A DNA stretch of 64,000 bases, taken from contig NZ_CP101137.1 of NCBI RefSeq assembly GCF_028473745.1, forward strand, positions 1,426,001 to 1,490,000, given 5' to 3'. The position numbers and the translations under genes are program-made. The notes below the pieces were generated by a model. The model ran no database searches. It had not been told where the DNA came from and worked only from the letters and a program-made list of their open reading frames with translations. This stretch comes from Streptomyces sp. M92 (GTDB taxonomy: Bacteria; Actinomycetota; Actinomycetes; Streptomycetales; Streptomycetaceae). This document shows, piece by piece, positions 1 through 64,000 of this stretch (position 1 is the first letter of the stretch; each line of letters opens with the position of its first letter).

Positions 1-856
1 CCGTGTTGTCGGCGTCGACGTACAGCATCGCCGTGGGCAGCCCGCGCTCCGCCAGGTGCCGCAGGCCGATGGTGGTCAGGGCCTTGCCGAGACCGCCGCC
101 CTGGGTGTCGGGGCGGATGCCGAGGACGTACACCTCACCGAGCCGCTCCTCGGCGTGCACCTTGGTCCAGTGGAAGCCGATCAGCTCCCCGTCCCGCTCC
201 GCCAGGAAGAACCCCTCCGGGTCGAACCACGCCTCGGCCTTGCGGTCGTCGAGGTCCCGCTGCGTGAGCGAGCCCTGCTCGGGGTGGTGGGCGAAGGCGG
301 CGGCGTTCACCGCGAGCCACGCCGCGTCGTCCCGGCCGGGCACGAACGTCCGCACGGTCACGCCCTCCGGCAGGCGCGGATCGGGCAGCTCCAGGCCTTC
401 CAACGGGCGCCGCATCTGCCGCAGTTCGCGGAAGAGGGTCAGCCCCAGCACCTGCGCGAGGTGCCGGGCGGCGGAGTGGCCGCCGTGCGCCCAGATCCGC
501 AGCCGCTTGCCGGAGGCGGCGAGCAGCGCGGAGCCCAGCGCCCGCCCGTGTCCCTGCCCCCGGTGCGAGGGGTGGACGACCAGCTCGGCGGCCGGGGGCT
601 CGATCGGGTCGGTGCCCTCCAGTTGGGCGTAGCCGACGAGTTCGCCGCCGTCGACGGTGAGCAGCAGGTGCGAGACGCCCTCCCGCGCCGGCCCGCGCAG
701 CTGCAACCGCCCCTGCTCGGACACGGCCTGCTGACCGTCGTACCGGGCGGCCTCGGCGAGCAGGGCGAGGACGGCCCCCGTCTGCTCCGGGGCGAGTTCG
801 GAGAGGGTGTCGATCGAACGGGAGCGGCCGGGCCGCACGGTGTCGTCGCTGGTCAT
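1..856 (-). CDS. mshD: Mycothiol synthase MshD (3' end outside window)
   Basis: This is the acetyltransferase that acetylates the cysteinyl amine of Cys-GlcN-Ins, the last step of mycothiol synthesis. The reverse-strand translation starts MTSDDTVRPGRSRSID and shows two GNAT halves, as in MshD. The first has ELVVHPSHRGQGHGRALGSA and the second VYVLGIRPDTQGGGLGKALT, both acetyl-CoA-binding loops. The reading frame runs off the left edge, so about 285 codons are present and the C-terminus is missing. The start is set by a leaderless signature: TACCCT lies 7 bases before the ATG and no Shine-Dalgarno sequence is seen. It is divergent from the nucleotidase gene. The mshA gene of the same pathway lies about 43 kb away. 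Confidence 0.93.
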   Translation of the reverse strand, partial: MTSDDTVRPGRSRSIDTLSELAPEQTGAVLALLAEAARYDGQQAVSEQGRLQLRGPAREGVSHLLLTVDGGELVGYAQLEGTDPIEPPAAELVVHPSHRGQGHGRALGSALLAASGKRLRIWAHGGHSAARHLAQVLGLTLFRELRQMRRPLEGLELPDPRLPEGVTVRTFVPGRDDAAWLAVNAAAFAHHPEQGSLTQRDLDDRKAEAWFDPEGFFLAERDGELIGFHWTKVHAEERLGEVYVLGIRPDTQGGGLGKALTTIGLRHLAERGLPTAMLYVDADNT

Positions 857-1038
857 GCGTACGAGGGTAAAGGGCGGGCACGGCAAAGGGGCGGTGGTCG
901 CAGGAGTCGGCCCGATGCGGAGGTACACCAGGATGTAACCCGTCACCCCCTGTCGCGCTACGCGCGTTGACTCTAGGCTGTCGCGCCGGTGGGCCGTCTC
1001 CTCAACGGCCCGCGTCACGCACACCCACAGGGGGGCGC

Positions 1039-2877
1039 ATGCCAGCCACAGCACAGTCGCACCATCCGCGCCGCAGACGCCGCACGACCCGTCTCCTCGC
1101 CGCTGCCGCCACCGTCGTCACCGCGGGCGCGCTCGCCGCGGCGACACTGCCGGCGTCGGCGAGCACGGCCGGGAACCACCGGGGCCACGGCGGCCACGGC
1201 CACGGTTATGGCCACGGTCATGGCCGCTACCAGGACGTCCAGCTCCTCTCCTTCAACGACTTGCACGGAAACCTCGAACCGCCCGCCGGCTCCTCCGGCC
1301 GGGTCACCGAGATCCAGCCGGACGGCACGACGGAGACGGTCGACGCGGGCGGCATCGAGTACCTGGCCACCCACCTGCGCGAGGCGCGCGAGGGCAACCG
1401 CTACTCCATCACCGCCGCCGGCGGCGACATGGTCGGCGCGTCCCCCCTCCTCTCCGGCCTCTTCCACGACGAACCGACCATCGAGGCGCTGAACAAGCTG
1501 GACCTCGACGTGACGAGCGTCGGCAATCACGAGTTCGACGAGGGCGCCAGGGAACTGGCCCGCCTCCAGAACGGCGGCTGCCACCCCACCGACGGCTGCT
1601 ACACCGACAAGGAGTTCAAGGGCGCCGACTTCCCGTACCTGGCGGCGAACGTCCTCGACGAGAAGACGCAGAAGCCCATCCTGAAGCCCTACTGGGTGTG
1701 GAAGCAGCGGGGCGTCAAGGTCGGCTTCATCGGCGTGACCCTGGAAGGCACCCCGGACATCGTCTCCGCGGAGGGCGTCAAGGGCCTGGCCTTCAAGGAC
1801 GAGGTCGAGACGATCAACAAGTACGCCGAGGTGCTCCGGCGCCAGGGCGTGAAGTCCATCGTCGCCCTGATCCACGAGGGCGGCTTCCCGGCCTCCTCCG
1901 CCTACAACTACGACTGCGACTCCCCGGGCGCCGGCGACGGCATCTCCGGCCCGATCGCCGACATCGCGAAGAACGTGACGCCCCAGGTGGACGCGCTGGT
2001 CACCGGCCACACCCACGCGGCGTATGTCTGCACGATCCCCGACCCGGCGGGCAAGCCCCGCATGGTCACCTCGGCGTCGTCCTTCGGCCGCCTCTACACG
2101 GACACGACGCTGACCTACGACCGTGCGACGGGCGACATCGCCCGTACGGCCGTGAAGTCGGCGAACCACGTGGTGACGCGGGACGTCCCGAAGGCGCCGG
2201 ACATGACGCGCCTGATCGACAAGTGGAGCACCCTCGCCGCTCCCATCGGCAACCGCGCCATCGGTTACGTCTCCGGCGACATCGACCGGGGCGGCACCGA
2301 GTCCCCGCTGGGCGACCTGATCGCCGACGCGCAACTCGCGTACGGCAAGTCCCAGGACCCGGAGACCGACCTGGCCCTGATGAACCCGGGCGGCATCCGC
2401 GCGCCCCTCACCTACGCGGCCTCGGGCGCCGAGGGCGACGGCGTCGTCACCTACGCCGAGGGCTTCACGGTCCAGCCCTTCGCCAACACGGTGAACCTGA
2501 AGGACTACACGGGCGCCCAGCTCATCCAGATCCTCAAGGAGCAGGTGACCGGCCCGAACGAGGCCTCCCCGAAGATCCTCCAGATCTCCTCCGGCCTCAC
2601 CTACACCCTGGACCTGACCAAGTCCGGCGCGGACCGCGTGCTGACGGACTCCATCCGCCTCAACGGCGCGCCCATCGACCCGTCGGCCACCTACCGCGTC
2701 GCCTCCAACAGCTTCCTCGCGGGCGGCGGCGACGGCTTCCCCACCCTGAACGAGGGCACGAACGAACTGGTCGGCGCGGACGACCTGACGGCCCTGGAGC
2801 AGTACCTGACGGCCAACTCCTCGGCCACCGACCCGATCGCCCCGCCGGCGGCGGACCGGATCACGGTCGTGCAGTAG
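1039..2877 (+). CDS. Secreted bifunctional metallophosphatase/5'-nucleotidase
   Basis: The product is a 612-residue exported UshA/NadN-type nucleotidase that would release phosphate and nucleosides from extracellular nucleotides. A twin-arginine-like basic stretch (HPRRRRRTTR) and a hydrophobic segment ending ASAS form the signal peptide; a His/Gly-rich linker of HGHG repeats follows at about residues 45-60. The metallophosphatase domain has LLSFNDLHGNLEP, the SVGNHEFDEG metal-binding motif and VTGHTHAAY. The C-terminal 5'-nucleotidase domain has LMNPGGIRAPL and AGGGDGFPTL. The ATG at 1039 follows CAGGGGGGC; an in-frame upstream extension would spoil the signal peptide. A strong hairpin terminator follows the stop. 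The phoU/phoR/phoP locus is in the same window, but no PHO box was found here. Confidence 0.93.
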   Translation: MPATAQSHHPRRRRRTTRLLAAAATVVTAGALAAATLPASASTAGNHRGHGGHGHGYGHGHGRYQDVQLLSFNDLHGNLEPPAGSSGRVTEIQPDGTTETVDAGGIEYLATHLREAREGNRYSITAAGGDMVGASPLLSGLFHDEPTIEALNKLDLDVTSVGNHEFDEGARELARLQNGGCHPTDGCYTDKEFKGADFPYLAANVLDEKTQKPILKPYWVWKQRGVKVGFIGVTLEGTPDIVSAEGVKGLAFKDEVETINKYAEVLRRQGVKSIVALIHEGGFPASSAYNYDCDSPGAGDGISGPIADIAKNVTPQVDALVTGHTHAAYVCTIPDPAGKPRMVTSASSFGRLYTDTTLTYDRATGDIARTAVKSANHVVTRDVPKAPDMTRLIDKWSTLAAPIGNRAIGYVSGDIDRGGTESPLGDLIADAQLAYGKSQDPETDLALMNPGGIRAPLTYAASGAEGDGVVTYAEGFTVQPFANTVNLKDYTGAQLIQILKEQVTGPNEASPKILQISSGLTYTLDLTKSGADRVLTDSIRLNGAPIDPSATYRVASNSFLAGGGDGFPTLNEGTNELVGADDLTALEQYLTANSSATDPIAPPAADRITVVQ

Positions 2878-2893
2878 GCGCTGCGCGTCTGGG

Positions 2894-2937
2894 AGAGGGG
2901 CCCGGTGTCCGCAGGGGTGCGGGTGCCGGGCCCCTCT
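2894..2937 (+). terminator. Rho-independent-type hairpin after the nucleotidase gene
   Basis: Perfect 12-bp inverted arms (AGAGGGGCCCGG and its complement) enclose a 20-base loop, 17 bases after the stop codon. No long T-run follows, as is usual for Streptomyces terminators. Confidence 0.8.
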
Positions 2938-2949
2938 GTATTGCCCCGA

Positions 2950-3040
2950 AGCGTGAACACTCAGCCGCGAACTGTCCGCGCCGCGCTCATATGAGCTCGC
3001 GGCCAACAGACGACCCGCGACTGTCCTCGCCGCGAGGATG
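2950..3040. repeat. Degenerate copy of an intergenic palindromic element
   Basis: This stretch contains GAACACT, then CTGTCC, then CGCTCATATGAGC, in the same order and similar spacing as the better preserved element at 19655-19736. Its core CTCATATGAG is a palindrome inside CCGCG/CGCGG arms. The outer arms no longer pair well, so it looks like a decayed copy. It lies just downstream of the frameshifted gene at 3041-3332. Confidence 0.4.
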
Positions 3041-3332
3041 TCACTCGCGACCGAGGCCGATCCGCGCTCCCCGGCTGACCGCGACCCGGAGCACATCCTG
3101 AAGCGCCTCGGCCGCCCCTCACCAACGCGCACCGCACCGCCCGCTCCCCGGCCCGCCGGTCCCCGAGCACGGCCCTGGCCCCCGCGAGCACTTCCTCCCC
3201 CGACTCCACCAGCGCTTCCTCGACGTCGTCCGCGAGCCGGGAGAGCCGACTGTCGTCGTTGTCGGTGCTCAGGTAGCAGGGGTTGCCTTCGGGGGTGGTC
3301 CAGGGGAGGAGGCGCAGTGGCGACGACTTCAT
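3041..3332 (-). pseudogene. Frameshifted small conserved Streptomyces protein
   Basis: Reading from ATG 3332 (AAGGGA ribosome binding site) the protein starts MKSSPLRLLPWTTPEG and continues through DNDDSRLSRLADDVEEALVE, which resembles a family of roughly 95-residue Streptomyces proteins of unknown function. Near position 3115 the frame loses this character, but the -1 neighbouring frame continues with AEALQDVLRVAVSRGARI and stops at 3041. The interval is 292 bases, one more than a multiple of three, so a single-base insertion explains the break. A sequencing error would look the same. If the shift is ignored, the first frame runs to 2961 with an uncharacteristic tail. The family assignment is from memory. 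Confidence 0.55.
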
Positions 3333-3396
3333 GGCTCATGTCCCTTCGGCGTCTGACCGGTGGTGATTACCGATCGGCTCGGTCACCGTCGGGACC

Positions 3397-3567
3397 ATGG
3401 TGCGGGACGGGTACGGAGGCGCGGACACCTGCCACGCCCTGTACTGCGCGCTGCCGCGCCCCGAGTTCACGGGCATGTCCATCCTCCTCACCGACAGGGA
3501 GGACGCCTACCCGCCCGGTGTCGTCACCGTCGACATCGACTCCCCCGGCATGCTCGGCTACCACTGA
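3397..3567 (+). CDS. Hypothetical 56-residue protein
   Basis: This short reading frame encodes MVRDGYGGADTCHALYCA and ends [11 protein letters not shown]. Third codon positions are almost all G or C, as expected for a real Streptomyces gene. An in-frame stop at 3364 means it cannot start much further upstream. It has no convincing ribosome binding site. Its end overlaps the convergent sensor kinase gene by 10 bases. I do not recognise a family. It could be a remnant, since the neighbouring small gene is also damaged. Confidence 0.35.
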   Translation: MVRDGYGGADTCHALYCALPRPEFTGMSILLTDREDAYPPGVVTVDIDSPGMLGYH

Positions 3568-5009
3568 CTCCCGCCGTCCCCGCCCGTCTCCGGCGGCGGT
3601 ACCGGCGCTCCCGGCAGCCGTACGGTCGCCGTCGTGCCGCCGCCCTCGCCCGGCGTCAGGCTGACGGTGCCACCCGCCTGCTGCACCGTGCGGGCCACGA
3701 TGGACAGGCCCAGGCCGGAGCCGGGGAGGGCGCGGGCGGAAGGGGAGCGCCAGAAGCGGTCGAAGACGTGGGGGAGTTCGTCGGCGGGGATGCCCGGGCC
3801 GTGGTCGCGGACGGTGAGGGCGCCGTCGGTGAGGCGTACGTCGACCGTGCCGCCCTTGGGGCTGAACTTCACCGCGTTGTCCAGGATGTTGACGACCGCG
3901 CGTTCCAGGGCGGCCGGTTCCGCGCGTACGTACCAGGGGTGGACGTCCGCCGTGATGGTCAGCTCCGGGCCGCGCAGGCGGGCGCGGCGCAGGGCGGACT
4001 CGACGACGTCGTGCCAGGCGAGGATGCGGGTGCGGCCCTCGTGCTGGCCGGTGTCGGGGCGGGAGAGTTCCTGGAGGTCGCCGATCAGCGCGGCCAGTTC
4101 CGTCATCTGGGCCTTCACCGAGGCGAGCAGGGCCTTGCGGTCCGCCTCCGGGATGGGGCGGCCGGTCTCCTCGCTGCGGGTCAGGAGCTCGATGTTGGTG
4201 CGGAGGGAGGTGAGGGGGGTGCGGAGTTCGTGGCCGGCGTCGGCGATCAGTTGTTGTTGCAGGTCGCGGGAGCTGGCCAGGGAGGAGGTCATGCTGTTGA
4301 AGGAGCGGGAGAGGCGGGCGATCTCGTCGTCGCTGTCGTCCTCGACGGGGATGCGGATCGCCAGATCCTCGGTGCGGGCCACGTGTTCCACGGCGTCGGT
4401 GAGTTCGTCGACGGGACGCAGGCCCGCGCGGGCCACGGCGAGACCGGCGGCACCGGCTCCTACGACTCCGATGCCGGAGACGATGAGGAGGATCCAGACC
4501 AGGGAGGACAGGGGCTTGGTGACGTCCTCGAGCGGTTTCGCGATGGAGACGGCGATGCCGGGCTGCACCTGGCCGGTGGTCGCGTCCAGGACCCGCCCGG
4601 TGAAGACCCGCATGGCGGTCCCGTCGGTGGACCGCGTGGTGTGCAGGGCGTTCTTCGCGCGTCCGTCCGCGACCTCCAGGTCCTCCCGCTGCACGGGGAC
4701 CTCCTCGTCGCCTGGATTGACGCAGGTCGAGCCGTCGGAGTACAGGATGGTGACGACGGGGGCGTTCGGTACCTGGGGGATCTCCTGCGGGGACCCCGAC
4801 TGGCAGTTGCGCAGCATGCTGTTCAGCAGGCCCTTCGACACCTGCTCGCCGCGCAGCTGGTCGTCCAGCTGGTTGTACAGCTGCTCGCGGACCAGGAACC
4901 AGCAGGCGACCGACACCGCCGCCACAGCGAACGCCACCGCCGACGCCACCAGCAGCGACAGCCGGGCCCGGATGGGCAGGGCTCGGACGCGGCGGGCCAG
5001 GCTCGTCAC
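3558..5009 (-). CDS. Sensor histidine kinase, MprB-like
   Basis: This 483-residue membrane kinase pairs with the response regulator just upstream. Transmembrane segments lie at about residues 16-38 and 168-193, with an extracytoplasmic sensor domain of about 125 residues between them. A HAMP linker follows, then the phosphoacceptor His260 in [14 protein letters not shown], the N box ([10 protein letters not shown]) and G boxes ([16 protein letters not shown]). Its start overlaps the regulator's stop by 4 bases (ATGA), so the two are translationally coupled. The order regulator, kinase and adjacent HtrA-type protease resembles mycobacterial mprA-mprB-pepD, an envelope-stress system. That functional parallel is inference. 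Confidence 0.93.
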
Positions 5010-5752
5010 TCCGCGCCGCCCTGCCGCAGGACGTAGCCGACGCCGCGCACGGTGTGGACGAGGCGCGGCTCGCCGGCCGCCTCGGTCTTGCGGCGCAGGT
5101 ACATGACGTACACGTCGAGGGAGTTGGAGGACGGCTCGAAGTCGAAGCCCCAGACGGCCTTGAGGATCTGCTCCCGGGTGAGGACCTGGCGCGGGTGGGC
5201 CATGAACATCTCCAGGAGCGTGAACTCCGTACGGGTCAGTTCGACCGGGCGTCCGGCGCGTACGACCTCCCGCGTCGACAGATCCATGGTCAGGTCGGCG
5301 AAGGCGAGGGTGTCGTCGTCCTCGGCGGTGGCCTCCACCGCCGCCGCGTACGAGCTGCGGCGCAGCAGCGCGCGGATGCGGGCGAAGAGTTCGTCGAGCT
5401 CGAAGGGCTTGACCAGGTAGTCGTCGGCGCCGGCGTCCAGGCCGGTCACCCGGTCGCCGACCGTGTCGCGGGCCGTGAGCATGAGGATGGGCGTCGTGTC
5501 GCCCGCGCCGCGGATACGCCGGGCGGCGGTCAGGCCGTCCATGCGGGGCATCTGGATGTCGAGGACGACCAGGTCGGGGCGGTACGCCGACGCCTTCTCC
5601 AGCGCGTCGGCGCCGTCGGCGGCGACCTCGGTGTCGTAGCCCTCGAAGGCGAGGCTGCGCTGGAGGGCTTCGCGGACCGCCGGTTCGTCGTCGACGATCA
5701 GGATGCGCTGGATCTCGCGGTCGCGGTCACGGTCGCCGTCTGCGGGGCTCAT
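5006..5752 (-). CDS. OmpR-family response regulator, MprA-like
   Basis: The 248-residue protein has a receiver domain with the acidic pair at residues 21-22, phosphoacceptor Asp65 in [13 protein letters not shown] and the conserved Lys in DYLVKPF. A C-terminal winged helix ([32 protein letters not shown]) binds DNA. GAGGAA about 9 bases before the ATG serves as ribosome binding site. It overlaps the kinase gene and lies 98 bases downstream of the protease gene on the same strand, so all three may be co-transcribed or the regulator may control the protease. Confidence 0.93.
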
Positions 5753-5850
5753 GGGCTCGGGTTCCTCGGGTGCGGTGTCGGGGTGCGGCTGCGGGCCTCT
5801 TCAGCCTCGCATGTTCGCGGCGGCCTCGGGCAGCCGCGCGGGACGCCCGC

Positions 5851-6939
5851 TCAGCCGTCCGCGCCCGCGCGCAGCTTGGCCAGGTCGGCCTTGACGGTGT
5901 TGACCGGGATGGCGAAGCCGAGGCCGACGCTGCCCGCGCTTGCGGAGGACTCGGCCGACGAGTACATCGCGGAGTTGATGCCGACGATGTTGCCGTTCAT
6001 GTCGATCAGCGCGCCGCCGGAGTTGCCCGGGTTCAGGGACGCGTCGGTCTGGATCGCCTTGTACGTCGTCGTGGACGAGCCGGTGTCGCCGTTGAACTCC
6101 TGGCCGCCGAACTCGAACGGCCAGCCGCCGCCCTGCCGCTGCTGCTGTTGCTGCTGGCCCCCGTCGGTGGAGACGGTCACGTCGCGGTCCAGGGCCGAGA
6201 CGATGCCGCTGGTCACGGTGCCGGTCAGGCCCTCGGGGGAGCCGATCGCCACGACCTGCTGGCCGACCTTCAGGGCGTCGGAGTCGCCGAGGGTCGCGGC
6301 CTTGAGGCCGGAGGCGTTCTCCAGCTTGATCAGCGCGAGGTCCTTGCTGCTGTCGGTGCCGACGACCTCGGCCGCGTACTGCTTGCCGTCGTTGGTCGTC
6401 ACCTTGACGGACGAGGCGCCGGAGACGACGTGGTTGTTGGTGATGATCTCGCCGTCACCGGTGATGATCACGCCGGAGCCGGTGGAGGAACCGGCGGGCG
6501 AGGTGGCGCTGATCTCGACGATGCTCGGGCTGACCGCCGAGGCGACGCCGGAGACCGTGCCCTTCTGACTGGAGGGCACCACGTTGGTGCTGCTGGAGCT
6601 GGAGGCGACGGTGTCGCCGCCGGTCAGTTCCTGGATGCCGAAGGCGGTGCCGCCGCCGACGGCCGCCGCGACGATCGCCACGGCCGTGAGGAGGGCGACC
6701 GGGCCGCGCCGGGCCCGGCGCTTCTCGCGCGGCTGCTCGGGCTGCCCGTCCTGGAAGGAGGCGAAGGGGGCGGCGGGCGGCTGGGTCGGCCGGGGCGGCG
6801 GGGGCGGCCACGTGGGGTCGACGGGAGAGGAGGCGTGCTCGTGGGTTCCCTGGTACGGGTTCTGGTGAGGGTTCTGGTGCGGGTTCTCCTGCGCGTGCTC
6901 GTACTCGCCGTTCCGGCGGAGGCTCTCGGTCATGTCCAT
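5851..6939 (-). CDS. HtrA/PepD-like membrane serine protease lacking a PDZ domain
   Basis: The 362-residue protein has a Pro/Gln/Asn-rich cytoplasmic N-terminus with an HQNPHQNP repeat, one membrane segment at about residues 80-102, and an external trypsin-like domain. The catalytic triad is visible: His170 in TNNHVV, Asp200 in SSKDLALIKL and Ser307 in NPGNSGGAL. A Gln-rich insert (QQQQQQRQ) lies at about 262-269. The protein ends about 40 residues after the catalytic serine region, so it has no C-terminal PDZ domain, unlike PepD and DegP. An alternative ATG two codons inside (6933) is possible. Context next to a two-component pair suggests a role in envelope protein quality control. Confidence 0.9.
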   Translation of the reverse strand: MDMTESLRRNGEYEHAQENPHQNPHQNPYQGTHEHASSPVDPTWPPPPPRPTQPPAAPFASFQDGQPEQPREKRRARRGPVALLTAVAIVAAAVGGGTAFGIQELTGGDTVASSSSSTNVVPSSQKGTVSGVASAVSPSIVEISATSPAGSSTGSGVIITGDGEIITNNHVVSGASSVKVTTNDGKQYAAEVVGTDSSKDLALIKLENASGLKAATLGDSDALKVGQQVVAIGSPEGLTGTVTSGIVSALDRDVTVSTDGGQQQQQQRQGGGWPFEFGGQEFNGDTGSSTTTYKAIQTDASLNPGNSGGALIDMNGNIVGINSAMYSSAESSASAGSVGLGFAIPVNTVKADLAKLRAGADG

Positions 6940-7064
6940 GAGCGTCCCGCCCGCGTATGAGAGCGGCCTGAGTGCTGCCTGAGAAGCCCGGCAGAACCTC
7001 GTATGCCCGATATAAAGACCTGCGCGGCAAAGGCCCGCGTGACTGCCCGGAAGGCCGCCGGAGG

Positions 7065-8087
7065 CTACCCGCAGCCGCAGGACTGGCGGACCACCAGCCG
7101 GGACGGGAAGACCTTCAGCCGCTCCCGCCGCGAGCCCGCCACCCGCAGGCCGTCGTCCAGGACCAGGTCCACGGCCTCCCGCGCCATCGCCGAGCGGTCG
7201 GAGGCGACCGTCGTCAGCGGCGGGTCCGCCAGGTCGGCCTCCTTGATGTCGTCGAAGCCGGCCACCGCCAGCTCGCCGGGCACGTCGATGCGCAGCTCGC
7301 GGGCCGCGCGCAGCAGGCCGATGGCCTGGTCGTCGGTGGAGCAGAAGATCGCGGGCGGGCGCTGCGGGCCGGAGAGCAGGTCGAGCGCCACGCGGTAGGC
7401 GTCGTAGCGGTTGTACGGGGCCTCGAAGAGCCGGCCCTCGGTGGAGAGGCCGGCCTCCTTCATCGCCCGCTTCCAGCCCTCGACGTGGTCGGAGACCGGG
7501 TCGCCGACGGACGGGGTCTCGGCGGTGCCGCCCATGCACGCGACGTACTCGTACCCGTGCTCCAGCAGGTGGCGCACGGCGAGCTGGGCGCCGCCGAGGT
7601 CGTCGGTGACGACGGCGACGTCGTCGATGGCCTCGGGGCGTTCGTGCAGCAGGACGACCCGGGCGTCCCAGGCCTCGATCTCGGCGGCGGCCAGGTCGTT
7701 CAGGGCGTGGCTGACCAGGATCAGGCCGGAGACCCGCATGCCGAGGAACGCGCGCAGGTAGTGGACCTCGCGCTCGCCGACGTAGTCGGAGTTGCCGACG
7801 AGGACCATTTTCCCGCGCTCGGAGGCGGCCCACTCGACCGCGTGCGCCATCTCCGCGAAGAACGGCTGGCGCGCGTCCGGCACGATCAGCCCTATGAGGT
7901 CCGTGCGCCGCGACGCCATCGCCTGGGCGACCCGGTCCGGGCGGTACCCCAGTTCCTTGATCGCGGCGAGGACACGCTCGCGCGTGGCCGGGGCGACCGG
8001 CCGGGGTCCGTTGTTGATGACGTAGCTGACGACGGCGGTGGAAGTCCCCGCCAGTCGCGCCACATCATCCCGAGTCACCTTGGCCAC
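7065..8087 (-). CDS. LacI-family transcriptional regulator
   Basis: The 340-residue protein begins with the family's helix-turn-helix and hinge: [20 protein letters not shown] and [15 protein letters not shown], then [16 protein letters not shown] periplasmic-binding-protein-like sensor domain follows, with [18 protein letters not shown] and [20 protein letters not shown] near the end, the usual LacI/GalR signature. The C-terminus contains QSCGCG. Members normally repress sugar-catabolic genes. No sugar operon is adjacent, so the target is unknown. It lies 43 bases downstream of glnR's stop on the same strand. Confidence 0.93.
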
Positions 8088-8129
8088 GCGCGGAGTCTAC
8101 GCGGATGGAACCGCCCTGGGCAGGGCGTA

Positions 8130-8939
8130 TCACACCTTGGTTGACGTCGCCCGCGCCGCGGGGGCCGGCTGCGACCGGGTCCCGGCCTCGGCTTTCTCCT
8201 CGGCCTTCCCCTTCGCCTCCTCCGCCGAACGCTCGGCCTTCTCCGGCTGACGCTCGGACTTCTCCGGCTTCTCCGGCGTGACGAAGCGGTAGCCCACGTT
8301 GCGGACGGTGCCGATCAGCGACTCGTGCTCGGGGCCGAGCTTGGCGCGCAGCCGCCGTACGTGCACGTCGACGGTGCGGGTGCCGCCGAAGTAGTCGTAG
8401 CCCCACACCTCCTGGAGCAGCTGGGCGCGGGTGAAGACCCGGCCCGGGTGCTGGGCGAGGTACTTCAGCAGCTCGAACTCCTTGAAGGTCAGGTCCAGGA
8501 CCCGGCCCTTGAGCTTCGCGGAGTACGTCGCCTCGTCCACCGACAGGTCGCCGTTGCGGATCTCCATCGGGGAGTCGTCGCCGACGATCTGCTGGCGGCC
8601 CATGGCGAGGCGCAGCCGGGCCTCGACCTCCGCCGGGCCCGCGGTGTCCAGCAGTACGTCGTCGATGCCCCAGTCGGCGGTGACGGCGGCGAGGCCGCCC
8701 TCGGTGACGACCAGGACCAGCGGGCAGCTGAGCCCCGTGGAGCGCAGCAGCTGGCACAGGCTGCGGACCTGGGGGAGGTCGCGGCGCCCGTCGACGAGGA
8801 TCACGTCGGCGCCGGGGGTGTCGACAAGCGCGGGGCCCTCCGCGGGCGCGACGCGGACGTTGTGCAGCAGCAGGCCGAGGGCGGGAAGCACCTCCGTCGA
8901 CGGCTGGAGGGCGTTGGTCAGGAGCAGCAGAGAACTCAT
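8130..8939 (-). CDS. glnR: Nitrogen regulator GlnR
   Basis: GlnR is the OmpR-type master regulator of nitrogen assimilation in actinomycetes, activating or repressing glnA, amtB-glnK-glnD, nirB and others. This 269-residue protein starts [20 protein letters not shown], has the degenerate receiver typical of GlnR (VDGRRDLP around the Asp50 position, with the phosphorylation pocket incomplete) and the winged helix [33 protein letters not shown] charged Glu/Lys/Ala tail follows the DNA-binding domain. It is an orphan regulator without a kinase, as expected. The 275-base gap to the divergent hydrolase holds its promoter. Confidence 0.95.
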
Positions 8940-9214
8940 CGCGCCCCACCTGCCTGGGTCGTCCTGTGGTCGTGCTGGTCGTGCCCGGTTCGCTCGCCCA
9001 TAACGTCTGGTTCCTCCTGGGTCCCTGCGAGGACGTTTGCGGCACTGCTTCGTACGGTTGTGCGGGTGGCGGGTCCCGTGCCCGTGGGACCTGCCGCGCG
9101 TCCGGGAGGTGAACGCCCGGCGGCCGTTCGGCGACCGCTCCGCGTCGCTCCCGAAAGCACAAAAGGACCCGGGGGCTACGTTGCCCGAGTCCTCTGCCCA
9201 GCAGAATAGCCGAC

Positions 9215-10063
9215 ATGAGCAACCGACCGGCAGGTCATGTGGCGCGTTCCACCATTCGTCCGAATGCCGAGACGCCGGGTGGAACGAAACGCCGCACGCC
9301 CGCACGCACCTTCCTCCGCACGTCCGACGGGGTGCGGATCGACGCCGTGTACGAGCCCGGCGCGACCGCCCACGGCGCCTCTGACCTGGTGTTCGTCGTC
9401 GCCCACGGCTTCACCGGCGACGCGGACCGCCCGCACGTGCGCCGCATCGCGGAGGTGTTCGCGCGCGACGGTGCCGTCGTCACGTTCTCCTTCCGCGGGC
9501 ACGGTGCCTCCGGCGGCCGGTCCACCGTCGGCGACCGCGAGGTGCTGGACCTGGCGGCCGCGGTCACCTGGGCGCGCGGCTTCGGGCACGCCCGCGTGGT
9601 GACCGTCGGCTTCTCCATGGGCGGCTCGGTGGTGCTGCGGCACGCCGCGCTGTACGGCGATGACAGCGATGCGCGCACGGACGCCGTCGTGTCGGTGAGC
9701 TCCCCCGCCCGCTGGTACTACCGGGGCACGGCACCCATGCGCCGGCTGCACTGGCTGGTGATGCGTCCCGCCGGGCGCCTGGTGGGCCGCTACGGCATGC
9801 GCACCCGAATCCACCACCGGGACTGGGACCCGGTGCCGCTGTCGCCGGTGGAGGCGGTGCCCCGGATCGCGCCCAGGCCGCTGCTCGTCGTGCACGGCGA
9901 CCGGGACGGTTACTTCCCCCTCGACCACCCCCGGATGCTGGCCGAGGCGGCCGGTGACCACGGGGAACTCTGGGTGGAGCCCGGCATGGGCCACGCCGAG
10001 CACGCGTCCGGCGAGGAACTGCTGCGCCGCATCGGCGACTGGGCGGTGGCGCGGGCGGGCTAG
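9215..10063 (+). CDS. Alpha/beta hydrolase
   Basis: This 282-residue cytoplasmic protein has an alpha/beta-hydrolase fold with nucleophile Ser in [12 protein letters not shown], an HGF oxyanion motif ([12 protein letters not shown]), an acid in [14 protein letters not shown] and a C-terminal His in GMGHAEHAS. The substrate is unknown; the family includes esterases, lipases and acyl hydrolases. It is divergent from glnR. moaD-like and membrane-protein genes follow on the same strand with a 63-base gap. Translation from ATG 9215 gives a basic N-terminal extension of about 30 residues before the fold begins. Confidence 0.88.
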
Positions 10064-10126
10064 CCTGACATGGTTCACCGCCGAACGGCACCCGACGCCG
10101 ATCGGCACCGGCGACGAAGGATCCAG

Positions 10127-10381
10127 ATGGCAAAGGTCACGGTGCGCTACTGGGCCGCCGCGAAGGCCGCGGCGGGGGTGGCCGAGGAGGCGTACGACGC
10201 GGCCACGCTCGCGGACGCGCTCGGGGCGGTGCGCGAGCGGCACCCCGGCGAACTGACGCGCGTGCTGCTGCGCTGCTCGTTCCTCGTCGACGGCGACCCC
10301 GTGGGAACGCGCGAGCACGAGACGGTACGGCTGGCCGAGGGCGGCACGGTCGAGGTCCTCCCGCCGTTCGCGGGAGGGTGA
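10127..10381 (+). CDS. MoaD/ThiS-family small sulfur-carrier protein
   Basis: The 84-residue product has the ubiquitin-like MoaD pattern: KVTVRYWAAAKAAAGVAEE at the start, RVLLRCSFLVDG in the middle and the C-terminal diglycine VLPPFAGG, which is the site of thiocarboxylation. MoaD-type carriers donate sulfur for molybdopterin synthesis, ThiS-type for thiamine. This member could serve either or another pathway, because no moaE or thiG is adjacent. ATG 10127 follows GAAGGA; the in-frame upstream extension is out of character. Its stop lies within a few bases of the next gene's start. Confidence 0.85.
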   Translation: MAKVTVRYWAAAKAAAGVAEEAYDAATLADALGAVRERHPGELTRVLLRCSFLVDGDPVGTREHETVRLAEGGTVEVLPPFAGG

Positions 10382-10383
10382 GC

Positions 10384-11613
10384 ATGACCGACCAGCCGCA
10401 TCAGCCGTACGGGCAGAACCAGCCGTACGAGGGATACGACGGATACAACGGATACGACGGATACGACGCCCAGGCGTGGCCGTCCGGGCAGCAGGCGTAT
10501 CAGGGCACCCAGGACCAGCAGGGGCACCAGAACGGGTACGAGGGCCTGGACGCCGCCCAGTACACCCAGCAGTGGCAGGGGCAGACCTGGGAGACCCAGG
10601 TGCAGCCGCCGGTCTCCGTGGAGGAGACGGCGTACCTCCCGCCGCAGCAGCCGCAGCAGCCGCAGCAGCCGCAGCAGCCGCAGCAGCCGCAGCAGCCGTA
10701 CCAGGCGCACGCGCAGACGTACGGCTACTACCCCGAGCCGCAGCCGCAGCCGCAGCCGCAACCCCAGCCGGCCGCTCCCGCCCCGGCCGCACCCGCCGCC
10801 GCGCCCCCCGCCTCCGCCGACGAGCCCGGCTACGGCCCCGCGACCCTCGCCGGGAACACGCGGATAACGGACGCCCAGCGTGCCCGTGCCGAGGGGCGCT
10901 CGCCGATCATCGACCCCGGCATGCAGCCGGCGGGACTCACCGCGCTGCTCGGTCTGCTGCTGGCCGGCGGGGCGGCGCTCGGCACGTACGCGCTACTCGT
11001 CCCGCTCGTCGTCCTCCAGGCGGTCACCGCGGCCGGCTGGTTCCGGCTGAACGGCATGTGGCCCGCCCGGCAGGGCATCGCCCTGGGCTTCGCCGCCGCG
11101 CTCGCCGCCGACGCGGCGATGCTGGTGTCCGACCGCTCCCCGGCGGCGATCATCGGCACCCTCGGGGTGTGGGTGCTGCTCTCCCTCGTGCTGCAACTGC
11201 GCTCGCACGCCGACCCGGACGAGCGGATGTACGGCCTGATGGCGACCATCGTCGCGGCGGCCCTGGCCGTGGTCGCGGGCGGGTACCTGGCCGCCGGCGC
11301 GGATGCCGTGACGGTCGGCGCGATCGCGGTGGCCGTCGCCGCCGTGGCGCGGGCCCTGCCGCTGCCGACCGCGGCCTCCATGGTCGTGGCGCTGCTCGCG
11401 GCGGCCGGGGCGGGGATCGCGGCCGGCGCGATGACGGACTTCGGATCGTCGGGGGCGCTGCTCGGCGCGGGCGCCGCGGTGTGCGCGCTGATCGGCCACC
11501 GGGTGGCGGCGTACGACTACCCGTCCCGTTTCGTCCACTTCACGGCGGGCGTGGCCCTGCCGCTGGCGGCCGCCGCGCCGGCCGTCTACCTGCTGGGCCG
11601 GGCGCTCGGCTGA
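10384..11613 (+). CDS. Integral membrane protein with Pro/Gln-rich repeat N-terminus
   Basis: The 409-residue protein has a low-complexity cytoplasmic N-terminus with GYDGYNGYDGYDA, then six QQP units encoded by a 9-bp repeat, then PQPQPQP. From about residue 185 onward there are eight or so hydrophobic segments, for example LTALLGLLLAGGAALGTYAL and AAAVCALIGHRVAAYDYP. No enzymatic motif is visible. ATG 10384 follows GGGAGG at 6 bases; GTG two codons upstream overlaps the moaD-like stop. The two genes are likely co-transcribed. Function unknown. Confidence 0.85.
   Translation: MTDQPHQPYGQNQPYEGYDGYNGYDGYDAQAWPSGQQAYQGTQDQQGHQNGYEGLDAAQYTQQWQGQTWETQVQPPVSVEETAYLPPQQPQQPQQPQQPQQPQQPYQAHAQTYGYYPEPQPQPQPQPQPAAPAPAAPAAAPPASADEPGYGPATLAGNTRITDAQRARAEGRSPIIDPGMQPAGLTALLGLLLAGGAALGTYALLVPLVVLQAVTAAGWFRLNGMWPARQGIALGFAAALAADAAMLVSDRSPAAIIGTLGVWVLLSLVLQLRSHADPDERMYGLMATIVAAALAVVAGGYLAAGADAVTVGAIAVAVAAVARALPLPTAASMVVALLAAAGAGIAAGAMTDFGSSGALLGAGAAVCALIGHRVAAYDYPSRFVHFTAGVALPLAAAAPAVYLLGRALG
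10642..10698 (+). repeat. In-frame 9-bp tandem repeat encoding QQP
   Basis: About six copies of the 9-base unit CCGCAGCAG lie inside the membrane-protein gene at 10384-11613. Being a multiple of three, copy-number change would alter tail length without breaking the frame. Confidence 0.85.
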
Positions 11614-11742
11614 AACCGGCCGCCTGTCACAGGTGATCGACAAAATTCCGGTGGCCCTTGTCCGGCGCGTTACTCTCGCGCTGGACGGCCGCCGGTCGTC
11701 GGAGACCGCCGTCGTCGACCGCCCGAGGTGGGGGAACACCGC

Positions 11743-12480
11743 ATGCGTGCACTGCGAATACTGTTGATCGTCGTTGTGATATTGGGCGGTCTCTTCGTGA
11801 TCGCGGACCGGGTGGCGGTCAACTTCGCCGAGGGCGAGGCGGCGGACCAGCTGAAGAGCACCGAGAACCTGGCCTCGACGCCCGACGTCTCCATCAACGG
11901 CTTCCCCTTCCTCACCCAGGTCGTCGGCGGCGAACTGGACGACGTCGAGATCGGCATCGACGGCTACGAGGCGTCCACCGGCGACGGCGCCGAGAAGATC
12001 CGCATCGACCACCTGCGCGCGAACATGAAGGGCGTCGGCTTCTCCAGCGACTTCAGCTCCGCCACCGCGGCCACCGCCACCGGCACCGCGACCATCGCCT
12101 ACGACGAGCTGATGAAGGCCGCCAAGTCCGAGCCCACCACCGTCGCGCCGGGCGTCACCGCGAAGGTCGTCGGCCTCTCCGACGGCGGCAACGGCAAGAT
12201 CAAGGTCTCCCTCCAGGCCACGGCGTTCGGCGTCGAACTGCCCGAGCCGGTCGACGTCCTCAGCTCGGTCACGGTCAAGGACAACAACGTCGAGGTCGTC
12301 GCCGACGGCCTGCCGGAGATCGGCGGCAAGGAGCTGGCCGAGTCCCGCATCCGGGCCATCACCGACTTCCAGCAGACCATCGACGAGCTGCCCGGCGGCG
12401 TCCAGCTGGACAAGGTCGAGGCGGCGAAGGACGGCGTCGAGATCACGGTGAAGGGTTCGGACGTCAGGCTGGCCGGGTAG
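11743..12480 (+). CDS. DUF2993 (LmeA-like) exported lipid-binding protein
   Basis: The 245-residue protein has an N-terminal membrane anchor or signal (LRILLIVVVILGGLFVIADR) and then the DUF2993 pattern, including FPFLTQVVGGELDDVEIGID and GLPEIGGKELAESRI. Mycobacterial LmeA, of this family, binds phospholipid in the periplasm and helps lipomannan synthesis, so a lipid-handling role outside the membrane is likely. ATG 11743 follows GAGGTGGGGG. It is transcribed alone between the membrane protein and the cysA leader. Confidence 0.85.
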   Translation: MRALRILLIVVVILGGLFVIADRVAVNFAEGEAADQLKSTENLASTPDVSINGFPFLTQVVGGELDDVEIGIDGYEASTGDGAEKIRIDHLRANMKGVGFSSDFSSATAATATGTATIAYDELMKAAKSEPTTVAPGVTAKVVGLSDGGNGKIKVSLQATAFGVELPEPVDVLSSVTVKDNNVEVVADGLPEIGGKELAESRIRAITDFQQTIDELPGGVQLDKVEAAKDGVEITVKGSDVRLAG

Positions 12481-12668
12481 GACGGCGCCGGGGCGTCCGA
12501 CTGGCGAGACGTGGCCGTCCGCAGCGTAGATGGGTGGCGGGCGCATCCGGTCGAGGGAGGCGCGCGGGGGTGCCCGGTAGGAGTGTGTATCCCATATGAC
12601 GGACAATGATGTCTCATAATTCGACACGCCGGTGACACGCCCCGCCGTCCGTCCCTACGATCGGGCCT

Positions 12669-12749
12669 ATGAAGCGACAGGCGGATCTCACGAAGCGGCG
12701 GGCAGTCGACCTGTGCCGTGTCGCCGCCATGCTCTGTCGCACCGTCTGA
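12669..12749 (+). CDS. Cysteine-rich leader peptide upstream of cysA
   Basis: This 26-residue reading frame contains RRAVDLCRVAAMLCR and ends RTV, matching the arginine- and cysteine-containing leader peptides annotated upstream of sulfur-metabolism genes in actinobacteria. It is leaderless: TACGAT lies 7 bases before its ATG. The stop is 130 bases before cysA. In mycobacteria similar cysteine-containing upstream frames make downstream expression depend on cysteine supply. The same role is inferred here: ribosome stalling at the Cys codons when Cys-tRNA is short. It is too short for most gene callers. Confidence 0.75.
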   Translation: MKRQADLTKRRAVDLCRVAAMLCRTV

Positions 12750-12879
12750 GCGGACGGCGACGCCGCCGTCCGTGTCCCCTCACCTCGCCCTGCCCTGGGC
12801 ACCCGCGCGCCGCCCACCGGCCCGAGCGCGCGCACCCTCTCACCGCACGCCCCGCCGCACCTGCCCCGGAGGAGAAATC

Positions 12880-13725
12880 ATGAGCCGCAGCGACGTCCTG
12901 GTCGACGCCGACTGGCTGCAGGACCACCTGGACGACCCGACCATCGCGATCGTCGAGGTGGACGAGGACACGTCCGCGTACGACAAGAACCACATCAAGA
13001 ACGCGATCCGGATCGACTGGACCCAGGACCTCCAGGACCCGGTTCGCCGCGACTTCGTCGACCAGGAGGGCTTCGAGAAGCTCCTGTCGAAGAAGGGCAT
13101 CTCCAACGACCACACCGTGGTCCTCTACGGCGGCAACAACAACTGGTTCGCGTCCTACGCCTACTGGTACTTCAAGCTGTACGGCCACGACAGCGTCAAG
13201 CTCCTCGACGGCGGCCGCAAGAAGTGGGAGCTGGACGCCCGCGAGCTGGTCGACGGCACCGACGTGCCCGAGCGCCCGGCCACCGACTACAAGGCCAAGC
13301 CGCAGGACACCTCGATCCGTGCCTTCCGCGACGACGTCGTCAAGGCGATCGGCGCGCAGAACCTGGTCGACGTCCGCTCGCCCGACGAGTTCTCCGGCAA
13401 GCTGCTCGCCCCGGCCCACCTCCCGCAGGAGCAGTCGCAGCGTCCGGGCCACGTCCCGTCCGCCCGCAACATCCCGTGGTCGAAGAACGCCAACGACGAC
13501 GGCACCTTCAAGTCGGACGACGAGCTCAAGCAGCTCTACACCGACGAGCAGGTCGACCTGGCGAAGGACACCATCGCCTACTGCCGCATCGGTGAGCGCT
13601 CGGCCCTGACCTGGTTCGTGCTGCACGAGCTGCTGGGCGTGGAGAACGTCAAGAACTACGACGGCTCCTGGACCGAGTACGGCTCCCTGGTCGGCGTGCC
13701 GATCGAGCTCGGCGCCAACAAGTAA
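12880..13725 (+). CDS. cysA: Thiosulfate sulfurtransferase (rhodanese) CysA
   Basis: The 281-residue protein consists of two rhodanese domains. The first (SRSDVLVDADWLQDHLDDP, VVLYGGNNNWFASYAYWY) is inactive because it has Gly/Asn where the Cys would be. The second carries the active-site Cys in IAYCRIGERSALTWF. It transfers sulfane sulfur from thiosulfate to acceptors such as cyanide or thiols. The strong site GGAGGAGAAATC precedes ATG 12880; upstream in-frame codons belong to the leader region. DUF1416 follows 33 bases after the stop, and the pair is conserved in actinomycetes. Confidence 0.95.
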   Translation: MSRSDVLVDADWLQDHLDDPTIAIVEVDEDTSAYDKNHIKNAIRIDWTQDLQDPVRRDFVDQEGFEKLLSKKGISNDHTVVLYGGNNNWFASYAYWYFKLYGHDSVKLLDGGRKKWELDARELVDGTDVPERPATDYKAKPQDTSIRAFRDDVVKAIGAQNLVDVRSPDEFSGKLLAPAHLPQEQSQRPGHVPSARNIPWSKNANDDGTFKSDDELKQLYTDEQVDLAKDTIAYCRIGERSALTWFVLHELLGVENVKNYDGSWTEYGSLVGVPIELGANK

Positions 13726-13758
13726 GCCCGCCCCCTCTCAACCCCTCAGGAGTACGAC

Positions 13759-14049
13759 ATGTGCGGAGCGAAGGCCGGCGGCCCCGACGCCTCGACGATC
13801 AAGCCCGGTGAGACCACCATCCAGGGCCAGGTGACCCGCGACGGCGAGCCGGTGACGGGCTACGTCCGTCTGCTGGACGCCACCGGCGAGTTCACGGCGG
13901 AGGTCCCGACCTCCGCGACGGGCCAGTTCCGCTTCTACGCGGCCGAGGGCACCTGGACCGTCCGCGCGCTCGTGCCGGGCGGCAGCAGCGCCGACCGCAC
14001 GGTCGTCGCCCAGCAGGGCGGGCTCGCGGAGGTCGCGATCGCCGTCTGA
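13759..14049 (+). CDS. DUF1416 protein
   Basis: This 96-residue protein begins MCGAKAGGPDASTIKPGETT and has a compact beta-sandwich pattern (VTRDGEPVTGYVRLLDATGE, FYAAEGTWTVRALVPGG). The N-terminal Cys near the start is conserved in the family. It is almost always next to the CysA-type sulfurtransferase, so it probably works with it as acceptor, carrier or accessory factor, but its biochemical function is not established. A clear hairpin terminator follows, so leader, cysA and this gene form one unit. Confidence 0.9.
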   Translation: MCGAKAGGPDASTIKPGETTIQGQVTRDGEPVTGYVRLLDATGEFTAEVPTSATGQFRFYAAEGTWTVRALVPGGSSADRTVVAQQGGLAEVAIAV

Positions 14050-14070
14050 CGGCGACGGCGACGGTGACGG

Positions 14071-14117
14071 CGAGGGGCCGCACCCCACGGGTTGGACACC
14101 CGGGGTGCGGCCCCTCG
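14071..14117 (+). terminator. Strong hairpin terminator of the cysA-DUF1416 unit
   Basis: Perfect 16-bp arms (CGAGGGGCCGCACCCC and its complement) flank a 15-base loop, beginning 22 bases after the DUF1416 stop. Confidence 0.9.
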
Positions 14118-14156
14118 GCATGTCCGGGGACCGGGTTGCGGACCTACCCTGGACCT

Positions 14157-14417
14157 ATGTACGCGCGGCGGCGGCACCGCTACTTCGTGATGATGGGCAT
14201 CTGCATCGCGCTGTTCGTCCTGGCCTGGGGCGTCGTCCGGCTCTGGTCGGTCCCCGCGGCCGTCGCCATGTGCGTGGTCGCCATGGTCATCCCGCCGCTC
14301 GCCGCCGTCGTCGCCAACCGTCGCGGCCCCGACGACCGCTGGTGGGACGACCCGTCCGGCGACCCGCAGTCCGACGAGTGGTGGGCCGAACTGGACGGCA
14401 AGAAGGGGCGCCACTAG
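14157..14417 (+). CDS. DUF3099 two-TM membrane protein
   Basis: The 86-residue protein starts MYARRRHRYFVMMGICIALF and has two hydrophobic segments, then a short tail rich in Trp and Asp (RRGPDDRWWDDPSGD, DEWWAEL), as in DUF3099. The start is leaderless: TACCCT lies 6 bases before ATG 14157. Function unknown. It lies between the terminator of the cysA unit and a convergent TetR gene. Confidence 0.85.
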   Translation: MYARRRHRYFVMMGICIALFVLAWGVVRLWSVPAAVAMCVVAMVIPPLAAVVANRRGPDDRWWDDPSGDPQSDEWWAELDGKKGRH

Positions 14418-14444
14418 CCACCCTCCCCCACCGCCCCCCGTCAT

Positions 14445-15074
14445 TTACATCTGGTCCAGCCCCCCGACGAGTCCTCCCAGGCAGCGCACCGCCAGCTCGG
14501 CCGGTGAACCGGGGCCCTCGGGCCCCGCCTCCGTGCCGGCCCACGTCTCCATGGCGATCCGGATGGCGTCGGTGGCCGCGGCCGCCAGCAGCCGTACCTC
14601 CAGCGGGTCGGCGGCGCCGTCCGTCAGGCGCGCGACGACCGGGACCAGCCGCTCCTCCGACTCCTGGTTCACGCGGTACCACACGGCGCGCAGCGCCGGA
14701 TCGTCCTGCGCGGCCCGCAGCAGCCCGCGCGTGCGCAGCATCGCCTCGGCGGCCCGGTCGTCCGGGACCGCCAGCGCCTCCTCGACCGCGGTGCGCAGCG
14801 CAGGACCGAGCGGGGTGCCCGGCTCCGTGTCGGCGAGCAGCCCACGCCAGCGGTCGGCGCCGACCGTCAGCAGCGGACCGACCGCGTCCTGCTTGGAGCG
14901 GAAGTACCGGTAGAAGGTGCGCAGCGCGACCCCGGCGCGCCGGGCGATCTCCTCGGCCGTCGTGGCGTGCGGGCCCTGGGTGGCGAACAGCTCGGCCGCC
15001 GCGTGCGCGATGTCGAGCTGGGTGGCGGCCTTGCGGCGCTCGGTCAGGGACGGGGTCGGCGGCTCGGTGCTCAC
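14445..15074 (-). CDS. TetR-family regulator
   Basis: The 209-residue protein has the N-terminal TetR helix-turn-helix (LTERRKAATQLDIAHAAAEL, TTAEEIARRAGVALRTFYRY) and a C-terminal ligand domain with little recognisable sequence. GTG 15074 is chosen because TACGCT lies exactly 6 bases before it, a leaderless promoter; the longer frame upstream has no support. It is divergent from two short-chain dehydrogenase genes and probably represses them. Confidence 0.9.
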   Translation of the reverse strand: MSTEPPTPSLTERRKAATQLDIAHAAAELFATQGPHATTAEEIARRAGVALRTFYRYFRSKQDAVGPLLTVGADRWRGLLADTEPGTPLGPALRTAVEEALAVPDDRAAEAMLRTRGLLRAAQDDPALRAVWYRVNQESEERLVPVVARLTDGAADPLEVRLLAAAATDAIRIAMETWAGTEAGPEGPGSPAELAVRCLGGLVGGLDQM

Positions 15075-15236
15075 CCCAGAAGCGTACGACCCGCGACCAC
15101 TCGGCGGCATGCCGTGACGTAGTGGCAAACCGTGTCACCTAGGCGTACCGTGAAGTGGAATCCGGGCGCCGCAGGAAGAGAGCGGGCGCCGCAAGGGACC
15201 GGCCGGCGGACAACGCCGACCCGGCTTGGAGCACAC

Positions 15237-16055
15237 ATGAACCACCTGAACCCCCTGACCCCCCTGAACCGCTACGAAGGCCGCCGCGCCCTGGTCACCG
15301 GCGCCGGCTCGGGCATAGGCCAGGCCACCGCGCTGCGGCTGCTGGCGGAGGGCGGCACCGTCGTGGCCGCGGACGTCAGCGAGAAGGGTCTGAAGGACAC
15401 CTTCGAGAAGGCGGCCGCTCACGGTCACACGGACCGCCTCACCACCGGCGTCGTCGACATCGCCGACGAGACCTCCGTGCGCGAGGGCGTCAAGGCCGCG
15501 ACGGACGCCCTCGGCGGACTGGACGTCCTCGTCAACGCCGCCGGCATCCTGCGCTCCTCGCACACCGAGGAGACCAGCCTCGCGGACTTCACCCGCGTCC
15601 TGACGGTGAACCTCGTCGGCACCTTCCTGGTGATCCGCGAGGCGATCCCGGCGCTCCTGGCGGGCCGGGACGCGGCCGTGGTCAACTTCAGCTCCACCTC
15701 GGCGGCGTTCGCCCACCCGTACATGGCGGCCTACGCGGCGAGCAAGGGCGGCATCCAGTCCATGACCCACGCCCTGGCCGGCGAGTACGCGGGCCGCGGC
15801 ATCCGCTTCACCGCCGTGCAGCCGGGGTCCATCTCCTCCGGCATGACGGACGGCAGCGGGGCCAGCGGCCAGAGCGCCGGTCCCGGGCTGCCCGCGGACG
15901 CCGACATGAGCCTCTTCGCGAAGCTGTCGCCCGCCCTCGGCCGGGGCTTCGCCGGCCCGGAGACCGTGGCGTCCGTGGTCGCGATGCTCGGCTCCGAGGA
16001 CGGCCGGTTCATCACCGGCACCGAGATCCGGGTCGACGGCGGCACCCACTTCTGA
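15237..16055 (+). CDS. Short-chain dehydrogenase/reductase
   Basis: The 272-residue SDR has the cofactor motif ALVTGAGSGIGQATALRLL, the NAG motif as VLVNAAGIL, catalytic Ser in FSSTSAAFAHPYM, YxxxK in YAASKGG and the C-terminal ITGTEIRVDGGTHF. Asp at the end of beta-2 (VVAADVSEKG) suggests NAD rather than NADP. The first 14 residues contain a repeated LNPLTPLNR-type stretch. GGAG lies 7 bases before the ATG. It is followed 27 bases later by a second SDR gene; both are probably controlled by the divergent TetR protein. Confidence 0.9.
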   Translation: MNHLNPLTPLNRYEGRRALVTGAGSGIGQATALRLLAEGGTVVAADVSEKGLKDTFEKAAAHGHTDRLTTGVVDIADETSVREGVKAATDALGGLDVLVNAAGILRSSHTEETSLADFTRVLTVNLVGTFLVIREAIPALLAGRDAAVVNFSSTSAAFAHPYMAAYAASKGGIQSMTHALAGEYAGRGIRFTAVQPGSISSGMTDGSGASGQSAGPGLPADADMSLFAKLSPALGRGFAGPETVASVVAMLGSEDGRFITGTEIRVDGGTHF

Positions 16056-16847
<792 letters not shown>

Positions 16848-16995
16848 GCGTCAGTCTCAAGACTGCCGCAGACGCGGCCACCGGGTTCACCATGGCCGAA
16901 TCGTGATCAACTTCGCCGCAACCCCGGACGTCGGCGGTGGGTCTCCTGGGTGCGCGTATACGGAACGCGCGCTTCACATTCTGTGGGGGGACGTC

Positions 16996-17955
16996 ATGGA
17001 AGAGGAACCAGGGAGACCCGCGGCACCCGCCGAGCCGACGACGCCGGACGACGGCACGCCACCGGTCGAGTCCGTGGTGGACGCGGGCCACACGTCGCCG
17101 GAGAGGGCGACAGCCGACGAGCAGGATCGCGAGCCGCCGGACGGGCCGGTGGCGCCGGACGAGGACGCGCCGCCGGCCGGTGGCCCTTCCGCGCCCGTCG
17201 AGGAGCCCGTACGCCCCCGGAGGCGCGGGCGTACGGCACTGCTCATCGGTGTCGCCACCGTGTTGGGACTGGTCGCCGGAACCTGCGCCGGAGTGCTCGT
17301 GCAGGCGGACCGGAAGCCGACGAAGCTGCCGCCGCTGTCGCAGGCCGCGCTCGCACCCAGCACCGGGAAGGCGCCGAAGCCGCTGCCCGCCGACCAGGAC
17401 CGCCAGGTGCGCACCGAGGGCGACCTGCGTGACCTGCTGCTGGAGAAGCCGCGCGGGGCGGAGGAGTTCGACTGGCTGAAGGGCTCCGAGGGCTGGATGG
17501 ACCTGGCGGGCTACGCCGGGACCTTCGGGTATCCGCAGCGTGCGTACGAGAACCTGCTCCGCAACGAGTTCCGCCGGGCCGCCGTCACCGGCTGGGAGGT
17601 CGGCGAGACGTACTCCGTGGAGATCCGGCTGATCCAGTACCGGCAGGAAGAGGTCCTCGGCGCCACCGAGGCCAACGAGAAGAACCAGTACTTCGCTACC
17701 GACCTGGCGGACGAGTACTTCGTGCCCGGCGACGGCCTCCGCGTCGGCGATTGGAGCATCCCGGGCACAGGGGACGGCCGCGTGTTCGTCAACGATGAGC
17801 CTGTCCCCGGCCTCGACAGCTCGGAGTTCCCCTACCGGGCGGAAGCGCACGCCCGGCGAGGCGACATCGCCATGGAGATCTGGGTGAGCGGTGCCGAGCC
17901 GATCGACAAGAAGATGATCCTGGACCTGGCCGAGCAGCAGATGGAGCGGCTGTGA
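16996..17955 (+). CDS. Membrane-anchored protein, first of a three-gene set
   Basis: The 319-residue product has a long Pro/Glu/Asp-rich N-terminus (about 75 residues), one membrane segment (RTALLIGVATVLGLVAGTC), then a Lys/Pro linker and an external domain of about 200 residues containing DLRDLLLEKPRGAEEFDWLK and SVEIRLIQYRQEEVLG. I recognise no named family. Its stop overlaps the next start (GTGA). The next two products have the same plan: disordered cytoplasmic tail, one TM and an external domain. ATG 16996 follows GGGGGGACG. Confidence 0.8.
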   Translation: MEEEPGRPAAPAEPTTPDDGTPPVESVVDAGHTSPERATADEQDREPPDGPVAPDEDAPPAGGPSAPVEEPVRPRRRGRTALLIGVATVLGLVAGTCAGVLVQADRKPTKLPPLSQAALAPSTGKAPKPLPADQDRQVRTEGDLRDLLLEKPRGAEEFDWLKGSEGWMDLAGYAGTFGYPQRAYENLLRNEFRRAAVTGWEVGETYSVEIRLIQYRQEEVLGATEANEKNQYFATDLADEYFVPGDGLRVGDWSIPGTGDGRVFVNDEPVPGLDSSEFPYRAEAHARRGDIAMEIWVSGAEPIDKKMILDLAEQQMERL

Positions 17956-18776
17956 ACGAGAACCGGAACGACGCCCCGTCCACGGCCGAGCCCACCGAAC
18001 CGCCCTCTCCCGCCCCCGGACGCCGAGGCCGCCGCCGGATCGCCGCCGTCACCGGAGCACTCCTGCTGACCGGTGCCGTCGTCGGAGCCGTCGCGTACAC
18101 CGCCGTGGCCGTCGCGGACGCCGACCGCGATCCGGGCGTCCCTTCCTGGGCGCGTCCCCAGCCCACCGAGGACCGGACGGCGGCCGCGGCCGAGCCGGGC
18201 AGTCTGGCCTGGACCCTCGTGCCGTACCGGCCCCACAACTGGCGGCGCGGCCCCGACCTGGGCGAGTTCGGCTCGGACGCCGTGCTGAACGGAGACCGGA
18301 CGGCCGCCCTGTTCAAGGAGTCGCTGGCCGGGCTGCCCCGGACCGAGCGCAAAGAGCTGGAGAAGGAGATCGACCGCCGGCGCGTCAAGGAGATGGCGAT
18401 GCGCAGCTACGCCTTCACCATGGAGGAGGACGCCAGCCGTATGGCGGGCGCCGCCACCATGACGATCGTCCTGGCCCGGATGGAGGACCAGGCCGCGGCC
18501 AGTTCCGTGACGACGGGCCGGAACGAGCTTCTGGACGCCCTCGACATCTTCCGCGAGGGCCCCGAGATCGAGGGCTACGAGAACGCCGCCTGCTATCGCT
18601 CGCCTTCCGGCTCCGGCGACGACGAGGAACTCGACGCGATGTTCTGCTCCGCCTCCACCGGAGACATCGCGGTCGTCGCCACCGCCGAAGGAGTGCAGCC
18701 GTTCGACGCCGACGGTGTCGCCGCGCTGTTGAAGGACCAGTTGGACCGCATAGTCGAACCCGGGGAGTCCGTGTGA
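17952..18776 (+). CDS. Membrane-anchored protein, second of a three-gene set
   Basis: The 274-residue protein starts at GTG 17952, overlapping the previous stop by 4 bases, with GGAGCGG upstream. It has a short acidic/Pro-rich tail, a TM segment (RIAAVTGALLLTGAVVGAVA) and an external helical domain with ERKELEKEIDRRRVKEMAM. It contains paired Cys residues (NAACYRSPSG and DAMFCSASTG) that could form a disulfide outside the cell. The C-terminus (PFDADGVAALLKDQLDRIVE) resembles the ends of many sensor-like lipoproteins. Function unknown. Confidence 0.8.
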   Translation: MNENRNDAPSTAEPTEPPSPAPGRRGRRRIAAVTGALLLTGAVVGAVAYTAVAVADADRDPGVPSWARPQPTEDRTAAAAEPGSLAWTLVPYRPHNWRRGPDLGEFGSDAVLNGDRTAALFKESLAGLPRTERKELEKEIDRRRVKEMAMRSYAFTMEEDASRMAGAATMTIVLARMEDQAAASSVTTGRNELLDALDIFREGPEIEGYENAACYRSPSGSGDDEELDAMFCSASTGDIAVVATAEGVQPFDADGVAALLKDQLDRIVEPGESV

Positions 18777-19651
18777 CCGAGCAGATCACCCCGTCGGCCC
18801 CCGCCCCGTCGGCCCCCACCCCGTCGGCCCCCGCCCTGCCGCCCCTGCCGGACGCCCCGCCGCCCGGCGCTCCGACTCCGTCGGGCAAGGACCGCCGCGT
18901 CCTGCGCGCCGTGCTCCGCTGGACCGCCGCCGTCGCCGTCTTCGCGGCGGTCGGATCGGCCACGGCGTACGGCGTCACGCGGATGGACCGGACGGACGTG
19001 CCGGGGCTCGCGACCGCGTCGGACGGGCGCTGGAAGTACCCGACACTCACCGCGGCGCCGCTGCCGTCCGGCAGCCCGGGGCCGTTCGCCGAGGGGAACG
19101 CGGCCGGTGCCCACTACGCCGATCTGCGGGACCTGGTCCTGCCGGCGCCCGACGGGGCGACAGCTGACCCGGCTCTGCGCGGCACGGACGGCTGGCTGGC
19201 GACGGAGACCTTCCTCGCGGAGTACGGGGAGGAGTCCGACCGTGAGGCACTGCGGCTGAAGATCGTCGACGCGGGGCTGCGTCACATCGCCGCCCGTGGC
19301 TGGACCACCGAGGACGGGACGCACACGCGGATCTACCTGCTCCAGTTCGGTACGGCGGCCGTCGTGGACGACCTGCACACCATGCAGCTGGCGCCGTACG
19401 ACAGCCCGGTCTACGCCGTGCGGGGCGCGGAGACGGTGGAACCCGACGAGGACTTCCCGGAGGCCGCCGAGTCCGACGACGTACTCACCGCCGTCTTCAC
19501 CGAACCTGAGCCGTACGGCGACGAACAGGTCCGCGAGGCCTACCTCGGGGCCGGCGACGTCCTGGCGGTGGTGGTGCAGAGCCGCGCGGGCGGGGCGGCG
19601 GAGGTGCCCTTCCAGCAGACCGTGGCCCTGCAGACCCGACTGCTTCTCTGA
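18773..19651 (+). CDS. Membrane-anchored protein, third of a three-gene set
   Basis: The 292-residue protein starts at GTG 18773 with a 4-base overlap (GTGTGA). Its N-terminus has three copies of a PSAP-type unit encoded by a 15-base tandem repeat, then Pro-rich sequence and a TM segment (WTAAVAVFAAVGSATAYGV). The external domain includes YADLRDLVLPAPDGATADP, which matches the DLRDLLLEKP segment of the first gene, and ARGWTTEDGTHTRIYLLQFG, which matches its TGWEVGETYSVEIRLIQY. The first and third genes therefore look paralogous. The set ends at a palindromic element. Confidence 0.8.
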   Translation: MTEQITPSAPAPSAPTPSAPALPPLPDAPPPGAPTPSGKDRRVLRAVLRWTAAVAVFAAVGSATAYGVTRMDRTDVPGLATASDGRWKYPTLTAAPLPSGSPGPFAEGNAAGAHYADLRDLVLPAPDGATADPALRGTDGWLATETFLAEYGEESDREALRLKIVDAGLRHIAARGWTTEDGTHTRIYLLQFGTAAVVDDLHTMQLAPYDSPVYAVRGAETVEPDEDFPEAAESDDVLTAVFTEPEPYGDEQVREAYLGAGDVLAVVVQSRAGGAAEVPFQQTVALQTRLLL

Positions 19652-19654
19652 GAA

Positions 19655-19736
19655 GCACGAACACTTCGCCCTCCAGTGTCCTCGGGGCGCTCGAATGAGC
19701 GGTTGGAGGACACTCGGGTGCTGGGTGTTCGCGCTT
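19655..19736. repeat. Nested palindromic intergenic element / bidirectional terminator
   Basis: GAACAC (19659) pairs with GTGTTC (19725), AGTGTCCTC (19675) with GAGGACACT (19706), and CGCTC with GAGCG around a GAAT loop, giving an almost continuous nested hairpin. TTTTT follows at the right end. It sits between convergent gene ends, so it may terminate both. A degenerate copy lies at 2950-3040, which argues for a repeated element family rather than a one-off terminator. Confidence 0.65.
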
Positions 19737-19749
19737 TTTGGGGAGGGGG

Positions 19750-20112
19750 TCAGTAGACGAGGGCCTGGGTGTCGTCGGCCAGTGCCTCCTGGACGAAGAC
19801 CTGGGCGCCGGCGATCCGCACGCCCTCGATGACGTCCTTCTCGGTCAGGTCGCGCCGGGCCGCGCACTGGGTGCACAGCGTCACCCGGCCACCGGCCAGG
19901 AGGGAGTCGAGCAGGTCGGGCAGCGGCGCGGCGTGCGGCAGCTCGAACTCGGCCGCGCGCCCCGGCACCGCGAACCAGGCGGACTCCCCGGTCAGCCACA
20001 GGGACACGTCGACCCCGCTGGCCACGGCCACCGCCGCCACCGTGAACGCCTGCGAGCAGCGCTCGGGGGCATCGGCCCCCGCTGTCACCTTGATCACGAG
20101 CTTCTTCGCCAT
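19750..20112 (-). CDS. DsrE-family protein
   Basis: The 120-residue protein (MAKKLVIKVTAGADAPERCS) has the DsrE/DsrF-like fold pattern with GVDVSLWLTGESAWF and a Cys pair in VTLCTQCAARRDL. Family members take part in sulfur relay or have unknown roles. The Cys-x-x-Cys suggests thiol or sulfur chemistry, but no partner gene (tusB or tusE) is adjacent. It is convergent with the three-gene membrane set. Confidence 0.85.
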   Translation of the reverse strand: MAKKLVIKVTAGADAPERCSQAFTVAAVAVASGVDVSLWLTGESAWFAVPGRAAEFELPHAAPLPDLLDSLLAGGRVTLCTQCAARRDLTEKDVIEGVRIAGAQVFVQEALADDTQALVY

Positions 20113-20140
20113 GCCGGAAGCGTAGCCCTCGCGGGCGGCG

Positions 20141-20401
20141 TCAGACGGTGAGGGCGATCGTCACCAGCAGCGACGCGACGCACAGCACGGTGAGCAGGCC
20201 GCTGACGGTGGCGCCGTCCGGCCTGACGTACGGCCGGGACCGCGCGGGTTTCGGAGCGGGCCTCGGAGCGGGCCTCGGCGGGTGGTCCGGGTGGAACGGG
20301 GGCATCGCGAAACCGGGTGAGAGGGGCGTCCGGTCGCGCCGGGGCGACAGCCGCTGGGCCCGTCGGCACTCCTCGTAGGGCAGGCCGCCTTCGTACGTCA
20401 T
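20141..20401 (-). CDS. Small Pro/Arg-rich membrane protein, hypothetical
   Basis: The 86-residue protein has a basic, Pro-rich first half (HPDHPPRPAPRPAPKPARSR) and one C-terminal hydrophobic segment (GLLTVLCVASLLVTIALTV), so it looks tail-anchored. Its ATG overlaps the stop of the upstream gene by 4 bases (ATGA). No family recognised. It and its upstream partner face the XRE/DUF397 pair. Confidence 0.7.
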   Translation of the reverse strand: MTYEGGLPYEECRRAQRLSPRRDRTPLSPGFAMPPFHPDHPPRPAPRPAPKPARSRPYVRPDGATVSGLLTVLCVASLLVTIALTV

Positions 20402-20790
20402 GCCTCGTGCTCCGCCCGCTGGTGCTGGCGCAGCAGCACGTTCGCGTCCGTCACCGCGCTGTGGTCGCGTTCCGTGCGCGCCGCCTCCCGCCGGTCGTCC
20501 AGCCAGGCGCAGGCCGCGCAGCCGGGGACGGGCGCCGGGGGCCGGTCCAGGTCACCGGGGTCCGGGGGTGCGGTACGTGCGCGGTCGTTCGCGGCGCGCA
20601 CGCCCGCGCTGAGGCGTTCGCGGTCCGTCGCCGGGCGCAGCGAGGCCGGGTCCGCCTCCCACTCCCGGCCACCGCCGACGGGACGGAGCAGCGCGCGGGG
20701 CCCGGACCGGCCCTGGTACGCGCCGACCTTCGCGGCGGCCGGGTCGTACAGCACGGCACCGAGCTGGAAGGTGGCCGGTTCTGTTCTCAC
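20398..20790 (-). CDS. Hypothetical 130-residue protein
   Basis: The product starts at GTG 20790 (RTEPATFQLGAVLYDPAAAK) and contains GYxGRSGPRALLRPVGGG-like sequence, a lone CAACAW segment (VPGCAACAWLDDRREAART) and a His/Gln-rich end. Similar proteins occur beside XRE/DUF5753 regulators in Streptomyces, from memory. It is divergent from the XRE gene at 20962; the 171-base gap contains an inverted repeat (TGCCC at 20834 pairing with GGGCA at 20855). Function unknown. Confidence 0.7.
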   Translation of the reverse strand: MRTEPATFQLGAVLYDPAAAKVGAYQGRSGPRALLRPVGGGREWEADPASLRPATDRERLSAGVRAANDRARTAPPDPGDLDRPPAPVPGCAACAWLDDRREAARTERDHSAVTDANVLLRQHQRAEHEA

Positions 20791-20961
20791 GAGTTCGCTC
20801 CCTTACGTCAACATCTATACGGAATGCGACAGTTGCCCTACTCTGCGTAGTGGTGGGCAGTAAGAGCATGACCCAGACCGGGGGTCGCCAGGCCCGGAAC
20901 GGCCGCTAGTGCCACACCGGGCGCTCCAAATTCCACAAATTCCACAGCCGGGAGGGGTGCG

Positions 20962-21804
20962 GTGCCGCAGCGGAGGGCGATCACGGGTCGCAGTCAGGAA
21001 CCGAGGGCACGGTTCGCGGAGGAGCTGCGGCTGCTCCGCCAGGGGCGGGGCGTGTCCCTGCGGGGCATGGCGGAGGCGGTGGGCTGGGACGCGTCCCAGT
21101 TCGGAAAGATGGAGAACGGCCACACGCTGGGCGGCCCGGAGATCGTCGAGGCGCTGGACCAGTACTTCGGCACGGGCGGAATGCTGCTCACGCTGTGGGA
21201 GCTGGCGGTCGCCGATCCGACGCAGTTCCGGGAGCAGTACCGGCGGTACATGATCCTGGAGGCCGAGGCGATCAGCCTGTGGCACTACGCGGTCAGCGCG
21301 CCGCCGGGCCTGCTCCAGACCGCCGGCTACGCGCGCGAGACGCTTGCCGTGGGCTGGCTCAAGGGGCCAGAACTGGAGCAGCAGGTCGAGGCCCGTCTCG
21401 GCCGTCGGCAACTGCTGGAGGGGGAGGCTCCACCGCCGTTTCGCGTCATTCTCTCCGAGGCGGTGCTGCGCACGTCGCTGCGCGACGTGGGGGCCTGGCG
21501 CGAGCAGTTGGCCCACCTGGCCGAGATGGCCGGGCGCCCGAGTATCACCCTCCAGGTCCTGCCGTTCCGTGCGGGCCCGCACGGCCTGATGAACACCGCG
21601 GTGAAGTTCCTGCGCCTGCCGAACGGCCGCGTCGTCGCCTACACCGAGAACGATCTGCGCGGTGAACTCGTGGAGGAAAACGCCTCAGTTGAGCTGCTGC
21701 AACGTAGGTACGATGCGATGCGCGACTTGGCGCTGTCCCCGGCGCAGTCGCGCGATTTCATCCTGCGGACGTTGGAGGAAGCGCCGTGCGAGTCATCGAT
21801 CTGA
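20962..21804 (+). CDS. XRE-family regulator with DUF5753 domain
   Basis: The 280-residue protein begins with an XRE helix-turn-helix (FAEELRLLRQGRGVSLRGMA, WDASQFGKMENG) and continues with the Streptomyces DUF5753 domain (YMILEAEAISLWHYAVSAPP, GLLQTAGYARETL, GRPSITLQVLPFRAGPH). It starts at GTG 20962 after GGAGGGGTGCG. The DUF397 gene begins inside its last codons. Such pairs are the most common XRE arrangement in Streptomyces, where the DUF397 protein can antagonise the regulator, as with BldB/WhiJ-type systems. Confidence 0.92.
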   Translation: MPQRRAITGRSQEPRARFAEELRLLRQGRGVSLRGMAEAVGWDASQFGKMENGHTLGGPEIVEALDQYFGTGGMLLTLWELAVADPTQFREQYRRYMILEAEAISLWHYAVSAPPGLLQTAGYARETLAVGWLKGPELEQQVEARLGRRQLLEGEAPPPFRVILSEAVLRTSLRDVGAWREQLAHLAEMAGRPSITLQVLPFRAGPHGLMNTAVKFLRLPNGRVVAYTENDLRGELVEENASVELLQRRYDAMRDLALSPAQSRDFILRTLEEAPCESSI

Positions 21805-22079
21805 GCGCCGTCTCGTGGCGCAGGAGCAGCTACAGCAACACGAGCGGCGGCGATTGCGTGGAGGTCTCCGACGACCTCCTCCGCGCCGCCGACTGGCGCA
21901 GGAGCAGCTACAGCAACGCGAGCGGCGGCGAGTGCGTCGAGGTCGCCCCCAACCTCCCCTCCCTCGTCCCCGTCCGGGACAGCAAGGACCCCTCCCGCGG
22001 AGCACTCCTCTTCACCGCGCCCGCGTGGGCCGCCTTCGTGGGCGGAGTCCGACGGGAAGCGTCCGGAGGGGCCGCGTAA
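21786..22079 (+). CDS. Tandem DUF397 protein
   Basis: The 97-residue protein carries the DUF397 motif twice: WRRSSYSNTSGGDCVEV and WRRSSYSNASGGECVEV, followed by the single closing part PVRDSKDPSRGALLFT. The second copy is a complete unit, so the first looks like an internal duplication of the N-terminal half. GTG 21786 follows GGAGGAAG and overlaps the XRE gene by 19 bases. It is the cognate partner of the upstream regulator by position. Confidence 0.9.
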   Translation: MRVIDLSAVSWRRSSYSNTSGGDCVEVSDDLLRAADWRRSSYSNASGGECVEVAPNLPSLVPVRDSKDPSRGALLFTAPAWAAFVGGVRREASGGAA

Positions 22080-22124
22080 GCTGGGGGCGGCCCTGTCGTA
22101 TGCCCCCCGCTCAAGGAGCACCCC

Positions 22125-22223
22125 GTGGAGATCTTCTTCGAAGCCCTGCTGGTCCTGGTCTGCGTCGGCGTCCTCGCCTTCGCCGGTCTGACCGTGAAGA
22201 AGCTGTACCAGGGCCAGCGCTGA
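22125..22223 (+). CDS. Small single-TM protein (32 residues)
   Basis: GTG 22125 is preceded by AAGGAG. The product begins MEIFFEALLVLVCVGVLAFA and ends in the basic tail VKKLYQGQR, so it is a small membrane protein with the C-terminus inside. The ribosome binding site, codon use and position just before the nitrobindin-like gene support translation. It is too short for ordinary gene finding. Function unknown. Confidence 0.6.
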   Translation: MEIFFEALLVLVCVGVLAFAGLTVKKLYQGQR

Positions 22224-22248
22224 TCACCGACGCCAGGAAGTACCCCTC

Positions 22249-22824
22249 ATGATCGAGATCCCGTCCGACCTCCACAAGGACCTCGTCCCCCTCGCCTTCC
22301 TCCTCGGGAACTGGGCGGGCGCGGGCGTGCACGACTTTCCCGGCGCCGAGAAGTGCAACTTCGGCCAGGAGGTCTCCTTCACCCACGACGGGCGGGACTT
22401 CCTGGAGTACCAGTCGCACACCTGGGTGCTGGACAACGACGGCAACAAGGTCCGCCCGCTGGAGTCCGAGCACGGCTTCTGGCGCATCGACGCCAACCGC
22501 AAGGTCGAGGTGACGATGACCCGCGACGACGGCGTCATCGAGATCTGGTACGGCGAGATGGCCGAGCAGAAGCCCCAGATCGACCTGGTGACGGACGCGG
22601 TGGCCCGCACGGCGGCCTCTCAGCCGTACACCGGCGGCAAGCGGCTCTACGGCTACGTCAAGAGCGACCTGATGTGGGTCGGCGAGAAGCAGACCCCCGA
22701 GGTCGAGCTGCGCCCCTACATGTCCGCGCACCTGAAGAAGGTCGTCACCCCGGAGGACGTCGAGCGCTGGGCCAAGGCCCTCCCGGACGACATGCCGGAC
22801 GACGGGATCGCTTTCTTCAAGTAG
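22249..22824 (+). CDS. Nitrobindin-like heme-binding beta-barrel protein
   Basis: The 191-residue protein belongs to the FABP-like/nitrobindin family (formerly DUF1794). The N-terminal signature appears as LAFLLGNWAGAGVHDFP; YQSHTWVLD and ESEHGFWRI follow. A C-terminal His in YMSAHLKKV lies where the heme-ligating His of nitrobindins is expected. Such proteins bind ferric heme and react with nitric oxide or peroxynitrite. It is 16 bases upstream of nur on the same strand, though nur has its own promoter. Confidence 0.85.
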   Translation: MIEIPSDLHKDLVPLAFLLGNWAGAGVHDFPGAEKCNFGQEVSFTHDGRDFLEYQSHTWVLDNDGNKVRPLESEHGFWRIDANRKVEVTMTRDDGVIEIWYGEMAEQKPQIDLVTDAVARTAASQPYTGGKRLYGYVKSDLMWVGEKQTPEVELRPYMSAHLKKVVTPEDVERWAKALPDDMPDDGIAFFK

Positions 22825-22840
22825 TCCTAGACTCAGGGGT

Positions 22841-23278
22841 GTGGTGAGCACCGACTGGAAGAGCGACCTCAGACAGCGCGGCTACCGGCTGACCCCGCAG
22901 CGGCAGCTGGTGCTCGAAGCCGTGGACACCCTCGAACACGCGACCCCCGACGACATCCTCGGCGAAGTGCGGAAGACGGCGTCGGGGGTGAACATCTCCA
23001 CGGTGTACCGCACGCTGGAGCTGCTGGAGGAGCTGGGGCTGGTCAGCCACGCCCATCTGGGGCACGGGGCGCCCACGTACCACCTGGCCGACCGGCACCA
23101 CCACATCCACCTGGTGTGCCGGGACTGCACGAACGTGATCGAGGCCGACCTGTCGGTGGCCGCCGAGTTCACCGCCAAGCTGCGGCGGCAGTTCGGCTTC
23201 GACACCGACTTGAAGCACTTCGCGATCTTCGGCCGGTGCGAGGACTGCTCCCCGAAGGGTTCAACTACCGAGTCGTAG
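22841..23278 (+). CDS. nur: Nickel-responsive Fur-family regulator Nur
   Basis: The 145-residue protein matches Streptomyces Nur in length and key residues. His33 (TLEHATPDD), His86, His88 and His90 (RHHHIH) form one metal site; His70 and His72 (VSHAHLG) contribute to the nickel site. C-terminal Cys residues are in GRCEDCSP. Nur represses nickel uptake genes and the iron superoxide dismutase in response to Ni(II). GTG 22841 is leaderless, with TAGACT 7 bases upstream. A DUF4242 nickel-binding protein is also in this window at 56722-56970. Confidence 0.95.
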   Translation: MVSTDWKSDLRQRGYRLTPQRQLVLEAVDTLEHATPDDILGEVRKTASGVNISTVYRTLELLEELGLVSHAHLGHGAPTYHLADRHHHIHLVCRDCTNVIEADLSVAAEFTAKLRRQFGFDTDLKHFAIFGRCEDCSPKGSTTES

Positions 23279-23288
23279 GCTAGGGCGT

Positions 23289-24254
23289 ATGAAGAGCCCC
23301 CTGCTGTCCCTGCCCGGCGCCGTCCCCGCCGAGGGCGTGGACGAAGGCGTCGCCGCCCACTACGGCGACCTGTTCCGCGAGCAGCGTGCCCTCGCCGACG
23401 GCACCGGATTCGTCGACCTCTCCCACCGCGGTGTCGTCACCGTCACCGGCGACGACCGGCTGAGCTGGCTGCACCTGCTGCTCACCCAGCACGTCAGCGA
23501 GCTGCCCGCCGGGCAGGCCACCGAGGCGCTGATCCTCTCCGCCAACGGCCACATCGAGCACGCCCTGTACCTCGTCGACGACGGCACGACCACCTGGGCC
23601 CACGTGGAGCCAGGGAGTCAGGAGTCGCTGATCGGCTATCTGGAGTCGATGAAGTTCTTCTACCGGGTCGAGGTCGCCGACCGCACCGCCGACACCGCGG
23701 TCGTGCACCTGCCGGCCGGGTCGATCGCCGAGGCGCCGGAGCGCGCCGTGGTCCGCGAGACGGCGTACGGACGTGATCTGTTCCTGCCGAGGGAGGAGCT
23801 GGAGGCGTACGCCGCGCAGGCCGGGCCGCCGGCCGGGATCCTCGCCCACGAGGCCCTCCGGGTCGAGCAGCACCGCCCGCGGCTCGGTTTCGAGACCGAC
23901 CACCGGACCATCCCGCACGAGCTGGGCTGGATCGGTACCGCCGTGCACCTGCAGAAGGGCTGCTACCGGGGGCAGGAGACCGTCGCCCGGGTGCAGAACC
24001 TGGGCAAGCCGCCGCGCCGGCTGGTCTTCCTGCACCTGGACGGCAGCGAGGTCCACCTGCCGCCGAACGGGGCGGAGGTGCGGCTCGCGGACGACGGGCC
24101 GGAGGGCCGGAAGATCGGCTTCGTGACCACGTCCGTACGCCACCACGAGCTGGGGCCGGTCGCCCTCGCCCTGGTGAAGCGGAACGTTCCGGTGGACGCC
24201 CGGCTGGTGGCCGAGGACACGGCCGCCGCGCAGGAGACGGTCGTCGAGCCGTAG
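23289..24254 (+). CDS. ygfZ: YgfZ/GcvT-family folate-binding Fe-S protein
   Basis: The 321-residue protein has the GcvT-like fold with the YgfZ signature KGCYRGQETVARVQNLGKPP, including the conserved Cys. YgfZ proteins help assemble or repair certain Fe-S enzymes with folate. VDLSHRGVVTVTGDDRLSWL is the usual N-terminal motif. The start is leaderless: TAGGCT lies 7 bases before ATG 23289 and overlaps the end of nur. It is convergent with dtd. Confidence 0.93.
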   Translation: MKSPLLSLPGAVPAEGVDEGVAAHYGDLFREQRALADGTGFVDLSHRGVVTVTGDDRLSWLHLLLTQHVSELPAGQATEALILSANGHIEHALYLVDDGTTTWAHVEPGSQESLIGYLESMKFFYRVEVADRTADTAVVHLPAGSIAEAPERAVVRETAYGRDLFLPREELEAYAAQAGPPAGILAHEALRVEQHRPRLGFETDHRTIPHELGWIGTAVHLQKGCYRGQETVARVQNLGKPPRRLVFLHLDGSEVHLPPNGAEVRLADDGPEGRKIGFVTTSVRHHELGPVALALVKRNVPVDARLVAEDTAAAQETVVEP

Positions 24255-24278
24255 CCGGCCGCGCTCGGACCCCGGCGC

Positions 24279-24704
24279 TCAGACCTCGACGAGGACCGTG
24301 AAGGGGCCGTCGTTCGTCAGCGACACCCGCATCTGCGCGCCGAAGCGGCCCGTGGCCACCGTCGCGCCCAGCGCGCGCAGCCGCGCGACGACCTCGTCGA
24401 CCAGGGGTTCGGCCACGTCGCCCGGGGCGGCGGCGTTCCAGGTGGGGCGGCGGCCCTTGCGGGCGTCACCGTAAAGAGTGAACTGGCTGATCACCAGGAG
24501 CGGTGCGTCGATGTCGCTGCACGACTTCTCGTCGTGCAGCACCCGCACCGACCAGAGCTTGCGGGCGAGCTGCGCGGCCTTCTCCTCGGTGTCGTCGTGG
24601 GTGACGCCGACCAGGACGCACAGGCCCTCGCCCTCGATCGCCCCCACGGTCTCGCCGTCCACCACGACGCTCGCGCCGTCCACCCGCTGTACCACTGCAC
24701 GCAT
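24279..24704 (-). CDS. dtd: D-aminoacyl-tRNA deacylase Dtd
   Basis: The 141-residue enzyme removes D-amino acids from mischarged tRNA. It starts [18 protein letters not shown] and has the catalytic [12 protein letters not shown] (SQxTL motif) and [13 protein letters not shown] (NxGPxT motif). Length matches the family. The upstream in-frame extension has neither ribosome binding site nor homology, so ATG 24704 is used. Confidence 0.95.
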
Positions 24705-24883
24705 CCCGTCATGATGCCGTGCGCCCCCAGGGCGCGGGCAGGCGGGCCCGTACGGGGTTTCTTTTCGCTCCCTAACCCCCCATCTGGGGCCGATCGGGTC
24801 CGATCGTGGGCACTCGGTCACATAACAACCACCTGGGGTGGCACGATGCTCCCAGACGCCGGTCGAGGGGACGGTAGAGGCGC

Positions 24884-25570
24884 ATGAGCACAACCAGTAC
24901 GGGGACGGGGCAGTCGCTGGGGGCTGTCGCGTTGACATATCCGGGCGGCCTGGAGGCACCGCGGCCGCCCGTGCAGCGCACGGACAGCCCGGAGTTGCCC
25001 GCGGAGCTTCCCGCGGACCGCCCCCCGGGCCCTTCGGGCACGGGGGGCACGGGGGACACGGGGGCGCACGACCTGACCACGCTGAGCCTGCCCGAGCTGC
25101 GCACGCTGCGCCGGGACGCCCAGCGCGAGGAGGCCGATCTCAGCTACGTACGACGGCTGCTTCAGGGGCGGATCGACATCCTGCGCGCGGAGCTGGCGCG
25201 GCGCGGTCCGGGCCCGTCGTCGTCCGTGGTCACCACCGCGGCGACGGGGTCCGTCGTGGAACGGCTGTCGGAGATCCTCGCGGACGCCCCGGCCCGCCAG
25301 CGGTCCTCCGCGCGGCATGTGACGCTCGCCACTCCGCGGACCGAGGAGTGCCGGCGGCTGGCCGCGGAGATGCTGGGCGAGGTGGAGCTGTCCGACCTGA
25401 CGGCCCGCACCGACGCGGAGCTGACCGGCGGGATGGGCCGGCTCGTCCGGTACGAGCAGCAGGTCTCCCGGCGCAGGCAGCGGCTCCAGCGGACCGCCGA
25501 CGACTGCAGCGGCGAGATCGCACGCCGGTACCGTGAAGGGGAAGCACAAGTCGACGACCTGCTCGTGTGA
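24884..25570 (+). CDS. rsiG: RsiG, c-di-GMP-dependent anti-sigma factor for WhiG
   Basis: RsiG sequesters the sporulation sigma factor WhiG when loaded with c-di-GMP. The 228-residue protein has two helical copies of the signature E-x3-S-x2-R-x3-Q-x3-D. The first is in [16 protein letters not shown] at about residues 86-101. The second is in [16 protein letters not shown] at about 196-211. Both copies are intact, so c-di-GMP binding should be preserved. The first 65 residues are Pro/Gly-rich and probably disordered. The C-terminal half between motifs carries [20 protein letters not shown]. The motifs make this identification strong. Confidence 0.9.
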
Positions 25571-25665
25571 CGTGAGGGGCGGCCGGTCCGGCCGCCCACC
25601 GCAGGCCCGGTGATCCCGGGCCGTCGCCGCGCGGCGGGTCACCCGTCCGGAAGGCCCCACCGCCG

Positions 25666-26685
25666 ATGTCCGCGCCCCAGCAGCCCCAACCGTCGCAGCC
25701 GCGCCGGTCGCCCCAGTCCGCCCCCACGTCCGCCCTGTCGCCCGTCGTGCCGCCCGTCCTCGCCGAGGTCGTCCGGTCCGGGTTCGTCGAGGGGCGGCAC
25801 CGGGGCAGTCTCGTCGTGCTGGCCGCGGACGGGGCCGTGGAGCTGGCGCTGGGGGAGGTGACCGAGCCGGTCTTCCCGCGGTCCGCCAACAAGCCGATGC
25901 AGGCGGCCGGCGTCCTGCGGGCCGGACTGGAGCTCGCCGGGGAACGACTGGCGCTGGCCGCCGCGAGCCACTCCGGAGAATCGTTTCACCGTGACCTGGT
26001 CCGCAAGATGCTCGACGAGCACGGCCTCGACCCGGCCCAGCTCCAGTGCCCGCCCGACCTGCCGCTGGACCCCGAGGAGCGGGACACGTACCTGACCTCG
26101 GGCGCCGTCGCCGACCGCGTCACGATGAACTGCTCCGGCAAGCACACCGCGATGCTGGCGGTCTGCGCCGAGCGGGGCTGGTCGCAGGAGACGTACCTCG
26201 ACCCGGAGCACCCGCTCCAGCGGATCATCCACAGGGTTGTGGAGGACGCCGCGGGCGAGCCGGTCGCCGCCGTCGGCACGGACGGGTGCGGGGCGCCGCT
26301 GATGGCGATCAGCCTGGTCGGGCTGGCCCGCGCCTTCCGCTCCTTCGTCGCCGCCGAGCCGGGCTCGGCGGAGCGCCGGGTCGCCGACGCGATGCGCGCC
26401 CATCCCGAGTACGTCGCCGGCACCCGGCGCCCCGACACCTGGCTGATGCGCGAGGTGCCCGGCGCCCTCTCCAAGATGGGCGCCGAGGCCGTCCAGGCCG
26501 TCGCCCTGCCGGACGGCCGCGCCCTGGCCTTCAAGGTCGAGGACGGCGCGACCCGCGCCCTCGGCCCGGTCCTGGCCCGCGCCCTGACACTGATGGGGGT
26601 GGAGGGCCCCGTGGTCGAGCGCATCGGCCGTACGCCGCTGCTGGGCGGCGGGCGCGAGGTGGGGGAGATCCGGGCGGCCTTCTGA
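25666..26685 (+). CDS. Asparaginase (type II-like, PF06089)
   Basis: The 339-residue protein belongs to the asparaginase family distinct from E. coli AnsA/AnsB. It has [61 protein letters not shown] and [13 protein letters not shown], all conserved in the family. It would hydrolyse L-asparagine to aspartate and ammonia in the cytoplasm; no signal peptide is seen. An N-terminal Gln/Pro/Ser-rich tail of about 25 residues precedes the fold. Confidence 0.9.
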
Positions 26686-26758
26686 CCAGCCCGGCAGCCC
26701 GCACCGGGGCCCGCAAATCCCCGCGACGCGGGCGGGGGGACCGGCCTACCGTGAGCCC

Positions 26759-28015
26759 ATGAGCAGCCGCACCGACACAGACGTACGTCCCATCACCGAA
26801 GCCGAGTACGCCGACTGGCTCCGGGCCCTGAAGACGGGGTTCCTGAGGCCGCCCGCCGTCACCGCGGAGGAGGCGGAGAGCCGCCGCGCCGAGTTCGTGC
26901 CGGGCCGGCTGCTCGGCGCCTTCGACGGCGCCCGGTGCGTGGCGACCTTCCGGTCCTTCGACCAGGAGGTCACCGCCGTCGGCGGCACCCCCGTCCAAGC
27001 CGACGCGATCTCCAACGTCACCGTCACCGCGACCCACCGCCGCCGCGGCCTGCTGACCCGGATGATGGCGCGGGACCTGGCCGCCGCGAAGGACCGCGGG
27101 GACGTCGTCGCGACGCTGATCGCCGCCGAGTACCCGATCTACGGCCGCTACGGCTTCGGCCCCGCCACCACCATGACCGAGTGGACCGTCGACGTCCCCC
27201 GCGCCGGACTCGACCCCCGCCGGTCGGCCCCGGAGGACGGCGGGCGGATCGACCTCGTGGACGGCGAGGACGTCCGCAAGCTCGGCCCCGAACTGCACGA
27301 GCGGCTGCGCCGGGCCCAGCCGGGCGCGGTGAGCCGGACCGAGCTGTGGTGGCAGATGCGGACGGGCGCCGTCAACTGGAGCGGCGCCCCGTGGACCGAG
27401 CCCTACTACGCCCTGTACCGCTCGGCGGACGGCGAGGTGGAGGGCCTGGTCTGCTACCGGAGCGACGACCACTGGGGCGACGGCAAGCAGCCGCTGAACA
27501 CGGCGACCGTCGAGTGGCTGATCGCCGTCTCCCCGGCCGCCGAGCGCGCGCTGTGGCGCTACCTGTGCTCGATCGACTGGATCACGACCGTCAAGAGCGG
27601 CTGGCGCGCCCCCGACGACCTGCTCCCGTACCTCCTGCCGGACCCGCGCGCGGCCAGGATCACCACGCAGGCGGACTGGCTGTGGGTGCGGATCCTGGAC
27701 GTCGTACGGGCGTTGGAGGCGCGCGCGTACGAGGGGCGGGGGTCGCTGGTGCTGGAGGTCGCGGACCGGGCGGGGCCGGCCGGCGGGCGGTGGCGGCTGG
27801 AGGCGGGACCGGACGGGGCGTCCTGCACGCCGACCACCGAGAGCGCCCATCTCGAGCTCGACGTGGGCGAGCTGGCGGCGCTGTGGCTCGGCGACGAGTC
27901 GGCCGTGCGGCTGGCCGCGCTCGGGCGGGTCCGGGAAGAACGAGCGGGCGCCGCCCGTGTGGCCGACGCCCTGCTGCGTACGTCCAGGCGGCCTTGGTGC
28001 CCGGACCTGTTCTGA
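26759..28015 (+). CDS. Eis-like GNAT N-acetyltransferase
   Basis: The 418-residue protein has the three-part Eis architecture: N-terminal GNAT ([20 protein letters not shown] acetyl-CoA loop), a second degenerate GNAT ([20 protein letters not shown]) and a C-terminal sterol-carrier-like domain ending in a carboxylate-terminal Phe (RRPWCPDLF), which acts as general base in Eis proteins. [13 protein letters not shown] is also typical. Mycobacterial Eis acetylates aminoglycosides; the physiological substrate here is unknown. The start is leaderless, with TACCGT 6 bases before ATG 26759. Confidence 0.92.
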
Positions 28016-28125
28016 GGCGGCTCCCTTCTGCCGGTGACGGTGGGTGTGCGCATCCGTAGCGCTCTTCGGTTGTGGTCGTGCGTGTGCTTGTGGTGCGTGG
28101 TGCGTGGTGCGTGGTGCGACTGCCC

Positions 28126-28164
28126 GTCCGGGTCCCCGGCTCCCCTCCGGAAGGGGGCCCGGAC
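28126..28164 (+). terminator. Hairpin downstream of the Eis-like gene
   Basis: GTCCGGGTCCCC pairs with GGGGGCCCGGAC (one wobble or mismatch) around a 15-base loop, 110 bases after the stop codon. Confidence 0.6.
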
Positions 28165-28217
28165 AGCAGTGGGCCGGCTCGGTCGGCCAACCCTCTGGAG
28201 GTCTGACCACGTTGCTC

Positions 28218-28234
28218 AAGTTGGCTGCCAACTT
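28218..28234. promoter_or_regulatory. Palindromic operator candidate upstream of the first GntR gene
   Basis: AAGTTGGCTGCCAACTT is a perfect 7-3-7 palindrome, 103 bases before the GTG start. The paralogous GntR gene has AAGTTGGCAACCAACTC at exactly the same distance. Both are followed 31 bases later by CCGCTTGG. These are probable binding sites of one or both regulators. Confidence 0.65.
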
Positions 28235-28308
28235 CTCTGTACTTATCTCCGCTTGGGCGCGTCTCATAACCACCTTCCACTGAACTGCCCAAAGATGGCG
28301 GGAAGTTG

Positions 28309-28314
28309 TAGTGT
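28309..28314 (+). promoter_or_regulatory. Leaderless -10 box of the first GntR gene
   Basis: TAGTGT lies 6 bases before GTG 28321, preceded by GAAGTTG. The second GntR gene has TAGCGT at the same place after the same GAAGTTG. No Shine-Dalgarno sequence is present in either case. Confidence 0.65.
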
Positions 28315-28320
28315 TCGGTC

Positions 28321-29226
28321 GTGGAGCCGGAACACGCCCTCGTCGACGACCGCAGGAGAGCGCAGCGGCCGCAGAGGACACATCGCGAGGTGGCCGACGA
28401 GCTGCGCGCCCGGATCAGGTCCGGTCGGCTGCGGGCGGGCCAGCGCATGCCCACCCAGGCCCAGTTGGCCGACGAGTTCGGCGTGGAGCGCGGCACCGTC
28501 CGCCAGGCCCTGCGCATCCTCCAGTCGGAGCGCCTGCTCACCAACGTGTCCAAGGGGAGCCCGGCGACCGTCGCACCCGACCCCGGCGCCGCCCTGACCG
28601 GCCCGGCCGCCCTGCCCGCGCCCACCACGGTCGCCCTCGCGCCCCGCATCGCCGAGGCCTTCGCGTCCCCGCACGTGGAGATCGACGCCCTGTGCCTGAC
28701 CTCGGTCTCCCTCGCCCTCGCCCTCGGTGAACCCCTGCGCCAGATCCACGCGGGGCGGCGGAAACCGGCCAAGATCGACGTACGTGTGCTGCTGCCGGGC
28801 CGGAACATCGACCTGGCCTTCCCGGTGGCGGTCGCCGGCCGCGGGGACGGCGACCCGGTGCACGAGCGGTGGCTGGCCATGCGCAACGCGCAGGGGCAGG
28901 TGCTCCAGCACAACCTGCTGAGCCTGCGGGCGACGCACGGCATCGACGTCAGCGTCACCTTCCGCGCGCTGCCCTTCACTCCGCCGGTGAAGCTGTACCT
29001 GCTCAACGGCGCGGAGGCCCTCTTCGCGTACTACACCCTCGGCCGGCGTGAGCGCGAGATCGATCACGAGCCGACGGAGATGTACGACGTGGAGGGCATC
29101 CGTTCGACGCTCTTCGCGTTCGCGCAGGCCGGGGGCGTGCGGGACGGGGTGTTCGTGAAGCAGTCGGGGCTGTGGTTCGACGCGCTGTGGGAGACGATCA
29201 GTTCGGAGCTGCTGCTCACGACGTGA
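28321..29226 (+). CDS. GntR-type regulator with unusual C-terminal domain (copy 1)
   Basis: The 301-residue protein has a winged helix (REVADELRARIRSGRLRAGQ, QLADEFGVERGTVRQALRIL) and a C-terminal domain unlike the common FadR or UTRA types. That domain holds VEIDALCLTSVSLALALGEP, KIDVRVLLPGRNIDLAFPVA, FRALPFTPPVKLYLLNG and LWFDALWETISSEL. The alternation of a strand, helix and RVLLP strand suggests a phospholipase-D-like fold without HKD catalytic motifs. The paralog at 29570 is about half identical by eye, and the membrane protein at 32525 shares the end of the domain. The start is leaderless GTG 28321. Ligand unknown. Confidence 0.85.
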   Translation: MEPEHALVDDRRRAQRPQRTHREVADELRARIRSGRLRAGQRMPTQAQLADEFGVERGTVRQALRILQSERLLTNVSKGSPATVAPDPGAALTGPAALPAPTTVALAPRIAEAFASPHVEIDALCLTSVSLALALGEPLRQIHAGRRKPAKIDVRVLLPGRNIDLAFPVAVAGRGDGDPVHERWLAMRNAQGQVLQHNLLSLRATHGIDVSVTFRALPFTPPVKLYLLNGAEALFAYYTLGRREREIDHEPTEMYDVEGIRSTLFAFAQAGGVRDGVFVKQSGLWFDALWETISSELLLTT

Positions 29227-29415
29227 TCAGAGCGCCGGGGCCGCGACCAGGAGGGCCAGCACCACCGCTCCGGCGGAGCTGACGGACGGGCTCTTGGCCT
29301 TGACGCCCACGGTGAGCAGGAGCAGGCCGACGATGCCGGCGGCGCCGTACTTCCACTGGACGAGCTGCTCGAGGGCGACGAAGAGGATCGCGGAGACTAA
29401 GGCGAGGACGGGCAC
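29227..29415 (-). CDS. Small two-TM protein between the GntR genes
   Basis: This 62-residue product starts at GTG 29415 (PVLALVSAILFVALEQLVQW) and ends in another hydrophobic run (AVVLALLVAAPAL), with GIVGLLLLTVGVKAK between. GAAGGGGGAAAG upstream gives a ribosome binding site. It is divergent from the second GntR gene, so its promoter may share the palindrome at 29467. Its stop abuts the first GntR stop. Function unknown. Confidence 0.65.
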   Translation of the reverse strand: MPVLALVSAILFVALEQLVQWKYGAAGIVGLLLLTVGVKAKSPSVSSAGAVVLALLVAAPAL

Positions 29416-29466
29416 TGTCTTTCCCCCTTCGGAGGTTCGGGAAGAAGAACTTCCGCCAACTGGCTA

Positions 29467-29483
29467 AAGTTGGCAACCAACTC
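29467..29483. promoter_or_regulatory. Operator candidate between small membrane gene and second GntR gene
   Basis: AAGTTGGCAACCAACTC has 6-bp arms (AGTTGG/CCAACT). GCCAACT at 29455 also pairs with AGTTGGC at 29468, giving overlapping half-sites. Position relative to the GTG start is identical to that at the first GntR gene. Confidence 0.65.
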
Positions 29484-29557
29484 CACTTAGGTTGTCCCCG
29501 CTTGGCTGCTACCTATAAACAAGTTCCAAACAACTCCCTATAGATAGCTCGAAGTTG

Positions 29558-29563
29558 TAGCGT
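29558..29563 (+). promoter_or_regulatory. Leaderless -10 box of the second GntR gene
   Basis: TAGCGT lies 6 bases before GTG 29570. Alignment with the promoter of the first GntR gene fixes both starts. Confidence 0.6.
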
Positions 29564-29569
29564 TTGGTC

Positions 29570-30439
29570 GTGACCCAGGAGAACGTGTCCGTGAACGGCG
29601 GCAGAAGGCTCTCGTCCCAGGAGATCGCCGACATACTGCGGGAGCGGATCCGCGAGGGAGACCTCAAGGCGGGCGACCGCCTGCCCACCCAGGCCGAACT
29701 GGCCGACGAGTTCGGGGTGGAGCGCGGCACCGTCCGTCAGGCCCTGCGCGCGCTCCAGGAGGACGGCCTGCTCACCAACGTGAGCAAGGGCAGCCCGCCC
29801 CGCATCGCCGAGCCCGCCACGCCCCGGGACGAGCCCCAGCCGACGATGGTGGCCCTCGGGCCCCGCCTGTCGGACGCGTTCTCGGTACCGCGCGTGAAGG
29901 TCGACGTCGTCTGCCACACCTCGGAGACGCTGATGCTCGCCCTCAGCGAGCCGCTCCGCCTCATCCACGAGGGCCGCATCCGCCCCCAGTCCATCGACTT
30001 CCGCGTCCTGATGCCGTCGCGGGACATCGAGCTGGCCTTCCCCGTCCTGGTGGACGAGGAGGACGACGACCCGGTCCACCAGCGCTGGCTCCAGATGCGC
30101 AACGCCCAGGCCCGCGTCCTCCAGCACAACCTGCACGCCGTGCGCTCCACCCACCACGTCGACGTGCGCATCGCCTTCCGCGCGCTGCCCTTCACCCCGC
30201 CGATGAAGCTCTACCTGCTCAACGGCGAGGAGGCCCTGTACGGCTACTACATGCTGACCCGGCGCGAGGAGGAGTACGAGAGCCGGACGCTGGAGATGTA
30301 CGACGCCCTGGGCTCCCAGTCGCTGCTGTTCTCCTTCCTGAAGCGGGCGGGCCACCGGGACGCGGTGTTCGTGGAGGAATCACAGAAGTGGTTCGACGCC
30401 CTCTGGGAAACCATCACCTCGGACATGACACTCTCCTAG
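29570..30439 (+). CDS. GntR-type regulator with unusual C-terminal domain (copy 2)
   Basis: This 289-residue paralog of the product of 28321 has the winged helix (SSQEIADILRERIREGDLKA, ELADEFGVERGTVRQALRAL) and the same C-terminal domain: VKVDVVCHTSETLMLALSEP, IDFRVLMPSRDIELAFPVLV, FRALPFTPPMKLYLLNG, KWFDALWETITSDM. GTG 29570 was chosen over TTG 29564 because it aligns with the leaderless start of copy 1. The HAD gene's start overlaps its stop by one base (TAGTG), so the two are one unit. Confidence 0.85.
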   Translation: MTQENVSVNGGRRLSSQEIADILRERIREGDLKAGDRLPTQAELADEFGVERGTVRQALRALQEDGLLTNVSKGSPPRIAEPATPRDEPQPTMVALGPRLSDAFSVPRVKVDVVCHTSETLMLALSEPLRLIHEGRIRPQSIDFRVLMPSRDIELAFPVLVDEEDDDPVHQRWLQMRNAQARVLQHNLHAVRSTHHVDVRIAFRALPFTPPMKLYLLNGEEALYGYYMLTRREEEYESRTLEMYDALGSQSLLFSFLKRAGHRDAVFVEESQKWFDALWETITSDMTLS

Positions 30440-31176
30440 TGACTTCTGATACGACGCGGACCGCAGCGGTGACGGACACGACTCGGCTCGGGCGGCTGAT
30501 GGGCGGCGCCCGTTTCGTGCTGTGGGACTTCGACGGGCCGATCTGCCGCCTGTTCGCCGGCCACACGGCGGAAGACGTCGCGGCGGACCTCGTCGACTGG
30601 CTCGGCAGCCGGGGACTGCACGGCCTGCTCACCGAGACGGAACGCGAGTCACCCGACCCCCACGCGGTGCTGCGCGCCGTCGACCGCCGCCACCCGCGCA
30701 GCGACCTGGTCGAGGAGCTGGAGGAACGCCTCACCCAGGAGGAGCTGCGGGCCACCGCCTCCGCGATGCCCACCGCGTACGCCGACCCGCTGATCCGCAC
30801 CTGGACGGGCATCGGGGTGCGGCTGGCCGTCGCCACCAACAACTCCCCGCGGGTCGTGCGCGCCTACCTGGCCGGCCGGGGCCTGCTGCCGTGCTTCGCC
30901 CCCCACATCTACGGCCGCACTCAGGAGCTGCGGCTGCTCAAACCGGACCCGCACACCCTCGTCCGGGCCCTCAGCGCGATGGGGGCCGAACCGTCGGCCT
31001 CGCTGTTCATCGGCGACTCCCCCTCCGACTGCGAGGCGGCCCGGCGTGCCGGGGTCCCCTTCCTCGGGTACGGGCGCGACGGCCGAAAGGCGCGGCTCCT
31101 CACCGAGGCCGGCGCCGACACGGTCGTCGACTCCTTCGCGCCGCTGCTGGAGCTACTGCGCGGTCCGGGCCGTTAG
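30439..31176 (+). CDS. HAD-superfamily hydrolase
   Basis: The 245-residue protein has HAD motif I (VLWDFDGPICRLFAG), motif II (VATNNSPRVVRAYL), motif III Lys (LKPDPHTLVRAL) and motif IV (SLFIGDSPSDCEAARRAG). The cap is a helical C1 type, as in phosphoglycolate phosphatase-like enzymes. It would dephosphorylate a small phosphate ester. Its GTG overlaps the stop of the GntR gene, implying co-expression. An APH-type kinase lies downstream, so opposing phosphorylation and dephosphorylation of one ligand is conceivable but unproven. Confidence 0.87.
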   Translation: MTSDTTRTAAVTDTTRLGRLMGGARFVLWDFDGPICRLFAGHTAEDVAADLVDWLGSRGLHGLLTETERESPDPHAVLRAVDRRHPRSDLVEELEERLTQEELRATASAMPTAYADPLIRTWTGIGVRLAVATNNSPRVVRAYLAGRGLLPCFAPHIYGRTQELRLLKPDPHTLVRALSAMGAEPSASLFIGDSPSDCEAARRAGVPFLGYGRDGRKARLLTEAGADTVVDSFAPLLELLRGPGR

Positions 31177-31273
31177 GGCCTGTCCGGCGGCTGGAGGGAC
31201 CCCGTCGGCTCCGCTCACCTGCACTGATCGGGTGCCGTCAGCTCCCTGTGACCTGATCTGCCGGACAGAGCCC
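31176..31273. mobile_element. MITE-like element with 13-bp terminal inverted repeats (candidate)
   Basis: GGGCCTGTCCGGC at the left end and GCCGGACAGAGCCC at the right end are inverted repeats differing by one extra base. The roughly 98-base interval has no reading frame and begins at the last base of the HAD stop codon. Similar ends occur on Streptomyces insertion sequences, from memory. No transposase and no target duplication were identified. Confidence 0.35.
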
Positions 31274-31351
31274 GGTCCGCGCCGGCCCGTGTCCCGGGGA
31301 GCTCTTGCCCACAGCTCCGTCACGCCGCCCTCCGAGACGGGCCGGGAGCGC

Positions 31352-31357
31352 TACTCT
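31352..31357 (+). promoter_or_regulatory. Leaderless -10 box of the APH-type kinase gene
   Basis: TACTCT lies 6 bases before ATG 31364 with no Shine-Dalgarno sequence. Confidence 0.6.
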
Positions 31358-31363
31358 CCGGCC

Positions 31364-32440
31364 ATGCACCGTCTGCACCACCGGGCGCGCAAGGCGCTCG
31401 TGCACCAGCTCGTGGAGTCGCGCAGACTCCGTGGCCGGGGTGAGGTACTGCGAGGGCACCACAACGTCAACTACGTCCGGCGCTCGGGTCTGGTGCTGGC
31501 GCTGCTGCTGGGCGCCGTACCGTTCACCCGGTTCAAGTACCGCGTTCCGCTGCGGACGGTGGAGGTCGTGCCGCGCATCTGGCCGAGGGAGGCGGAGGTG
31601 CTCGGCGTCGTCTGCCGGTACCTGCGGGAGGTCCCGCCCTGCCTCGCCGACCTCGGGGGCGGCTCCGTGCACCGGTACCGGCCGGGCCGGGCGCTCAGCG
31701 ACAGCGGGGCGGCCGCGGACGTGGGCGAGGAGATCATGCGTTCGTTCGCGTCCTTCTTCGTCCGCACCGCGCGCATCCCCGTGACGGAACTGCCGGCCCG
31801 CCCCGAGGACTGGCCGCCCGACGGCGACAGCCAGGGGTTCCTGGACTGGCTGGTCCGCTTCACGCGGGAGCGCGTGCACGCGCCGAACCGGGACCGGTTC
31901 GGCGCCCTGTTCGACGCCGTCGGCGTCCCGGACGACGCGATGGGGCGTTTCGCCGCCCACCACCGCTGCCGGGCCTCGCGTCCGTTCCGGCTCCTGCACA
32001 CGGACGTGCACCGGGCCAATGTCGTCGTACGGGGCAGCCGGCTCGCGGTGATCGACTGGGAGCTGGCCATATTCGGCGATCCTCTGCACGACCTCGCGAC
32101 CCACCTGGTGCGCATGGCGTACAGCAAGGAGGAGCAGGAGCGCATGACGCGGCTGTGGGCCGAGGCCATGACGGACGCCGGGCTCGCCGAGCTGACCGCG
32201 GGCCTGCACGAGGACCTTCCCGTCTACATCGCGTTCGAGTACGCCCAGTCGGTGTTCCCCGACATCATGCGGGCGGCCCTCGAGCTGCCCGAGGACGCGG
32301 ACACGGGCCGCTTCCACGCCGCCGCCGACCGGATCGAACGGGCGACGCGGCGGGCCCGTGAGCCGCTGCGGCTGGTCGACCTGCCGGGCCGGGACCGGGT
32401 CGTAGAAGCCCTGCGGGAGTGGCACGCCGCGCGGGAATGA
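31364..32440 (+). CDS. APH/choline-kinase-type phosphotransferase
   Basis: The 358-residue protein has the aminoglycoside-phosphotransferase kinase fold: Brenner motif LLHTDVHRANVVV with catalytic Asp and Asn, and LAVIDWELAIFGDPLHDLAT with the Mg-binding Asp. The N-terminal lobe is basic, starting MHRLHHRARKALVHQL, with HHNVNYVRRSG as probable glycine-poor nucleotide loop. The family phosphorylates small molecules such as antibiotics, choline, homoserine or methylthioribose. Substrate unknown. Its neighbours are a HAD hydrolase and a membrane protein sharing the GntR C-terminal domain. Confidence 0.85.
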   Translation: MHRLHHRARKALVHQLVESRRLRGRGEVLRGHHNVNYVRRSGLVLALLLGAVPFTRFKYRVPLRTVEVVPRIWPREAEVLGVVCRYLREVPPCLADLGGGSVHRYRPGRALSDSGAAADVGEEIMRSFASFFVRTARIPVTELPARPEDWPPDGDSQGFLDWLVRFTRERVHAPNRDRFGALFDAVGVPDDAMGRFAAHHRCRASRPFRLLHTDVHRANVVVRGSRLAVIDWELAIFGDPLHDLATHLVRMAYSKEEQERMTRLWAEAMTDAGLAELTAGLHEDLPVYIAFEYAQSVFPDIMRAALELPEDADTGRFHAAADRIERATRRAREPLRLVDLPGRDRVVEALREWHAARE

Positions 32441-32524
32441 GGCGCACCACCCTCTTCCGGACCGCCGCCGCGGCGGGCACCATGGGCCGGTCGGCTCCAA
32501 CCCGAGTGCCGGCGGGGGGACTTG

Positions 32525-33520
32525 GTGGCTGAGGGCAGACCGTCGCTGGGCGGCAGAGTGGCGGCGCGCTGGAGTCGTGCCGAGACGACGGTGACCAAAG
32601 GACTGCTCCTGGCGGTCTTCTGCGTCGGCCTCCTGGCCCAGTTCGTCAAGCCGGTGGGTGACGCCCTGCAGGGAAAGACCTACATCGGCGGAGCGCTGCT
32701 CAGCATCGTGGGCTATGTGCTCTACGCCGAGGTGCTGCGGCTGAACACGGCGCACGACGCGCAGCGGGAGGGGACGCGGCAGCTGCACGAGACCGTCCGG
32801 CGGCTGAGCGACGAGGTGCGGGAACTGACCGCGCGGCTGCGCCCGCAGTCGGGCGAGGAAGCCACCGCGGACCGGTTGCTCCAGGAGTGCGCGCAGGCGC
32901 TCCGGCGCGGCGGCGAGATCGAGCTGTGGGCCATGTGCTTCACCGGGGAGACCTTCGTCGAACCGCTGCGCAGAGTGCTGGAGGACCTGCCGCCCGACCC
33001 GTCGAGAAGCGTGTCGGTCCGCGTTCTGGTGCCGGACTTCACCCGCCCCATCGAGGTCCCCGGCCTGGTGCGGCTCGCGGACGGCAGGCTGGCGGACGCC
33101 CCGGGGTTCCGCCGGCATCTGGTGGAGACGATCACCGGGTACGAGCGGGGGTTGCGCACGATGCGCGGCAGGATGGCCCGCAAGGCCCAGGGCACACTGT
33201 CCGTCGAGTTCCGGACGGTGCACATGTCCCCCTTCCTCAAGCTGTACGTCGTCGGCGACGAGGTGGTGTACGAGGGGATCTACGACAAGCTCGACGTCAG
33301 GCCGGACGAGTACCGTGCGCCGGTGCCGCCGGACCCGGAGGCCGACGGGGACCAGCTGCTCGACCTCATCGGACACGGTTCGCTGCTGACCCGCTGGAGC
33401 CGGTACGACGGTGAGCTGGGGCGCGAGGTCGTCGCCCGCAGGCGCGCGTTCTTCGGAACCCTCTGGGACGCGGCGACCTCGCTGGAGGCACGGTCCGCGC
33501 GTGGCGGGAGCGGTGCGTAG
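32525..33520 (+). CDS. Two-TM protein sharing the C-terminal domain of the local GntR regulators
   Basis: The 331-residue protein has two TM segments (LLLAVFCVGLLAQFVKPVG and GALLSIVGYVLYAEVLRL), a coiled coil (LHETVRRLSDEVRELTARLR) and a cytoplasmic domain. That domain has EIELWAMCFTGETFVEPLRR, SVSVRVLVPDFTRPIEVPGL, VEFRTVHMSPFLKLYVVGD and AFFGTLWDAATSLEA. The order and spacing match the GntR C-terminal domains (strand, RVLLP strand, FRALPFTPPVKLYLLNG, WFDALWETI). No HKD motif is present. A membrane-bound version of the same sensor domain is the best interpretation. GTG 32525 follows GGGGGGA. Confidence 0.75.
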   Translation: MAEGRPSLGGRVAARWSRAETTVTKGLLLAVFCVGLLAQFVKPVGDALQGKTYIGGALLSIVGYVLYAEVLRLNTAHDAQREGTRQLHETVRRLSDEVRELTARLRPQSGEEATADRLLQECAQALRRGGEIELWAMCFTGETFVEPLRRVLEDLPPDPSRSVSVRVLVPDFTRPIEVPGLVRLADGRLADAPGFRRHLVETITGYERGLRTMRGRMARKAQGTLSVEFRTVHMSPFLKLYVVGDEVVYEGIYDKLDVRPDEYRAPVPPDPEADGDQLLDLIGHGSLLTRWSRYDGELGREVVARRRAFFGTLWDAATSLEARSARGGSGA

Positions 33521-33529
33521 GCTCGCCCC

Positions 33530-34135
33530 ATGAGTGAGCCCGGTCTGCGTGAGCGCAAGAAGCAGCGAATGTTCCAGGTGCTGTCGGACGTCGCGATCGA
33601 GCTCTTCGTGGAGAAGGGTTTCGACGCGGTGTCCGTGGCGGAGGTCGCCGCCGCGGCCGAGGTGTCCAAGCCGACGCTCTTCCGGTACTTCCCGGCCAAG
33701 GAGGACCTGGTCCTGCACCGCGTCGCCGACCACGAGGGCGAGGCGGCGCGGGTGGTGGCGCAGGGGCCCACGCCGCTGGCGGCGCTGCGCCGGCACTTCC
33801 TGGCGGGACTGGAGCGGTGCGACCCGGTGACCGGGCTCAACGACGATCCGGGCGTACTCGCCTTCCACACGCTGCTGTACGGGACGCCCGCACTAGTCGC
33901 CCGGCTGCACACCCACCTGGAGCGGTCGGAGGCGGCGCTGGGCCAGGCCCTGGGCGGGGACCTGGACGCCAGGCTCGCGGCCGGGCAGATCATCGCCGTA
34001 CAGCGGGTGCTCGCGCTGGAGAACTGGCGGCGGATCGCGGCCGGGGAGCGGGTGGCCGCGGTGCGCGGGGACGCGGTGGCGGCGGCGGAGCGGGCGTTCG
34101 GGGTGCTGGCGGCCGGGCTGCCGTGGATCGCCTGA
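33530..34135 (+). CDS. TetR-family regulator
   Basis: The 201-residue protein has a TetR helix-turn-helix (RKKQRMFQVLSDVAIELFVE, SVAEVAAAAEVSKPTLFRYF) and an Ala/Arg-rich ligand domain. The start is leaderless: TAGGCT lies 6 bases before ATG 33530, overlapping the stop of the two-TM gene. Its targets may be itself or the neighbouring helicase. Ligand unknown. Confidence 0.9.
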   Translation: MSEPGLRERKKQRMFQVLSDVAIELFVEKGFDAVSVAEVAAAAEVSKPTLFRYFPAKEDLVLHRVADHEGEAARVVAQGPTPLAALRRHFLAGLERCDPVTGLNDDPGVLAFHTLLYGTPALVARLHTHLERSEAALGQALGGDLDARLAAGQIIAVQRVLALENWRRIAAGERVAAVRGDAVAAAERAFGVLAAGLPWIA

Positions 34136-34149
34136 GCCGGACCGAGTCG

Positions 34150-34190
34150 GAATGAGTCGGGTTGAGTCGAGCCAGGTTGAGTTGCGGTAA
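34150..34190. repeat. Short GAGTCG/GAGTTG direct repeats before the helicase gene
   Basis: GAGTCG-like units recur roughly every 10-11 bases (GAATGAGTCGG, GTTGAGTCGA, GGTTGAGTTGCG), one DNA turn apart, followed by the AT-rich TAAATAATTTAACC, which is striking in this GC-rich DNA. It could be a regulatory site for the flanking TetR or helicase genes. Confidence 0.4.
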
Positions 34191-34231
34191 ATAATTTAAC
34201 CTAGTCTCGGAATTTGGGTACGCTCGACGGA

Positions 34232-36289
34232 ATGAGCTCACCCGACCCCGCCCTGCGGCACGCCCTCGCCCGCGAACGCGCCCACCACGACCACTGCCGC
34301 ACCGCCCTCGCCGCCATGGCCGACGGCGCCCGGGAACACGTCGTCACCGGCGAGGACGTCTCCGCCTCCGGTGCCGACGCCGAAGTGCTCGGGTACCGGT
34401 TGCGCAGCCGGGCGAAGGAACTGCGCGAACTGCCCGAGGGCCCGCTGTTCTTCGGGCGGCTGGACTTCGCCGGGACGGACCCGGCGGGCGATCACGCGGG
34501 GCAGACGTATCACCTGGGCCGGCTGCGGATCACCGAGGACCCCGCCGCCCCGCCCCTGGTCGTCGACTGGCGCGCCCCCGTCTCCCGCGCCTTCTACCAG
34601 GCCACCGCCGCCGACCCGCGCGGCGTCGCCGTCCGCCGGCGCTTCGGCTGGGCGCCAGGCAGCCGCGGGGATTGCGCCGACCTCACGGGACTGGAGGACG
34701 AACACCTCGGCCGGGGCGAGTCCCGCGCGAGCGACATCGTGGCCCGGGAGATCGAACGGCCCCGCGTCGGACCCATGCGGGACATCGCGGCCACCATCCA
34801 GCCCGAGCAGGACGACCTCGTCCGCGCCGGCCTCACCGCCACGGTCTGCGTCCAGGGCGCCCCGGGCACCGGGAAGACCGCCGTCGGCCTCCACCGGGCC
34901 GCCTACCTGCTCTACACCCACCCGCGGCGCATCGCCCGCGGCGGCCTGCTGATCCTCGGCCCCAACCCCACCTTCCTCGCCTACATCGCCGAGGTGCTGC
35001 CCGCCCTCGGCGAGACCGGCGTACGGCAGTCCACCCTCGCCCGGGAGATCGCCCGGCACCCGGTCACCGCCACCGACGACGAGCGGGCCGCCGCCGTGAA
35101 GCACGACGCCCGGACGGCCGAGGTGCTGCGCCGCGCCCTGTACGCCCGCGTGAGCCCCGACGCCGCCGGCTCCCTCGCCGTGCCGGACGGCTCGTACCGC
35201 TGGCGGGTCCCGGCCGGCGAGCTGATCCGGATCGTGGCGGACGTACGGGAGGAGGGGCCGCCGTACACCGTGGGCCGGGAACGCGTGCGGGCCCGGATCG
35301 TGCGGTACGTCCAGGAGCAGGCCGAGCGGCGGAGCGGGCCGCGGACGGCCGCCTGGACGCGCCGGATCGAACGCGCCCGGCCCGTCACCGCGTTCCTCGA
35401 CGCGGCCTGGCCCCGGGTGTGTCCCGAGGAGGTCGTCGCGGGGCTCCTCGGCGATCCGGGCGCGCTGGCGCGGGCCGCCGAGGGGCTGCTGGACGACGCG
35501 GAGCAGAAGGCGCTGCTGTGGACGGCGGCCGACGCGCGGCGGTCGTGGCGGTCGGCCCGCTGGACCGCCGCCGACCTGGTCCTCCTCGACGAGGTCGCCG
35601 GACTCCTCGAACACCCCGAGGGCTACGGGCACATCGTCGTCGACGAGGCCCAGGACCTGTCCCCGATGGAGTACCGGGCCATCGCCCGCCGGGCCGCCTT
35701 CGGCTCGCTCACCGTCCTCGGCGACCTGGCCCAGGGCACCACGCCGTGGGCCGCCCGGTCGTGGCGCACGGCCCTCGCCCACCTCGGTCGTCCGGACGCC
35801 CCGGTGACACCGCTGACCACCGGCTTCCGGGTGCCGCAGGCGGTCGTCGGCCTCACCAACCGGCTGCTGGCGCGGCTCGGCGTGGACGTGCCCGAGGCCC
35901 GCTCGCTGCGCGCGGACGGGGAGCTGTCGGTCCGCCCGGTCGCCGACGGCCGGGTCGTGGACGCGGCCGTCGACGCCGTACGGGCCGCCCTCACCCGGGA
36001 CGGCTCCGTCGGTGTCGTCGCCGCCGACGCGGACGTACCCGGGCTGCGCGACGCCCTCGACGCGGCCGGCATCCCGGCCGGGGGGCCGAAGGAGCTGGGC
36101 GCCCGGGTGACCGTGGCGCCGGCGGGCGTCGTCAAGGGGCTGGAGTACGACCACGTCGTGGCCGTCGAACCGGCGGCGATCGCGGAGGCGGAGGGCGCCG
36201 GCGGGCGGGGCCTGCACCGGCTGTACGTGGTGCTCACCCGCGCGGTGTCCCGGCTGGACGTGGTGCACGCGCGGCCGCTGCCCTTCTGA
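34232..36289 (+). CDS. HelD/UvrD-like superfamily 1 helicase
   Basis: The 685-residue protein has Walker A (VQGAPGTGKTAVGLHRAAYL), Walker B (HIVVDEAQDLSPMEYRAI), motif III (LTVLGDLAQGTTPWA), the Arg-finger motif (PLTTGFRVPQAVV) and motif V/VI (KGLEYDHVVAVEP, LYVVLTRAVSRLDVVHAR). A long coiled N-terminal arm (RHALARERAHHDHCRTALAA) and VVDWRAPVSRAFYQATA are typical of HelD proteins, which bind and recycle RNA polymerase. The start is leaderless, TACGCT 7 bases upstream. The rifamycin-associated element known upstream of the HelR subgroup was not seen. Confidence 0.88.
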   Translation: MSSPDPALRHALARERAHHDHCRTALAAMADGAREHVVTGEDVSASGADAEVLGYRLRSRAKELRELPEGPLFFGRLDFAGTDPAGDHAGQTYHLGRLRITEDPAAPPLVVDWRAPVSRAFYQATAADPRGVAVRRRFGWAPGSRGDCADLTGLEDEHLGRGESRASDIVAREIERPRVGPMRDIAATIQPEQDDLVRAGLTATVCVQGAPGTGKTAVGLHRAAYLLYTHPRRIARGGLLILGPNPTFLAYIAEVLPALGETGVRQSTLAREIARHPVTATDDERAAAVKHDARTAEVLRRALYARVSPDAAGSLAVPDGSYRWRVPAGELIRIVADVREEGPPYTVGRERVRARIVRYVQEQAERRSGPRTAAWTRRIERARPVTAFLDAAWPRVCPEEVVAGLLGDPGALARAAEGLLDDAEQKALLWTAADARRSWRSARWTAADLVLLDEVAGLLEHPEGYGHIVVDEAQDLSPMEYRAIARRAAFGSLTVLGDLAQGTTPWAARSWRTALAHLGRPDAPVTPLTTGFRVPQAVVGLTNRLLARLGVDVPEARSLRADGELSVRPVADGRVVDAAVDAVRAALTRDGSVGVVAADADVPGLRDALDAAGIPAGGPKELGARVTVAPAGVVKGLEYDHVVAVEPAAIAEAEGAGGRGLHRLYVVLTRAVSRLDVVHARPLPF

Positions 36290-36341
36290 CGGCCGCCGCC
36301 CTCCTGCCGGCCCCGTGCCTTTCCGGCGGCCGCCGCCCGGG

Positions 36342-37232
36342 TCAGCGCCCGGTGATCACGTCCGCGACACGGGTGTACCCGTCCGTTCCGTGCCCGCGCG
36401 CGATGACCCGCCGGGCCTGCCCCTCGACGACCCGCATCAGGCTCGCGTCGATGCCGTGCGCCTCGGAGGCGTGGACGACGTGGGCCATGGTCGAGGCGGC
36501 CGAGGTGATCGGGTTCAGCTCGCCCGAGTAGGTACCGGCGTCGGTGTCGGCGGCGAACTCGGTGAACAGCGGCGGCAGGATCGCGGCGATGCCCTGCGCG
36601 AACGGTGCGAGTTCGGCGCCGGTGACGCCCTCCGCCCGGGCCACGGCGAGGGCGTGCGCGTAGCCCGCCATCGCCGTCCAGAAGATGTCGAGCAGCGCGA
36701 TGTCGTACGCCGCGGCCCGCCCGGTGTCCTCGCCGAGGTGGGTGTGCGTGCCGCCGAGCGCCGCCAGCACCGGCCGGTGCTCCCGGTACAGCTCCTCGGG
36801 GCCGCTGTGCAGGAACACCGCGTCGTCCGTGCCGATGGTCGGGGTCGGGGTCATGATCGCCCCGTCGAGGTAGCGGACGCCGTGGCGGTCGGCCCACTCG
36901 GCCGTGTCCCGGGCCCGCGCGGGGGTGTCGGCGCTCAGGTTCACGACCGTGCGGCCCTTGAGGGCGGCGGTGACGGCGTCCTGGCGCAGTACGGCGTCGG
37001 AGGCGTCGTAGTTCACCACGCAGACGACGGTCAGCGGGGCGGCGGCGACCGCCTCCTCGGCGGAGGCCGCCGGGATCGCGCCCTGGGCGACCAGGTCGGC
37101 GTCCCGGCCGGGCGTGCGGTTCCAGACGGTGGTGCGCAGCCCGGCGGCCAGGAAGGCGGCGGCCAGCGCCCGGCCCATCGGGCCCAGGCCGAGCACGGTG
37201 ACGGCCAAGGGCTGGTCGGTGTGTGCGGACAT
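36342..37232 (-). CDS. Imine-reductase-like NAD(P)-binding oxidoreductase
   Basis: The 296-residue protein has an N-terminal Rossmann motif (VTVLGLGPMGRALAAAFLAA) with TTVWNRTPGRD, the Arg indicating NADPH. The C-terminal all-helical domain has YDIALLDIFWTAMAGYAHAL, typical of imine reductases and related beta-hydroxyacid dehydrogenases. Imine reductases have Asp or Tyr at the catalytic position; I cannot assign it here with certainty. It is divergent from an HxlR regulator, which probably controls it. Confidence 0.85.
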   Translation of the reverse strand: MSAHTDQPLAVTVLGLGPMGRALAAAFLAAGLRTTVWNRTPGRDADLVAQGAIPAASAEEAVAAAPLTVVCVVNYDASDAVLRQDAVTAALKGRTVVNLSADTPARARDTAEWADRHGVRYLDGAIMTPTPTIGTDDAVFLHSGPEELYREHRPVLAALGGTHTHLGEDTGRAAAYDIALLDIFWTAMAGYAHALAVARAEGVTGAELAPFAQGIAAILPPLFTEFAADTDAGTYSGELNPITSAASTMAHVVHASEAHGIDASLMRVVEGQARRVIARGHGTDGYTRVADVITGR

Positions 37233-37283
37233 GCTTCAACTCCCGTACTGTGAAGAATAATTGCTGATGAATGGGGGCAGGGC

Positions 37284-37643
37284 ATGGCGCACCGGCGCAT
37301 CGATCCGAACGTCTGCGGAGTGACCGCCGCGATCGCCGTGATCGAGGGCAAGTGGAAGACCACGCTGCTGTGGCTGCTGGAGTCGGGGCCCCACCGGCCG
37401 GCCGAACTGCGCCGTCAGGCACCGGGTCTCACCGAGAAGGTGCTGACCCAGGCGCTGCGCGAGATGGAGGCGGACGGCGTGGTGCACCGCGAGGTGTACG
37501 ACGTGCTGCCGCCCAAGACCGAGTACTCCCTGACCGCGTTCGGCCGCGATCTCGCCGAGGCCCTCTCCCCCCTCTCCGACTGGGGCCACCGTCGCCTGGA
37601 GCTGCTGGCGGAACCGGAGGCCGCCGTCCGCGCGGCCTCCTGA
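37284..37643 (+). CDS. HxlR-family winged-helix regulator
   Basis: The 119-residue protein (MAHRRIDPNVCGVTAAIAVI) has the HxlR pattern EGKWKTTLLWLLESGPHRPA, EMEADGVVHREVYDVLPPKT and EYSLTAFGRDLAEALSPLSD. The N-terminal Cys in NVCG matches the redox- or aldehyde-sensing Cys of several HxlR proteins. It is divergent from the imine-reductase-like gene with a 51-base gap, a common regulator-enzyme arrangement. Confidence 0.9.
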   Translation: MAHRRIDPNVCGVTAAIAVIEGKWKTTLLWLLESGPHRPAELRRQAPGLTEKVLTQALREMEADGVVHREVYDVLPPKTEYSLTAFGRDLAEALSPLSDWGHRRLELLAEPEAAVRAAS

Positions 37644-37725
37644 CGCCTGCCTGCCTGCCTGCCGCTTCAGTCTCGAACGGGGCGGGGCGCGTTGCCCAGT
37701 ACGCACAAAAAAGTGGGTGCGGGCA

Positions 37726-37751
37726 CTATTGCAAGCACCTGCTTGCAATAG
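37726..37751. promoter_or_regulatory. 26-bp perfect palindrome upstream of XRE regulator
   Basis: Arms CTATTGCAAGCA and TGCTTGCAATAG flank a CC centre. A further half-site TTAGCAAGC begins at 37752. It lies 27 bases before the XRE start, so it is a probable autoregulatory operator. TTGCAA-rich sequence is unusual against the GC-rich background. Confidence 0.7.
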
Positions 37752-37777
37752 TTAGCAAGCTGGTGCATGGTGGAGGC

Positions 37778-38251
37778 ATGGCCTCGCTCAACGTCGGCAA
37801 TCTCGGCAACCTCGGTGAGTACCTGCGCGAGCAGCGGCGCAACGCGCAGTTGTCGCTGCGGCAGCTCGCCGACGCCGCGGGCGTGTCCAATCCGTACCTG
37901 AGCCAGATCGAGCGCGGGCTGCGCAAGCCGAGCGCGGAGGTGCTCCAGCAGGTCGCCAAGGCGCTGCGGATCTCCGCCGAGACGCTGTACGTACGGGCCG
38001 GGATCCTCGACGCGGAGCGGGACCGGGACGACGTGGAGACGCGTGCGGTCATCCTCGCCGACCCCTCGCTCAACGAGCGGCAGAAGCAGGTGCTGCTCCA
38101 GATCTACGAGTCCTTCCGCAAGGAGAACGGGTTCGGGACCGACGCGGAGGAAGCGGCGCCGGCCCAGGACGCGGCGGCGGGCGACGCCGCCGGGGGCGCG
38201 GACTCCATACCGGGTCCCGGCACCCGTACGGCCGGCGGCGGCGAGCCGTAG
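37778..38251 (+). CDS. XRE-family DNA-binding protein
   Basis: The 157-residue protein has an N-terminal XRE helix-turn-helix (LGEYLREQRRNAQLSLRQLA, GVSNPYLSQIERGLRKPSAE). LNERQKQVLLQIYESFRKEN then forms a helix resembling a dimerisation segment, and the tail is Ala/Gly/Asp-rich and disordered. GTGGAGGC precedes ATG 37778. The HBHA-like gene starts 85 bases after its stop. The pair is conserved in Streptomyces, from memory. Targets unknown, though the palindrome upstream suggests self-repression. Confidence 0.88.
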   Translation: MASLNVGNLGNLGEYLREQRRNAQLSLRQLADAAGVSNPYLSQIERGLRKPSAEVLQQVAKALRISAETLYVRAGILDAERDRDDVETRAVILADPSLNERQKQVLLQIYESFRKENGFGTDAEEAAPAQDAAAGDAAGGADSIPGPGTRTAGGGEP

Positions 38252-38336
38252 CCGACAACCGGTGGCCGGCCGGGCGCGGGACCACCGCACAACCCCAAAA
38301 CCCTCAGCAGAACGCGATTCCGGAGGACCAGACACC

Positions 38337-38942
38337 ATGGCCATCACCGACGACCTGCGCAAGACCTTCAGCGACCCCACCCCGCTCTACTTCGCCGCGG
38401 GCACCGCCGACCTGGCCTTCCAGCAGGCCAAGAGGGTGCCGGTACTGGTGGAGCAGCTGCGCGCCGAGGCTCCGGCGCGGATCGAGGCCGTGCGCAACAC
38501 CGACCCGAAGGCCGTCCAGGAGAAGGCGACGGCCCGGGTCAAGGAGACCCAGGGCACCCTCCAGGCCAAGGCCAACGAGCTCTTCGGCTCCCTCGACGCC
38601 GACTTCAAGAAACTCGGCGAGAACGCCCAGGACCTCGCCCTGCGCTCGGTCGGCGTCGCCGCCGAGTACGCCGTCAAGGCACGGGAGGCCTACGAGAAGG
38701 TCGCCGAGCGCGGCGAGCAGGCGGTGCGCACCTGGCGCGGCCAGGCCGCCGACGGCATCGAGGACGTCGCCGAGGGCGTGGAGGAGTTCGCCGTGGCCGT
38801 CGAGCCCGCCGAGCCCGCCAAGTCCGAGCCGGTCGAGGTCACCGAGGACAAGCCCGCCGCGGCGAAGAAGACGCCGGCGCCGCGCAAGGCCCCGGCCAAG
38901 AAGAGCGCCGCCGCCAAGAAGACGACGCCGCCCGCGAAGTAG
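38337..38942 (+). CDS. HBHA-like helical protein with Lys/Pro/Ala tail
   Basis: The 201-residue protein resembles heparin-binding hemagglutinin of mycobacteria. It has a long amphipathic coiled coil (AFQQAKRVPVLVEQLRAEAP, KEKATARVKETQG-type sequence) and a basic tail of AAKK/AP units (KAPAKKSAAAKK). No signal peptide is visible. Such proteins bind anionic polymers or membranes, and in mycobacteria affect adhesion and lipid bodies. GGAGGACC is 8 bases before ATG 38337. Confidence 0.8.
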   Translation: MAITDDLRKTFSDPTPLYFAAGTADLAFQQAKRVPVLVEQLRAEAPARIEAVRNTDPKAVQEKATARVKETQGTLQAKANELFGSLDADFKKLGENAQDLALRSVGVAAEYAVKAREAYEKVAERGEQAVRTWRGQAADGIEDVAEGVEEFAVAVEPAEPAKSEPVEVTEDKPAAAKKTPAPRKAPAKKSAAAKKTTPPAK

Positions 38943-39033
38943 CCGGCTCCGGGCCGGGCACCTCTGGGATGTCCGGCCCGTTCAACGGGTACGGTGACCG
39001 CGTAAGGACGCTCCGACTCGGGTGGTGGACGTT

Positions 39034-39375
39034 GTGCTGATGCAGGGGTTCGCAGGCTTCATGTGGCTGCTGAGCATCGCCCTGATCCTTTTCAGCGGCT
39101 TCGCGTTGATCGACGCCGCCACGCGCCGTGAGGACGCCTACCGCGCGGCCGACAAGAAGACCAAGCCGTTCTGGCTGATCATCCTCGGGCTCGCCTTCGT
39201 GGTGAACCTGGTCTTCAACATCCTGTCGTTCCTGCCGATCATCGGGCTCATCGCGACGATCGTCTACATGGTCGACGTGCGGCCCGCCCTGCGCGGCCTG
39301 CCGGGCGGCGGGCGCAGCACCCGCCGAGGCTCCAGCAGCGACGGCCCGTACGGTCCGTACAACGGCGGGCGCTGA
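39034..39375 (+). CDS. DUF2516 membrane protein
   Basis: The protein of about 113 residues has a first TM (GFAGFMWLLSIALILFSGFA), the motif ATRREDAYRAADKKTKPFW and a second TM pair (LIILGLAFVVNLVFNILSFL, IIGLIATIVYMVDVRPALRG), as in DUF2516. A Gly/Ser/Arg-rich tail follows. Start is uncertain: GTG 39034 lies 5 bases after GGTGGTGGA, but GTG 39022 or ATG 39040 are possible. Function unknown. Confidence 0.8.
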   Translation: MLMQGFAGFMWLLSIALILFSGFALIDAATRREDAYRAADKKTKPFWLIILGLAFVVNLVFNILSFLPIIGLIATIVYMVDVRPALRGLPGGGRSTRRGSSSDGPYGPYNGGR

Positions 39376-39405
39376 CCCGCCCCACCGGCGCGCGGACCGG
39401 GCGGC

Positions 39406-40902
39406 TCAGGGCGTCCGGTCCAGCAGGACCACGGCCACGTCGTCGGCCAGCTCGCCGCCGTTCAGCTCGCGCACCTCGTTGACGGTCGCCCGCAGCAACT
39501 GCTCGCCCTGCAGGCCCTCGGCGAACTGCCGGCGCACCATCTCCACCATGCCGTCCTGGCCGAGCCGCTCCCGGCCCTCGCCGACGTGGCCCTCGATCAG
39601 GCCGTCGGTGTAGAGCATCAGGCTCCACTCGGCGCCCAGCTCGACCTGCATGCGCGGCCAGCGGGCGCCCGGCAGCAGGCCGAGCGCCGGGCCGTTGTTG
39701 TCGTAGGGCAGCAGCCTCGCGGGCGTGCCCGGACCGGCGACCAGCGGCGCCGGGTGCCCGGCCAGGCACAGGCCGGCGCGGCGGCCGTCCGGGGCGATGT
39801 CCACCGCGCACAGCGTCGCGAAGATCTCGTCGTGCGCCCGCTCGTGCTCCAGCACCTGCTGCAGCGTGCCCAGCAGCTGGTCGCCGCAGAGCCCCGCCAG
39901 GGTCAGCGCGCGCCACGCGATCCGCAGCTCCACGCCGAGCGCCGCCTCGTCCGGGCCGTGCCCGCAGACGTCGCCGATCATGGCGTGCACGGTGCCGTCC
40001 GGGGTGCGGACGACGTCGTAGAAGTCGCCGCCGAGCAGGGCACGGGAGCGGCCCGGACGGTAGCGGGCGGCGAAGCGCAGCGGGGAGCCCTCCAGGAGCG
40101 GGGTCGGCAGCAGACCGCGCTCCAGCCGGCGGTTCTCCTGGGCGCGCAGCCGGCCCTCGGCCAGGCGCCGCTCCGCCGAGTCGGAGCGCTTGCGCTCGAC
40201 GGCGTAGCGGATCGCGCGGCTCAGCAGCCGGCCGTCGAGTTCGTCGCGGAACAGGTAGTCCTGGGCGCCGACGGCCACGGCCTCCGCGCCGCGCTCGGCG
40301 TCGCTGGAGGAGGTGAGCGCGAGCACGGCGTGCCGGGGCGCGAGCTCCAGCACGTGCCTCAGCACCGCCAGCTCGTCGTGTCCCTCCGCGTCCCCGTCGC
40401 CGTCGTCGTCGGCGCTGGTGCGGGGCGGGGCCGGGGCCGGGGCGGGGGACGGCAGGGCGAGGTCCAGCAGGATGCAGTGGACGTCGTCGGTCAGCAGCCG
40501 GCCGGCCTCGGTGAGGTTGCGGGCCGTGCGGACGCGGATCGGCTTGCCGGACTGGTCGAGCAGGTCGGGCACGATCGGTGAGCCGCCCGGGTCGTCCTCG
40601 ATCAGCAGCACCGTCAGGTTCGTGGGGACGGCGCTCCCATGGTGGTCCGTGGCACGGCCGGGGGCCCGGTCCGTGGTCCGGTCCGTGGTCTGGGCAGCGG
40701 TCCGGGGCGGGGTGTTCTCGCGGTTCTCCGTGGTCTTCTCGCGCTTCTGGGTGCGGTTCTCCGGCCGGCCGGAGAGGTTCTCGGCCGGGGCTGTCCCGGG
40801 CGGGGCCTGTTCCGTGGAGGGGCCGCGGTCCTGGGACGCGGCGGGCGCCTGACCGCACTCCACGGCCGGGATCGCCCTTGGCCGCGGTACGGGTACGGGC
40901 AT
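39406..40902 (-). CDS. Receiver-PP2C (RsbU/SpoIIE-type) phosphatase response regulator
   Basis: The 498-residue protein has a disordered N-terminus rich in TTDRTTDRAP-like sequence, then a receiver domain (LTVLLIEDDPGGSPIVPDLL, HCILLDLALPSP with phosphoacceptor Asp), a linker helix and a PP2C Ser/Thr phosphatase domain (LLGGDFYDVVRTPDG, MIGDVCGHGPDEAALG, LADDVAVVLLDRTP). A DGDGDAEGHDE insert interrupts the receiver after the Asp. It probably dephosphorylates an anti-sigma-factor antagonist. The start is placed after GGGAGGGAAGGAAA; longer alternatives lack one. Confidence 0.88.
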   Translation of the reverse strand: MPVPVPRPRAIPAVECGQAPAASQDRGPSTEQAPPGTAPAENLSGRPENRTQKREKTTENRENTPPRTAAQTTDRTTDRAPGRATDHHGSAVPTNLTVLLIEDDPGGSPIVPDLLDQSGKPIRVRTARNLTEAGRLLTDDVHCILLDLALPSPAPAPAPPRTSADDDGDGDAEGHDELAVLRHVLELAPRHAVLALTSSSDAERGAEAVAVGAQDYLFRDELDGRLLSRAIRYAVERKRSDSAERRLAEGRLRAQENRRLERGLLPTPLLEGSPLRFAARYRPGRSRALLGGDFYDVVRTPDGTVHAMIGDVCGHGPDEAALGVELRIAWRALTLAGLCGDQLLGTLQQVLEHERAHDEIFATLCAVDIAPDGRRAGLCLAGHPAPLVAGPGTPARLLPYDNNGPALGLLPGARWPRMQVELGAEWSLMLYTDGLIEGHVGEGRERLGQDGMVEMVRRQFAEGLQGEQLLRATVNEVRELNGGELADDVAVVLLDRTP

Positions 40903-41162
40903 CGTCTTGGTTTCCTTCCCTCCCCCCGAGGGCATGGCGGGGCGAGGGACCTCGACCCACCGACGGGGACCATAGCGGGTGACGCCGCCGCTGCGGAATG
41001 GTCCAGGACACGCCGGACGGTCGTCGGCCCCTGTCATATGCCGCGTTGTGTACCGGAGTTGGACACGTCGACCGGGGGCCCGGGATGACGAACGTCACGC
41101 GGGGCGGGGCGCCGGGCGTGGACTGGGTCACGTGGCCCGGTTCACGTTCCCGGCGCGAGGGG

Positions 41163-42272
41163 TCACTTGGGGGCGGATGCGTCCGTGCCGGGTCGTACCA
41201 CCCCGAGAATGGGCATCGTGCCCGCCCCCGCGATCGTGATCGAGCGCCCCGGGCGCGGGGCGTGCACGACGGAGCCGTCACCGACGTACATGCCGACGTG
41301 GCTGGCGTCGTCGAAGTAGATGATCAGGTCGCCGGGGCGCATGTCCTTGATGTCGACACGCTGGAGCTGCTTCCACTGCTGCTGCGAGGTGCGCGGTATC
41401 GCCGTGCCGGCCGCCACCCAGGCCTGTGAGGTCAGGCCGGAGCAGTCGTAGGCCTCAGGGCCCTCGGCGCCCCACTGGTACGGCTTCCCGACCTGGGCGG
41501 TGGCGTACTCGACGGCCTTGCGGCTCCGATCGGTCGCCTCGCTGTCGAGGTCCTTCAGGATGCCGGAGCCGAGCCAGGCGGTCTGGGCCCGCTCCTGGGC
41601 CTCACGTTCCAGCCGGGCCAGGCGCTCCTTCTCCTCCTGCTCCAGCTCGGACTCCAGCTTCTCGGCCGCCTTGATCCGCTTCTCGATCTTCTTCTGGGCG
41701 GTGGCCTTGGCCTTGCGGTTCGCCTCCAGCTTCTCGAACTGTGCCGAGGCGTCGGCCGCGTAGGCCTCCAGGTCCTGCTGGGTGCGGGTCATCTCGGCGA
41801 GCAGGCCCTTGGTGGCGCGCTGGCCCTGGACGACGCGGCCGGTGCCGTCGAGGAAGTCCTCGGGGTCGTCGCTCAGCATCAGCCTGGCCTCGTCGGGCAG
41901 GCCGCCGGTGCGGTACTGGGAGCGGGCCGCCGCGCCCGCGCGGTCCTTCAGGCCGTCCAGCTTCTCCTGGCCCTTGACGATCTTCTTGGCCAGCTCGACG
42001 ATCTCGGCCGACTGCTTGTCCGCCTTCTCCTCGGCCGCGTTGTACTCCTCGGTGGCCGAGGCCGCCTCGCGGTAGAGCCCGTCGAGCTTCTTGCGCACGG
42101 CCTCCAGGTCCTTGCCGGGGGTGGCGGCAGGGGCGGAGGGCGAGGCGCTGGGCGTGCCGGGCGAGGGGGAGGGCCCCGGGTCCGCGAACGCCGTGCCCGG
42201 TGCCGCCAGCACGGTGACCGCGCAGACCACGGACACGGCAGCGGTCGTCCAGCCATGCTTCCCCGTGCGCAT
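41163..42272 (-). CDS. Secreted NlpC/P60 peptidoglycan hydrolase
   Basis: The 369-residue protein has a signal peptide (TTAAVSVVCAVTVLAAPGTA), a Pro/Ser linker, a long coiled coil (about residues 55-240) and an NlpC/P60 domain with catalytic Cys in AYDCSGLTSQAWVAAG and His in DASHVGMYVGDG. This is the layout of RipA-like D,L-endopeptidases that cleave peptidoglycan stem peptides at growth or division sites. The coiled coil probably autoinhibits or recruits. GGGGGCGAGGT precedes the ATG. No c-di-AMP riboswitch is visible in the short upstream region. Confidence 0.92.
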   Translation of the reverse strand: MRTGKHGWTTAAVSVVCAVTVLAAPGTAFADPGPSPSPGTPSASPSAPAATPGKDLEAVRKKLDGLYREAASATEEYNAAEEKADKQSAEIVELAKKIVKGQEKLDGLKDRAGAAARSQYRTGGLPDEARLMLSDDPEDFLDGTGRVVQGQRATKGLLAEMTRTQQDLEAYAADASAQFEKLEANRKAKATAQKKIEKRIKAAEKLESELEQEEKERLARLEREAQERAQTAWLGSGILKDLDSEATDRSRKAVEYATAQVGKPYQWGAEGPEAYDCSGLTSQAWVAAGTAIPRTSQQQWKQLQRVDIKDMRPGDLIIYFDDASHVGMYVGDGSVVHAPRPGRSITIAGAGTMPILGVVRPGTDASAPK

Positions 42273-42483
42273 ACCTCGCCCCCAACTGATTAACCGTCAG
42301 TAACTTACGTCGCCTGGGGGATCGTGCCATGCCCGCGCGGAAAGCGACAGAGGTCGTGCTTCCCTCCTGCATCCCCCCTTCTGCCGCGCCGTACGACGAT
42401 TCCCCCGCTTGTGTGACGAACGCCGCACGGAGATCGTTCCTCCCCCTGAGCCATCGCCGGACCCGGCGGGTCCGTCGTCCGGC

Positions 42484-43302
42484 TCAGCCGCGCGGCGCCA
42501 GCGCCTCCCACCGCACCGTCACCTCGCCCTGGCGCCACCGCCCCGGCCCGTCGGTCACCGGCCAGTCGGCCGCCAGGTCCCGCACCGCCCGCATCCAGCG
42601 CTGGCGGGCGCCGTAGGAGGCGTAGGGCGCGGCGGCGGCCCAGGCGCGGTCGAAGTCGCGCAGGAAGGCGTGCACGGGCTCGCCGGGGACATTGCGGTGG
42701 ATCAGTGCCTTGGGCAGCCGTTCCGCCAGGTCGGAAGGGCGGTCCAGGGAGCCCAGCCGGGTGGCGAGGGTGACCGTGCGCGGCCCCTCGGGCCCGAGCG
42801 CCACCCACACGTGCCGGCGCCCGATCTCGTCGCACGTCCCCTCGACCAGGAGCCCCCCGCGCGAGGGCTCCGACGCCGGCGCGAGCCGCGCGCACAGCCG
42901 CCGCCAGACCGCGGCCACCTCGCCCTCGTCGTACTGCCGCAGCACGTTCGCCGCGCGGATGAGCGAAGGCCGCGGGGAGACGGGCACCTCGAAGCCGCCG
43001 TGCCGGAAGTCGAGCCCCGCGCGCGCGTACGGCTGGGCGGCCGCCACCCGCGCCGGGTCGATCTCGACGCCCACCACACGCGCGTGCGGCGCGACCGTGC
43101 GCAGGCGGTGCAGCAGCTCGACGGCCGTCCAGGGAGCCGCGCCGTACCCGAGGTCCACGGCGACGGGGTCGGCGGCGCGGCGCAGCTCGGCTCCGTGGAC
43201 GGCGGCGATCCAGCGGTCCATCCGGCGCAGCCGGTTCGGGTTCGTCGTCCCGCGGGTGACCGTGCCCACGGGGGCGGTGCGGGCGGTGGCGCGGGAGGGC
43301 AT
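42484..43302 (-). CDS. SAM-dependent methyltransferase-like protein
   Basis: The 272-residue protein has a Rossmann SAM site (PVAVDLGYGAAPWTAVELLH) followed by the acidic strand VVGVEIDPARVAAAQPYAR. The remainder (SLIRAANVLRQYDEGEVAAV, GLLVEGTCDEIGRRHVWVAL) matches a conserved actinobacterial methyltransferase-like family near mshA. The substrate is unknown. ATG 43302 is chosen because TACCCT lies 7 bases upstream, a leaderless start with the same sequence as that of mshD. It is divergent from mshA. Confidence 0.88.
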   Translation of the reverse strand: MPSRATARTAPVGTVTRGTTNPNRLRRMDRWIAAVHGAELRRAADPVAVDLGYGAAPWTAVELLHRLRTVAPHARVVGVEIDPARVAAAQPYARAGLDFRHGGFEVPVSPRPSLIRAANVLRQYDEGEVAAVWRRLCARLAPASEPSRGGLLVEGTCDEIGRRHVWVALGPEGPRTVTLATRLGSLDRPSDLAERLPKALIHRNVPGEPVHAFLRDFDRAWAAAAPYASYGARQRWMRAVRDLAADWPVTDGPGRWRQGEVTVRWEALAPRG

Positions 43303-43515
43303 GCGTACGAGGGTATGCGGCCGGGGCCGTCCGTCCGGACGCGTCCGCCCCCCGCGATGGTGACGCAGCCACCCATCGAACGGTTGATCGACCACCGGTA
43401 ATGATTCGGCAAAGGTGGGGAATCCGGAAATGGAGCGCCCCGCTCCGGCGTTCGCACCTTTCGGAGGGCGGCGCGTTCCTCCGACCGGCATGCCCGCAGC
43501 GAGGAGGAATGGCTC

Positions 43516-44889
43516 GTGAGCCAGTACGTCAGCAGGCTCGGGCGTCGCTCACCGGCGGCCTCCCCGCGGCTGAGGCTGCACCGCAGGCCCCGGCGCGTCG
43601 CCATGCTCTCCGTGCACACCTCACCGCTCCACCAGCCCGGCACCGGCGACGCCGGCGGCATGAACGTCTACATCGTGGAGCTCGCGCAGCGCCTCGCAGC
43701 GATCAACATCGAGGTCGAGATCTTCACCCGCGCGACGGCCGGCGGACTCCCGCCCTCCGTCCAGCTCGCGCCCGGCGTCCTCGTCCGCCACGTCGACGCC
43801 GGACCGTACGAGGGCCTGGCGAAGGAAGACCTCCCGGCCCAGTTGTGCGCCTTCACGCACGGAGTGATGCAGGCCTGGGCCGGCCACCGCCCCGGGTACT
43901 ACGACCTGGTCCACTCCCACTACTGGCTCTCCGGCCACGTCGGCTGGCTCGCCGCCCAGCGCTGGGGCGCGCCCCTGGTGCACGCCATGCACACCATGGC
44001 CAAGGTCAAGAACGCCAACCTGGCCGACGGCGACACCCCCGAGCCCGCCGCCCGCGTCATCGGCGAGACCCAGATCGTCGCCGCCTCCGACCGGCTGATC
44101 GCCAACACCGCCGAGGAGGCCGACGAACTGGTCCGCCACTACGCCGCCGACCCGGCCAGGGTCGCCGTCGTCCACCCCGGCGTGAACCTCGAACGCTTCC
44201 GCCCCTTCCCCAAGGGCGCCGAGCCCGGCCCCGGCGAGCGGACCGACGCCCGCGCCGCCGCCCGCGCCCGCCTCGGCCTGCCCCAGGACGCCCTGATCCC
44301 GCTCTTCGCCGGCCGCATACAGCCCCTCAAGGCCCCCGACATACTCCTGCGCGCGGTAGCCGTCCTCCTCGACGAGCGCCCCGAGCTGCGCTCCCGCATC
44401 CTCGTCCCCGTCGTCGGCGGCCCCAGCGGCAGCGGCCTCGCCAAGCCGGAGGGCCTGCAGAAACTCGCCGCGCGGCTCGGCATCGCCGACGTCGTCCGCT
44501 TCCGCCCGCCCGTCGGCCAGGAACAGCTCGCCGACTGGTTCCGGGCCGCTTCCGTCCTCGTCATGCCCTCCTACAGCGAGTCCTTCGGCCTGGTCGCCAT
44601 CGAGGCCCAGGCGGCCGGCACCCCGGTCCTCGCCGCCGCGGTCGGCGGCCTCCCGGTCGCCGTGCGCGACGGGCACACCGGCCGCCTCGTCGAGGGCCAC
44701 GATCCCGCCGCGTACGCGCGCGTGCTGGGCGATTTCGCCGACAACCCGGAGCTGGTGCCCCGGATGGGCGACGCCGCCGCCCGGCACGCCCAGTCCTTCG
44801 GCTGGGACAGCGCCGCCGCCGCGACCGCCGACGTCTACACGGCCGCGGTCCACGCCCACCGCCGTCGCGTACCCTCCCACCATGGCTGA
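43516..44889 (+). CDS. mshA: D-inositol-3-phosphate glycosyltransferase MshA
   Basis: MshA joins GlcNAc from UDP-GlcNAc to inositol-3-phosphate, the first step of mycothiol synthesis. The 457-residue GT4 protein has [20 protein letters not shown] and [13 protein letters not shown], the inositol-phosphate region [16 protein letters not shown], the UDP-binding [20 protein letters not shown] and the EX7E region [30 protein letters not shown] precedes GTG 43516. The first 25 residues are basic and may be unstructured. The YbjN gene starts inside its end with an 8-base overlap. Confidence 0.95.
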
Positions 44890-45457
44890 GGCAGCGCAGA
44901 AGGCAGCACAGGTCGTCGAGGGCGCCCTGAAGGACGCCGAGCTGGAGTGGGAGAGCCCCGAACCCGGCAACTACGTCGTCAAACTCCCCGGCACCCGCAA
45001 GCTCTCCACGACGGTCTCCCTCCTCGTCGGACGGCACTCCCTGTCCCTCAACGCCTTCGTCGTCCGCCACCCCGACGAGAACGAACCGGCCGTCCACCGC
45101 TGGCTCCTGGAACGCAACCTCAAGCTGTACGGCGTCGGTTACGCGGTCGACCGCCTCGGCGACGTGTACGTCACCGCGAAGCTCCCCCTGGCCGCCGTCA
45201 CCCCCGACGAGATCGACCGCCTCCTCGGCCAGGTCCTGGAGGCCGCCGACGGCGCCTTCAACACCTTGCTGGAGCTGGGCTTCGCCACCGCCATCCGCAA
45301 GGAGTACGAGTGGCGCACCGCGCGCGGGGAGTCGACGCGGAACCTGGAGGCGTTCCAGCGCCTGATCGAGCGCACCGAGGACTCCGAGCGCTCCGAGCGC
45401 TCCGAGCGCTCCGAGGACTCCGAGGACTCCGAGGACTCCGAGGACTCCGAGGGCTGA
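44882..45457 (+). CDS. YbjN-domain protein with (R/D)SE repeat tail
   Basis: The 191-residue protein has a YbjN/type III secretion chaperone-like fold ([60 protein letters not shown]). After about residue 160 the end is eight RSE/DSE units encoded by a 9-bp tandem repeat. It overlaps mshA by 8 bases and the pairing is conserved in actinomycetes, so it may support mycothiol synthesis or simply share regulation. Function unknown. Confidence 0.88.
45380..45451 (+). repeat. Eight 9-bp tandem repeats (GACTCCGAG / CGCTCCGAG)
   Basis: The units alternate in blocks, one Asp-type, three Arg-type, then four Asp-type, encoding a charged tail on the YbjN protein. The length is a multiple of three, so the frame tolerates expansion or loss. 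Confidence 0.85.
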
Positions 45458-45464
45458 CGCCCGG

Positions 45465-46277
45465 TCAGCCCCGGGTGCGGCCGGTGCGATAGGCCCCGGG
45501 CGTAACCCCCACCAGCCGCTTGAAGTGCCGGGTCAGGTGGGCCTGGTCGTAGAAGCCGGTCGCGCCGGCCACCTCCGCCGGAGCACGCCCCGCGAGCAGC
45601 AGCCGACGCGCCCGCTCCACGCGCCGGGACATCAAGTACTGGTGCGGTGCGATGCCGTAGGCGCCGCTGAACGCCCGTACCAGGTGGGCAGGGTGTGCGG
45701 GCACCAGCGCGGTGGCCTCGTCGAGGGTGACGCCCTGGACGACCCGCTCGTCCAGCAACTCCCGCAGCCGCCGCGCGAGCACGGGATCGCGACGTGCCCG
45801 GCCCCGGGGCCCCCGGGGCCGCAGGTGGGTGTGCAGCCGCTCCCCGATCAACGTCAGCCGGCTCTCCGCCTCCAGCTCCTCCCCGGGCAGCGCGAGCGCC
45901 GCGTGCAGCTGCCCGACCCGCCGCCGCAGCACGGGGTCCCGCAGGTCGGGGCCGTCGACCGCCGGCCCGATCAGCTCCTCGCCCAGCCGGGAGGCGTCCA
46001 GGTACAGCACGCGCTTGCGGAAGCCGTCCGGGGTGGCGGGGGAGCCGTTGTGCGGCACGTGCGGCGGCAGCAGCGAGACCGTGTCGTGCGGGGTGCCGTG
46101 CTCGTGCCGGTCCAGGTCGTACCGTACGGCCCCGTCGTCGACGATGAGCAGCGTCCAGGCGTCGTGGACGTGCATCGGGTAGGCGTACTCGGTGTAGTGG
46201 GCGTGGAAGACCTCGACGACGCCCGGGACGCGGGGTCGCCAGGCGGAGACGGTGCGCGTCCGCTGGTCGGCGGCCAT
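45465..46277 (-). CDS. AraC-family regulator
   Basis: The 270-residue protein has an N-terminal cupin sensor (VFHAHYTEYAYPMHVHDAWT, HEHGTPHDTVSLLPPHVPHN) and a C-terminal AraC pair of helix-turn-helices (TLDEATALVPAHPAHLVRAF, TGFYDQAHLTRHFKRLVGVT). The start is leaderless: TACGTT lies 6 bases before ATG 46277. It is divergent from the DUF2000 gene, 49 bases away, which is its likely target. Confidence 0.9.
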   Translation of the reverse strand: MAADQRTRTVSAWRPRVPGVVEVFHAHYTEYAYPMHVHDAWTLLIVDDGAVRYDLDRHEHGTPHDTVSLLPPHVPHNGSPATPDGFRKRVLYLDASRLGEELIGPAVDGPDLRDPVLRRRVGQLHAALALPGEELEAESRLTLIGERLHTHLRPRGPRGRARRDPVLARRLRELLDERVVQGVTLDEATALVPAHPAHLVRAFSGAYGIAPHQYLMSRRVERARRLLLAGRAPAEVAGATGFYDQAHLTRHFKRLVGVTPGAYRTGRTRG

Positions 46278-46326
46278 GCAAAGAACGTACAAGACCCGCC
46301 CGTACCCGGCCCGGCAGTCTCACCGT

Positions 46327-46743
46327 ATGAACACGCGCTTCGACACCAAGATCGCCGTACTGCTGCGCGAGGACCTGGAGACCTGGCAGCGCCTCAACGT
46401 CACCGCCTTCCTGGTGAGCGGCCTGGGATCGCAGTGTCCCGAGGTGATCGGCGAGCCGTACGAGGACGCCGACGCGGTCGGCTACCTGCCGATGTTCCGC
46501 CAGCCGGTGCTGGTCTTCGAGGGCACCAAGGAGACGCTGACGACCGCCCACGCGCGCGTGCTGTCCCGCGCCCTGCCGCGCGCCCTGTTCACGTCCGACC
46601 TGTTCACCACGGGCAACGACCGCGACAACCGGGCGGCGGTACGGGCCGTACCGACGGCGGACCTGGACCTGGTCGGCCTCGCCGTGTACGGCCCGAGGAA
46701 CGCGGTGGACAAGGTGCTGAAGGGGGCGCGGATGCACCCGTGA
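46327..46743 (+). CDS. DUF2000 protein
   Basis: The 138-residue protein (MNTRFDTKIAVLLREDLETW) matches DUF2000: VTAFLVSGLGSQCPEVIGEP, RQPVLVFEGTKETLTTAHAR, and RAVPTADLDLVGLAVYGPRN. The fold is related to peptidyl-tRNA hydrolase 2. No biochemical function is established. It often sits next to a divergent AraC gene, as here. Confidence 0.87.
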   Translation: MNTRFDTKIAVLLREDLETWQRLNVTAFLVSGLGSQCPEVIGEPYEDADAVGYLPMFRQPVLVFEGTKETLTTAHARVLSRALPRALFTSDLFTTGNDRDNRAAVRAVPTADLDLVGLAVYGPRNAVDKVLKGARMHP

Positions 46744-46758
46744 GCGGGGCGGCGCCGG

Positions 46759-48042
46759 TCAGGTGGGTGTGACCTCGGCGGTCTTCGCGGGCGAGGGCGT
46801 GCCGGGAACCGTCTCCGTGCCCGCGGCGTCCTCCCGCGGCAGCCCCCGCATGAGCCCCCAGTACCCGGCCGCCGCCACCGTACCGACGACGGCGCACACG
46901 CCCCACAGCCACTCGGCGCCCCAGCGGTCGATGACGAACCCGGACATCAGCGGGGCGACGAGGGAGGCGACCGCCCAGGACATGGTGTACATCCCCTGGT
47001 ACCGCCCGCGCCCTCGCACGGGCGACAGCCGCACGACGAGCCCGGTCTGGGTCGGCGCGTTGACGATCTCGGCCAGCGTCCACACGCACACGGTCAGCGC
47101 GAACACCGCGACCGACCCGGCGAAGGCGGTGAGCCCGAACCCGTACCCGGCCAGCAGCGCCGAGCCGACGAGCAGCAGCCGCGGGTCACGGTGCTCGATG
47201 AACCGCGTGACCGGGATCTGGAGCACGACGATCAGCACCCCGTTGACGGCGATCGCCATACCGAAGTCGGCGGGCGTGAACCCCGCCTCGCCCATGGCCA
47301 CCGGCAGCCCGACGTAAGCCTGCTGGAAGATCAGGGCGATCAGGAAGGACAGCCCGACGACCCCCATGTACCGCCCGTCGCGCAACACGGTCCCGAGCGA
47401 GACGGGAACCTCCGTGGCACCGGAAGCCCCGTTGACGACGTCCTCCTGCGGCCGGGACTCGGGCAGCTTCACGAAGACGAGCACGGCGCACACGAGCGTC
47501 ATCCCGGCCTCGATCAGGAACCCGGCGAGATAGCTGTACTCGGCGATGAACCCGGCCGCCATGGAGGAGATCGCGAAACCGAGGTTGATGGCCCAGTAGT
47601 TGAGCGAGAAGGCGCGGATACGGTCCTCGGGCCGCACGATGTCCGCCATCATCGCCTGCACGGCCGGCCGGGAGGCGTTGCTCGCCATGCCGACCAGGAA
47701 GGCGACGGCCGCGATGGCCACCGGGTCCCGCACGAAGCCGAGCAGTGCGACGGACAGCGCGGTGGAGACCTGCGCGACGAGCAGCGTGGGCCGCCGCCCG
47801 AGACGGTCGGCCATCACCCCGCCGCCCAGCGAGGAGACGACCCCGCCGAGCCCGTGCAGCGCGGCGACCAGACCGGCGTACGAGGCGGAGTACCCGCGGT
47901 CGATGGTCAGGTACAGCGCCATGAAGGTGGCGACGAAGGCGCCGAGCCGGTTGACCAGGGTGCTGGTCCACAGCCACCAGAACTCGCGGGGGAGCCCGGA
48001 GACGGACTCCCGCACGGCACGCCTGACACCGGTGACGGACAT
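46759..48042 (-). CDS. Major facilitator superfamily transporter
   Basis: The 427-residue protein has about 12 hydrophobic segments, the MFS loop GGVMADRLGRRPTLLVAQ between TM2 and TM3, and ATFMALYLTIDRGYSASYAG at the start. It resembles MDR-type exporters of the MFS_1 group (YdeR/MdtH-like). The substrate is unknown. It is convergent with the DUF2000 gene, with 15 bases between. Confidence 0.9.
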   Translation of the reverse strand: MSVTGVRRAVRESVSGLPREFWWLWTSTLVNRLGAFVATFMALYLTIDRGYSASYAGLVAALHGLGGVVSSLGGGVMADRLGRRPTLLVAQVSTALSVALLGFVRDPVAIAAVAFLVGMASNASRPAVQAMMADIVRPEDRIRAFSLNYWAINLGFAISSMAAGFIAEYSYLAGFLIEAGMTLVCAVLVFVKLPESRPQEDVVNGASGATEVPVSLGTVLRDGRYMGVVGLSFLIALIFQQAYVGLPVAMGEAGFTPADFGMAIAVNGVLIVVLQIPVTRFIEHRDPRLLLVGSALLAGYGFGLTAFAGSVAVFALTVCVWTLAEIVNAPTQTGLVVRLSPVRGRGRYQGMYTMSWAVASLVAPLMSGFVIDRWGAEWLWGVCAVVGTVAAAGYWGLMRGLPREDAAGTETVPGTPSPAKTAEVTPT

Positions 48043-48245
48043 GGGACCCCCGAGAAGACTGTGAGCGGCGAAGACTGTAAGCGGCTGAGCTGTAAGTGGC
48101 TGAGCCGGGAAGCACGTCTTACGTGACGTACGAACAACCTACGAAAGCGCCGGTACGGGAGCCACTCGATTAACACTTCCCGTCAACCGTCCGCGCCTCG
48201 GGCGCCCCGCGCGGCCGGTGCGCGGGTTCGATTAGGCTCGGAAGC

Positions 48246-49007
48246 ATGGCCGACGCACCGTACAAGCTGATCCTCCTCCGCCACGGCGAGAGCGAGTGGA
48301 ACGAGAAGAACCTGTTCACCGGCTGGGTGGACGTCAACCTCACCCCCAAGGGCGAGAAGGAGGCGACGCGCGGCGGCGAGCTGCTCAAGGACGCCGGCCT
48401 GCTGCCCGACGTGGTCCACACGTCCGTCCAGAAGCGCGCGATCCGCACGGCCCAGCTCGCCCTGGAGGCCGCCGACCGCCACTGGATCCCGGTCCACCGC
48501 CACTGGCGCCTGAACGAGCGCCACTACGGCGCCCTCCAGGGCAAGGACAAGGCCCAGACCCTCGCCGAGTTCGGCGAGGAGCAGTTCATGCTGTGGCGCC
48601 GCTCCTACGACACCCCGCCGCCCGCCCTGGACCGCGACGCCGAGTACTCCCAGTTCTCCGACGCCCGCTACGCGACCCTCCCGCCGGAGCTGCGCCCGCA
48701 GACGGAGTGCCTGAAGGACGTCGTCGGCCGCATGCTGCCGTACTGGTTCGACAACATCGTCCCCGACCTCCTCACCGGCCGCACGGTCCTGGTCGCCGCC
48801 CACGGCAACAGCCTGCGCGCCCTCGTCAAGCACCTCGACGGCATCTCCGACGCCGACATCGCGGGCCTGAACATCCCGACGGGCATCCCGCTGACGTACG
48901 AACTGGACGCCGAGTTCAAGCCGCTGAACCCGGGCGGGACGTACCTGGACCCGGACGCGGCCGCGGCGGCTATTGAGGCTGTCAAGAACCAGGGCAAGAA
49001 GAAGTAA
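48246..49007 (+). CDS. gpmA: 2,3-bisphosphoglycerate-dependent phosphoglycerate mutase
   Basis: The 253-residue glycolytic enzyme interconverts 3- and 2-phosphoglycerate. It has [20 protein letters not shown] with the phosphohistidine in [24 protein letters not shown], and the second catalytic His in [17 protein letters not shown]. The start is leaderless, TAGGCT 7 bases before ATG 48246. A terminator hairpin follows the stop. Confidence 0.95.
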
Positions 49008-49021
49008 CCCGAACTGATCAG

Positions 49022-49055
49022 GGCCCCTACCTGCTGTTGCTCGCGGGTAGGGGCC
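49022..49055 (+). terminator. Terminator hairpin after gpmA
   Basis: GGCCCCTACC pairs perfectly with GGTAGGGGCC around a 14-base loop, 15 bases after the stop, followed by TGTTCCTG. Confidence 0.85.
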
Positions 49056-49375
49056 TGTTCCTGTGCTGGGAGCGTCGACGGGTGAGGCGTGAGGCGTGGG
49101 AAGAACTCGCGGTCACGGAGACCGCGCCCATGACACGGCCCTTCACTCCCATCCGTCCGCGTGTCCGCTGCCGGCCTGCCCTCACGGCAACCGCTCTCGC
49201 CATCACGGTGCTTGCCGTGCTGCGCGAGCGAGGGGCCGAGTGGCGGTGGGCGTGCCGTCACCGCTGAGGAGCCTTTCACGGTGACGAAGCCAAAGGGGAG
49301 TGGGGCCGTCGGGGCGCTGCCGAGCGAATGCGTCGCGCCGAGCGCACCATGAAAGCAGCACAAGGAGGGCGCGCC
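49056..49375. other. Gene-free stretch between gpmA terminator and next gene
   Basis: No reading frame here has coding character or a ribosome binding site. GTCACCG at 49257 and CGGTGAC at 49279 form a 7-bp inverted repeat of uncertain meaning. The rest shows nothing I can support. Confidence 0.6.
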
Positions 49376-49786
49376 ATGAGCAGAAGACACCGCGCTCGAG
49401 GGCCGCAGTGGGGACCGAGCGCCCCACAAGATCCCGGACCGCCGCCGAGTGGATGGCCGGCACCGCCGCCGCAGGGTCCGCCGCCCGCAAGCTCCTACCG
49501 AGCCCGGTCCGGCCTGCCGCCGGGAAAGCGGCGCAGGGTCTTCCCCTGGGTCTTCCTGGCCGTTCAGGTGCTGTTCCTGGTCTGGGTGATCGTAGGCGCG
49601 GTGAGCGGCAGCGAGACGCCCGCTGCGTGCAGGGGCCTGACAGGCGACGACCTCACACTGTGCGAGGACGCGGGCGACGCCGGAACGGTTGTCGGCGCCG
49701 GACTCGTCATCGGGCTGTGGGCGGCGACGGACATCATCCTCGGCTTCACGTACCTGGTGTTCCGGCTCGCCCGACGACGTACCTGA
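49376..49786 (+). CDS. Hypothetical Pro-rich two-TM protein
   Basis: ATG 49376 follows AAGGAGGGC. The 136-residue product has a Pro/Arg/Gln-rich cytoplasmic N-terminus (SRRHRARGPQWGPSAPQDPG), a basic stop (PPGKRRRVFPW), and two TM segments (VFLAVQVLFLVWVIVGAV and VVGAGLVIGLWAATDIILGF). A Cys pair lies in the short external loop (AACRGLTGDDLTLCEDAG). Similar Streptomyces proteins are common and uncharacterised. Confidence 0.75.
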   Translation: MSRRHRARGPQWGPSAPQDPGPPPSGWPAPPPQGPPPASSYRARSGLPPGKRRRVFPWVFLAVQVLFLVWVIVGAVSGSETPAACRGLTGDDLTLCEDAGDAGTVVGAGLVIGLWAATDIILGFTYLVFRLARRRT

Positions 49787-49816
49787 CCTGAGGGCGCTCG
49801 CGGCGTTCCGTGGCTT

Positions 49817-50299
49817 TTACGTCCACGGCTTGATGACTTCTGAGGGGGCTTCTGGGGCCGGCCACACTTGGATGCGGACCTTCTCGGTCGTCTCGGGGCC
49901 GTCGTCGGAGTCGACGTCCGCTTCAATGGCCCGTGCCAAGTTGCTCCGGGACGCGCGAACGCGGTTCCAGCCCGGGAGGACCTCAAAAGCCGCCGCTTCC
50001 GGCGCGTAGTCCGTGCATCCCTGAACCGACAGTCGCCCCCGCGACACATCGAGGCTGGCTTCCACGACGTGGTCGAACTCGGAACTGTCATCGTCGGGTT
50101 CCTGGGGGAGGAGAGCGACCGTGACGGACACGTGGACGTTCACGGCGGTGCCGATGCCCAGTGCATTCCGTGCGACCGCCAGGTGATCGGCAACGGCCTG
50201 GGGTGTCCACGCGTCGCTCAGGTCACCGTCTGAATCCGCGTCGGACACGTGGAGCTGGAAGTAGTCGGCGAAGAGGGTGAGCTCCGTGGTCTCTGTCAT
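49817..50299 (-). CDS. Hypothetical acidic protein
   Basis: The 160-residue protein (MTETTELTLFADYFQLHVSD) is rich in Asp and Glu and has an all-beta pattern: TAVNVHVSVTVALLPQEPDD, SLDVSRGRLSVQGCTDYAPE, EKVRIQVWPAPEAPSEVIKP. I recall a loose family of actinobacterial proteins with this ending but no named domain. It has weak start signals, ATG 50299 or an upstream in-frame codon. Neighbours give no clue. Confidence 0.7.
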   Translation of the reverse strand: MTETTELTLFADYFQLHVSDADSDGDLSDAWTPQAVADHLAVARNALGIGTAVNVHVSVTVALLPQEPDDDSSEFDHVVEASLDVSRGRLSVQGCTDYAPEAAAFEVLPGWNRVRASRSNLARAIEADVDSDDGPETTEKVRIQVWPAPEAPSEVIKPWT

Positions 50300-50385
50300 G
50301 GCGGCACACTGACATGAGGCACTGACAGCGCTTGAGTGCCGGCTCGGACGTGCGGCAACCGTGCCGATCGCTACCGGCCGCGTTC

Positions 50386-50826
50386 TCACAGGGGCCAGAC
50401 ACCGGCCAACTCGAAGGAGACCACCGTCCCGCCGAAACGGCTGCGCCCGCAGTGCCACGAGTCGGCGATGGCGTCGACCAGGAGCAGCCCACGCCCGTGC
50501 GCGTCGTCGGAGTCGGGGCACCTCAGCCTCACGTCGTCCGGGAGCCCCGGGTTGTGCACCTCGACCCGGAGGGCGCTCCCCTCGCGGAACCACTCCACCC
50601 GCACGACCCAGGGCTCGTCGTCCGACCGGCCGTGAAGGATGGCGTTGGTCACCAGCTCCGAGAGCAGCAGTACGCAGTCGTCGACGGGGCGGGCCGGCTC
50701 GTAGGGGGTGATGAACTTCCGGAACCAGTGTCGAGCCCGGGGTACGGATTCCGCGACGGGGGGCAAGGTCATCGCGCCGAGGCGCGGCGACTCTTCACAG
50801 GGGGAGCGGTCGATTGTGTAGGCCAT
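50386..50826 (-). CDS. RsbW/SpoIIAB-like ATP-binding protein
   Basis: The 146-residue protein has a HATPase_c fold as in anti-sigma kinases: N box (LLLSELVTNAILHG), D box as LRVEVHNPGLPDDV and a Gly-rich lid (AHGRGLLLVDAIADSWHCGR). Streptomyces carries dozens of such proteins, many paired with XRE or DUF397 genes. It is divergent from the GntR gene at 51020 with a 193-base gap holding palindromes. Partner unknown. Confidence 0.87.
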   Translation of the reverse strand: MAYTIDRSPCEESPRLGAMTLPPVAESVPRARHWFRKFITPYEPARPVDDCVLLLSELVTNAILHGRSDDEPWVVRVEWFREGSALRVEVHNPGLPDDVRLRCPDSDDAHGRGLLLVDAIADSWHCGRSRFGGTVVSFELAGVWPL

Positions 50827-50894
50827 CGGCGGGCAGCACCTCTCGCTTCAGAGGCCCCGTGTGGCCTCTCTATACATCTCACTCTGGAGCAACA

Positions 50895-50904
50895 TCTCTA
50901 GAGA
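50895..50904. promoter_or_regulatory. TCTCTAGAGA palindrome upstream of GntR gene
   Basis: A perfect 10-bp palindrome, with a similar TGTCTAGAGA at 50988-50997 just before the ribosome binding site. The pair, 93 bases apart centre to centre, may be operator sites of the adjacent GntR regulator. Confidence 0.5.
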
Positions 50905-50987
50905 CGTCAATCGAAACGCGAGAAGAGGCCGCCGCCCGGAGTCGACGGCTACGCGCAGCGAGCGAACGCTCAACCTGTGGCCTAAGG

Positions 50988-50997
50988 TGTCTAGAGA
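50988..50997. promoter_or_regulatory. TGTCTAGAGA site near GntR gene start
   Basis: It shares TCTAGAGA with the palindrome at 50895. It lies 23 bases before ATG 51020, where a repressor would block transcription or initiation. Confidence 0.45.
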
Positions 50998-51019
50998 AGA
51001 GAGGGAGGAGACCTGCGGG

Positions 51020-51778
51020 ATGGCCCACGCCGAAGACGACCCTCGGCCCAAGTACCAGCGGATCGCGGACACTCTGCGCGAGGCGATCCGGGCGGGCCGG
51101 TACGGTCCTGGTGATCGGCTTCCGGGGGAGAACGACCTCATGTCCACGCACGGCGTGGCACGCATGACGGCACGCCAGGCGCTGGGCGTGCTACGGGACG
51201 AGGGCATCGCCGAAGCCCGCAAAGGAGCCGGCGTGTTCGTCCGCACCTTCCGCCCGCTCCGGCGCCGCGGCATCCAGCGACTGGCCGAGCAGCAGTGGGG
51301 CAACGGCCGTTCCGTCTGGTCGGCGGAGATCGAGAACCGGTCCCTCGAGGTGGATCGGCTCACCGTGTCCGAGGAGCCCTCGCCCGACCGCGTCGGCGCG
51401 GTGCTGGGCCTGGCCGACGAGGAGCCGGTGTGCGTGAGGCGGCGTCGCTTCGTCCTGGACGGCAAGCCCGTCCTGCTCGCGACGAGCTACCTGCCCATGT
51501 CCCTGGTCGCAGGGTCCGCGATCACCCAGGAGGACACCGGGGAGGGCGGGACGTACGCCCGGCTCGCCGAACTCGGCCACAAGCCGGTGCACTTCCGCGA
51601 GGAGATCCGCTCACGCATGCCGACGAAGGACGAGGCGACACAGCTGGGCATGTCGGCGGGCACTCCGGCCATCCTCATCTGCCGTACCGCGTTCACGGTC
51701 GAGGGTCGCTCCGTCGAGGTCAACGAGATGACGCTGGACGCGGCGTCGTACGTATTGGAGTACGACTTCGACGCCTGA
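51020..51778 (+). CDS. GntR/HutC-family regulator with UTRA domain
   Basis: The 252-residue protein has a GntR winged helix (YQRIADTLREAIRAGRYGPG, GENDLMSTHGVARMTARQAL) and a UTRA ligand-binding domain (VCVRRRRFVLDGKPVLLATS, FREEIRSRMPTKDEATQLGM, FTVEGRSVEVNEMTLDAASY). HutC-type members control catabolic genes or mobile-element transfer (KorSA-like). GAGGGAGGAG lies upstream of ATG 51020; the longer upstream frame runs through the operator region. Ligand unknown. Confidence 0.9.
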   Translation: MAHAEDDPRPKYQRIADTLREAIRAGRYGPGDRLPGENDLMSTHGVARMTARQALGVLRDEGIAEARKGAGVFVRTFRPLRRRGIQRLAEQQWGNGRSVWSAEIENRSLEVDRLTVSEEPSPDRVGAVLGLADEEPVCVRRRRFVLDGKPVLLATSYLPMSLVAGSAITQEDTGEGGTYARLAELGHKPVHFREEIRSRMPTKDEATQLGMSAGTPAILICRTAFTVEGRSVEVNEMTLDAASYVLEYDFDA

Positions 51779-51979
51779 GCGCGAGCGCGGCCGGCCGGCG
51801 TGTCTGGCCCCGCCGCACGTCGGTTGCGTGGTCGGCGCTGGCAGGTCTCTCTTGGCCATCGACGAAGCCCGGCCGTCGGTTGGGTCCCGGGTTGTCCCCG
51901 GGCCGCCCCCAGACAGGACCGGGGATGCAGCTGCTCTAAGGAGCTGGACACCTCGGAAGCCGACCACGCGTTCAGGACA

Positions 51980-52251
51980 CTAGCCGCGACCACTGACATT
52001 GATTCTGATACTCAGGTTCCGGTGGTCGCCGTCCAGGGACTCGCGGATGATGTCGGCATGGCCCGCGTGCTGGGCGGTCTCGGCGATGATGTGCAGCAGC
52101 ACGCGGGTGCCGTCCCAGCTCACCGTGGCCTCGCACCCGTTCCCGGCGTGCACCAGGGCGGTGCGGACACCGTGCAGGCCCAGTTCGGCGGCGAGCAGCA
52201 TGCCGGCCCGCCGCCGACGACCGCGAGACCGAAGTGCTGTGTCGGGGACAT
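51980..52251 (-). pseudogene. Chimeric remnant: FAD monooxygenase start joined to DinB end
   Basis: From ATG 52251 the reading starts MSPTQHFGLAVVGGGPA, an FAD-binding motif of aromatic-ring monooxygenases, then the frame breaks. The next frame continues GMLLAAELGLHGVRTALVH, as in intact enzymes; a 4-base deletion in GCCGGCCGGC-like sequence explains this. After about 45 residues the sequence switches to TRVLLHIIAETAQHAGHADI and IRESLDG, the C-terminus of a DinB protein closely matching 54434-54560. So both a small deletion and a fusion or recombination have occurred. It lies 18 bases downstream of the exporter gene. Confidence 0.7.
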
Positions 52252-52269
52252 GAAGGGGTCCTCTTCCCG

Positions 52270-53877
52270 CTACGCCTTCGTGGCCGCGCGCCCGCCGCGC
52301 CGCCACAGGGCGACCACGGTGAGGAACAGCACGAGGCATACGGCTGCCAGGGCGTACAGGAGGGTGTCGAAGGCGGAGTCGTAGGCGCCGGTGAGGAAGC
52401 CGGCGAAGCGGTCCCGCTGGTCGGCCGCGACGCTTTCGGCCGCGGCGGCGAGGTCGCCGCCCGCCACCTGGTTGGCGATCCGGGTGGGGCCGTCGGCGCC
52501 CGGGAAGCCGTCGATGCCGGTGCCGATCTTCGCGCCGAGCGCGGTGGCCAGCATCGAGCCGTATACGGCGACGGCGACGGCCTCGCTGCCGAGGCGCAGC
52601 GTGTTGAGGAACCCCGCCGCCATGCCGGCCTTCTCGGGGGCGACGTTCTCCAGGGCCTGGCCGTCCACGAGCCCGGCGGACAGGCCCATGCCGGCGCCGG
52701 TGACCAGCATCGGCAGGGCGACGACGGCGAGGGCGACGTCCGGGCTGAACAAGGTGAGCGCGATGTCGCCGACGACCAGGCAGGCGAGGCTCGCGTACAG
52801 CAGGCCCAGCGCGGGGACTCCCCGGGAGACCAGCTTCGCGGCGAGCATCGGGCAGACGAACACCGGCAGGGTGAGCAGCACCATGGCCAGACCGGCGCTG
52901 CCACTGGTGTAGCCGCCGACGGCCGTCAGGTACGTCGGCAGGTACGTCAGCATCGTCACGAACCCGAAGGACGCGGCGACCGGGACCAGGCACAGCGCGA
53001 GGAACCGGGTGTTGGCGAGCACGCTCAGATCCAGCATGGGATGGGCGCGGCGCTTCTCGACCGCGGCGAAGACGGCGAGGACGACGACCGTCCCGGCGAA
53101 CAGGCCGAGCACTCCCGCGCTGCCCCAGCCCCACTGCGAGCCCTGCACGATGCCGGTGGTCAGCAGCAGCATGGCGACGACGAAGAGCGCGCTGCCGGCC
53201 AGGTCGACACGGACGCCGGTGCGGCGCTGCTCCGTCACCGAGCGGATGATGGCGGGCACGGCGAGCAGCACCAGGCCGAGGGCCACGGCGTGCAGGGCGA
53301 AGACCCAACGCCAGCCGAGGGTCTGCACGAGCACACCCGAGAGGGACGGGCCGATCGCGACGCCGATGCCCGCGACCGTGCCGAAGAGCGCGAAGGCCCT
53401 CGCGCGGGCCGGGCCGGCGTAGACGGTCGACAGGATCGCGCTGCCGCACGAGAAGATCGCGGCGCCGCCGAGGCCGGCCAGGCCGCGGGCCACGTCGAGG
53501 AGCAGCACGTTCCCGGCGAGGGCGCTGCCGAGCGAGGCGACGGCGTAGACGGCGGCGCCGGCGGCGAACGCCCGTACGCGGCCGATGATGTCGGCGATCG
53601 AGCCCCAGGCGAGGGTGAAGCAGGCGAATGCCACGTTGAAGGCGTTGACGACCCACTGGAGCGGGACGAGGCCCGCCTGGGTGTCGGCCCCGATGCCGGG
53701 CAGGGCGACGGCGGTGCCCGAGATGGAGGTGGGGACGACGAAGACGGCGAGCAGGACGGCGGCGAGCGTGAGCGTCTGCCGGGGGGCGGCCGGCGGGGGA
53801 GCGGAGGCGGGGCCGGCGGCGTCTGCCGGGGCGTCGGGCGTGGACGCGGAACCGGCGGGCTCGGTCTCTGTGGACAT
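52270..53877 (-). CDS. DHA2-family (EmrB/QacA) drug exporter
   Basis: The 535-residue protein has 14 predicted TM segments (for example LTLAAVLLAVFVVPTSISGT, LLTTGIVQGSQWGWGSAGVL) and family motifs LPGIGADTQAGLVPLQWVVN and GIGVAIGPSLSGVLVQTLGW. Such proteins export drugs or secondary metabolites by proton antiport. The start after ATCGGAG is at 53877; an upstream codon lies in the promoter. It is divergent from an ArsR-like regulator with an inverted repeat between them, and it precedes the broken monooxygenase gene. Confidence 0.92.
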   Translation of the reverse strand: MSTETEPAGSASTPDAPADAAGPASAPPPAAPRQTLTLAAVLLAVFVVPTSISGTAVALPGIGADTQAGLVPLQWVVNAFNVAFACFTLAWGSIADIIGRVRAFAAGAAVYAVASLGSALAGNVLLLDVARGLAGLGGAAIFSCGSAILSTVYAGPARARAFALFGTVAGIGVAIGPSLSGVLVQTLGWRWVFALHAVALGLVLLAVPAIIRSVTEQRRTGVRVDLAGSALFVVAMLLLTTGIVQGSQWGWGSAGVLGLFAGTVVVLAVFAAVEKRRAHPMLDLSVLANTRFLALCLVPVAASFGFVTMLTYLPTYLTAVGGYTSGSAGLAMVLLTLPVFVCPMLAAKLVSRGVPALGLLYASLACLVVGDIALTLFSPDVALAVVALPMLVTGAGMGLSAGLVDGQALENVAPEKAGMAAGFLNTLRLGSEAVAVAVYGSMLATALGAKIGTGIDGFPGADGPTRIANQVAGGDLAAAAESVAADQRDRFAGFLTGAYDSAFDTLLYALAAVCLVLFLTVVALWRRGGRAATKA

Positions 53878-53895
53878 GCGTGGGCACTCCGATAA

Positions 53896-53917
53896 AGGTT
53901 CGGTTTTGATCGAACCT
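53896..53917. promoter_or_regulatory. Inverted repeat between exporter and ArsR-like gene
   Basis: AGGTTCG and CGAACCT arms flank the 8-base spacer GTTTTGAT. AGAACCT at about 53951 is a further half-site. It lies just upstream of the exporter start and is a likely operator for the divergent regulator. Confidence 0.6.
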
Positions 53918-54030
53918 AAAGGTGGCACGCGGTGTAGGTAGGATGCAAGTAGAACCTCCCCTGCGAATCAGCCCGACCCGCCCCTGGGCGCGCCGTACCC
54001 GGGTACGCCCCCGATAGAGGAGCCGCCGCC

Positions 54031-54366
54031 ATGCCCGACGCAGAGGGACACCCCTCACTCGAAGAGATGCACCTGCGTTCCGTGATGAACGCCCTCTCGG
54101 ACCCGCTGCGCTACGAGGTCGTCTCGGTCCTCGCCCATGCCGCCGACGACGCCGAACGGCACTGCTCGTCGTTCGGCCTCCCCGTCTCCAAGTCGACGCG
54201 CAGCCACCACTTCCGCGTCCTGCGCGAGGCCGGGCTGATCCGCCAGGTCGACCGCGGCAACAGCCGGATGGCGCGGCTGCGCGCGGACGACCTGGAGACA
54301 CGGTTCCCGGGCCTCCTCGACCTGATCAGGAAGAACCCGCCGCAGCCTCGCGCCGGTACATCCTGA
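54031..54366 (+). CDS. ArsR-like winged-helix regulator
   Basis: The 111-residue protein (HPSLEEMHLRSVMNALSDPL) has an ArsR-type winged helix (RYEVVSVLAHAADDAERHCS, SFGLPVSKSTRSHHFRVLRE, AGLIRQVDRGNSRMARLRAD). A single Cys in RHCSSF could be a redox or drug-sensing residue. It is divergent from the exporter and probably represses it. GGAGCCGCCGCC precedes the ATG. Confidence 0.88.
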   Translation: MPDAEGHPSLEEMHLRSVMNALSDPLRYEVVSVLAHAADDAERHCSSFGLPVSKSTRSHHFRVLREAGLIRQVDRGNSRMARLRADDLETRFPGLLDLIRKNPPQPRAGTS

Positions 54367-54433
54367 CGCGGAGAGCGCGCGATCGCGGCCTCTCACCCGC
54401 GCGCGCCGCAGGTGAGAGGCGTACCGCCGGGCG

Positions 54434-54994
54434 TCAGCCCATGCTCTTCGCGCCGTCCAGGGACTCCCGGATGATGTCGGCGTGGCCCGCGTGCTGGGCG
54501 GTCTCGGTCATGATGTGCATCAGCACGCGGCGGGCCGACCACTGCGCGTCGGCCTCGAACCACGGGGCCTTCGGCAGCGGCCACGCGGCGTCGAGGTCGG
54601 GGAGGGTGGCGACCAGGTCGTCGGTGCGGTCGGCCACCTCGGCGTAGGCGGCCAGTACGCCGTCGAGCGTCTCGCCGGGCAGCATGCGGAATTCATCGGT
54701 CCGCTTGGCCCAGTCGGCCTCGGTCATAGCCGTGAAGTCGCCCATCGCCGACGGGCCCTCCAGGATGAAGTCCACCCAGCCCCGCTCGACCGAGGCCACG
54801 TGCTTGATCAGGCCGCCCAGGCACAGCTCGCTGGCGGTGGTCCGGAGCCCGGCCTGCTCGTCGGTGAGGTCGCGGGTGGTGAAGCGCAGGAAGTGCCGGT
54901 GCTTGGCCAGCGTTTCCAGCAGGTCGGCGCGCTCACCGGTGAGGGCGGTCGTCGCGGTGGTCGCCTCGCGGGTGGTCTGCTCGTTGGAGGTCAT
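54434..54994 (-). CDS. DinB-family (DUF664) protein
   Basis: The 186-residue protein has the four-helix DinB/mycothiol-dependent fold: LAKHRHFLRFTTRDLTDEQA, ELCLGGLIKHVASVERGWVD, ARRVLMHIMTETAQHAGHAD, IIRESLDGAKSMG. The His residues in LIKHVASVE and AQHAGHAD are the typical metal ligands. The family includes mycothiol-, bacillithiol- and other thiol-dependent S-transferases, which suits a mycothiol producer. Substrate unknown. Its C-terminus was the apparent source of the remnant at 51980. Confidence 0.87.
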   Translation of the reverse strand: MTSNEQTTREATTATTALTGERADLLETLAKHRHFLRFTTRDLTDEQAGLRTTASELCLGGLIKHVASVERGWVDFILEGPSAMGDFTAMTEADWAKRTDEFRMLPGETLDGVLAAYAEVADRTDDLVATLPDLDAAWPLPKAPWFEADAQWSARRVLMHIMTETAQHAGHADIIRESLDGAKSMG

Positions 54995-55144
54995 GGTGTG
55001 TGTCCGCCTTCCGGGGTTCCTGCTCCGTCGGTGTAGGCACACGTTAAGAAGTATTGAGGACAGATCATGTCCTACTTCGCGGCGGGCCGCCTGCGAATCT
55101 CGCGCGACCGTCCCGCCCTCGGCCGATACGATCGCGGCCAAGGG

Positions 55145-55219
55145 CGGGACGTAGCGCAGTGGTCGACGCGAGCGGTCTCCAGAACCGCGAGGACGCCGGT
55201 TCGAATCCGGTCGTCCCGC
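55145..55219 (+). tRNA. tRNA-like gene with CCA anticodon (Trp)
   Basis: The acceptor arms CGGGACG and CGTCCCG pair perfectly. The anticodon arm GCGGT/ACCGC holds loop CTCCAGA with CCA at 55179-55181, so it would read UGG. The T arm CCGG-TTCGAAT-CCGG is standard; the D arm is weaker, with one mismatch. Position 73 is C, whereas bacterial tRNA-Trp normally has G73, and the pair 1-72 is C-G. It may be a second, divergent Trp tRNA or a non-functional relic. Confidence 0.7.
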
Positions 55220-55231
55220 CCCCCCGGGGAC

Positions 55232-56101
55232 TTACGCGGGCTCCACCGGGAGCCACAGCTCGCAGGTCGCCGTCGAGAAGTCCTCCGCGCGGTCGAGGAC
55301 GGCGACGATCGAGGGGCCCGGGCGCAGGCGCCACGGGTTGGACGGGAACCACTCGGTTGCCGTGGCCGCCCAGGTGGTCTGGAGGGTCGCCGGGTACGGG
55401 CCCGAGCTGCGGAAGACCGCCCAGCGGCCGGCCGGGACCACGATGGCGTCGAGGTCGTCGGGGGCCGGGGTGGCCCGGGTGACGGCGACCCCGTGCAGGT
55501 AGGTCAGTTCGCTGCCCTCCGGGCTGTCGGGCTCCAGGTCGTCGCAGACCTGGAGCAGACCCGCGGGGTCGGTGTCGCTGAGGGATTTCAGGCGGGCGTG
55601 CTCCTGTGGGGGCAGCGCGGCGATGTGCTGCTGGATGTGCGGGTTGACGCCCTCGTGGATCAGCGGGACGCGGGTCGCGTGGCCGATCAGGCGGAAGGCG
55701 GGGCGGTCGGCGAAGCGGGTGTCCATGGGGGTGCTCCCTTCGACGGTCAGGCGGAACCTGAGCTGCGGCTGTGTCTGAAGGGGGCCTCCGTCACGGCGTA
55801 CGTCACGCGCTGCGGCACCGTGGACCGCCCGGAACGCACGTCCGAACGCCTCCGTGGAGCCGTAACCGTGCCGGACGGCGATGCTCAGCAGGTCGTCCTC
55901 ACCGCGTACGACGTCGGCGGCGGCGACCGTCATGCGGCGCCGGCGCACGTACTCCGACAGCGGCATGCCCGCCAGGGACGAGAACATCCGGCGCAGGTGG
56001 TACTCGGTGGTGCCGAGCGTTCCGGCCAGTGCGGGGACGTCGAGTTCCTCGGTGAGGTGTTCCTCGACGAGGTCGACGAGCTTGTTGAGTGCCGAGATCA
56101 C
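55232..56101 (-). CDS. AraC-family regulator with GyrI-like ligand domain
   Basis: The 289-residue protein has two N-terminal AraC helix-turn-helices (DVPALAGTLGTTEYHLRRMF, GYGSTEAFGRAFRAVHGAAA) and a C-terminal GyrI/AraC-binding domain (FADRPAFRLIGHATRVPLIH, AIVVPAGRWAVFRSSGPYPA). That layout is typical of Rob/BmrR-like multidrug sensors. GTG 56101 is chosen because AAAGGAGG lies 4 bases upstream; the ATG at 56119 lacks a site. It uses a TAA stop, rare in this genome. Confidence 0.9.
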   Translation of the reverse strand: MISALNKLVDLVEEHLTEELDVPALAGTLGTTEYHLRRMFSSLAGMPLSEYVRRRRMTVAAADVVRGEDDLLSIAVRHGYGSTEAFGRAFRAVHGAAARDVRRDGGPLQTQPQLRFRLTVEGSTPMDTRFADRPAFRLIGHATRVPLIHEGVNPHIQQHIAALPPQEHARLKSLSDTDPAGLLQVCDDLEPDSPEGSELTYLHGVAVTRATPAPDDLDAIVVPAGRWAVFRSSGPYPATLQTTWAATATEWFPSNPWRLRPGPSIVAVLDRAEDFSTATCELWLPVEPA

Positions 56102-56225
56102 GAGGCCTCCTTTCGACATCCACCGTGGCAGGGGGCGGGGGCGCGCTTCCCGATCGTCGTGGTCCGGTTCGGTCGGGTGCGGGAGGGCGCGGGATCAGGC
56201 GGCGGTACGGGTTGTCGCGGCCGGC

Positions 56226-56597
56226 TCACCTCGCCGTCGTCAGCCGCCCCCGGCGTCGGCCGCGCAGGCCCTCCCACGTCGCCCCCAGGGCCAGCGACTG
56301 GACCAGGGCCGACAGCACGATGCCGCCGATGAAGAACCAGGTCGGGGCCTCGCCGCCCCAGACCGACTCGCCGAGCCAGGCCACGAAGCCGAAGGCCGGG
56401 AAGGTGAAGAGGGCCGGCCAGATCCAGATGAGGGAGGCGTCGGGGCTGGTGGCGAAGAGGGGCGTCAGCGCCGCAACCGCCATCGCGCCGCCGACCACGG
56501 CGAGGTAGGCCGCCGAGACGCGGTTGGCGACCGTCAGGCGGGTCAGGCGAGTGAGGGTCGTGAGGGTGCGTATGCGGGTGGTGCGGGTGGCGTTCAT
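56226..56597 (-). CDS. Hypothetical four-TM membrane protein
   Basis: The 123-residue product begins with Thr/Arg/Leu repeats (RTTRIRTLTTLTRLTRLTV) encoded by imperfect direct repeats and has four hydrophobic segments (VSAAYLAVVGGAMAVAAL, LIWIWPALFTFPAFGFVAW, WFFIGGIVLSALVQSLAL). No named family. GGAGACCG precedes the ATG. Its position upstream of phoU is conserved in Streptomyces, from memory. Confidence 0.78.
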   Translation of the reverse strand: MNATRTTRIRTLTTLTRLTRLTVANRVSAAYLAVVGGAMAVAALTPLFATSPDASLIWIWPALFTFPAFGFVAWLGESVWGGEAPTWFFIGGIVLSALVQSLALGATWEGLRGRRRGRLTTAR

Positions 56598-56721
56598 CGG
56601 GTTTCGGTCTCCCCGGAGGTCGCTTTCCGGCTGGGTGCTCCCGGCCTGGACGTGTGTGTCCAGGGTCGGGCGGGAGCGGCCTCCGGGGCCTGAGTACCCG
56701 TACTCAAAGTGGAGACCGGAC

Positions 56722-56970
56722 CTAGACCGTCAGCGGGACCTCGTGGATCTCGTCCGCCTTGTGGCCCGCGCGTTCGTGGACGCGCTGGACCGCGTCGGCC
56801 GACGGGCCCTCGGAGAGGCAGTAGACCGTGCCGGAGGCGGGGTCCGCCCATGCCCGCTCGAAGTGGACGTTCTCGTCCTTCTCCAGGGCGAGGTCCGCCT
56901 GGTGGGCACGGTGGAGCTGGTCCGCGGTGATGCCGTGCATGCCGTGGTGCACGTCCATGAAGCGAGCCAT
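56722..56970 (-). CDS. DUF4242 nickel-binding protein (SCO4226-like)
   Basis: The 82-residue protein (MARFMDVHHGMHGITADQLH) matches the Streptomyces coelicolor DUF4242 protein whose crystal structure showed nickel binding. His residues in DVHHGMHG and ENVHFERAW and the ferredoxin-like pattern are visible. AGGAGGTG gives a strong ribosome binding site. Its role in the cell is unsettled. Nur, the nickel regulator, is about 34 kb away, and a tiny Cys-rich protein is adjacent. Confidence 0.85.
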   Translation of the reverse strand: MARFMDVHHGMHGITADQLHRAHQADLALEKDENVHFERAWADPASGTVYCLSEGPSADAVQRVHERAGHKADEIHEVPLTV

Positions 56971-57086
56971 GGCCTCGCACCTCCTTCAGGAGCGGCTTTC
57001 CTGCTCCTTCCAGGGTGCGCGCGCACGGCGGCCGGGGCGAACCGGCCGCCGTGCCCGTCGCGTGTGCCTGCGCCGCTAGCGCACCG

Positions 57087-57272
57087 TCAGCCGCACTGGC
57101 AGGGACTGCCCGACTGGCAGCCGCAGCCGCAGCCCGAGCCGCAGCCGCAGGCGGCCAGCAGGGGCAGGGCGCGCGGCTCCGGGGGCTGCTCGGTGGGGCG
57201 CTGCCGGGTGGGGTCGGGCTGCTTCGTGCCGGGAGTGCCGGGGGTGCCGGGCGTGCTGGGGGAAACGGGCAT
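57087..57272 (-). CDS. Small Pro-rich protein with Cys/Gly-rich C-terminus
   Basis: The 61-residue protein has an STPGTPGTPGTK repeat, then Pro/Gln-rich sequence and ends in CGCGSGCGCGCQSGSPCQCG: eight Cys in the last 20 residues. AGGAGGAACC precedes the ATG at 57272. A dense CxC pattern fits metal binding; it also resembles a precursor-peptide tail, but no modification enzyme is adjacent. It is next to the nickel-binding DUF4242 gene and upstream of phoU's end. Confidence 0.75.
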   Translation of the reverse strand: MPVSPSTPGTPGTPGTKQPDPTRQRPTEQPPEPRALPLLAACGCGSGCGCGCQSGSPCQCG

Positions 57273-57382
57273 GGTTCCTCCTGGAGGCTGGTGTGCCTCG
57301 GTCCATTGCACGCCCGGGGTGGCAGTCGCATCAACGGCGCATTGGGGTGTCCGCGCGCGCCCCCGGCGGGAACCCGGTGGGC

Positions 57383-58072
57383 TCAGGCGCCCTCGGCCTG
57401 GGTCGTCGGCTGGATGTCCGGCTGGAGCTCGTCCGCGTGCTCGCCGGTGACCAGGTAGACGACCCGCTTGGCGACCGCGACGGCGTGGTCGGCGTAGCGC
57501 TCGTAGTAGCGGCCGAGGAGCGTGACGTCCACGGCCGTCTCGATGCCGTGCTTCCAGCGGTCGTCCATCAGGTGCTGGAAGAGGGTGCGGTGCAGGAGGT
57601 CCATCGCGTCGTCGTCCTGCTCCAGCTGGAGGGCCAGGTCGACGTCCTTCGTGATGATCACCTCGGCCGCCTTCGCCATCAGGCGCTGCGCGAGCTGGCC
57701 CATCTCCAGGATGGTCGCGTGCAGGTCGTGCGGCACCGCGCGCGCCGGGTAGCGCAGGCGGGCCAGCTTGGCGACGTGCTGGGCCAGGTCGCCCGAGCGC
57801 TCCAGGTCGGCCGACATCCGCAGCGAGGTGACGACTATGCGCAGGTCGGTGGCGACCGGCTGCTGCCGGGCCAGCAGGGTTATCGCCCGGGCCTCCAGCT
57901 CGTGCTGGAGCTCGTCGACCTTCTGGTCGCCCTCGATGACCGTCTCGGCCAGCTTCAGGTCGGAGTCGAGGATCGCGGTCGTGGCGCGTCCGATCGCCGA
58001 CCCGACCAGCCGGGCCATCTCGACCAGACTGTCGCCGATCGAGTCAAGTTCCTCGTGGTACGCGTCCCGCAT
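57383..58072 (-). CDS. phoU: Phosphate regulatory protein PhoU
   Basis: The 229-residue protein is two three-helix bundles with the PhoU metal motifs LERSGDLAQHVAKLARLR and YYERYADHAVAVAKRVVYLV. PhoU links the Pst transporter to PhoR and dampens signalling when phosphate is plentiful. It is divergent from phoR-phoP around the PHO box at 58189-58221, as known in Streptomyces. Confidence 0.95.
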   Translation of the reverse strand: MRDAYHEELDSIGDSLVEMARLVGSAIGRATTAILDSDLKLAETVIEGDQKVDELQHELEARAITLLARQQPVATDLRIVVTSLRMSADLERSGDLAQHVAKLARLRYPARAVPHDLHATILEMGQLAQRLMAKAAEVIITKDVDLALQLEQDDDAMDLLHRTLFQHLMDDRWKHGIETAVDVTLLGRYYERYADHAVAVAKRVVYLVTGEHADELQPDIQPTTQAEGA

Positions 58073-58188
58073 CAGGGTTCCCTCTCGTACGTCCGTATGG
58101 GGGGCTCGCTCCGGTTCGCGCCGGCTCGGACCCCTTGCCGTGCCCCCACGCTTACACGTTCCGGCCCGTACGCGTCCGTTTCCGGCAC

Positions 58189-58221
58189 CACAAGTGAATC
58201 GTCCCTGGCTCCAAGGTGAAC
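58189..58221 (-). promoter_or_regulatory. PHO box between phoU and phoR-phoP
   Basis: Three contiguous 11-base units on the minus strand: GTTCACCTTGG, a degenerate middle unit and ATTCACTTGTG. The Streptomyces PhoP-binding consensus repeats GTTCACC-like units every 11 bases. It lies 117 bases from the phoU start and 74 bases from the phoR start, so autoregulation of both units is expected. Confidence 0.75.
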
Positions 58222-58294
58222 TCTGGGCGACGAGTGTTCGAGGTCGCAGGCCGAGGGCTGGGGCGGGGTACTCCGGCGTGCCTAACCTGGAGAC

Positions 58295-59566
58295 ATGGAC
58301 GTGAACGCGGCGGTCGCCGCAGCGGCTGCGATCGCCGGAGTGCTCACCGGCGTCATCGCCATGCTGGCGTTCCGCTGGAGCGAGCGGGAGCAGAAGCGCC
58401 CCACGCGCACCTCGCTCCACACGGACCCCGTGCTGCCGCCGGGTGTGGACACCGTCCTGTCGGTGCTCCGGTCCTCCGCGGTCGTCCTCGACGAGGCCGA
58501 CGCGGTGGTCAAGGCCAGCTCGGCGGCGTACGCCCTCGGACTGGTCCGGGGCGGCAAGCTCGCCGTCGAGCCGATGCTGCAGATGGCCAGGGACACCAGG
58601 CGGGACGGGGAGATACGGCAGGTCGAGCTGGACCTGCCCAGGCGCGGGAACGGGCGGGGCGAGGCCCTGGCCGTCTCCGCGCGCGTTGCGCCGCTCGGAT
58701 CGCGGCTGGTGCTGCTGCTGGTCGAGGACCTCACCGAGGCCCGGCGCATCGAGGCCGTACGGCGCGACTTCGTCGCCAATGTGAGCCATGAGCTGAAGAC
58801 GCCCGTCGGGGCGCTCTCGCTGCTGTCCGAGGCCGTCATGGACGCCTCCGACGATCCGGAGGCCGTGGAGCGGTTCGCCGGGCGGATGCAGATCGAGGCC
58901 ACCCGGCTCACCAACCTGGTGCAGGAGCTCATCGACCTGTCCCGGGTGCAGAACGACGACCCCCTCGACGACGCCGAGCCCGTCCGGGTGGACGAGCTGG
59001 TCGCCGAGGCCATCGACCGGTGCCGGCAGGCGGCCGGCACGAAGCAGATCACCATGGCCGCCGGAGGTACGGCGGATCTGCACGTACGCGGCAACCGCGG
59101 CCAGCTCGCCGCGGCGCTCGGCAACCTCGTCGAGAACGCCGTCAACTACTCGCCCGCCCGCACCCGCGTCGGCATAGCCGCCCGCCGCGTGGGCGCACCC
59201 GGCGGCGACCTGATCGAGATCGCCGTCACCGACCAGGGGATCGGCATCTCCGAGAGGGACAAGGAGCGCGTCTTCGAGCGCTTCTACCGCGTGGACCCGG
59301 CCCGTTCCCGGGCCACCGGGGGCACCGGTCTGGGTCTCGCGATCGTCAAGCACGTGGTCGCCTCGCACGGCGGGGAGGTCACGGTGTGGAGCGCCGAAGG
59401 CCAGGGCTCCACCTTCACGCTGCGGCTGCCGGAGTCGGGCCCCGCCCGCGACCGCGCACCGCGCAACCCCGACCGCGCCGGGACCGGCGACGAGACCGAG
59501 CGGTCGTCCTCATCCCCCCACACTTCCCCGTACGAAACGCTTCCCGCCCCGGAGGTCCTTCCGTGA
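58295..59566 (+). CDS. phoR: Phosphate sensor histidine kinase PhoR
   Basis: The 423-residue kinase has one N-terminal TM segment (AAAIAGVLTGVIAMLAFRW), a PAS-like region, the HisKA motif VANVSHELKTPVGALSLLSE with the phosphoacceptor His, the N box NLVENAVNYSPARTRV and G boxes DQGIGISERD and GTGLGLAIVKHV. Streptomyces PhoR has a short N-terminus with no large external domain, as here. TAACCT lies 6 bases before ATG 58295, consistent with leaderless mRNA. It overlaps phoP by 4 bases. Confidence 0.95.
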   Translation: MDVNAAVAAAAAIAGVLTGVIAMLAFRWSEREQKRPTRTSLHTDPVLPPGVDTVLSVLRSSAVVLDEADAVVKASSAAYALGLVRGGKLAVEPMLQMARDTRRDGEIRQVELDLPRRGNGRGEALAVSARVAPLGSRLVLLLVEDLTEARRIEAVRRDFVANVSHELKTPVGALSLLSEAVMDASDDPEAVERFAGRMQIEATRLTNLVQELIDLSRVQNDDPLDDAEPVRVDELVAEAIDRCRQAAGTKQITMAAGGTADLHVRGNRGQLAAALGNLVENAVNYSPARTRVGIAARRVGAPGGDLIEIAVTDQGIGISERDKERVFERFYRVDPARSRATGGTGLGLAIVKHVVASHGGEVTVWSAEGQGSTFTLRLPESGPARDRAPRNPDRAGTGDETERSSSSPHTSPYETLPAPEVLP

Positions 59567-60243
59567 CCCGTGTGCTCGTCGTCGAGGACGAGGAGTCCTT
59601 TTCCGACGTCCTGTCGTACATGCTCCGCAAGGAGGGCTTCGAGGTCGCCGTGGCGACCACCGGCCCCGACGGACTCGACGAGTTCGAGCGCAACGGCGCC
59701 GACCTCGTCCTCCTCGACCTGATGCTGCCCGGCCTGCCGGGCACCGAGGTCTGCCGCCAGCTGCGCGGCCGATCGAACGTCCCCGTGATCATGGTGACGG
59801 CCAAGGACAGTGAGATCGACAAGGTTGTCGGGCTGGAAATAGGGGCCGACGACTACGTCACCAAGCCCTTCTCCTCCCGCGAGCTGGTCGCCCGCATCCG
59901 GGCCGTACTGCGCCGGCGCGGTGAGCCGGAGGAGGTCGCGCCGGCCGCCCTGGAGGCCGGTCCCGTCCGCATGGACGTCGACCGGCACGTGGTGACCGTG
60001 GGCGGCACCAAGGTCGACCTGCCGCTGAAGGAGTTCGACCTGCTGGAGATGCTGCTGCGCAACGCCGGCCGGGTGCTGACCCGCATGCAGCTCATCGACC
60101 GGGTGTGGGGCGCCGACTACGTCGGTGACACCAAGACCCTCGACGTCCACGTCAAGCGGCTGCGCGCCAAGATCGAGCCCGACCCGGGCGCGCCGCGGTA
60201 CCTGGTGACGGTGCGGGGGCTCGGGTACAAGTTCGAGCCGTAG
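59563..60243 (+). CDS. phoP: Response regulator PhoP
   Basis: The 226-residue OmpR-type regulator has the receiver (RVLVVEDEESFSDVLSYMLR, ADLVLLDLMLPGLPG with phosphoacceptor Asp, DDYVTKPFSSRELV) and winged helix (FDLLEMLLRNAGRVLTRMQL, DVHVKRLRAKIEPD). PhoP binds PHO boxes to induce pst, phoA, phoU and others in phosphate limitation and represses nitrogen genes including glnR. GTG 59563 overlaps the phoR stop (GTGA). glnR is in this same window. Confidence 0.96.
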   Translation: MTRVLVVEDEESFSDVLSYMLRKEGFEVAVATTGPDGLDEFERNGADLVLLDLMLPGLPGTEVCRQLRGRSNVPVIMVTAKDSEIDKVVGLEIGADDYVTKPFSSRELVARIRAVLRRRGEPEEVAPAALEAGPVRMDVDRHVVTVGGTKVDLPLKEFDLLEMLLRNAGRVLTRMQLIDRVWGADYVGDTKTLDVHVKRLRAKIEPDPGAPRYLVTVRGLGYKFEP

Positions 60244-60280
60244 AGCGGCCGGCGCGTCGGCGCCCGCGGCGGGTACGGAA

Positions 60281-60312
60281 AAGGGCGGGGCCTCCGGAGA
60301 GGTCCCGCCCTT
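60281..60312 (+). terminator. Terminator hairpin after phoP
   Basis: AAGGGCGGGGCC pairs with GGTCCCGCCCTT (one G-T wobble) around an 8-base loop, followed by a short T/C run. It lies between phoP and a convergent gene and could serve both. Confidence 0.85.
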
Positions 60313-60367
60313 CTACGTCGCTTCGTTGCCTACGAGGTCGCTCCGTACGAGTCGCTCCGTACGAGGC

Positions 60368-61096
60368 TCAGTGGCCGGCTTCGGCGCCGGTGCCGGTCTC
60401 GGCGCCCGTGCCGGTGTCCTCGGAGGTGCCGTCCGTGGCTGCTCCGGTCGCGCTCGCCTCGCCGGACGGCTCGCCGGTGGCGCCCTCGGTGCCGGTGGCC
60501 GACTCGTCGTCGGACGGGGCGCCCGACTCGTCCTGCGAGGGCTCGGCCGACGCGCCGGGCACCGCCGGGACGTCGCTCGGGCCCCACTCGGAGAAGTAGC
60601 TCTCGGCCGGGACGACGAAGGCCTCCAGGCTCACCTCACCGGTCTTGCTGAAGGTGAAGGTGATCTTCTGCGCGTTGCCGTCCTGGATGGCCTCGCGGCT
60701 GCTGGGCAGGACGGCGGAGGCGTTGCCCTCGCCGCCGAGGACCAGGGAGCCGCCGGCCGGGACGGTCAGGCCGCCGTCCGCGCCCTTCTTGCCCTCGGCG
60801 GGCTTCAGCTCGGCGGACTTGTCGGTGCCGTCGACGGTGATGGACTCGAGGGTCTGGTCCGTCCTGCCGTTGTTGAAGAAGGTGGCGGAGACCACGGCCG
60901 GGCCGGTCGACTCCAGGTCGGGCTGCGTGATGACGACCGCGTTCTGGATCTGGATGTCACCGACCGTCGTGGCGGCGTTGTCCGGCTTGATCTCCAGCGT
61001 CTGGGCGTTGTGACCGGCACCGCACGCGGCGAGCGAGGCGATCGAGAACGCGATGGCGGCGGCGGCGAGGGCACCGCGTCGAAGGCTGCTGCTCAC
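60368..61096 (-). CDS. Secreted lipoprotein with Ser/Thr/Gly-rich tail
   Basis: The 242-residue protein has a lipoprotein signal (AAAAIAFSIASLAACGAGHN, lipobox LAAC). A beta-rich domain follows (DIQIQNAVVITQPDLESTGP, VVSATFFNNGRTDQTLESIT), then a disordered tail of TGTEGATGEPSGEAS-like sequence. A DUF4352- or DUF461-like fold is possible. It is convergent with phoP and transcribed toward it. Function unknown. Confidence 0.83.
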   Translation of the reverse strand: MSSSLRRGALAAAAIAFSIASLAACGAGHNAQTLEIKPDNAATTVGDIQIQNAVVITQPDLESTGPAVVSATFFNNGRTDQTLESITVDGTDKSAELKPAEGKKGADGGLTVPAGGSLVLGGEGNASAVLPSSREAIQDGNAQKITFTFSKTGEVSLEAFVVPAESYFSEWGPSDVPAVPGASAEPSQDESGAPSDDESATGTEGATGEPSGEASATGAATDGTSEDTGTGAETGTGAEAGH

Positions 61097-61762
61097 GGCG
61101 GCGGCAACTCCTTGGACTCGAGCGAGGCGGCGGCAACGGATAAAGCCGCCCTAAGTGACTGTCAGCGGCTTCAGGCTACCGAGCCGTTCCCCGGCGTCCG
61201 CACCCGACCCTCCCCGAAGGCGGCCCGCTTCGCCCGGCAGGCGGCAGGACGGGCGGCGCGGCGGCCTCCCCGGCGGGTAGTGCGACGGGGCGCCGGCGGA
61301 CCGCTTCGGACATCGTTTTGCGGCCCGCACTCGTCCGCCATTCACATAAGAAGCCGTCCGCCATACCGGTCGCCGATGGGTGCGCGAATTTTCCGTGAAG
61401 GAATGCGCGGACGGACAGGAAATTGATCATCCGGTGGCCGGCCGGGGTGGCCTGTGATCAATTCCGGAATCGGCCGGAACCCCGTCCCGGCCCCCGAACG
61501 GAGTAGCGGAAGTCGCACGCGTGGAACCGGACATATGGGGCTGTTCGGGCAGGTGGGAGGGTCTCCGGATGTGTGTGACGTGCGCGTTTCGCCCTGCCGG
61601 AAGAGCCGCTCCGACCTGCGAATTCTTTCTTCCGCTCGCCCGGCGCAGCACGTTCATGTTGCTGTTGTCAAGCCCCGAGATATGCCCTGACCTGCGAAAA
61701 CGCCATTCAGAAGACGCCGTATCCGTGTTACCCTGGATAGCCACGGAAGGGGTACCTGTCAC
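61097..61762. other. 666-base gap upstream of carD
   Basis: No supportable gene. Arms AATTGATCA (61421-61429) and TGATCAATT (61455-61463) form a perfect 9-bp inverted repeat around a GC-rich middle (GGTGGCC / GGCCACC-like), so a hairpin is possible. The right end holds the carD promoter region, with TTACCCTGGATAG near 61730. The region is unusually long for this gene-dense window and has relatively AT-rich patches (GAATTTTCCG, GAATTCTTTC). Confidence 0.6.
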
Positions 61763-62245
61763 ATGACGTTCAAGGTTGGCGACACCGTGGTCTATCCCCA
61801 TCACGGGGCCGCGCTGATCGAGGCTATCGAAACTCGCCAGATCAAAGGCGTGGACAAGACCTACTTGGTGCTGAAGGTCGCCCAGGGCGATCTGACGGTA
61901 CGTGTGCCAGCGGACAATGCGGAGTTCGTCGGCGTGCGTGATGTGGTCGGTCAGGACGGACTGGACCGGGTCTTCGAGGTGCTGCGCGCGCCGTACGCCG
62001 AGGAGCCCACGAACTGGTCGCGTCGTTACAAGGCAAACCTGGAGAAGCTCGCCTCCGGCGACGTCATCAAGGTCGCGGAAGTCGTGCGCGATCTGTGGCG
62101 CCGGGAGCGTGAGCGCGGACTCTCCGCCGGTGAGAAGCGCATGCTCGCCAAGGCCCGCCAGATCCTGGTGAGCGAGCTCGCTCTCGCGGAGAACACCAAC
62201 GAGGACAAGGCGGAGGCCCTGCTCGACGAGGTGCTCGCCTCCTGA
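61763..62245 (+). CDS. carD: CarD/CdnL-family RNA polymerase-binding regulator
   Basis: The 160-residue protein binds the RNA polymerase beta subunit and stabilises the open complex. It has the RNAP-interacting domain [20 protein letters not shown] and [20 protein letters not shown], and the helical DNA-binding domain with [40 protein letters not shown] and the conserved Trp in [15 protein letters not shown]. Length matches CdnL. GGAAGGGG precedes the ATG. It is followed by a hairpin and then ispD. Confidence 0.95.
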
Positions 62246-62299
62246 CGCGTCTCCCGGGGCGGGACGCGGGTAGGCGTCCGCCCGGCTCAGCGCACTGAA

Positions 62300-62348
62300 A
62301 TGCCGCGGTGCCCGATGACATCTTCACTGTCGCCGGGCGCTGCGGCAT
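62300..62348 (+). terminator. Terminator-like hairpin after carD
   Basis: ATGCCGCGGTGCCCG and CGGGCGCTGCGGCAT pair at 13 of 15 positions around a 19-base loop, 55 bases after the carD stop. Confidence 0.6.
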
Positions 62349-62527
62349 GTTCGTACCCGGACGTCGTCCTCGTACGATCAACCCGGGGGACCCGTCCCCC
62401 GGTCCTGGCGTGCCGGGCCCGGGCTGCTGGCTCGACCGGGGTCACGGAAGGGTCCGGTCAAGGCGTCGCGCCCGGCACGGTGAGGCCATACCCAACTAGG
62501 TCGAGCACACAAACCTGACAGGAACCG

Positions 62528-63328
62528 ATGTCTGACGAATCGCGTCCCTCGCCCGCCGACACGGCCGTTGAGATGTCCGCCGACGCGGCTGCCGACACCC
62601 GTGTGAACATCCGGACCGCGGCCGTCATTCCGGCCGCCGGCCGGGGCGTACGGCTCGGCCCCGGCGCCCCGAAGGCCCTGCGCGCGCTGGGCGGGACGCC
62701 CATGCTCATCCACGCGGTGCGGGCCATGGCGGCCTCCCGCCGGGTCTCCCTCGTCGTGGTCGTCGCCCCGCCCGACGGCGCGGCCGAGGTCAAGAGCCTG
62801 CTCGACGCGCACGCGCTGCCCGAGTGGACGGACTTCCTCGTCGTGCCCGGGGGCGAGTCGCGGCAGGAGTCCGTACGGCTCGGGCTCGACGCGCTGCCGG
62901 ACGAGTACGACATCGTCCTCGTGCACGACGCGGCCCGGCCGCTGGTGCCGGTGGACACGGTCGACACCGTGATCGAGACCGTCCGGGAGGGTGCCCCGGC
63001 GGTGGTGCCGGCGCTGCCGCTCGCCGACACGGTCAAGCAGGTCGAACCGGCCACGGTGCCGGGCGAGCCGGAGCCGGTGGTGGCCACGCCGGAGCGGGCG
63101 CGGTTGCGTGCGGTGCAGACGCCGCAGGGGTTCGACCGGGGGACGCTGGTGCGGGCCCACGGGACGGTGACCGAGAACGTCACGGACGACGCGAGCATGG
63201 TCGAGCAGCTCGGATTGACCGTGGTGGTCGTGCCGGGGCACGAGGAGGCGTTCAAGGTGACGCGGCCTCTCGACCTGGTGCTCGCGGAGGCGGTGCTGGC
63301 GCGCAGGAGGCTGAACGATGGGTTCTGA
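62528..63328 (+). CDS. ispD: 2-C-methyl-D-erythritol 4-phosphate cytidylyltransferase IspD
   Basis: IspD couples CTP with MEP in the non-mevalonate isoprenoid pathway. The 266-residue protein has the cytidylyl loop [19 protein letters not shown] with the conserved Arg and Lys, [20 protein letters not shown], and [19 protein letters not shown] 25-residue acidic N-terminal extension precedes the fold. CAGGAACC precedes the ATG. The ispF start overlaps its stop by 11 bases. Confidence 0.95.
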
Positions 63329-63830
63329 GGGTTCGGTGGCGGGCGGGGGCGTCGTGCTGCCGCAGGTCGGGATCGGGACGGACATCCACGCCTTCGAGGA
63401 CGGGCGCGAGCTGTGGTGCGCCGGACTGAAGTGGGAGGGCGAGGGGGCCGGGCTGGCCGGGCACTCCGACGCGGACGTCGTGGCGCACGCGGCGTGCAAC
63501 GCGTTGTTCTCGGCGGCGGGACTCGGGGACCTCGGGCAGCACTTCGGTACCGGGCGGCCGGAGTGGTCCGGGGCGTCGGGGGTGACGCTGCTGACGGAGG
63601 CGGCGCGGATCGTGCGGGCGGCGGGGTTCCGGATCGGGAACGTCGCGGTGCAGGTGGTCGGGCCGAGGCCGAAGATCGGGAAGCGGCGGGACGAGGCGCA
63701 GGGGGTTCTGTCGGAGGCGGTGGGGGCGCCGGTGTCCGTGTCGGGCGCGACGACGGACGGGCTGGGGTTTCCGGGGCGGGGGGAAGGACTGATGGCGGTG
63801 GCCACGGCGTTGGTCGTACGGGTGGGTTGA
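63318..63830 (+). CDS. ispF: 2-C-methyl-D-erythritol 2,4-cyclodiphosphate synthase IspF
   Basis: IspF cyclises CDP-ME 2-phosphate. The 170-residue protein has the metal-binding [12 protein letters not shown] (Asp and His), [20 protein letters not shown] with a third metal His, and [16 protein letters not shown]; the C-terminal [18 protein letters not shown] is the substrate loop. The start lies inside ispD, so the two are translationally coupled. A repeat-rich stretch follows. Confidence 0.95.
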
Positions 63831-63860
63831 ACCGGGGGGGGGTGACCCGGCCCGGCGTTG

Positions 63861-63888
63861 TGCCCGGTGCCCGGTGCCCGGTGCCCGG
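63861..63888. repeat. Four tandem TGCCCGG heptamers
   Basis: Four perfect copies of TGCCCGG, then a degenerate fifth (TGCCGGG), 30 bases after the ispF stop. Seven-base units outside genes suggest slippage-prone sequence. Confidence 0.85.
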
Positions 63889-63908
63889 TGCCGGGCGTGC
63901 CGTATCGC

Positions 63909-63952
63909 GGGGCTCCGCCCCGCACCCCGCCAGGGGCTCCGCCCCGCACCCC
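63909..63952. repeat. Two direct copies of a GC-rich hairpin repeat
   Basis: GGGGCTCCGCCCCGCACCCC occurs at 63909 and again at 63933, 4 bases apart. Each contains the hairpin GGGGCTCCGCCCC. Such repeats are common between Streptomyces genes and may help terminate ispF transcription. Confidence 0.8.
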
Positions 63953-64000
63953 GGCCTGTGCCCACCCGACCACCCGGCTCGGTCGGCCAAGAGGCGAGCG

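What the first reader, a model, noticed from the sequence alone, without database searches (positions are those of the whole stretch)
28218..33520. Candidate signalling module: two GntR regulators, HAD hydrolase, APH-type kinase and a membrane protein sharing one sensor domain
Two GntR paralogs (28321, 29570) carry a C-terminal domain that is neither FadR-like nor UTRA. The two-TM protein at 32525 has the same ordered motifs in its cytoplasmic part: a VRVLVP/VRVLLP strand, an FR-x-PF-x-P-KLY block (FRALPFTPPVKLYLLNG versus FRTVHMSPFLKLYVVGD) and a terminal WFDALWETI/FFGTLWDAA block. Between them lie a HAD hydrolase coupled to GntR copy 2 and an APH-type kinase. A shared, possibly HKD-less phospholipase-D-like fold would sense one ligand at DNA and at membrane, while kinase and phosphatase change its phosphorylation. 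The function is inference; the domain sharing is seen in the sequence.
Basis: partly seen in the sequence, partly recalled or inferred. Interest (0 to 1): 0.75.

Follow-up and report, generated by a model that had tools for sequence, protein, structure and literature searches.

The report
One sensor domain, DNA and membrane
In this Streptomyces, two regulators whose counterparts are known to control sporulation (DevA and DevE) share their C-terminal domain with a neighbouring membrane protein; the domain is predicted to be a phospholipase-D-type fold, it lacks that fold's catalytic histidine, and it would likely let the cell read one small molecule both at its DNA and at its membrane.

The parts
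28218..28234 (.). operator AAGTTGGCTGCCAACTT, centre 95 bp upstream of the devE GTG
   Evidence: exact palindrome; one of only two exact AGTTGGNNNCCAACT in the 7.79-Mb genome; a site with at most one mismatch near devA/devE-like genes in 16 of 19 Streptomyces dev loci, alignment
28309..28314 (+). predicted -10 box TAGTGT of a leaderless devE promoter
   Evidence: same spacing to GTG as in devA; conserved block up to GTG; leaderless state inferred for devE
28321..29226 (+). devE-like GntR regulator (counterpart of DevE, SCO4188); sensor domain about 28609-29208
   Evidence: Pfam GntR 1.7e-18; homologues; paper PMC3187754
29227..29415 (-). devC: 62-aa hydrophobic protein, divergent from devA
   Evidence: read from the sequence; similar ORFs opposite the regulator at 20 of 27 operator-gene pairs
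29467..29483 (.). operator AAGTTGGCAACCAACTC between devC and devA, centre 95 bp upstream of the devA GTG
   Evidence: second exact copy in the genome
29494..29520 (-). predicted devC promoter: -35 GTTTAT (29515-29520), -10 GGGGAC (29494-29499)
   Evidence: 39 of 44 bases identical to SCO4189p, listed as SigF/H/N-dependent in PMC8346170
29558..29563 (+). devA -10 box TAGCGT, leaderless start at GTG 29570
   Evidence: the 23 bases ending in the GTG are identical to those tabulated for leaderless devA of S. coelicolor (PMC3160421)
29570..30439 (+). devA-like GntR regulator (counterpart of DevA, SCO4190); predicted PLD-fold sensor about 29843-30421
   Evidence: Pfam GntR 5.8e-19; model mean pLDDT 86.1; fold matches
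30439..31176 (+). devB: HAD-family hydrolase (putative phosphatase), overlapping the devA stop
   Evidence: Pfam Hydrolase 3.8e-16; DxD, K and GDxxxD motifs read in the sequence printed
31364..32440 (+). APH-family kinase
   Evidence: Pfam APH 9.7e-17; HTDVHRAN catalytic motif in the sequence printed
32525..33520 (+). membrane protein: TM hairpin about 32588-32737, predicted long helix about 32741-32848, predicted PLD-fold sensor about 32855-33472
   Evidence: hydropathy, model mean pLDDT 84.1, fold matches, profile match to the DevA family
33530..34135 (+). TetR regulator 9 bp after the membrane gene; by gene order the counterpart of SCO4194 (AcrTSc)
   Evidence: PMC8546615 passage; a relative in 38 of 62 loci of the membrane gene

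Best explanation
This locus corresponds to the devE-devC-devA-devB sporulation locus of S. coelicolor together with a kinase and a membrane gene, and it likely works as a closed metabolite-sensing switch in which a shared domain, predicted to be a PLD fold and lacking its catalytic histidine, would bind one small, probably phosphorylated, molecule in both regulators and in the membrane protein. Shown here: the shared domain; the degenerate HKD motif; two operators of one sequence that are the only exact copies in the genome; conserved synteny. Published for S. coelicolor: DevA represses devA-devB; devA and devE mutants fail at different steps of sporulation; devB mutants are conditionally bald. 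Predicted: the PLD fold. Inferred: (1) without ligand DevA and DevE sit on the same operator sequence and repress devC, devA-devB and devE; (2) ligand on the sensor releases them; (3) DevB, made in response, dephosphorylates the ligand, and the APH kinase regenerates it; (4) the membrane protein carries the same sensor on a helix that runs on from its TM hairpin and so couples the ligand to a membrane event, perhaps with DevC; (5) since no other exact operator exists, development is steered through DevB's substrate rather than through a large regulon; (6) DevE, which lacks the acidic residue of the sensor's first motif, has an altered or lost response.
Against: No ligand is known and none was tested. 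DevE's loss of E119 argues against one ligand for all three. [quoted passage not shown] The operator centre lies 95 bp upstream of the devA start, an unusual place for a repressor of devA, though it falls just behind the devC -10 box. Thirteen of 125 ER-helix genes have no site. APH starts 187 bp after devB, so a common transcript is not shown. 32 of 81 Streptomyces have no devA-like gene and only 11 of 81 have the membrane gene. Seven of 62 membrane genes have no dev gene nearby, so it can work without the rest. The membrane domains are a clade of their own on a long branch.
Confidence: 0.5

Rival explanations
1. Ordinary dev locus plus bystanders: the sensor domains share ancestry, but kinase and membrane protein have their own ligand and job, and stay linked only by descent of gene order.
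For: Membrane domains form one clade on a long branch apart from all GntR domains sampled (100/99); kinase and membrane gene not seen in 15 of 15 outgroup stretches; 7 of 62 membrane genes have no dev gene nearby.
Against: Linkage persists while the membrane proteins diverge to about 30 % identity, and E119, R204, K213, Y227, D245 and W279 stay common to most DevA-type and membrane rows.
Confidence: 0.3
2. The PLD-fold domain is a dimerisation or nucleic-acid-binding module, not a sensor, as in TrmBL2 or NucT-like proteins.
For: TrmBL2, NucT and SauUSI are among the best fold matches; single-motif PLD proteins are known to dimerise (recalled).
Against: The domain also sits on a membrane protein; the HKD lysine and other polar residues are kept in nearly all rows, more than dimer packing alone would need; TrmB, the best match of the membrane domain, is a sugar-binding domain by its PDB title.
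Confidence: 0.12
3. Kinase and phosphatase act on the regulators themselves rather than on a metabolite.
For: Physical linkage.
Against: APH and HAD families act mostly on small molecules (recalled); the best NCBIfam relatives are thiamine kinase and phosphoglycolate phosphatase, all far below cut-off.
Confidence: 0.06

Closest known systems
devE-devC-devA-devB locus of Streptomyces coelicolor (devE SCO4188, devA SCO4190)
   Same: same gene order; the two regulators are 60 % identical here and 57-58 % there; 23 identical bases at the leaderless devA start; devC promoter 39 of 44 bases identical to SCO4189p
   Different: in the papers seen I found no fold for the effector domain, no operator sequence and no link to the kinase or to SCO4193; devC-like ORFs are more widespread than stated there
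TrmB family of archaeal regulators
   Same: helix-turn-helix fused to a PLD-fold domain; TrmB's is a sugar-binding domain by PDB title
   Different: another HTH family, Pfam TrmB match below cut-off; no membrane-bound copy of the sensor that I know of (recalled)
Single-HKD PLD proteins (Nuc, NucT, Zucchini)
   Same: predicted fold and the register of the K-x4-N-x6-G part of the motif
   Different: catalytic histidine found in 0 of 298 rows; aspartate mostly asparagine
SCO4193 'putative ATP/GTP-binding membrane protein' (PMC4340878)
   Same: the membrane protein itself, by gene order and by the annotated name of its relatives
   Different: the P-loop-like GDALQGKT lies in the loop between the two TM helices and its pattern is kept in 11 of 51 aligned homologues, so the name is not supported

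Membership tests
GntR family, DevA subfamily | N-terminal GntR winged helix | tested here: met
   Pfam PF00392 66.4 and 68.0 bits, cut-off 27
GntR family, DevA subfamily | C-terminal domain neither FadR/FCD nor UTRA | tested here: met
   no such Pfam match listed at E up to 1 (DevE: 11 families, all listed; DevA: the best 25 of 26 listed)
GntR family, DevA subfamily | adjacent HAD gene devB and the documented leaderless devA start | tested here: met
Phospholipase D superfamily (fold) | PLD-type alpha/beta fold | tested here: met
Phospholipase D superfamily (active enzymes) | HxKx4D catalytic motif | tested here: not met
   H in 0 of 298 rows; K in 295 of 297
TrmB family | TrmB-type HTH | tested here: not met
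   PF01978 14.0 bits against cut-off 25.6 for DevA
TrmB family | ligand sensing by a PLD-fold domain | not testable with these tools
   needs binding assays; fold similarity only
HAD hydrolases | DxD nucleophile motif | tested here: met
   WDFDG in the window; 99 of 100 related frames
APH-type kinases | HxDxxxxN catalytic loop | tested here: met
   78 of 78 related frames
P-loop ATP/GTP-binding proteins (annotation of the membrane protein) | conserved Walker A | tested here: not met
   11 of 51 rows keep GDA[LI]xGK[ST], inside the TM hairpin; no P-loop family in Pfam

The most novel reading that the evidence does not exclude
Streptomyces reuses one dead phospholipase-D fold as a sensor at two addresses: on the DNA (DevA, DevE) and on the membrane (the SCO4193 family, with DevC), with a dedicated kinase and phosphatase writing and erasing the ligand. 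Sporulation would then be gated by one unknown phosphorylated metabolite through a loop whose only direct targets are its own genes, and the DevA/DevE split would come from DevE having lost the ligand-binding acidic residue.
Probability: 0.3. Interest if true: 0.78.

Novelty: new variant of a known kind. Interest (0 to 1): 0.6.

Why it matters
I found no report of the signal that the DevA subfamily reads. A predicted fold, a set of conserved pocket residues, an operator and a linked kinase/phosphatase pair turn that into a direct screen: which phosphorylated metabolite releases DevA from AGTTGGnnnCCAACT. The PLD fold would also give one of the seven GntR subfamilies (named in a passage of PMC6608401) a structural class, and the membrane copy suggests where the signal is used. 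The E119 loss offers a one-residue idea to test for why devA and devE mutants differ.

Tried and rejected

Papers. PMC3187754: abstract, parts 1-3 of 6 of the text, the Discussion and passages. PMC3160421, PMC8346170, PMC8546615, PMC4340878, PMC3224704, PMC6608401, PMC11323494: passages only. Hoskisson et al. 2006 is not held; that DevA binds its own promoter in gel shifts is recalled from it. 'Not in print' claims rest on the search listings, in a library that lacks most subscription journals.

Full report
What is there. The window is part of a 7.79-Mb Streptomyces genome (G000:C1:1426001-1490000; genus shown by the homologues). The five genes of the finding are present at the stated places. 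The second GntR gene ends in TAG at 30437-30439 and the HAD gene begins with GTG at 30439.

Identity. The pair of GntR genes, the coupled HAD gene and the small divergent ORF between them match the devE-devC-devA-devB locus described for S. coelicolor (devE SCO4188, devA SCO4190; PMC3187754). The 23 bases up to and including the GTG of GntR copy 2 are identical to those tabulated for leaderless devA (PMC3160421). The promoter of the divergent ORF agrees in 39 of 44 bases with SCO4189p, listed as SigF/H/N-dependent (PMC8346170). The membrane protein is by gene order and name SCO4193, 'putative ATP/GTP-binding membrane protein' (PMC4340878), and the TetR gene 9 bp behind it is by gene order SCO4194/AcrTSc (PMC8546615). 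These two assignments, and devB as SCO4191, rest on gene order; I did not compare the S. coelicolor records themselves.

Is the shared domain real? Yes. DevE's C-terminal part against that of the membrane protein: E 3e-4. The membrane domain against the own genome finds itself and DevA only; DevA's domain finds DevE and the membrane protein there. In 81 genomes of the genus the membrane domain matches at E up to 1e-3 in 34, mostly in DevA-like proteins. Profile against profile: probability 99.7 %, E 4.4e-26, 200 columns.

Shared residues and the DevE difference. Y227, D245, F275 and W279, with R204 and K213, are kept in nearly all rows of the regulators and of the membrane protein; T117 in 54 of 65, 121 of 121 and 114 of 114. 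E119 of the T-x-E-T motif is kept in 112 of 114 membrane rows and 50 of 65 regulator rows from the loci (which include DevE copies), but in 0 of 121 DevE rows (the window's DevE counted twice), where it is V, I or A; G225 is A in the same 121. On a tree of 101 sensor domains, with 29 of the membrane rows (30 drawn at random plus the window's, short ones dropped), the membrane domains are one clade (100/99), and the seven DevE rows and 12 locus copies form another (100/99); the tree warns of long branches between membrane and regulator domains.

Synteny. In a sample of 81 Streptomyces, 49 have a DevA/DevE-like match (best E at most 2.7e-63; in one, G369, only in pieces) and 32 have general GntR matches alone. 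Eleven have the membrane gene, one of them divergent, all among the 49, and in 10 of the 11 a copy lies within 3 kb of a devA-like gene; the eleventh, G320, has it on another contig, and G343 has a second, unlinked copy. A pattern search of the species-genome collection gave 62 loci of the membrane gene, all Streptomyces by title except one 'Actinobacteria bacterium OK074'; 55 have devA-like genes within 8 kb, all 55 devB and 52 the APH gene; two of the seven without are on pieces of about 10 kb. Some genomes occur in both samples. Outside the genus all 15 genomes with a match in a class sample of 394 (43 matched in all) were fetched: 15 of 15 have DevB next to the regulator, none shows the kinase or the membrane gene in the 3-12 kb held. 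Of 19 Streptomyces loci fetched with a devA-like gene (own included), 18 have devB and 17 an APH gene. In several clusters the kinase is a tandem APH-APH protein.

Operator and promoter. AGTTGGNNNCCAACT has exactly two copies in the genome, at 28219 and 29468 of the window, each centred 95 bp upstream of its GTG. A site with at most one mismatch is found near devA/devE-like genes in 16 of 19 Streptomyces dev loci and in 0 of 15 outgroup loci, mostly at the same distance from the start. It goes with the recognition helix: 112 of 125 ER-type helices have a site, 1 of 35 others; 47 rows could not be classified by my pattern, 9 of them with a site, and 2 were cut. The aligned promoters show a second conserved block that contains the divergent devC-type promoter (19 of 27 pairs fit my pattern for it) and a third that runs to the GTG. 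devC-like ORFs were found opposite the regulator at 20 of 27 operator-gene pairs, at both devA and devE genes (one gene counted twice, genes without an operator not examined). This is wider than PMC3187754 states; the window shows none opposite devE.

Mechanism. DevA autorepression, devAB co-transcription and the developmental phenotypes are published for S. coelicolor. What I add by inference: the operator just behind the devC -10 box should block devC; the two regulators should compete for the same sites; with no further exact site in the genome, the developmental effect should run through DevB. K213 at the phosphate-binding place of the PLD motif (recalled), a phosphatase-type gene in 18 of 19 Streptomyces and 15 of 15 outgroup loci, and a kinase in 17 of 19 Streptomyces loci make a phosphorylated metabolite my best guess for the ligand. 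The membrane protein has two hydrophobic stretches, and in the model the second helix runs on towards the sensor domain, so the sensor is predicted to be cytoplasmic.

Verdict. The locus is known; the shared PLD-fold sensor, the operator and the DevE change are the new points. Ligand, kinase/phosphatase roles and the membrane protein's output remain untested.

Noticed in passing
29227-29415 (-): devC, a 62-aa hydrophobic protein; devC-like ORFs lie opposite the regulator at 20 of 27 operator-gene pairs, also at devE genes, wider than the 2011 paper says. The window shows none opposite devE.
   Followed up: partly
33530-36289: A TetR gene (AcrTSc counterpart by gene order) and a large ATPase-like gene (HelD-like by recall) follow the membrane gene; relatives of the TetR in 38 of 62 loci and of the ATPase in 40 of 62.
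   Followed up: no
L135:8500-10803, L137:6249-8561, L133:5579-7843, L138:6198-8432, L140:6373-8769, L144:11740-13962: Tandem APH-APH kinases of 740-798 aa in dev clusters of other Streptomyces.
   Followed up: partly
L144:8535-9590: A divergent relative of the membrane protein (profile E 1e-24) on the opposite strand, next to a devA-like gene.
   Followed up: no
L180, L182, L191, L192, L194, L230, L232: Seven copies of the membrane gene without dev genes nearby.
   Followed up: partly
31177-31363: The devB-APH gap holds an inverted repeat around CCTGTCCGGC...GCCGGACAG, seen by eye; whether it is a terminator or a repeated element was not tested.
   Followed up: no
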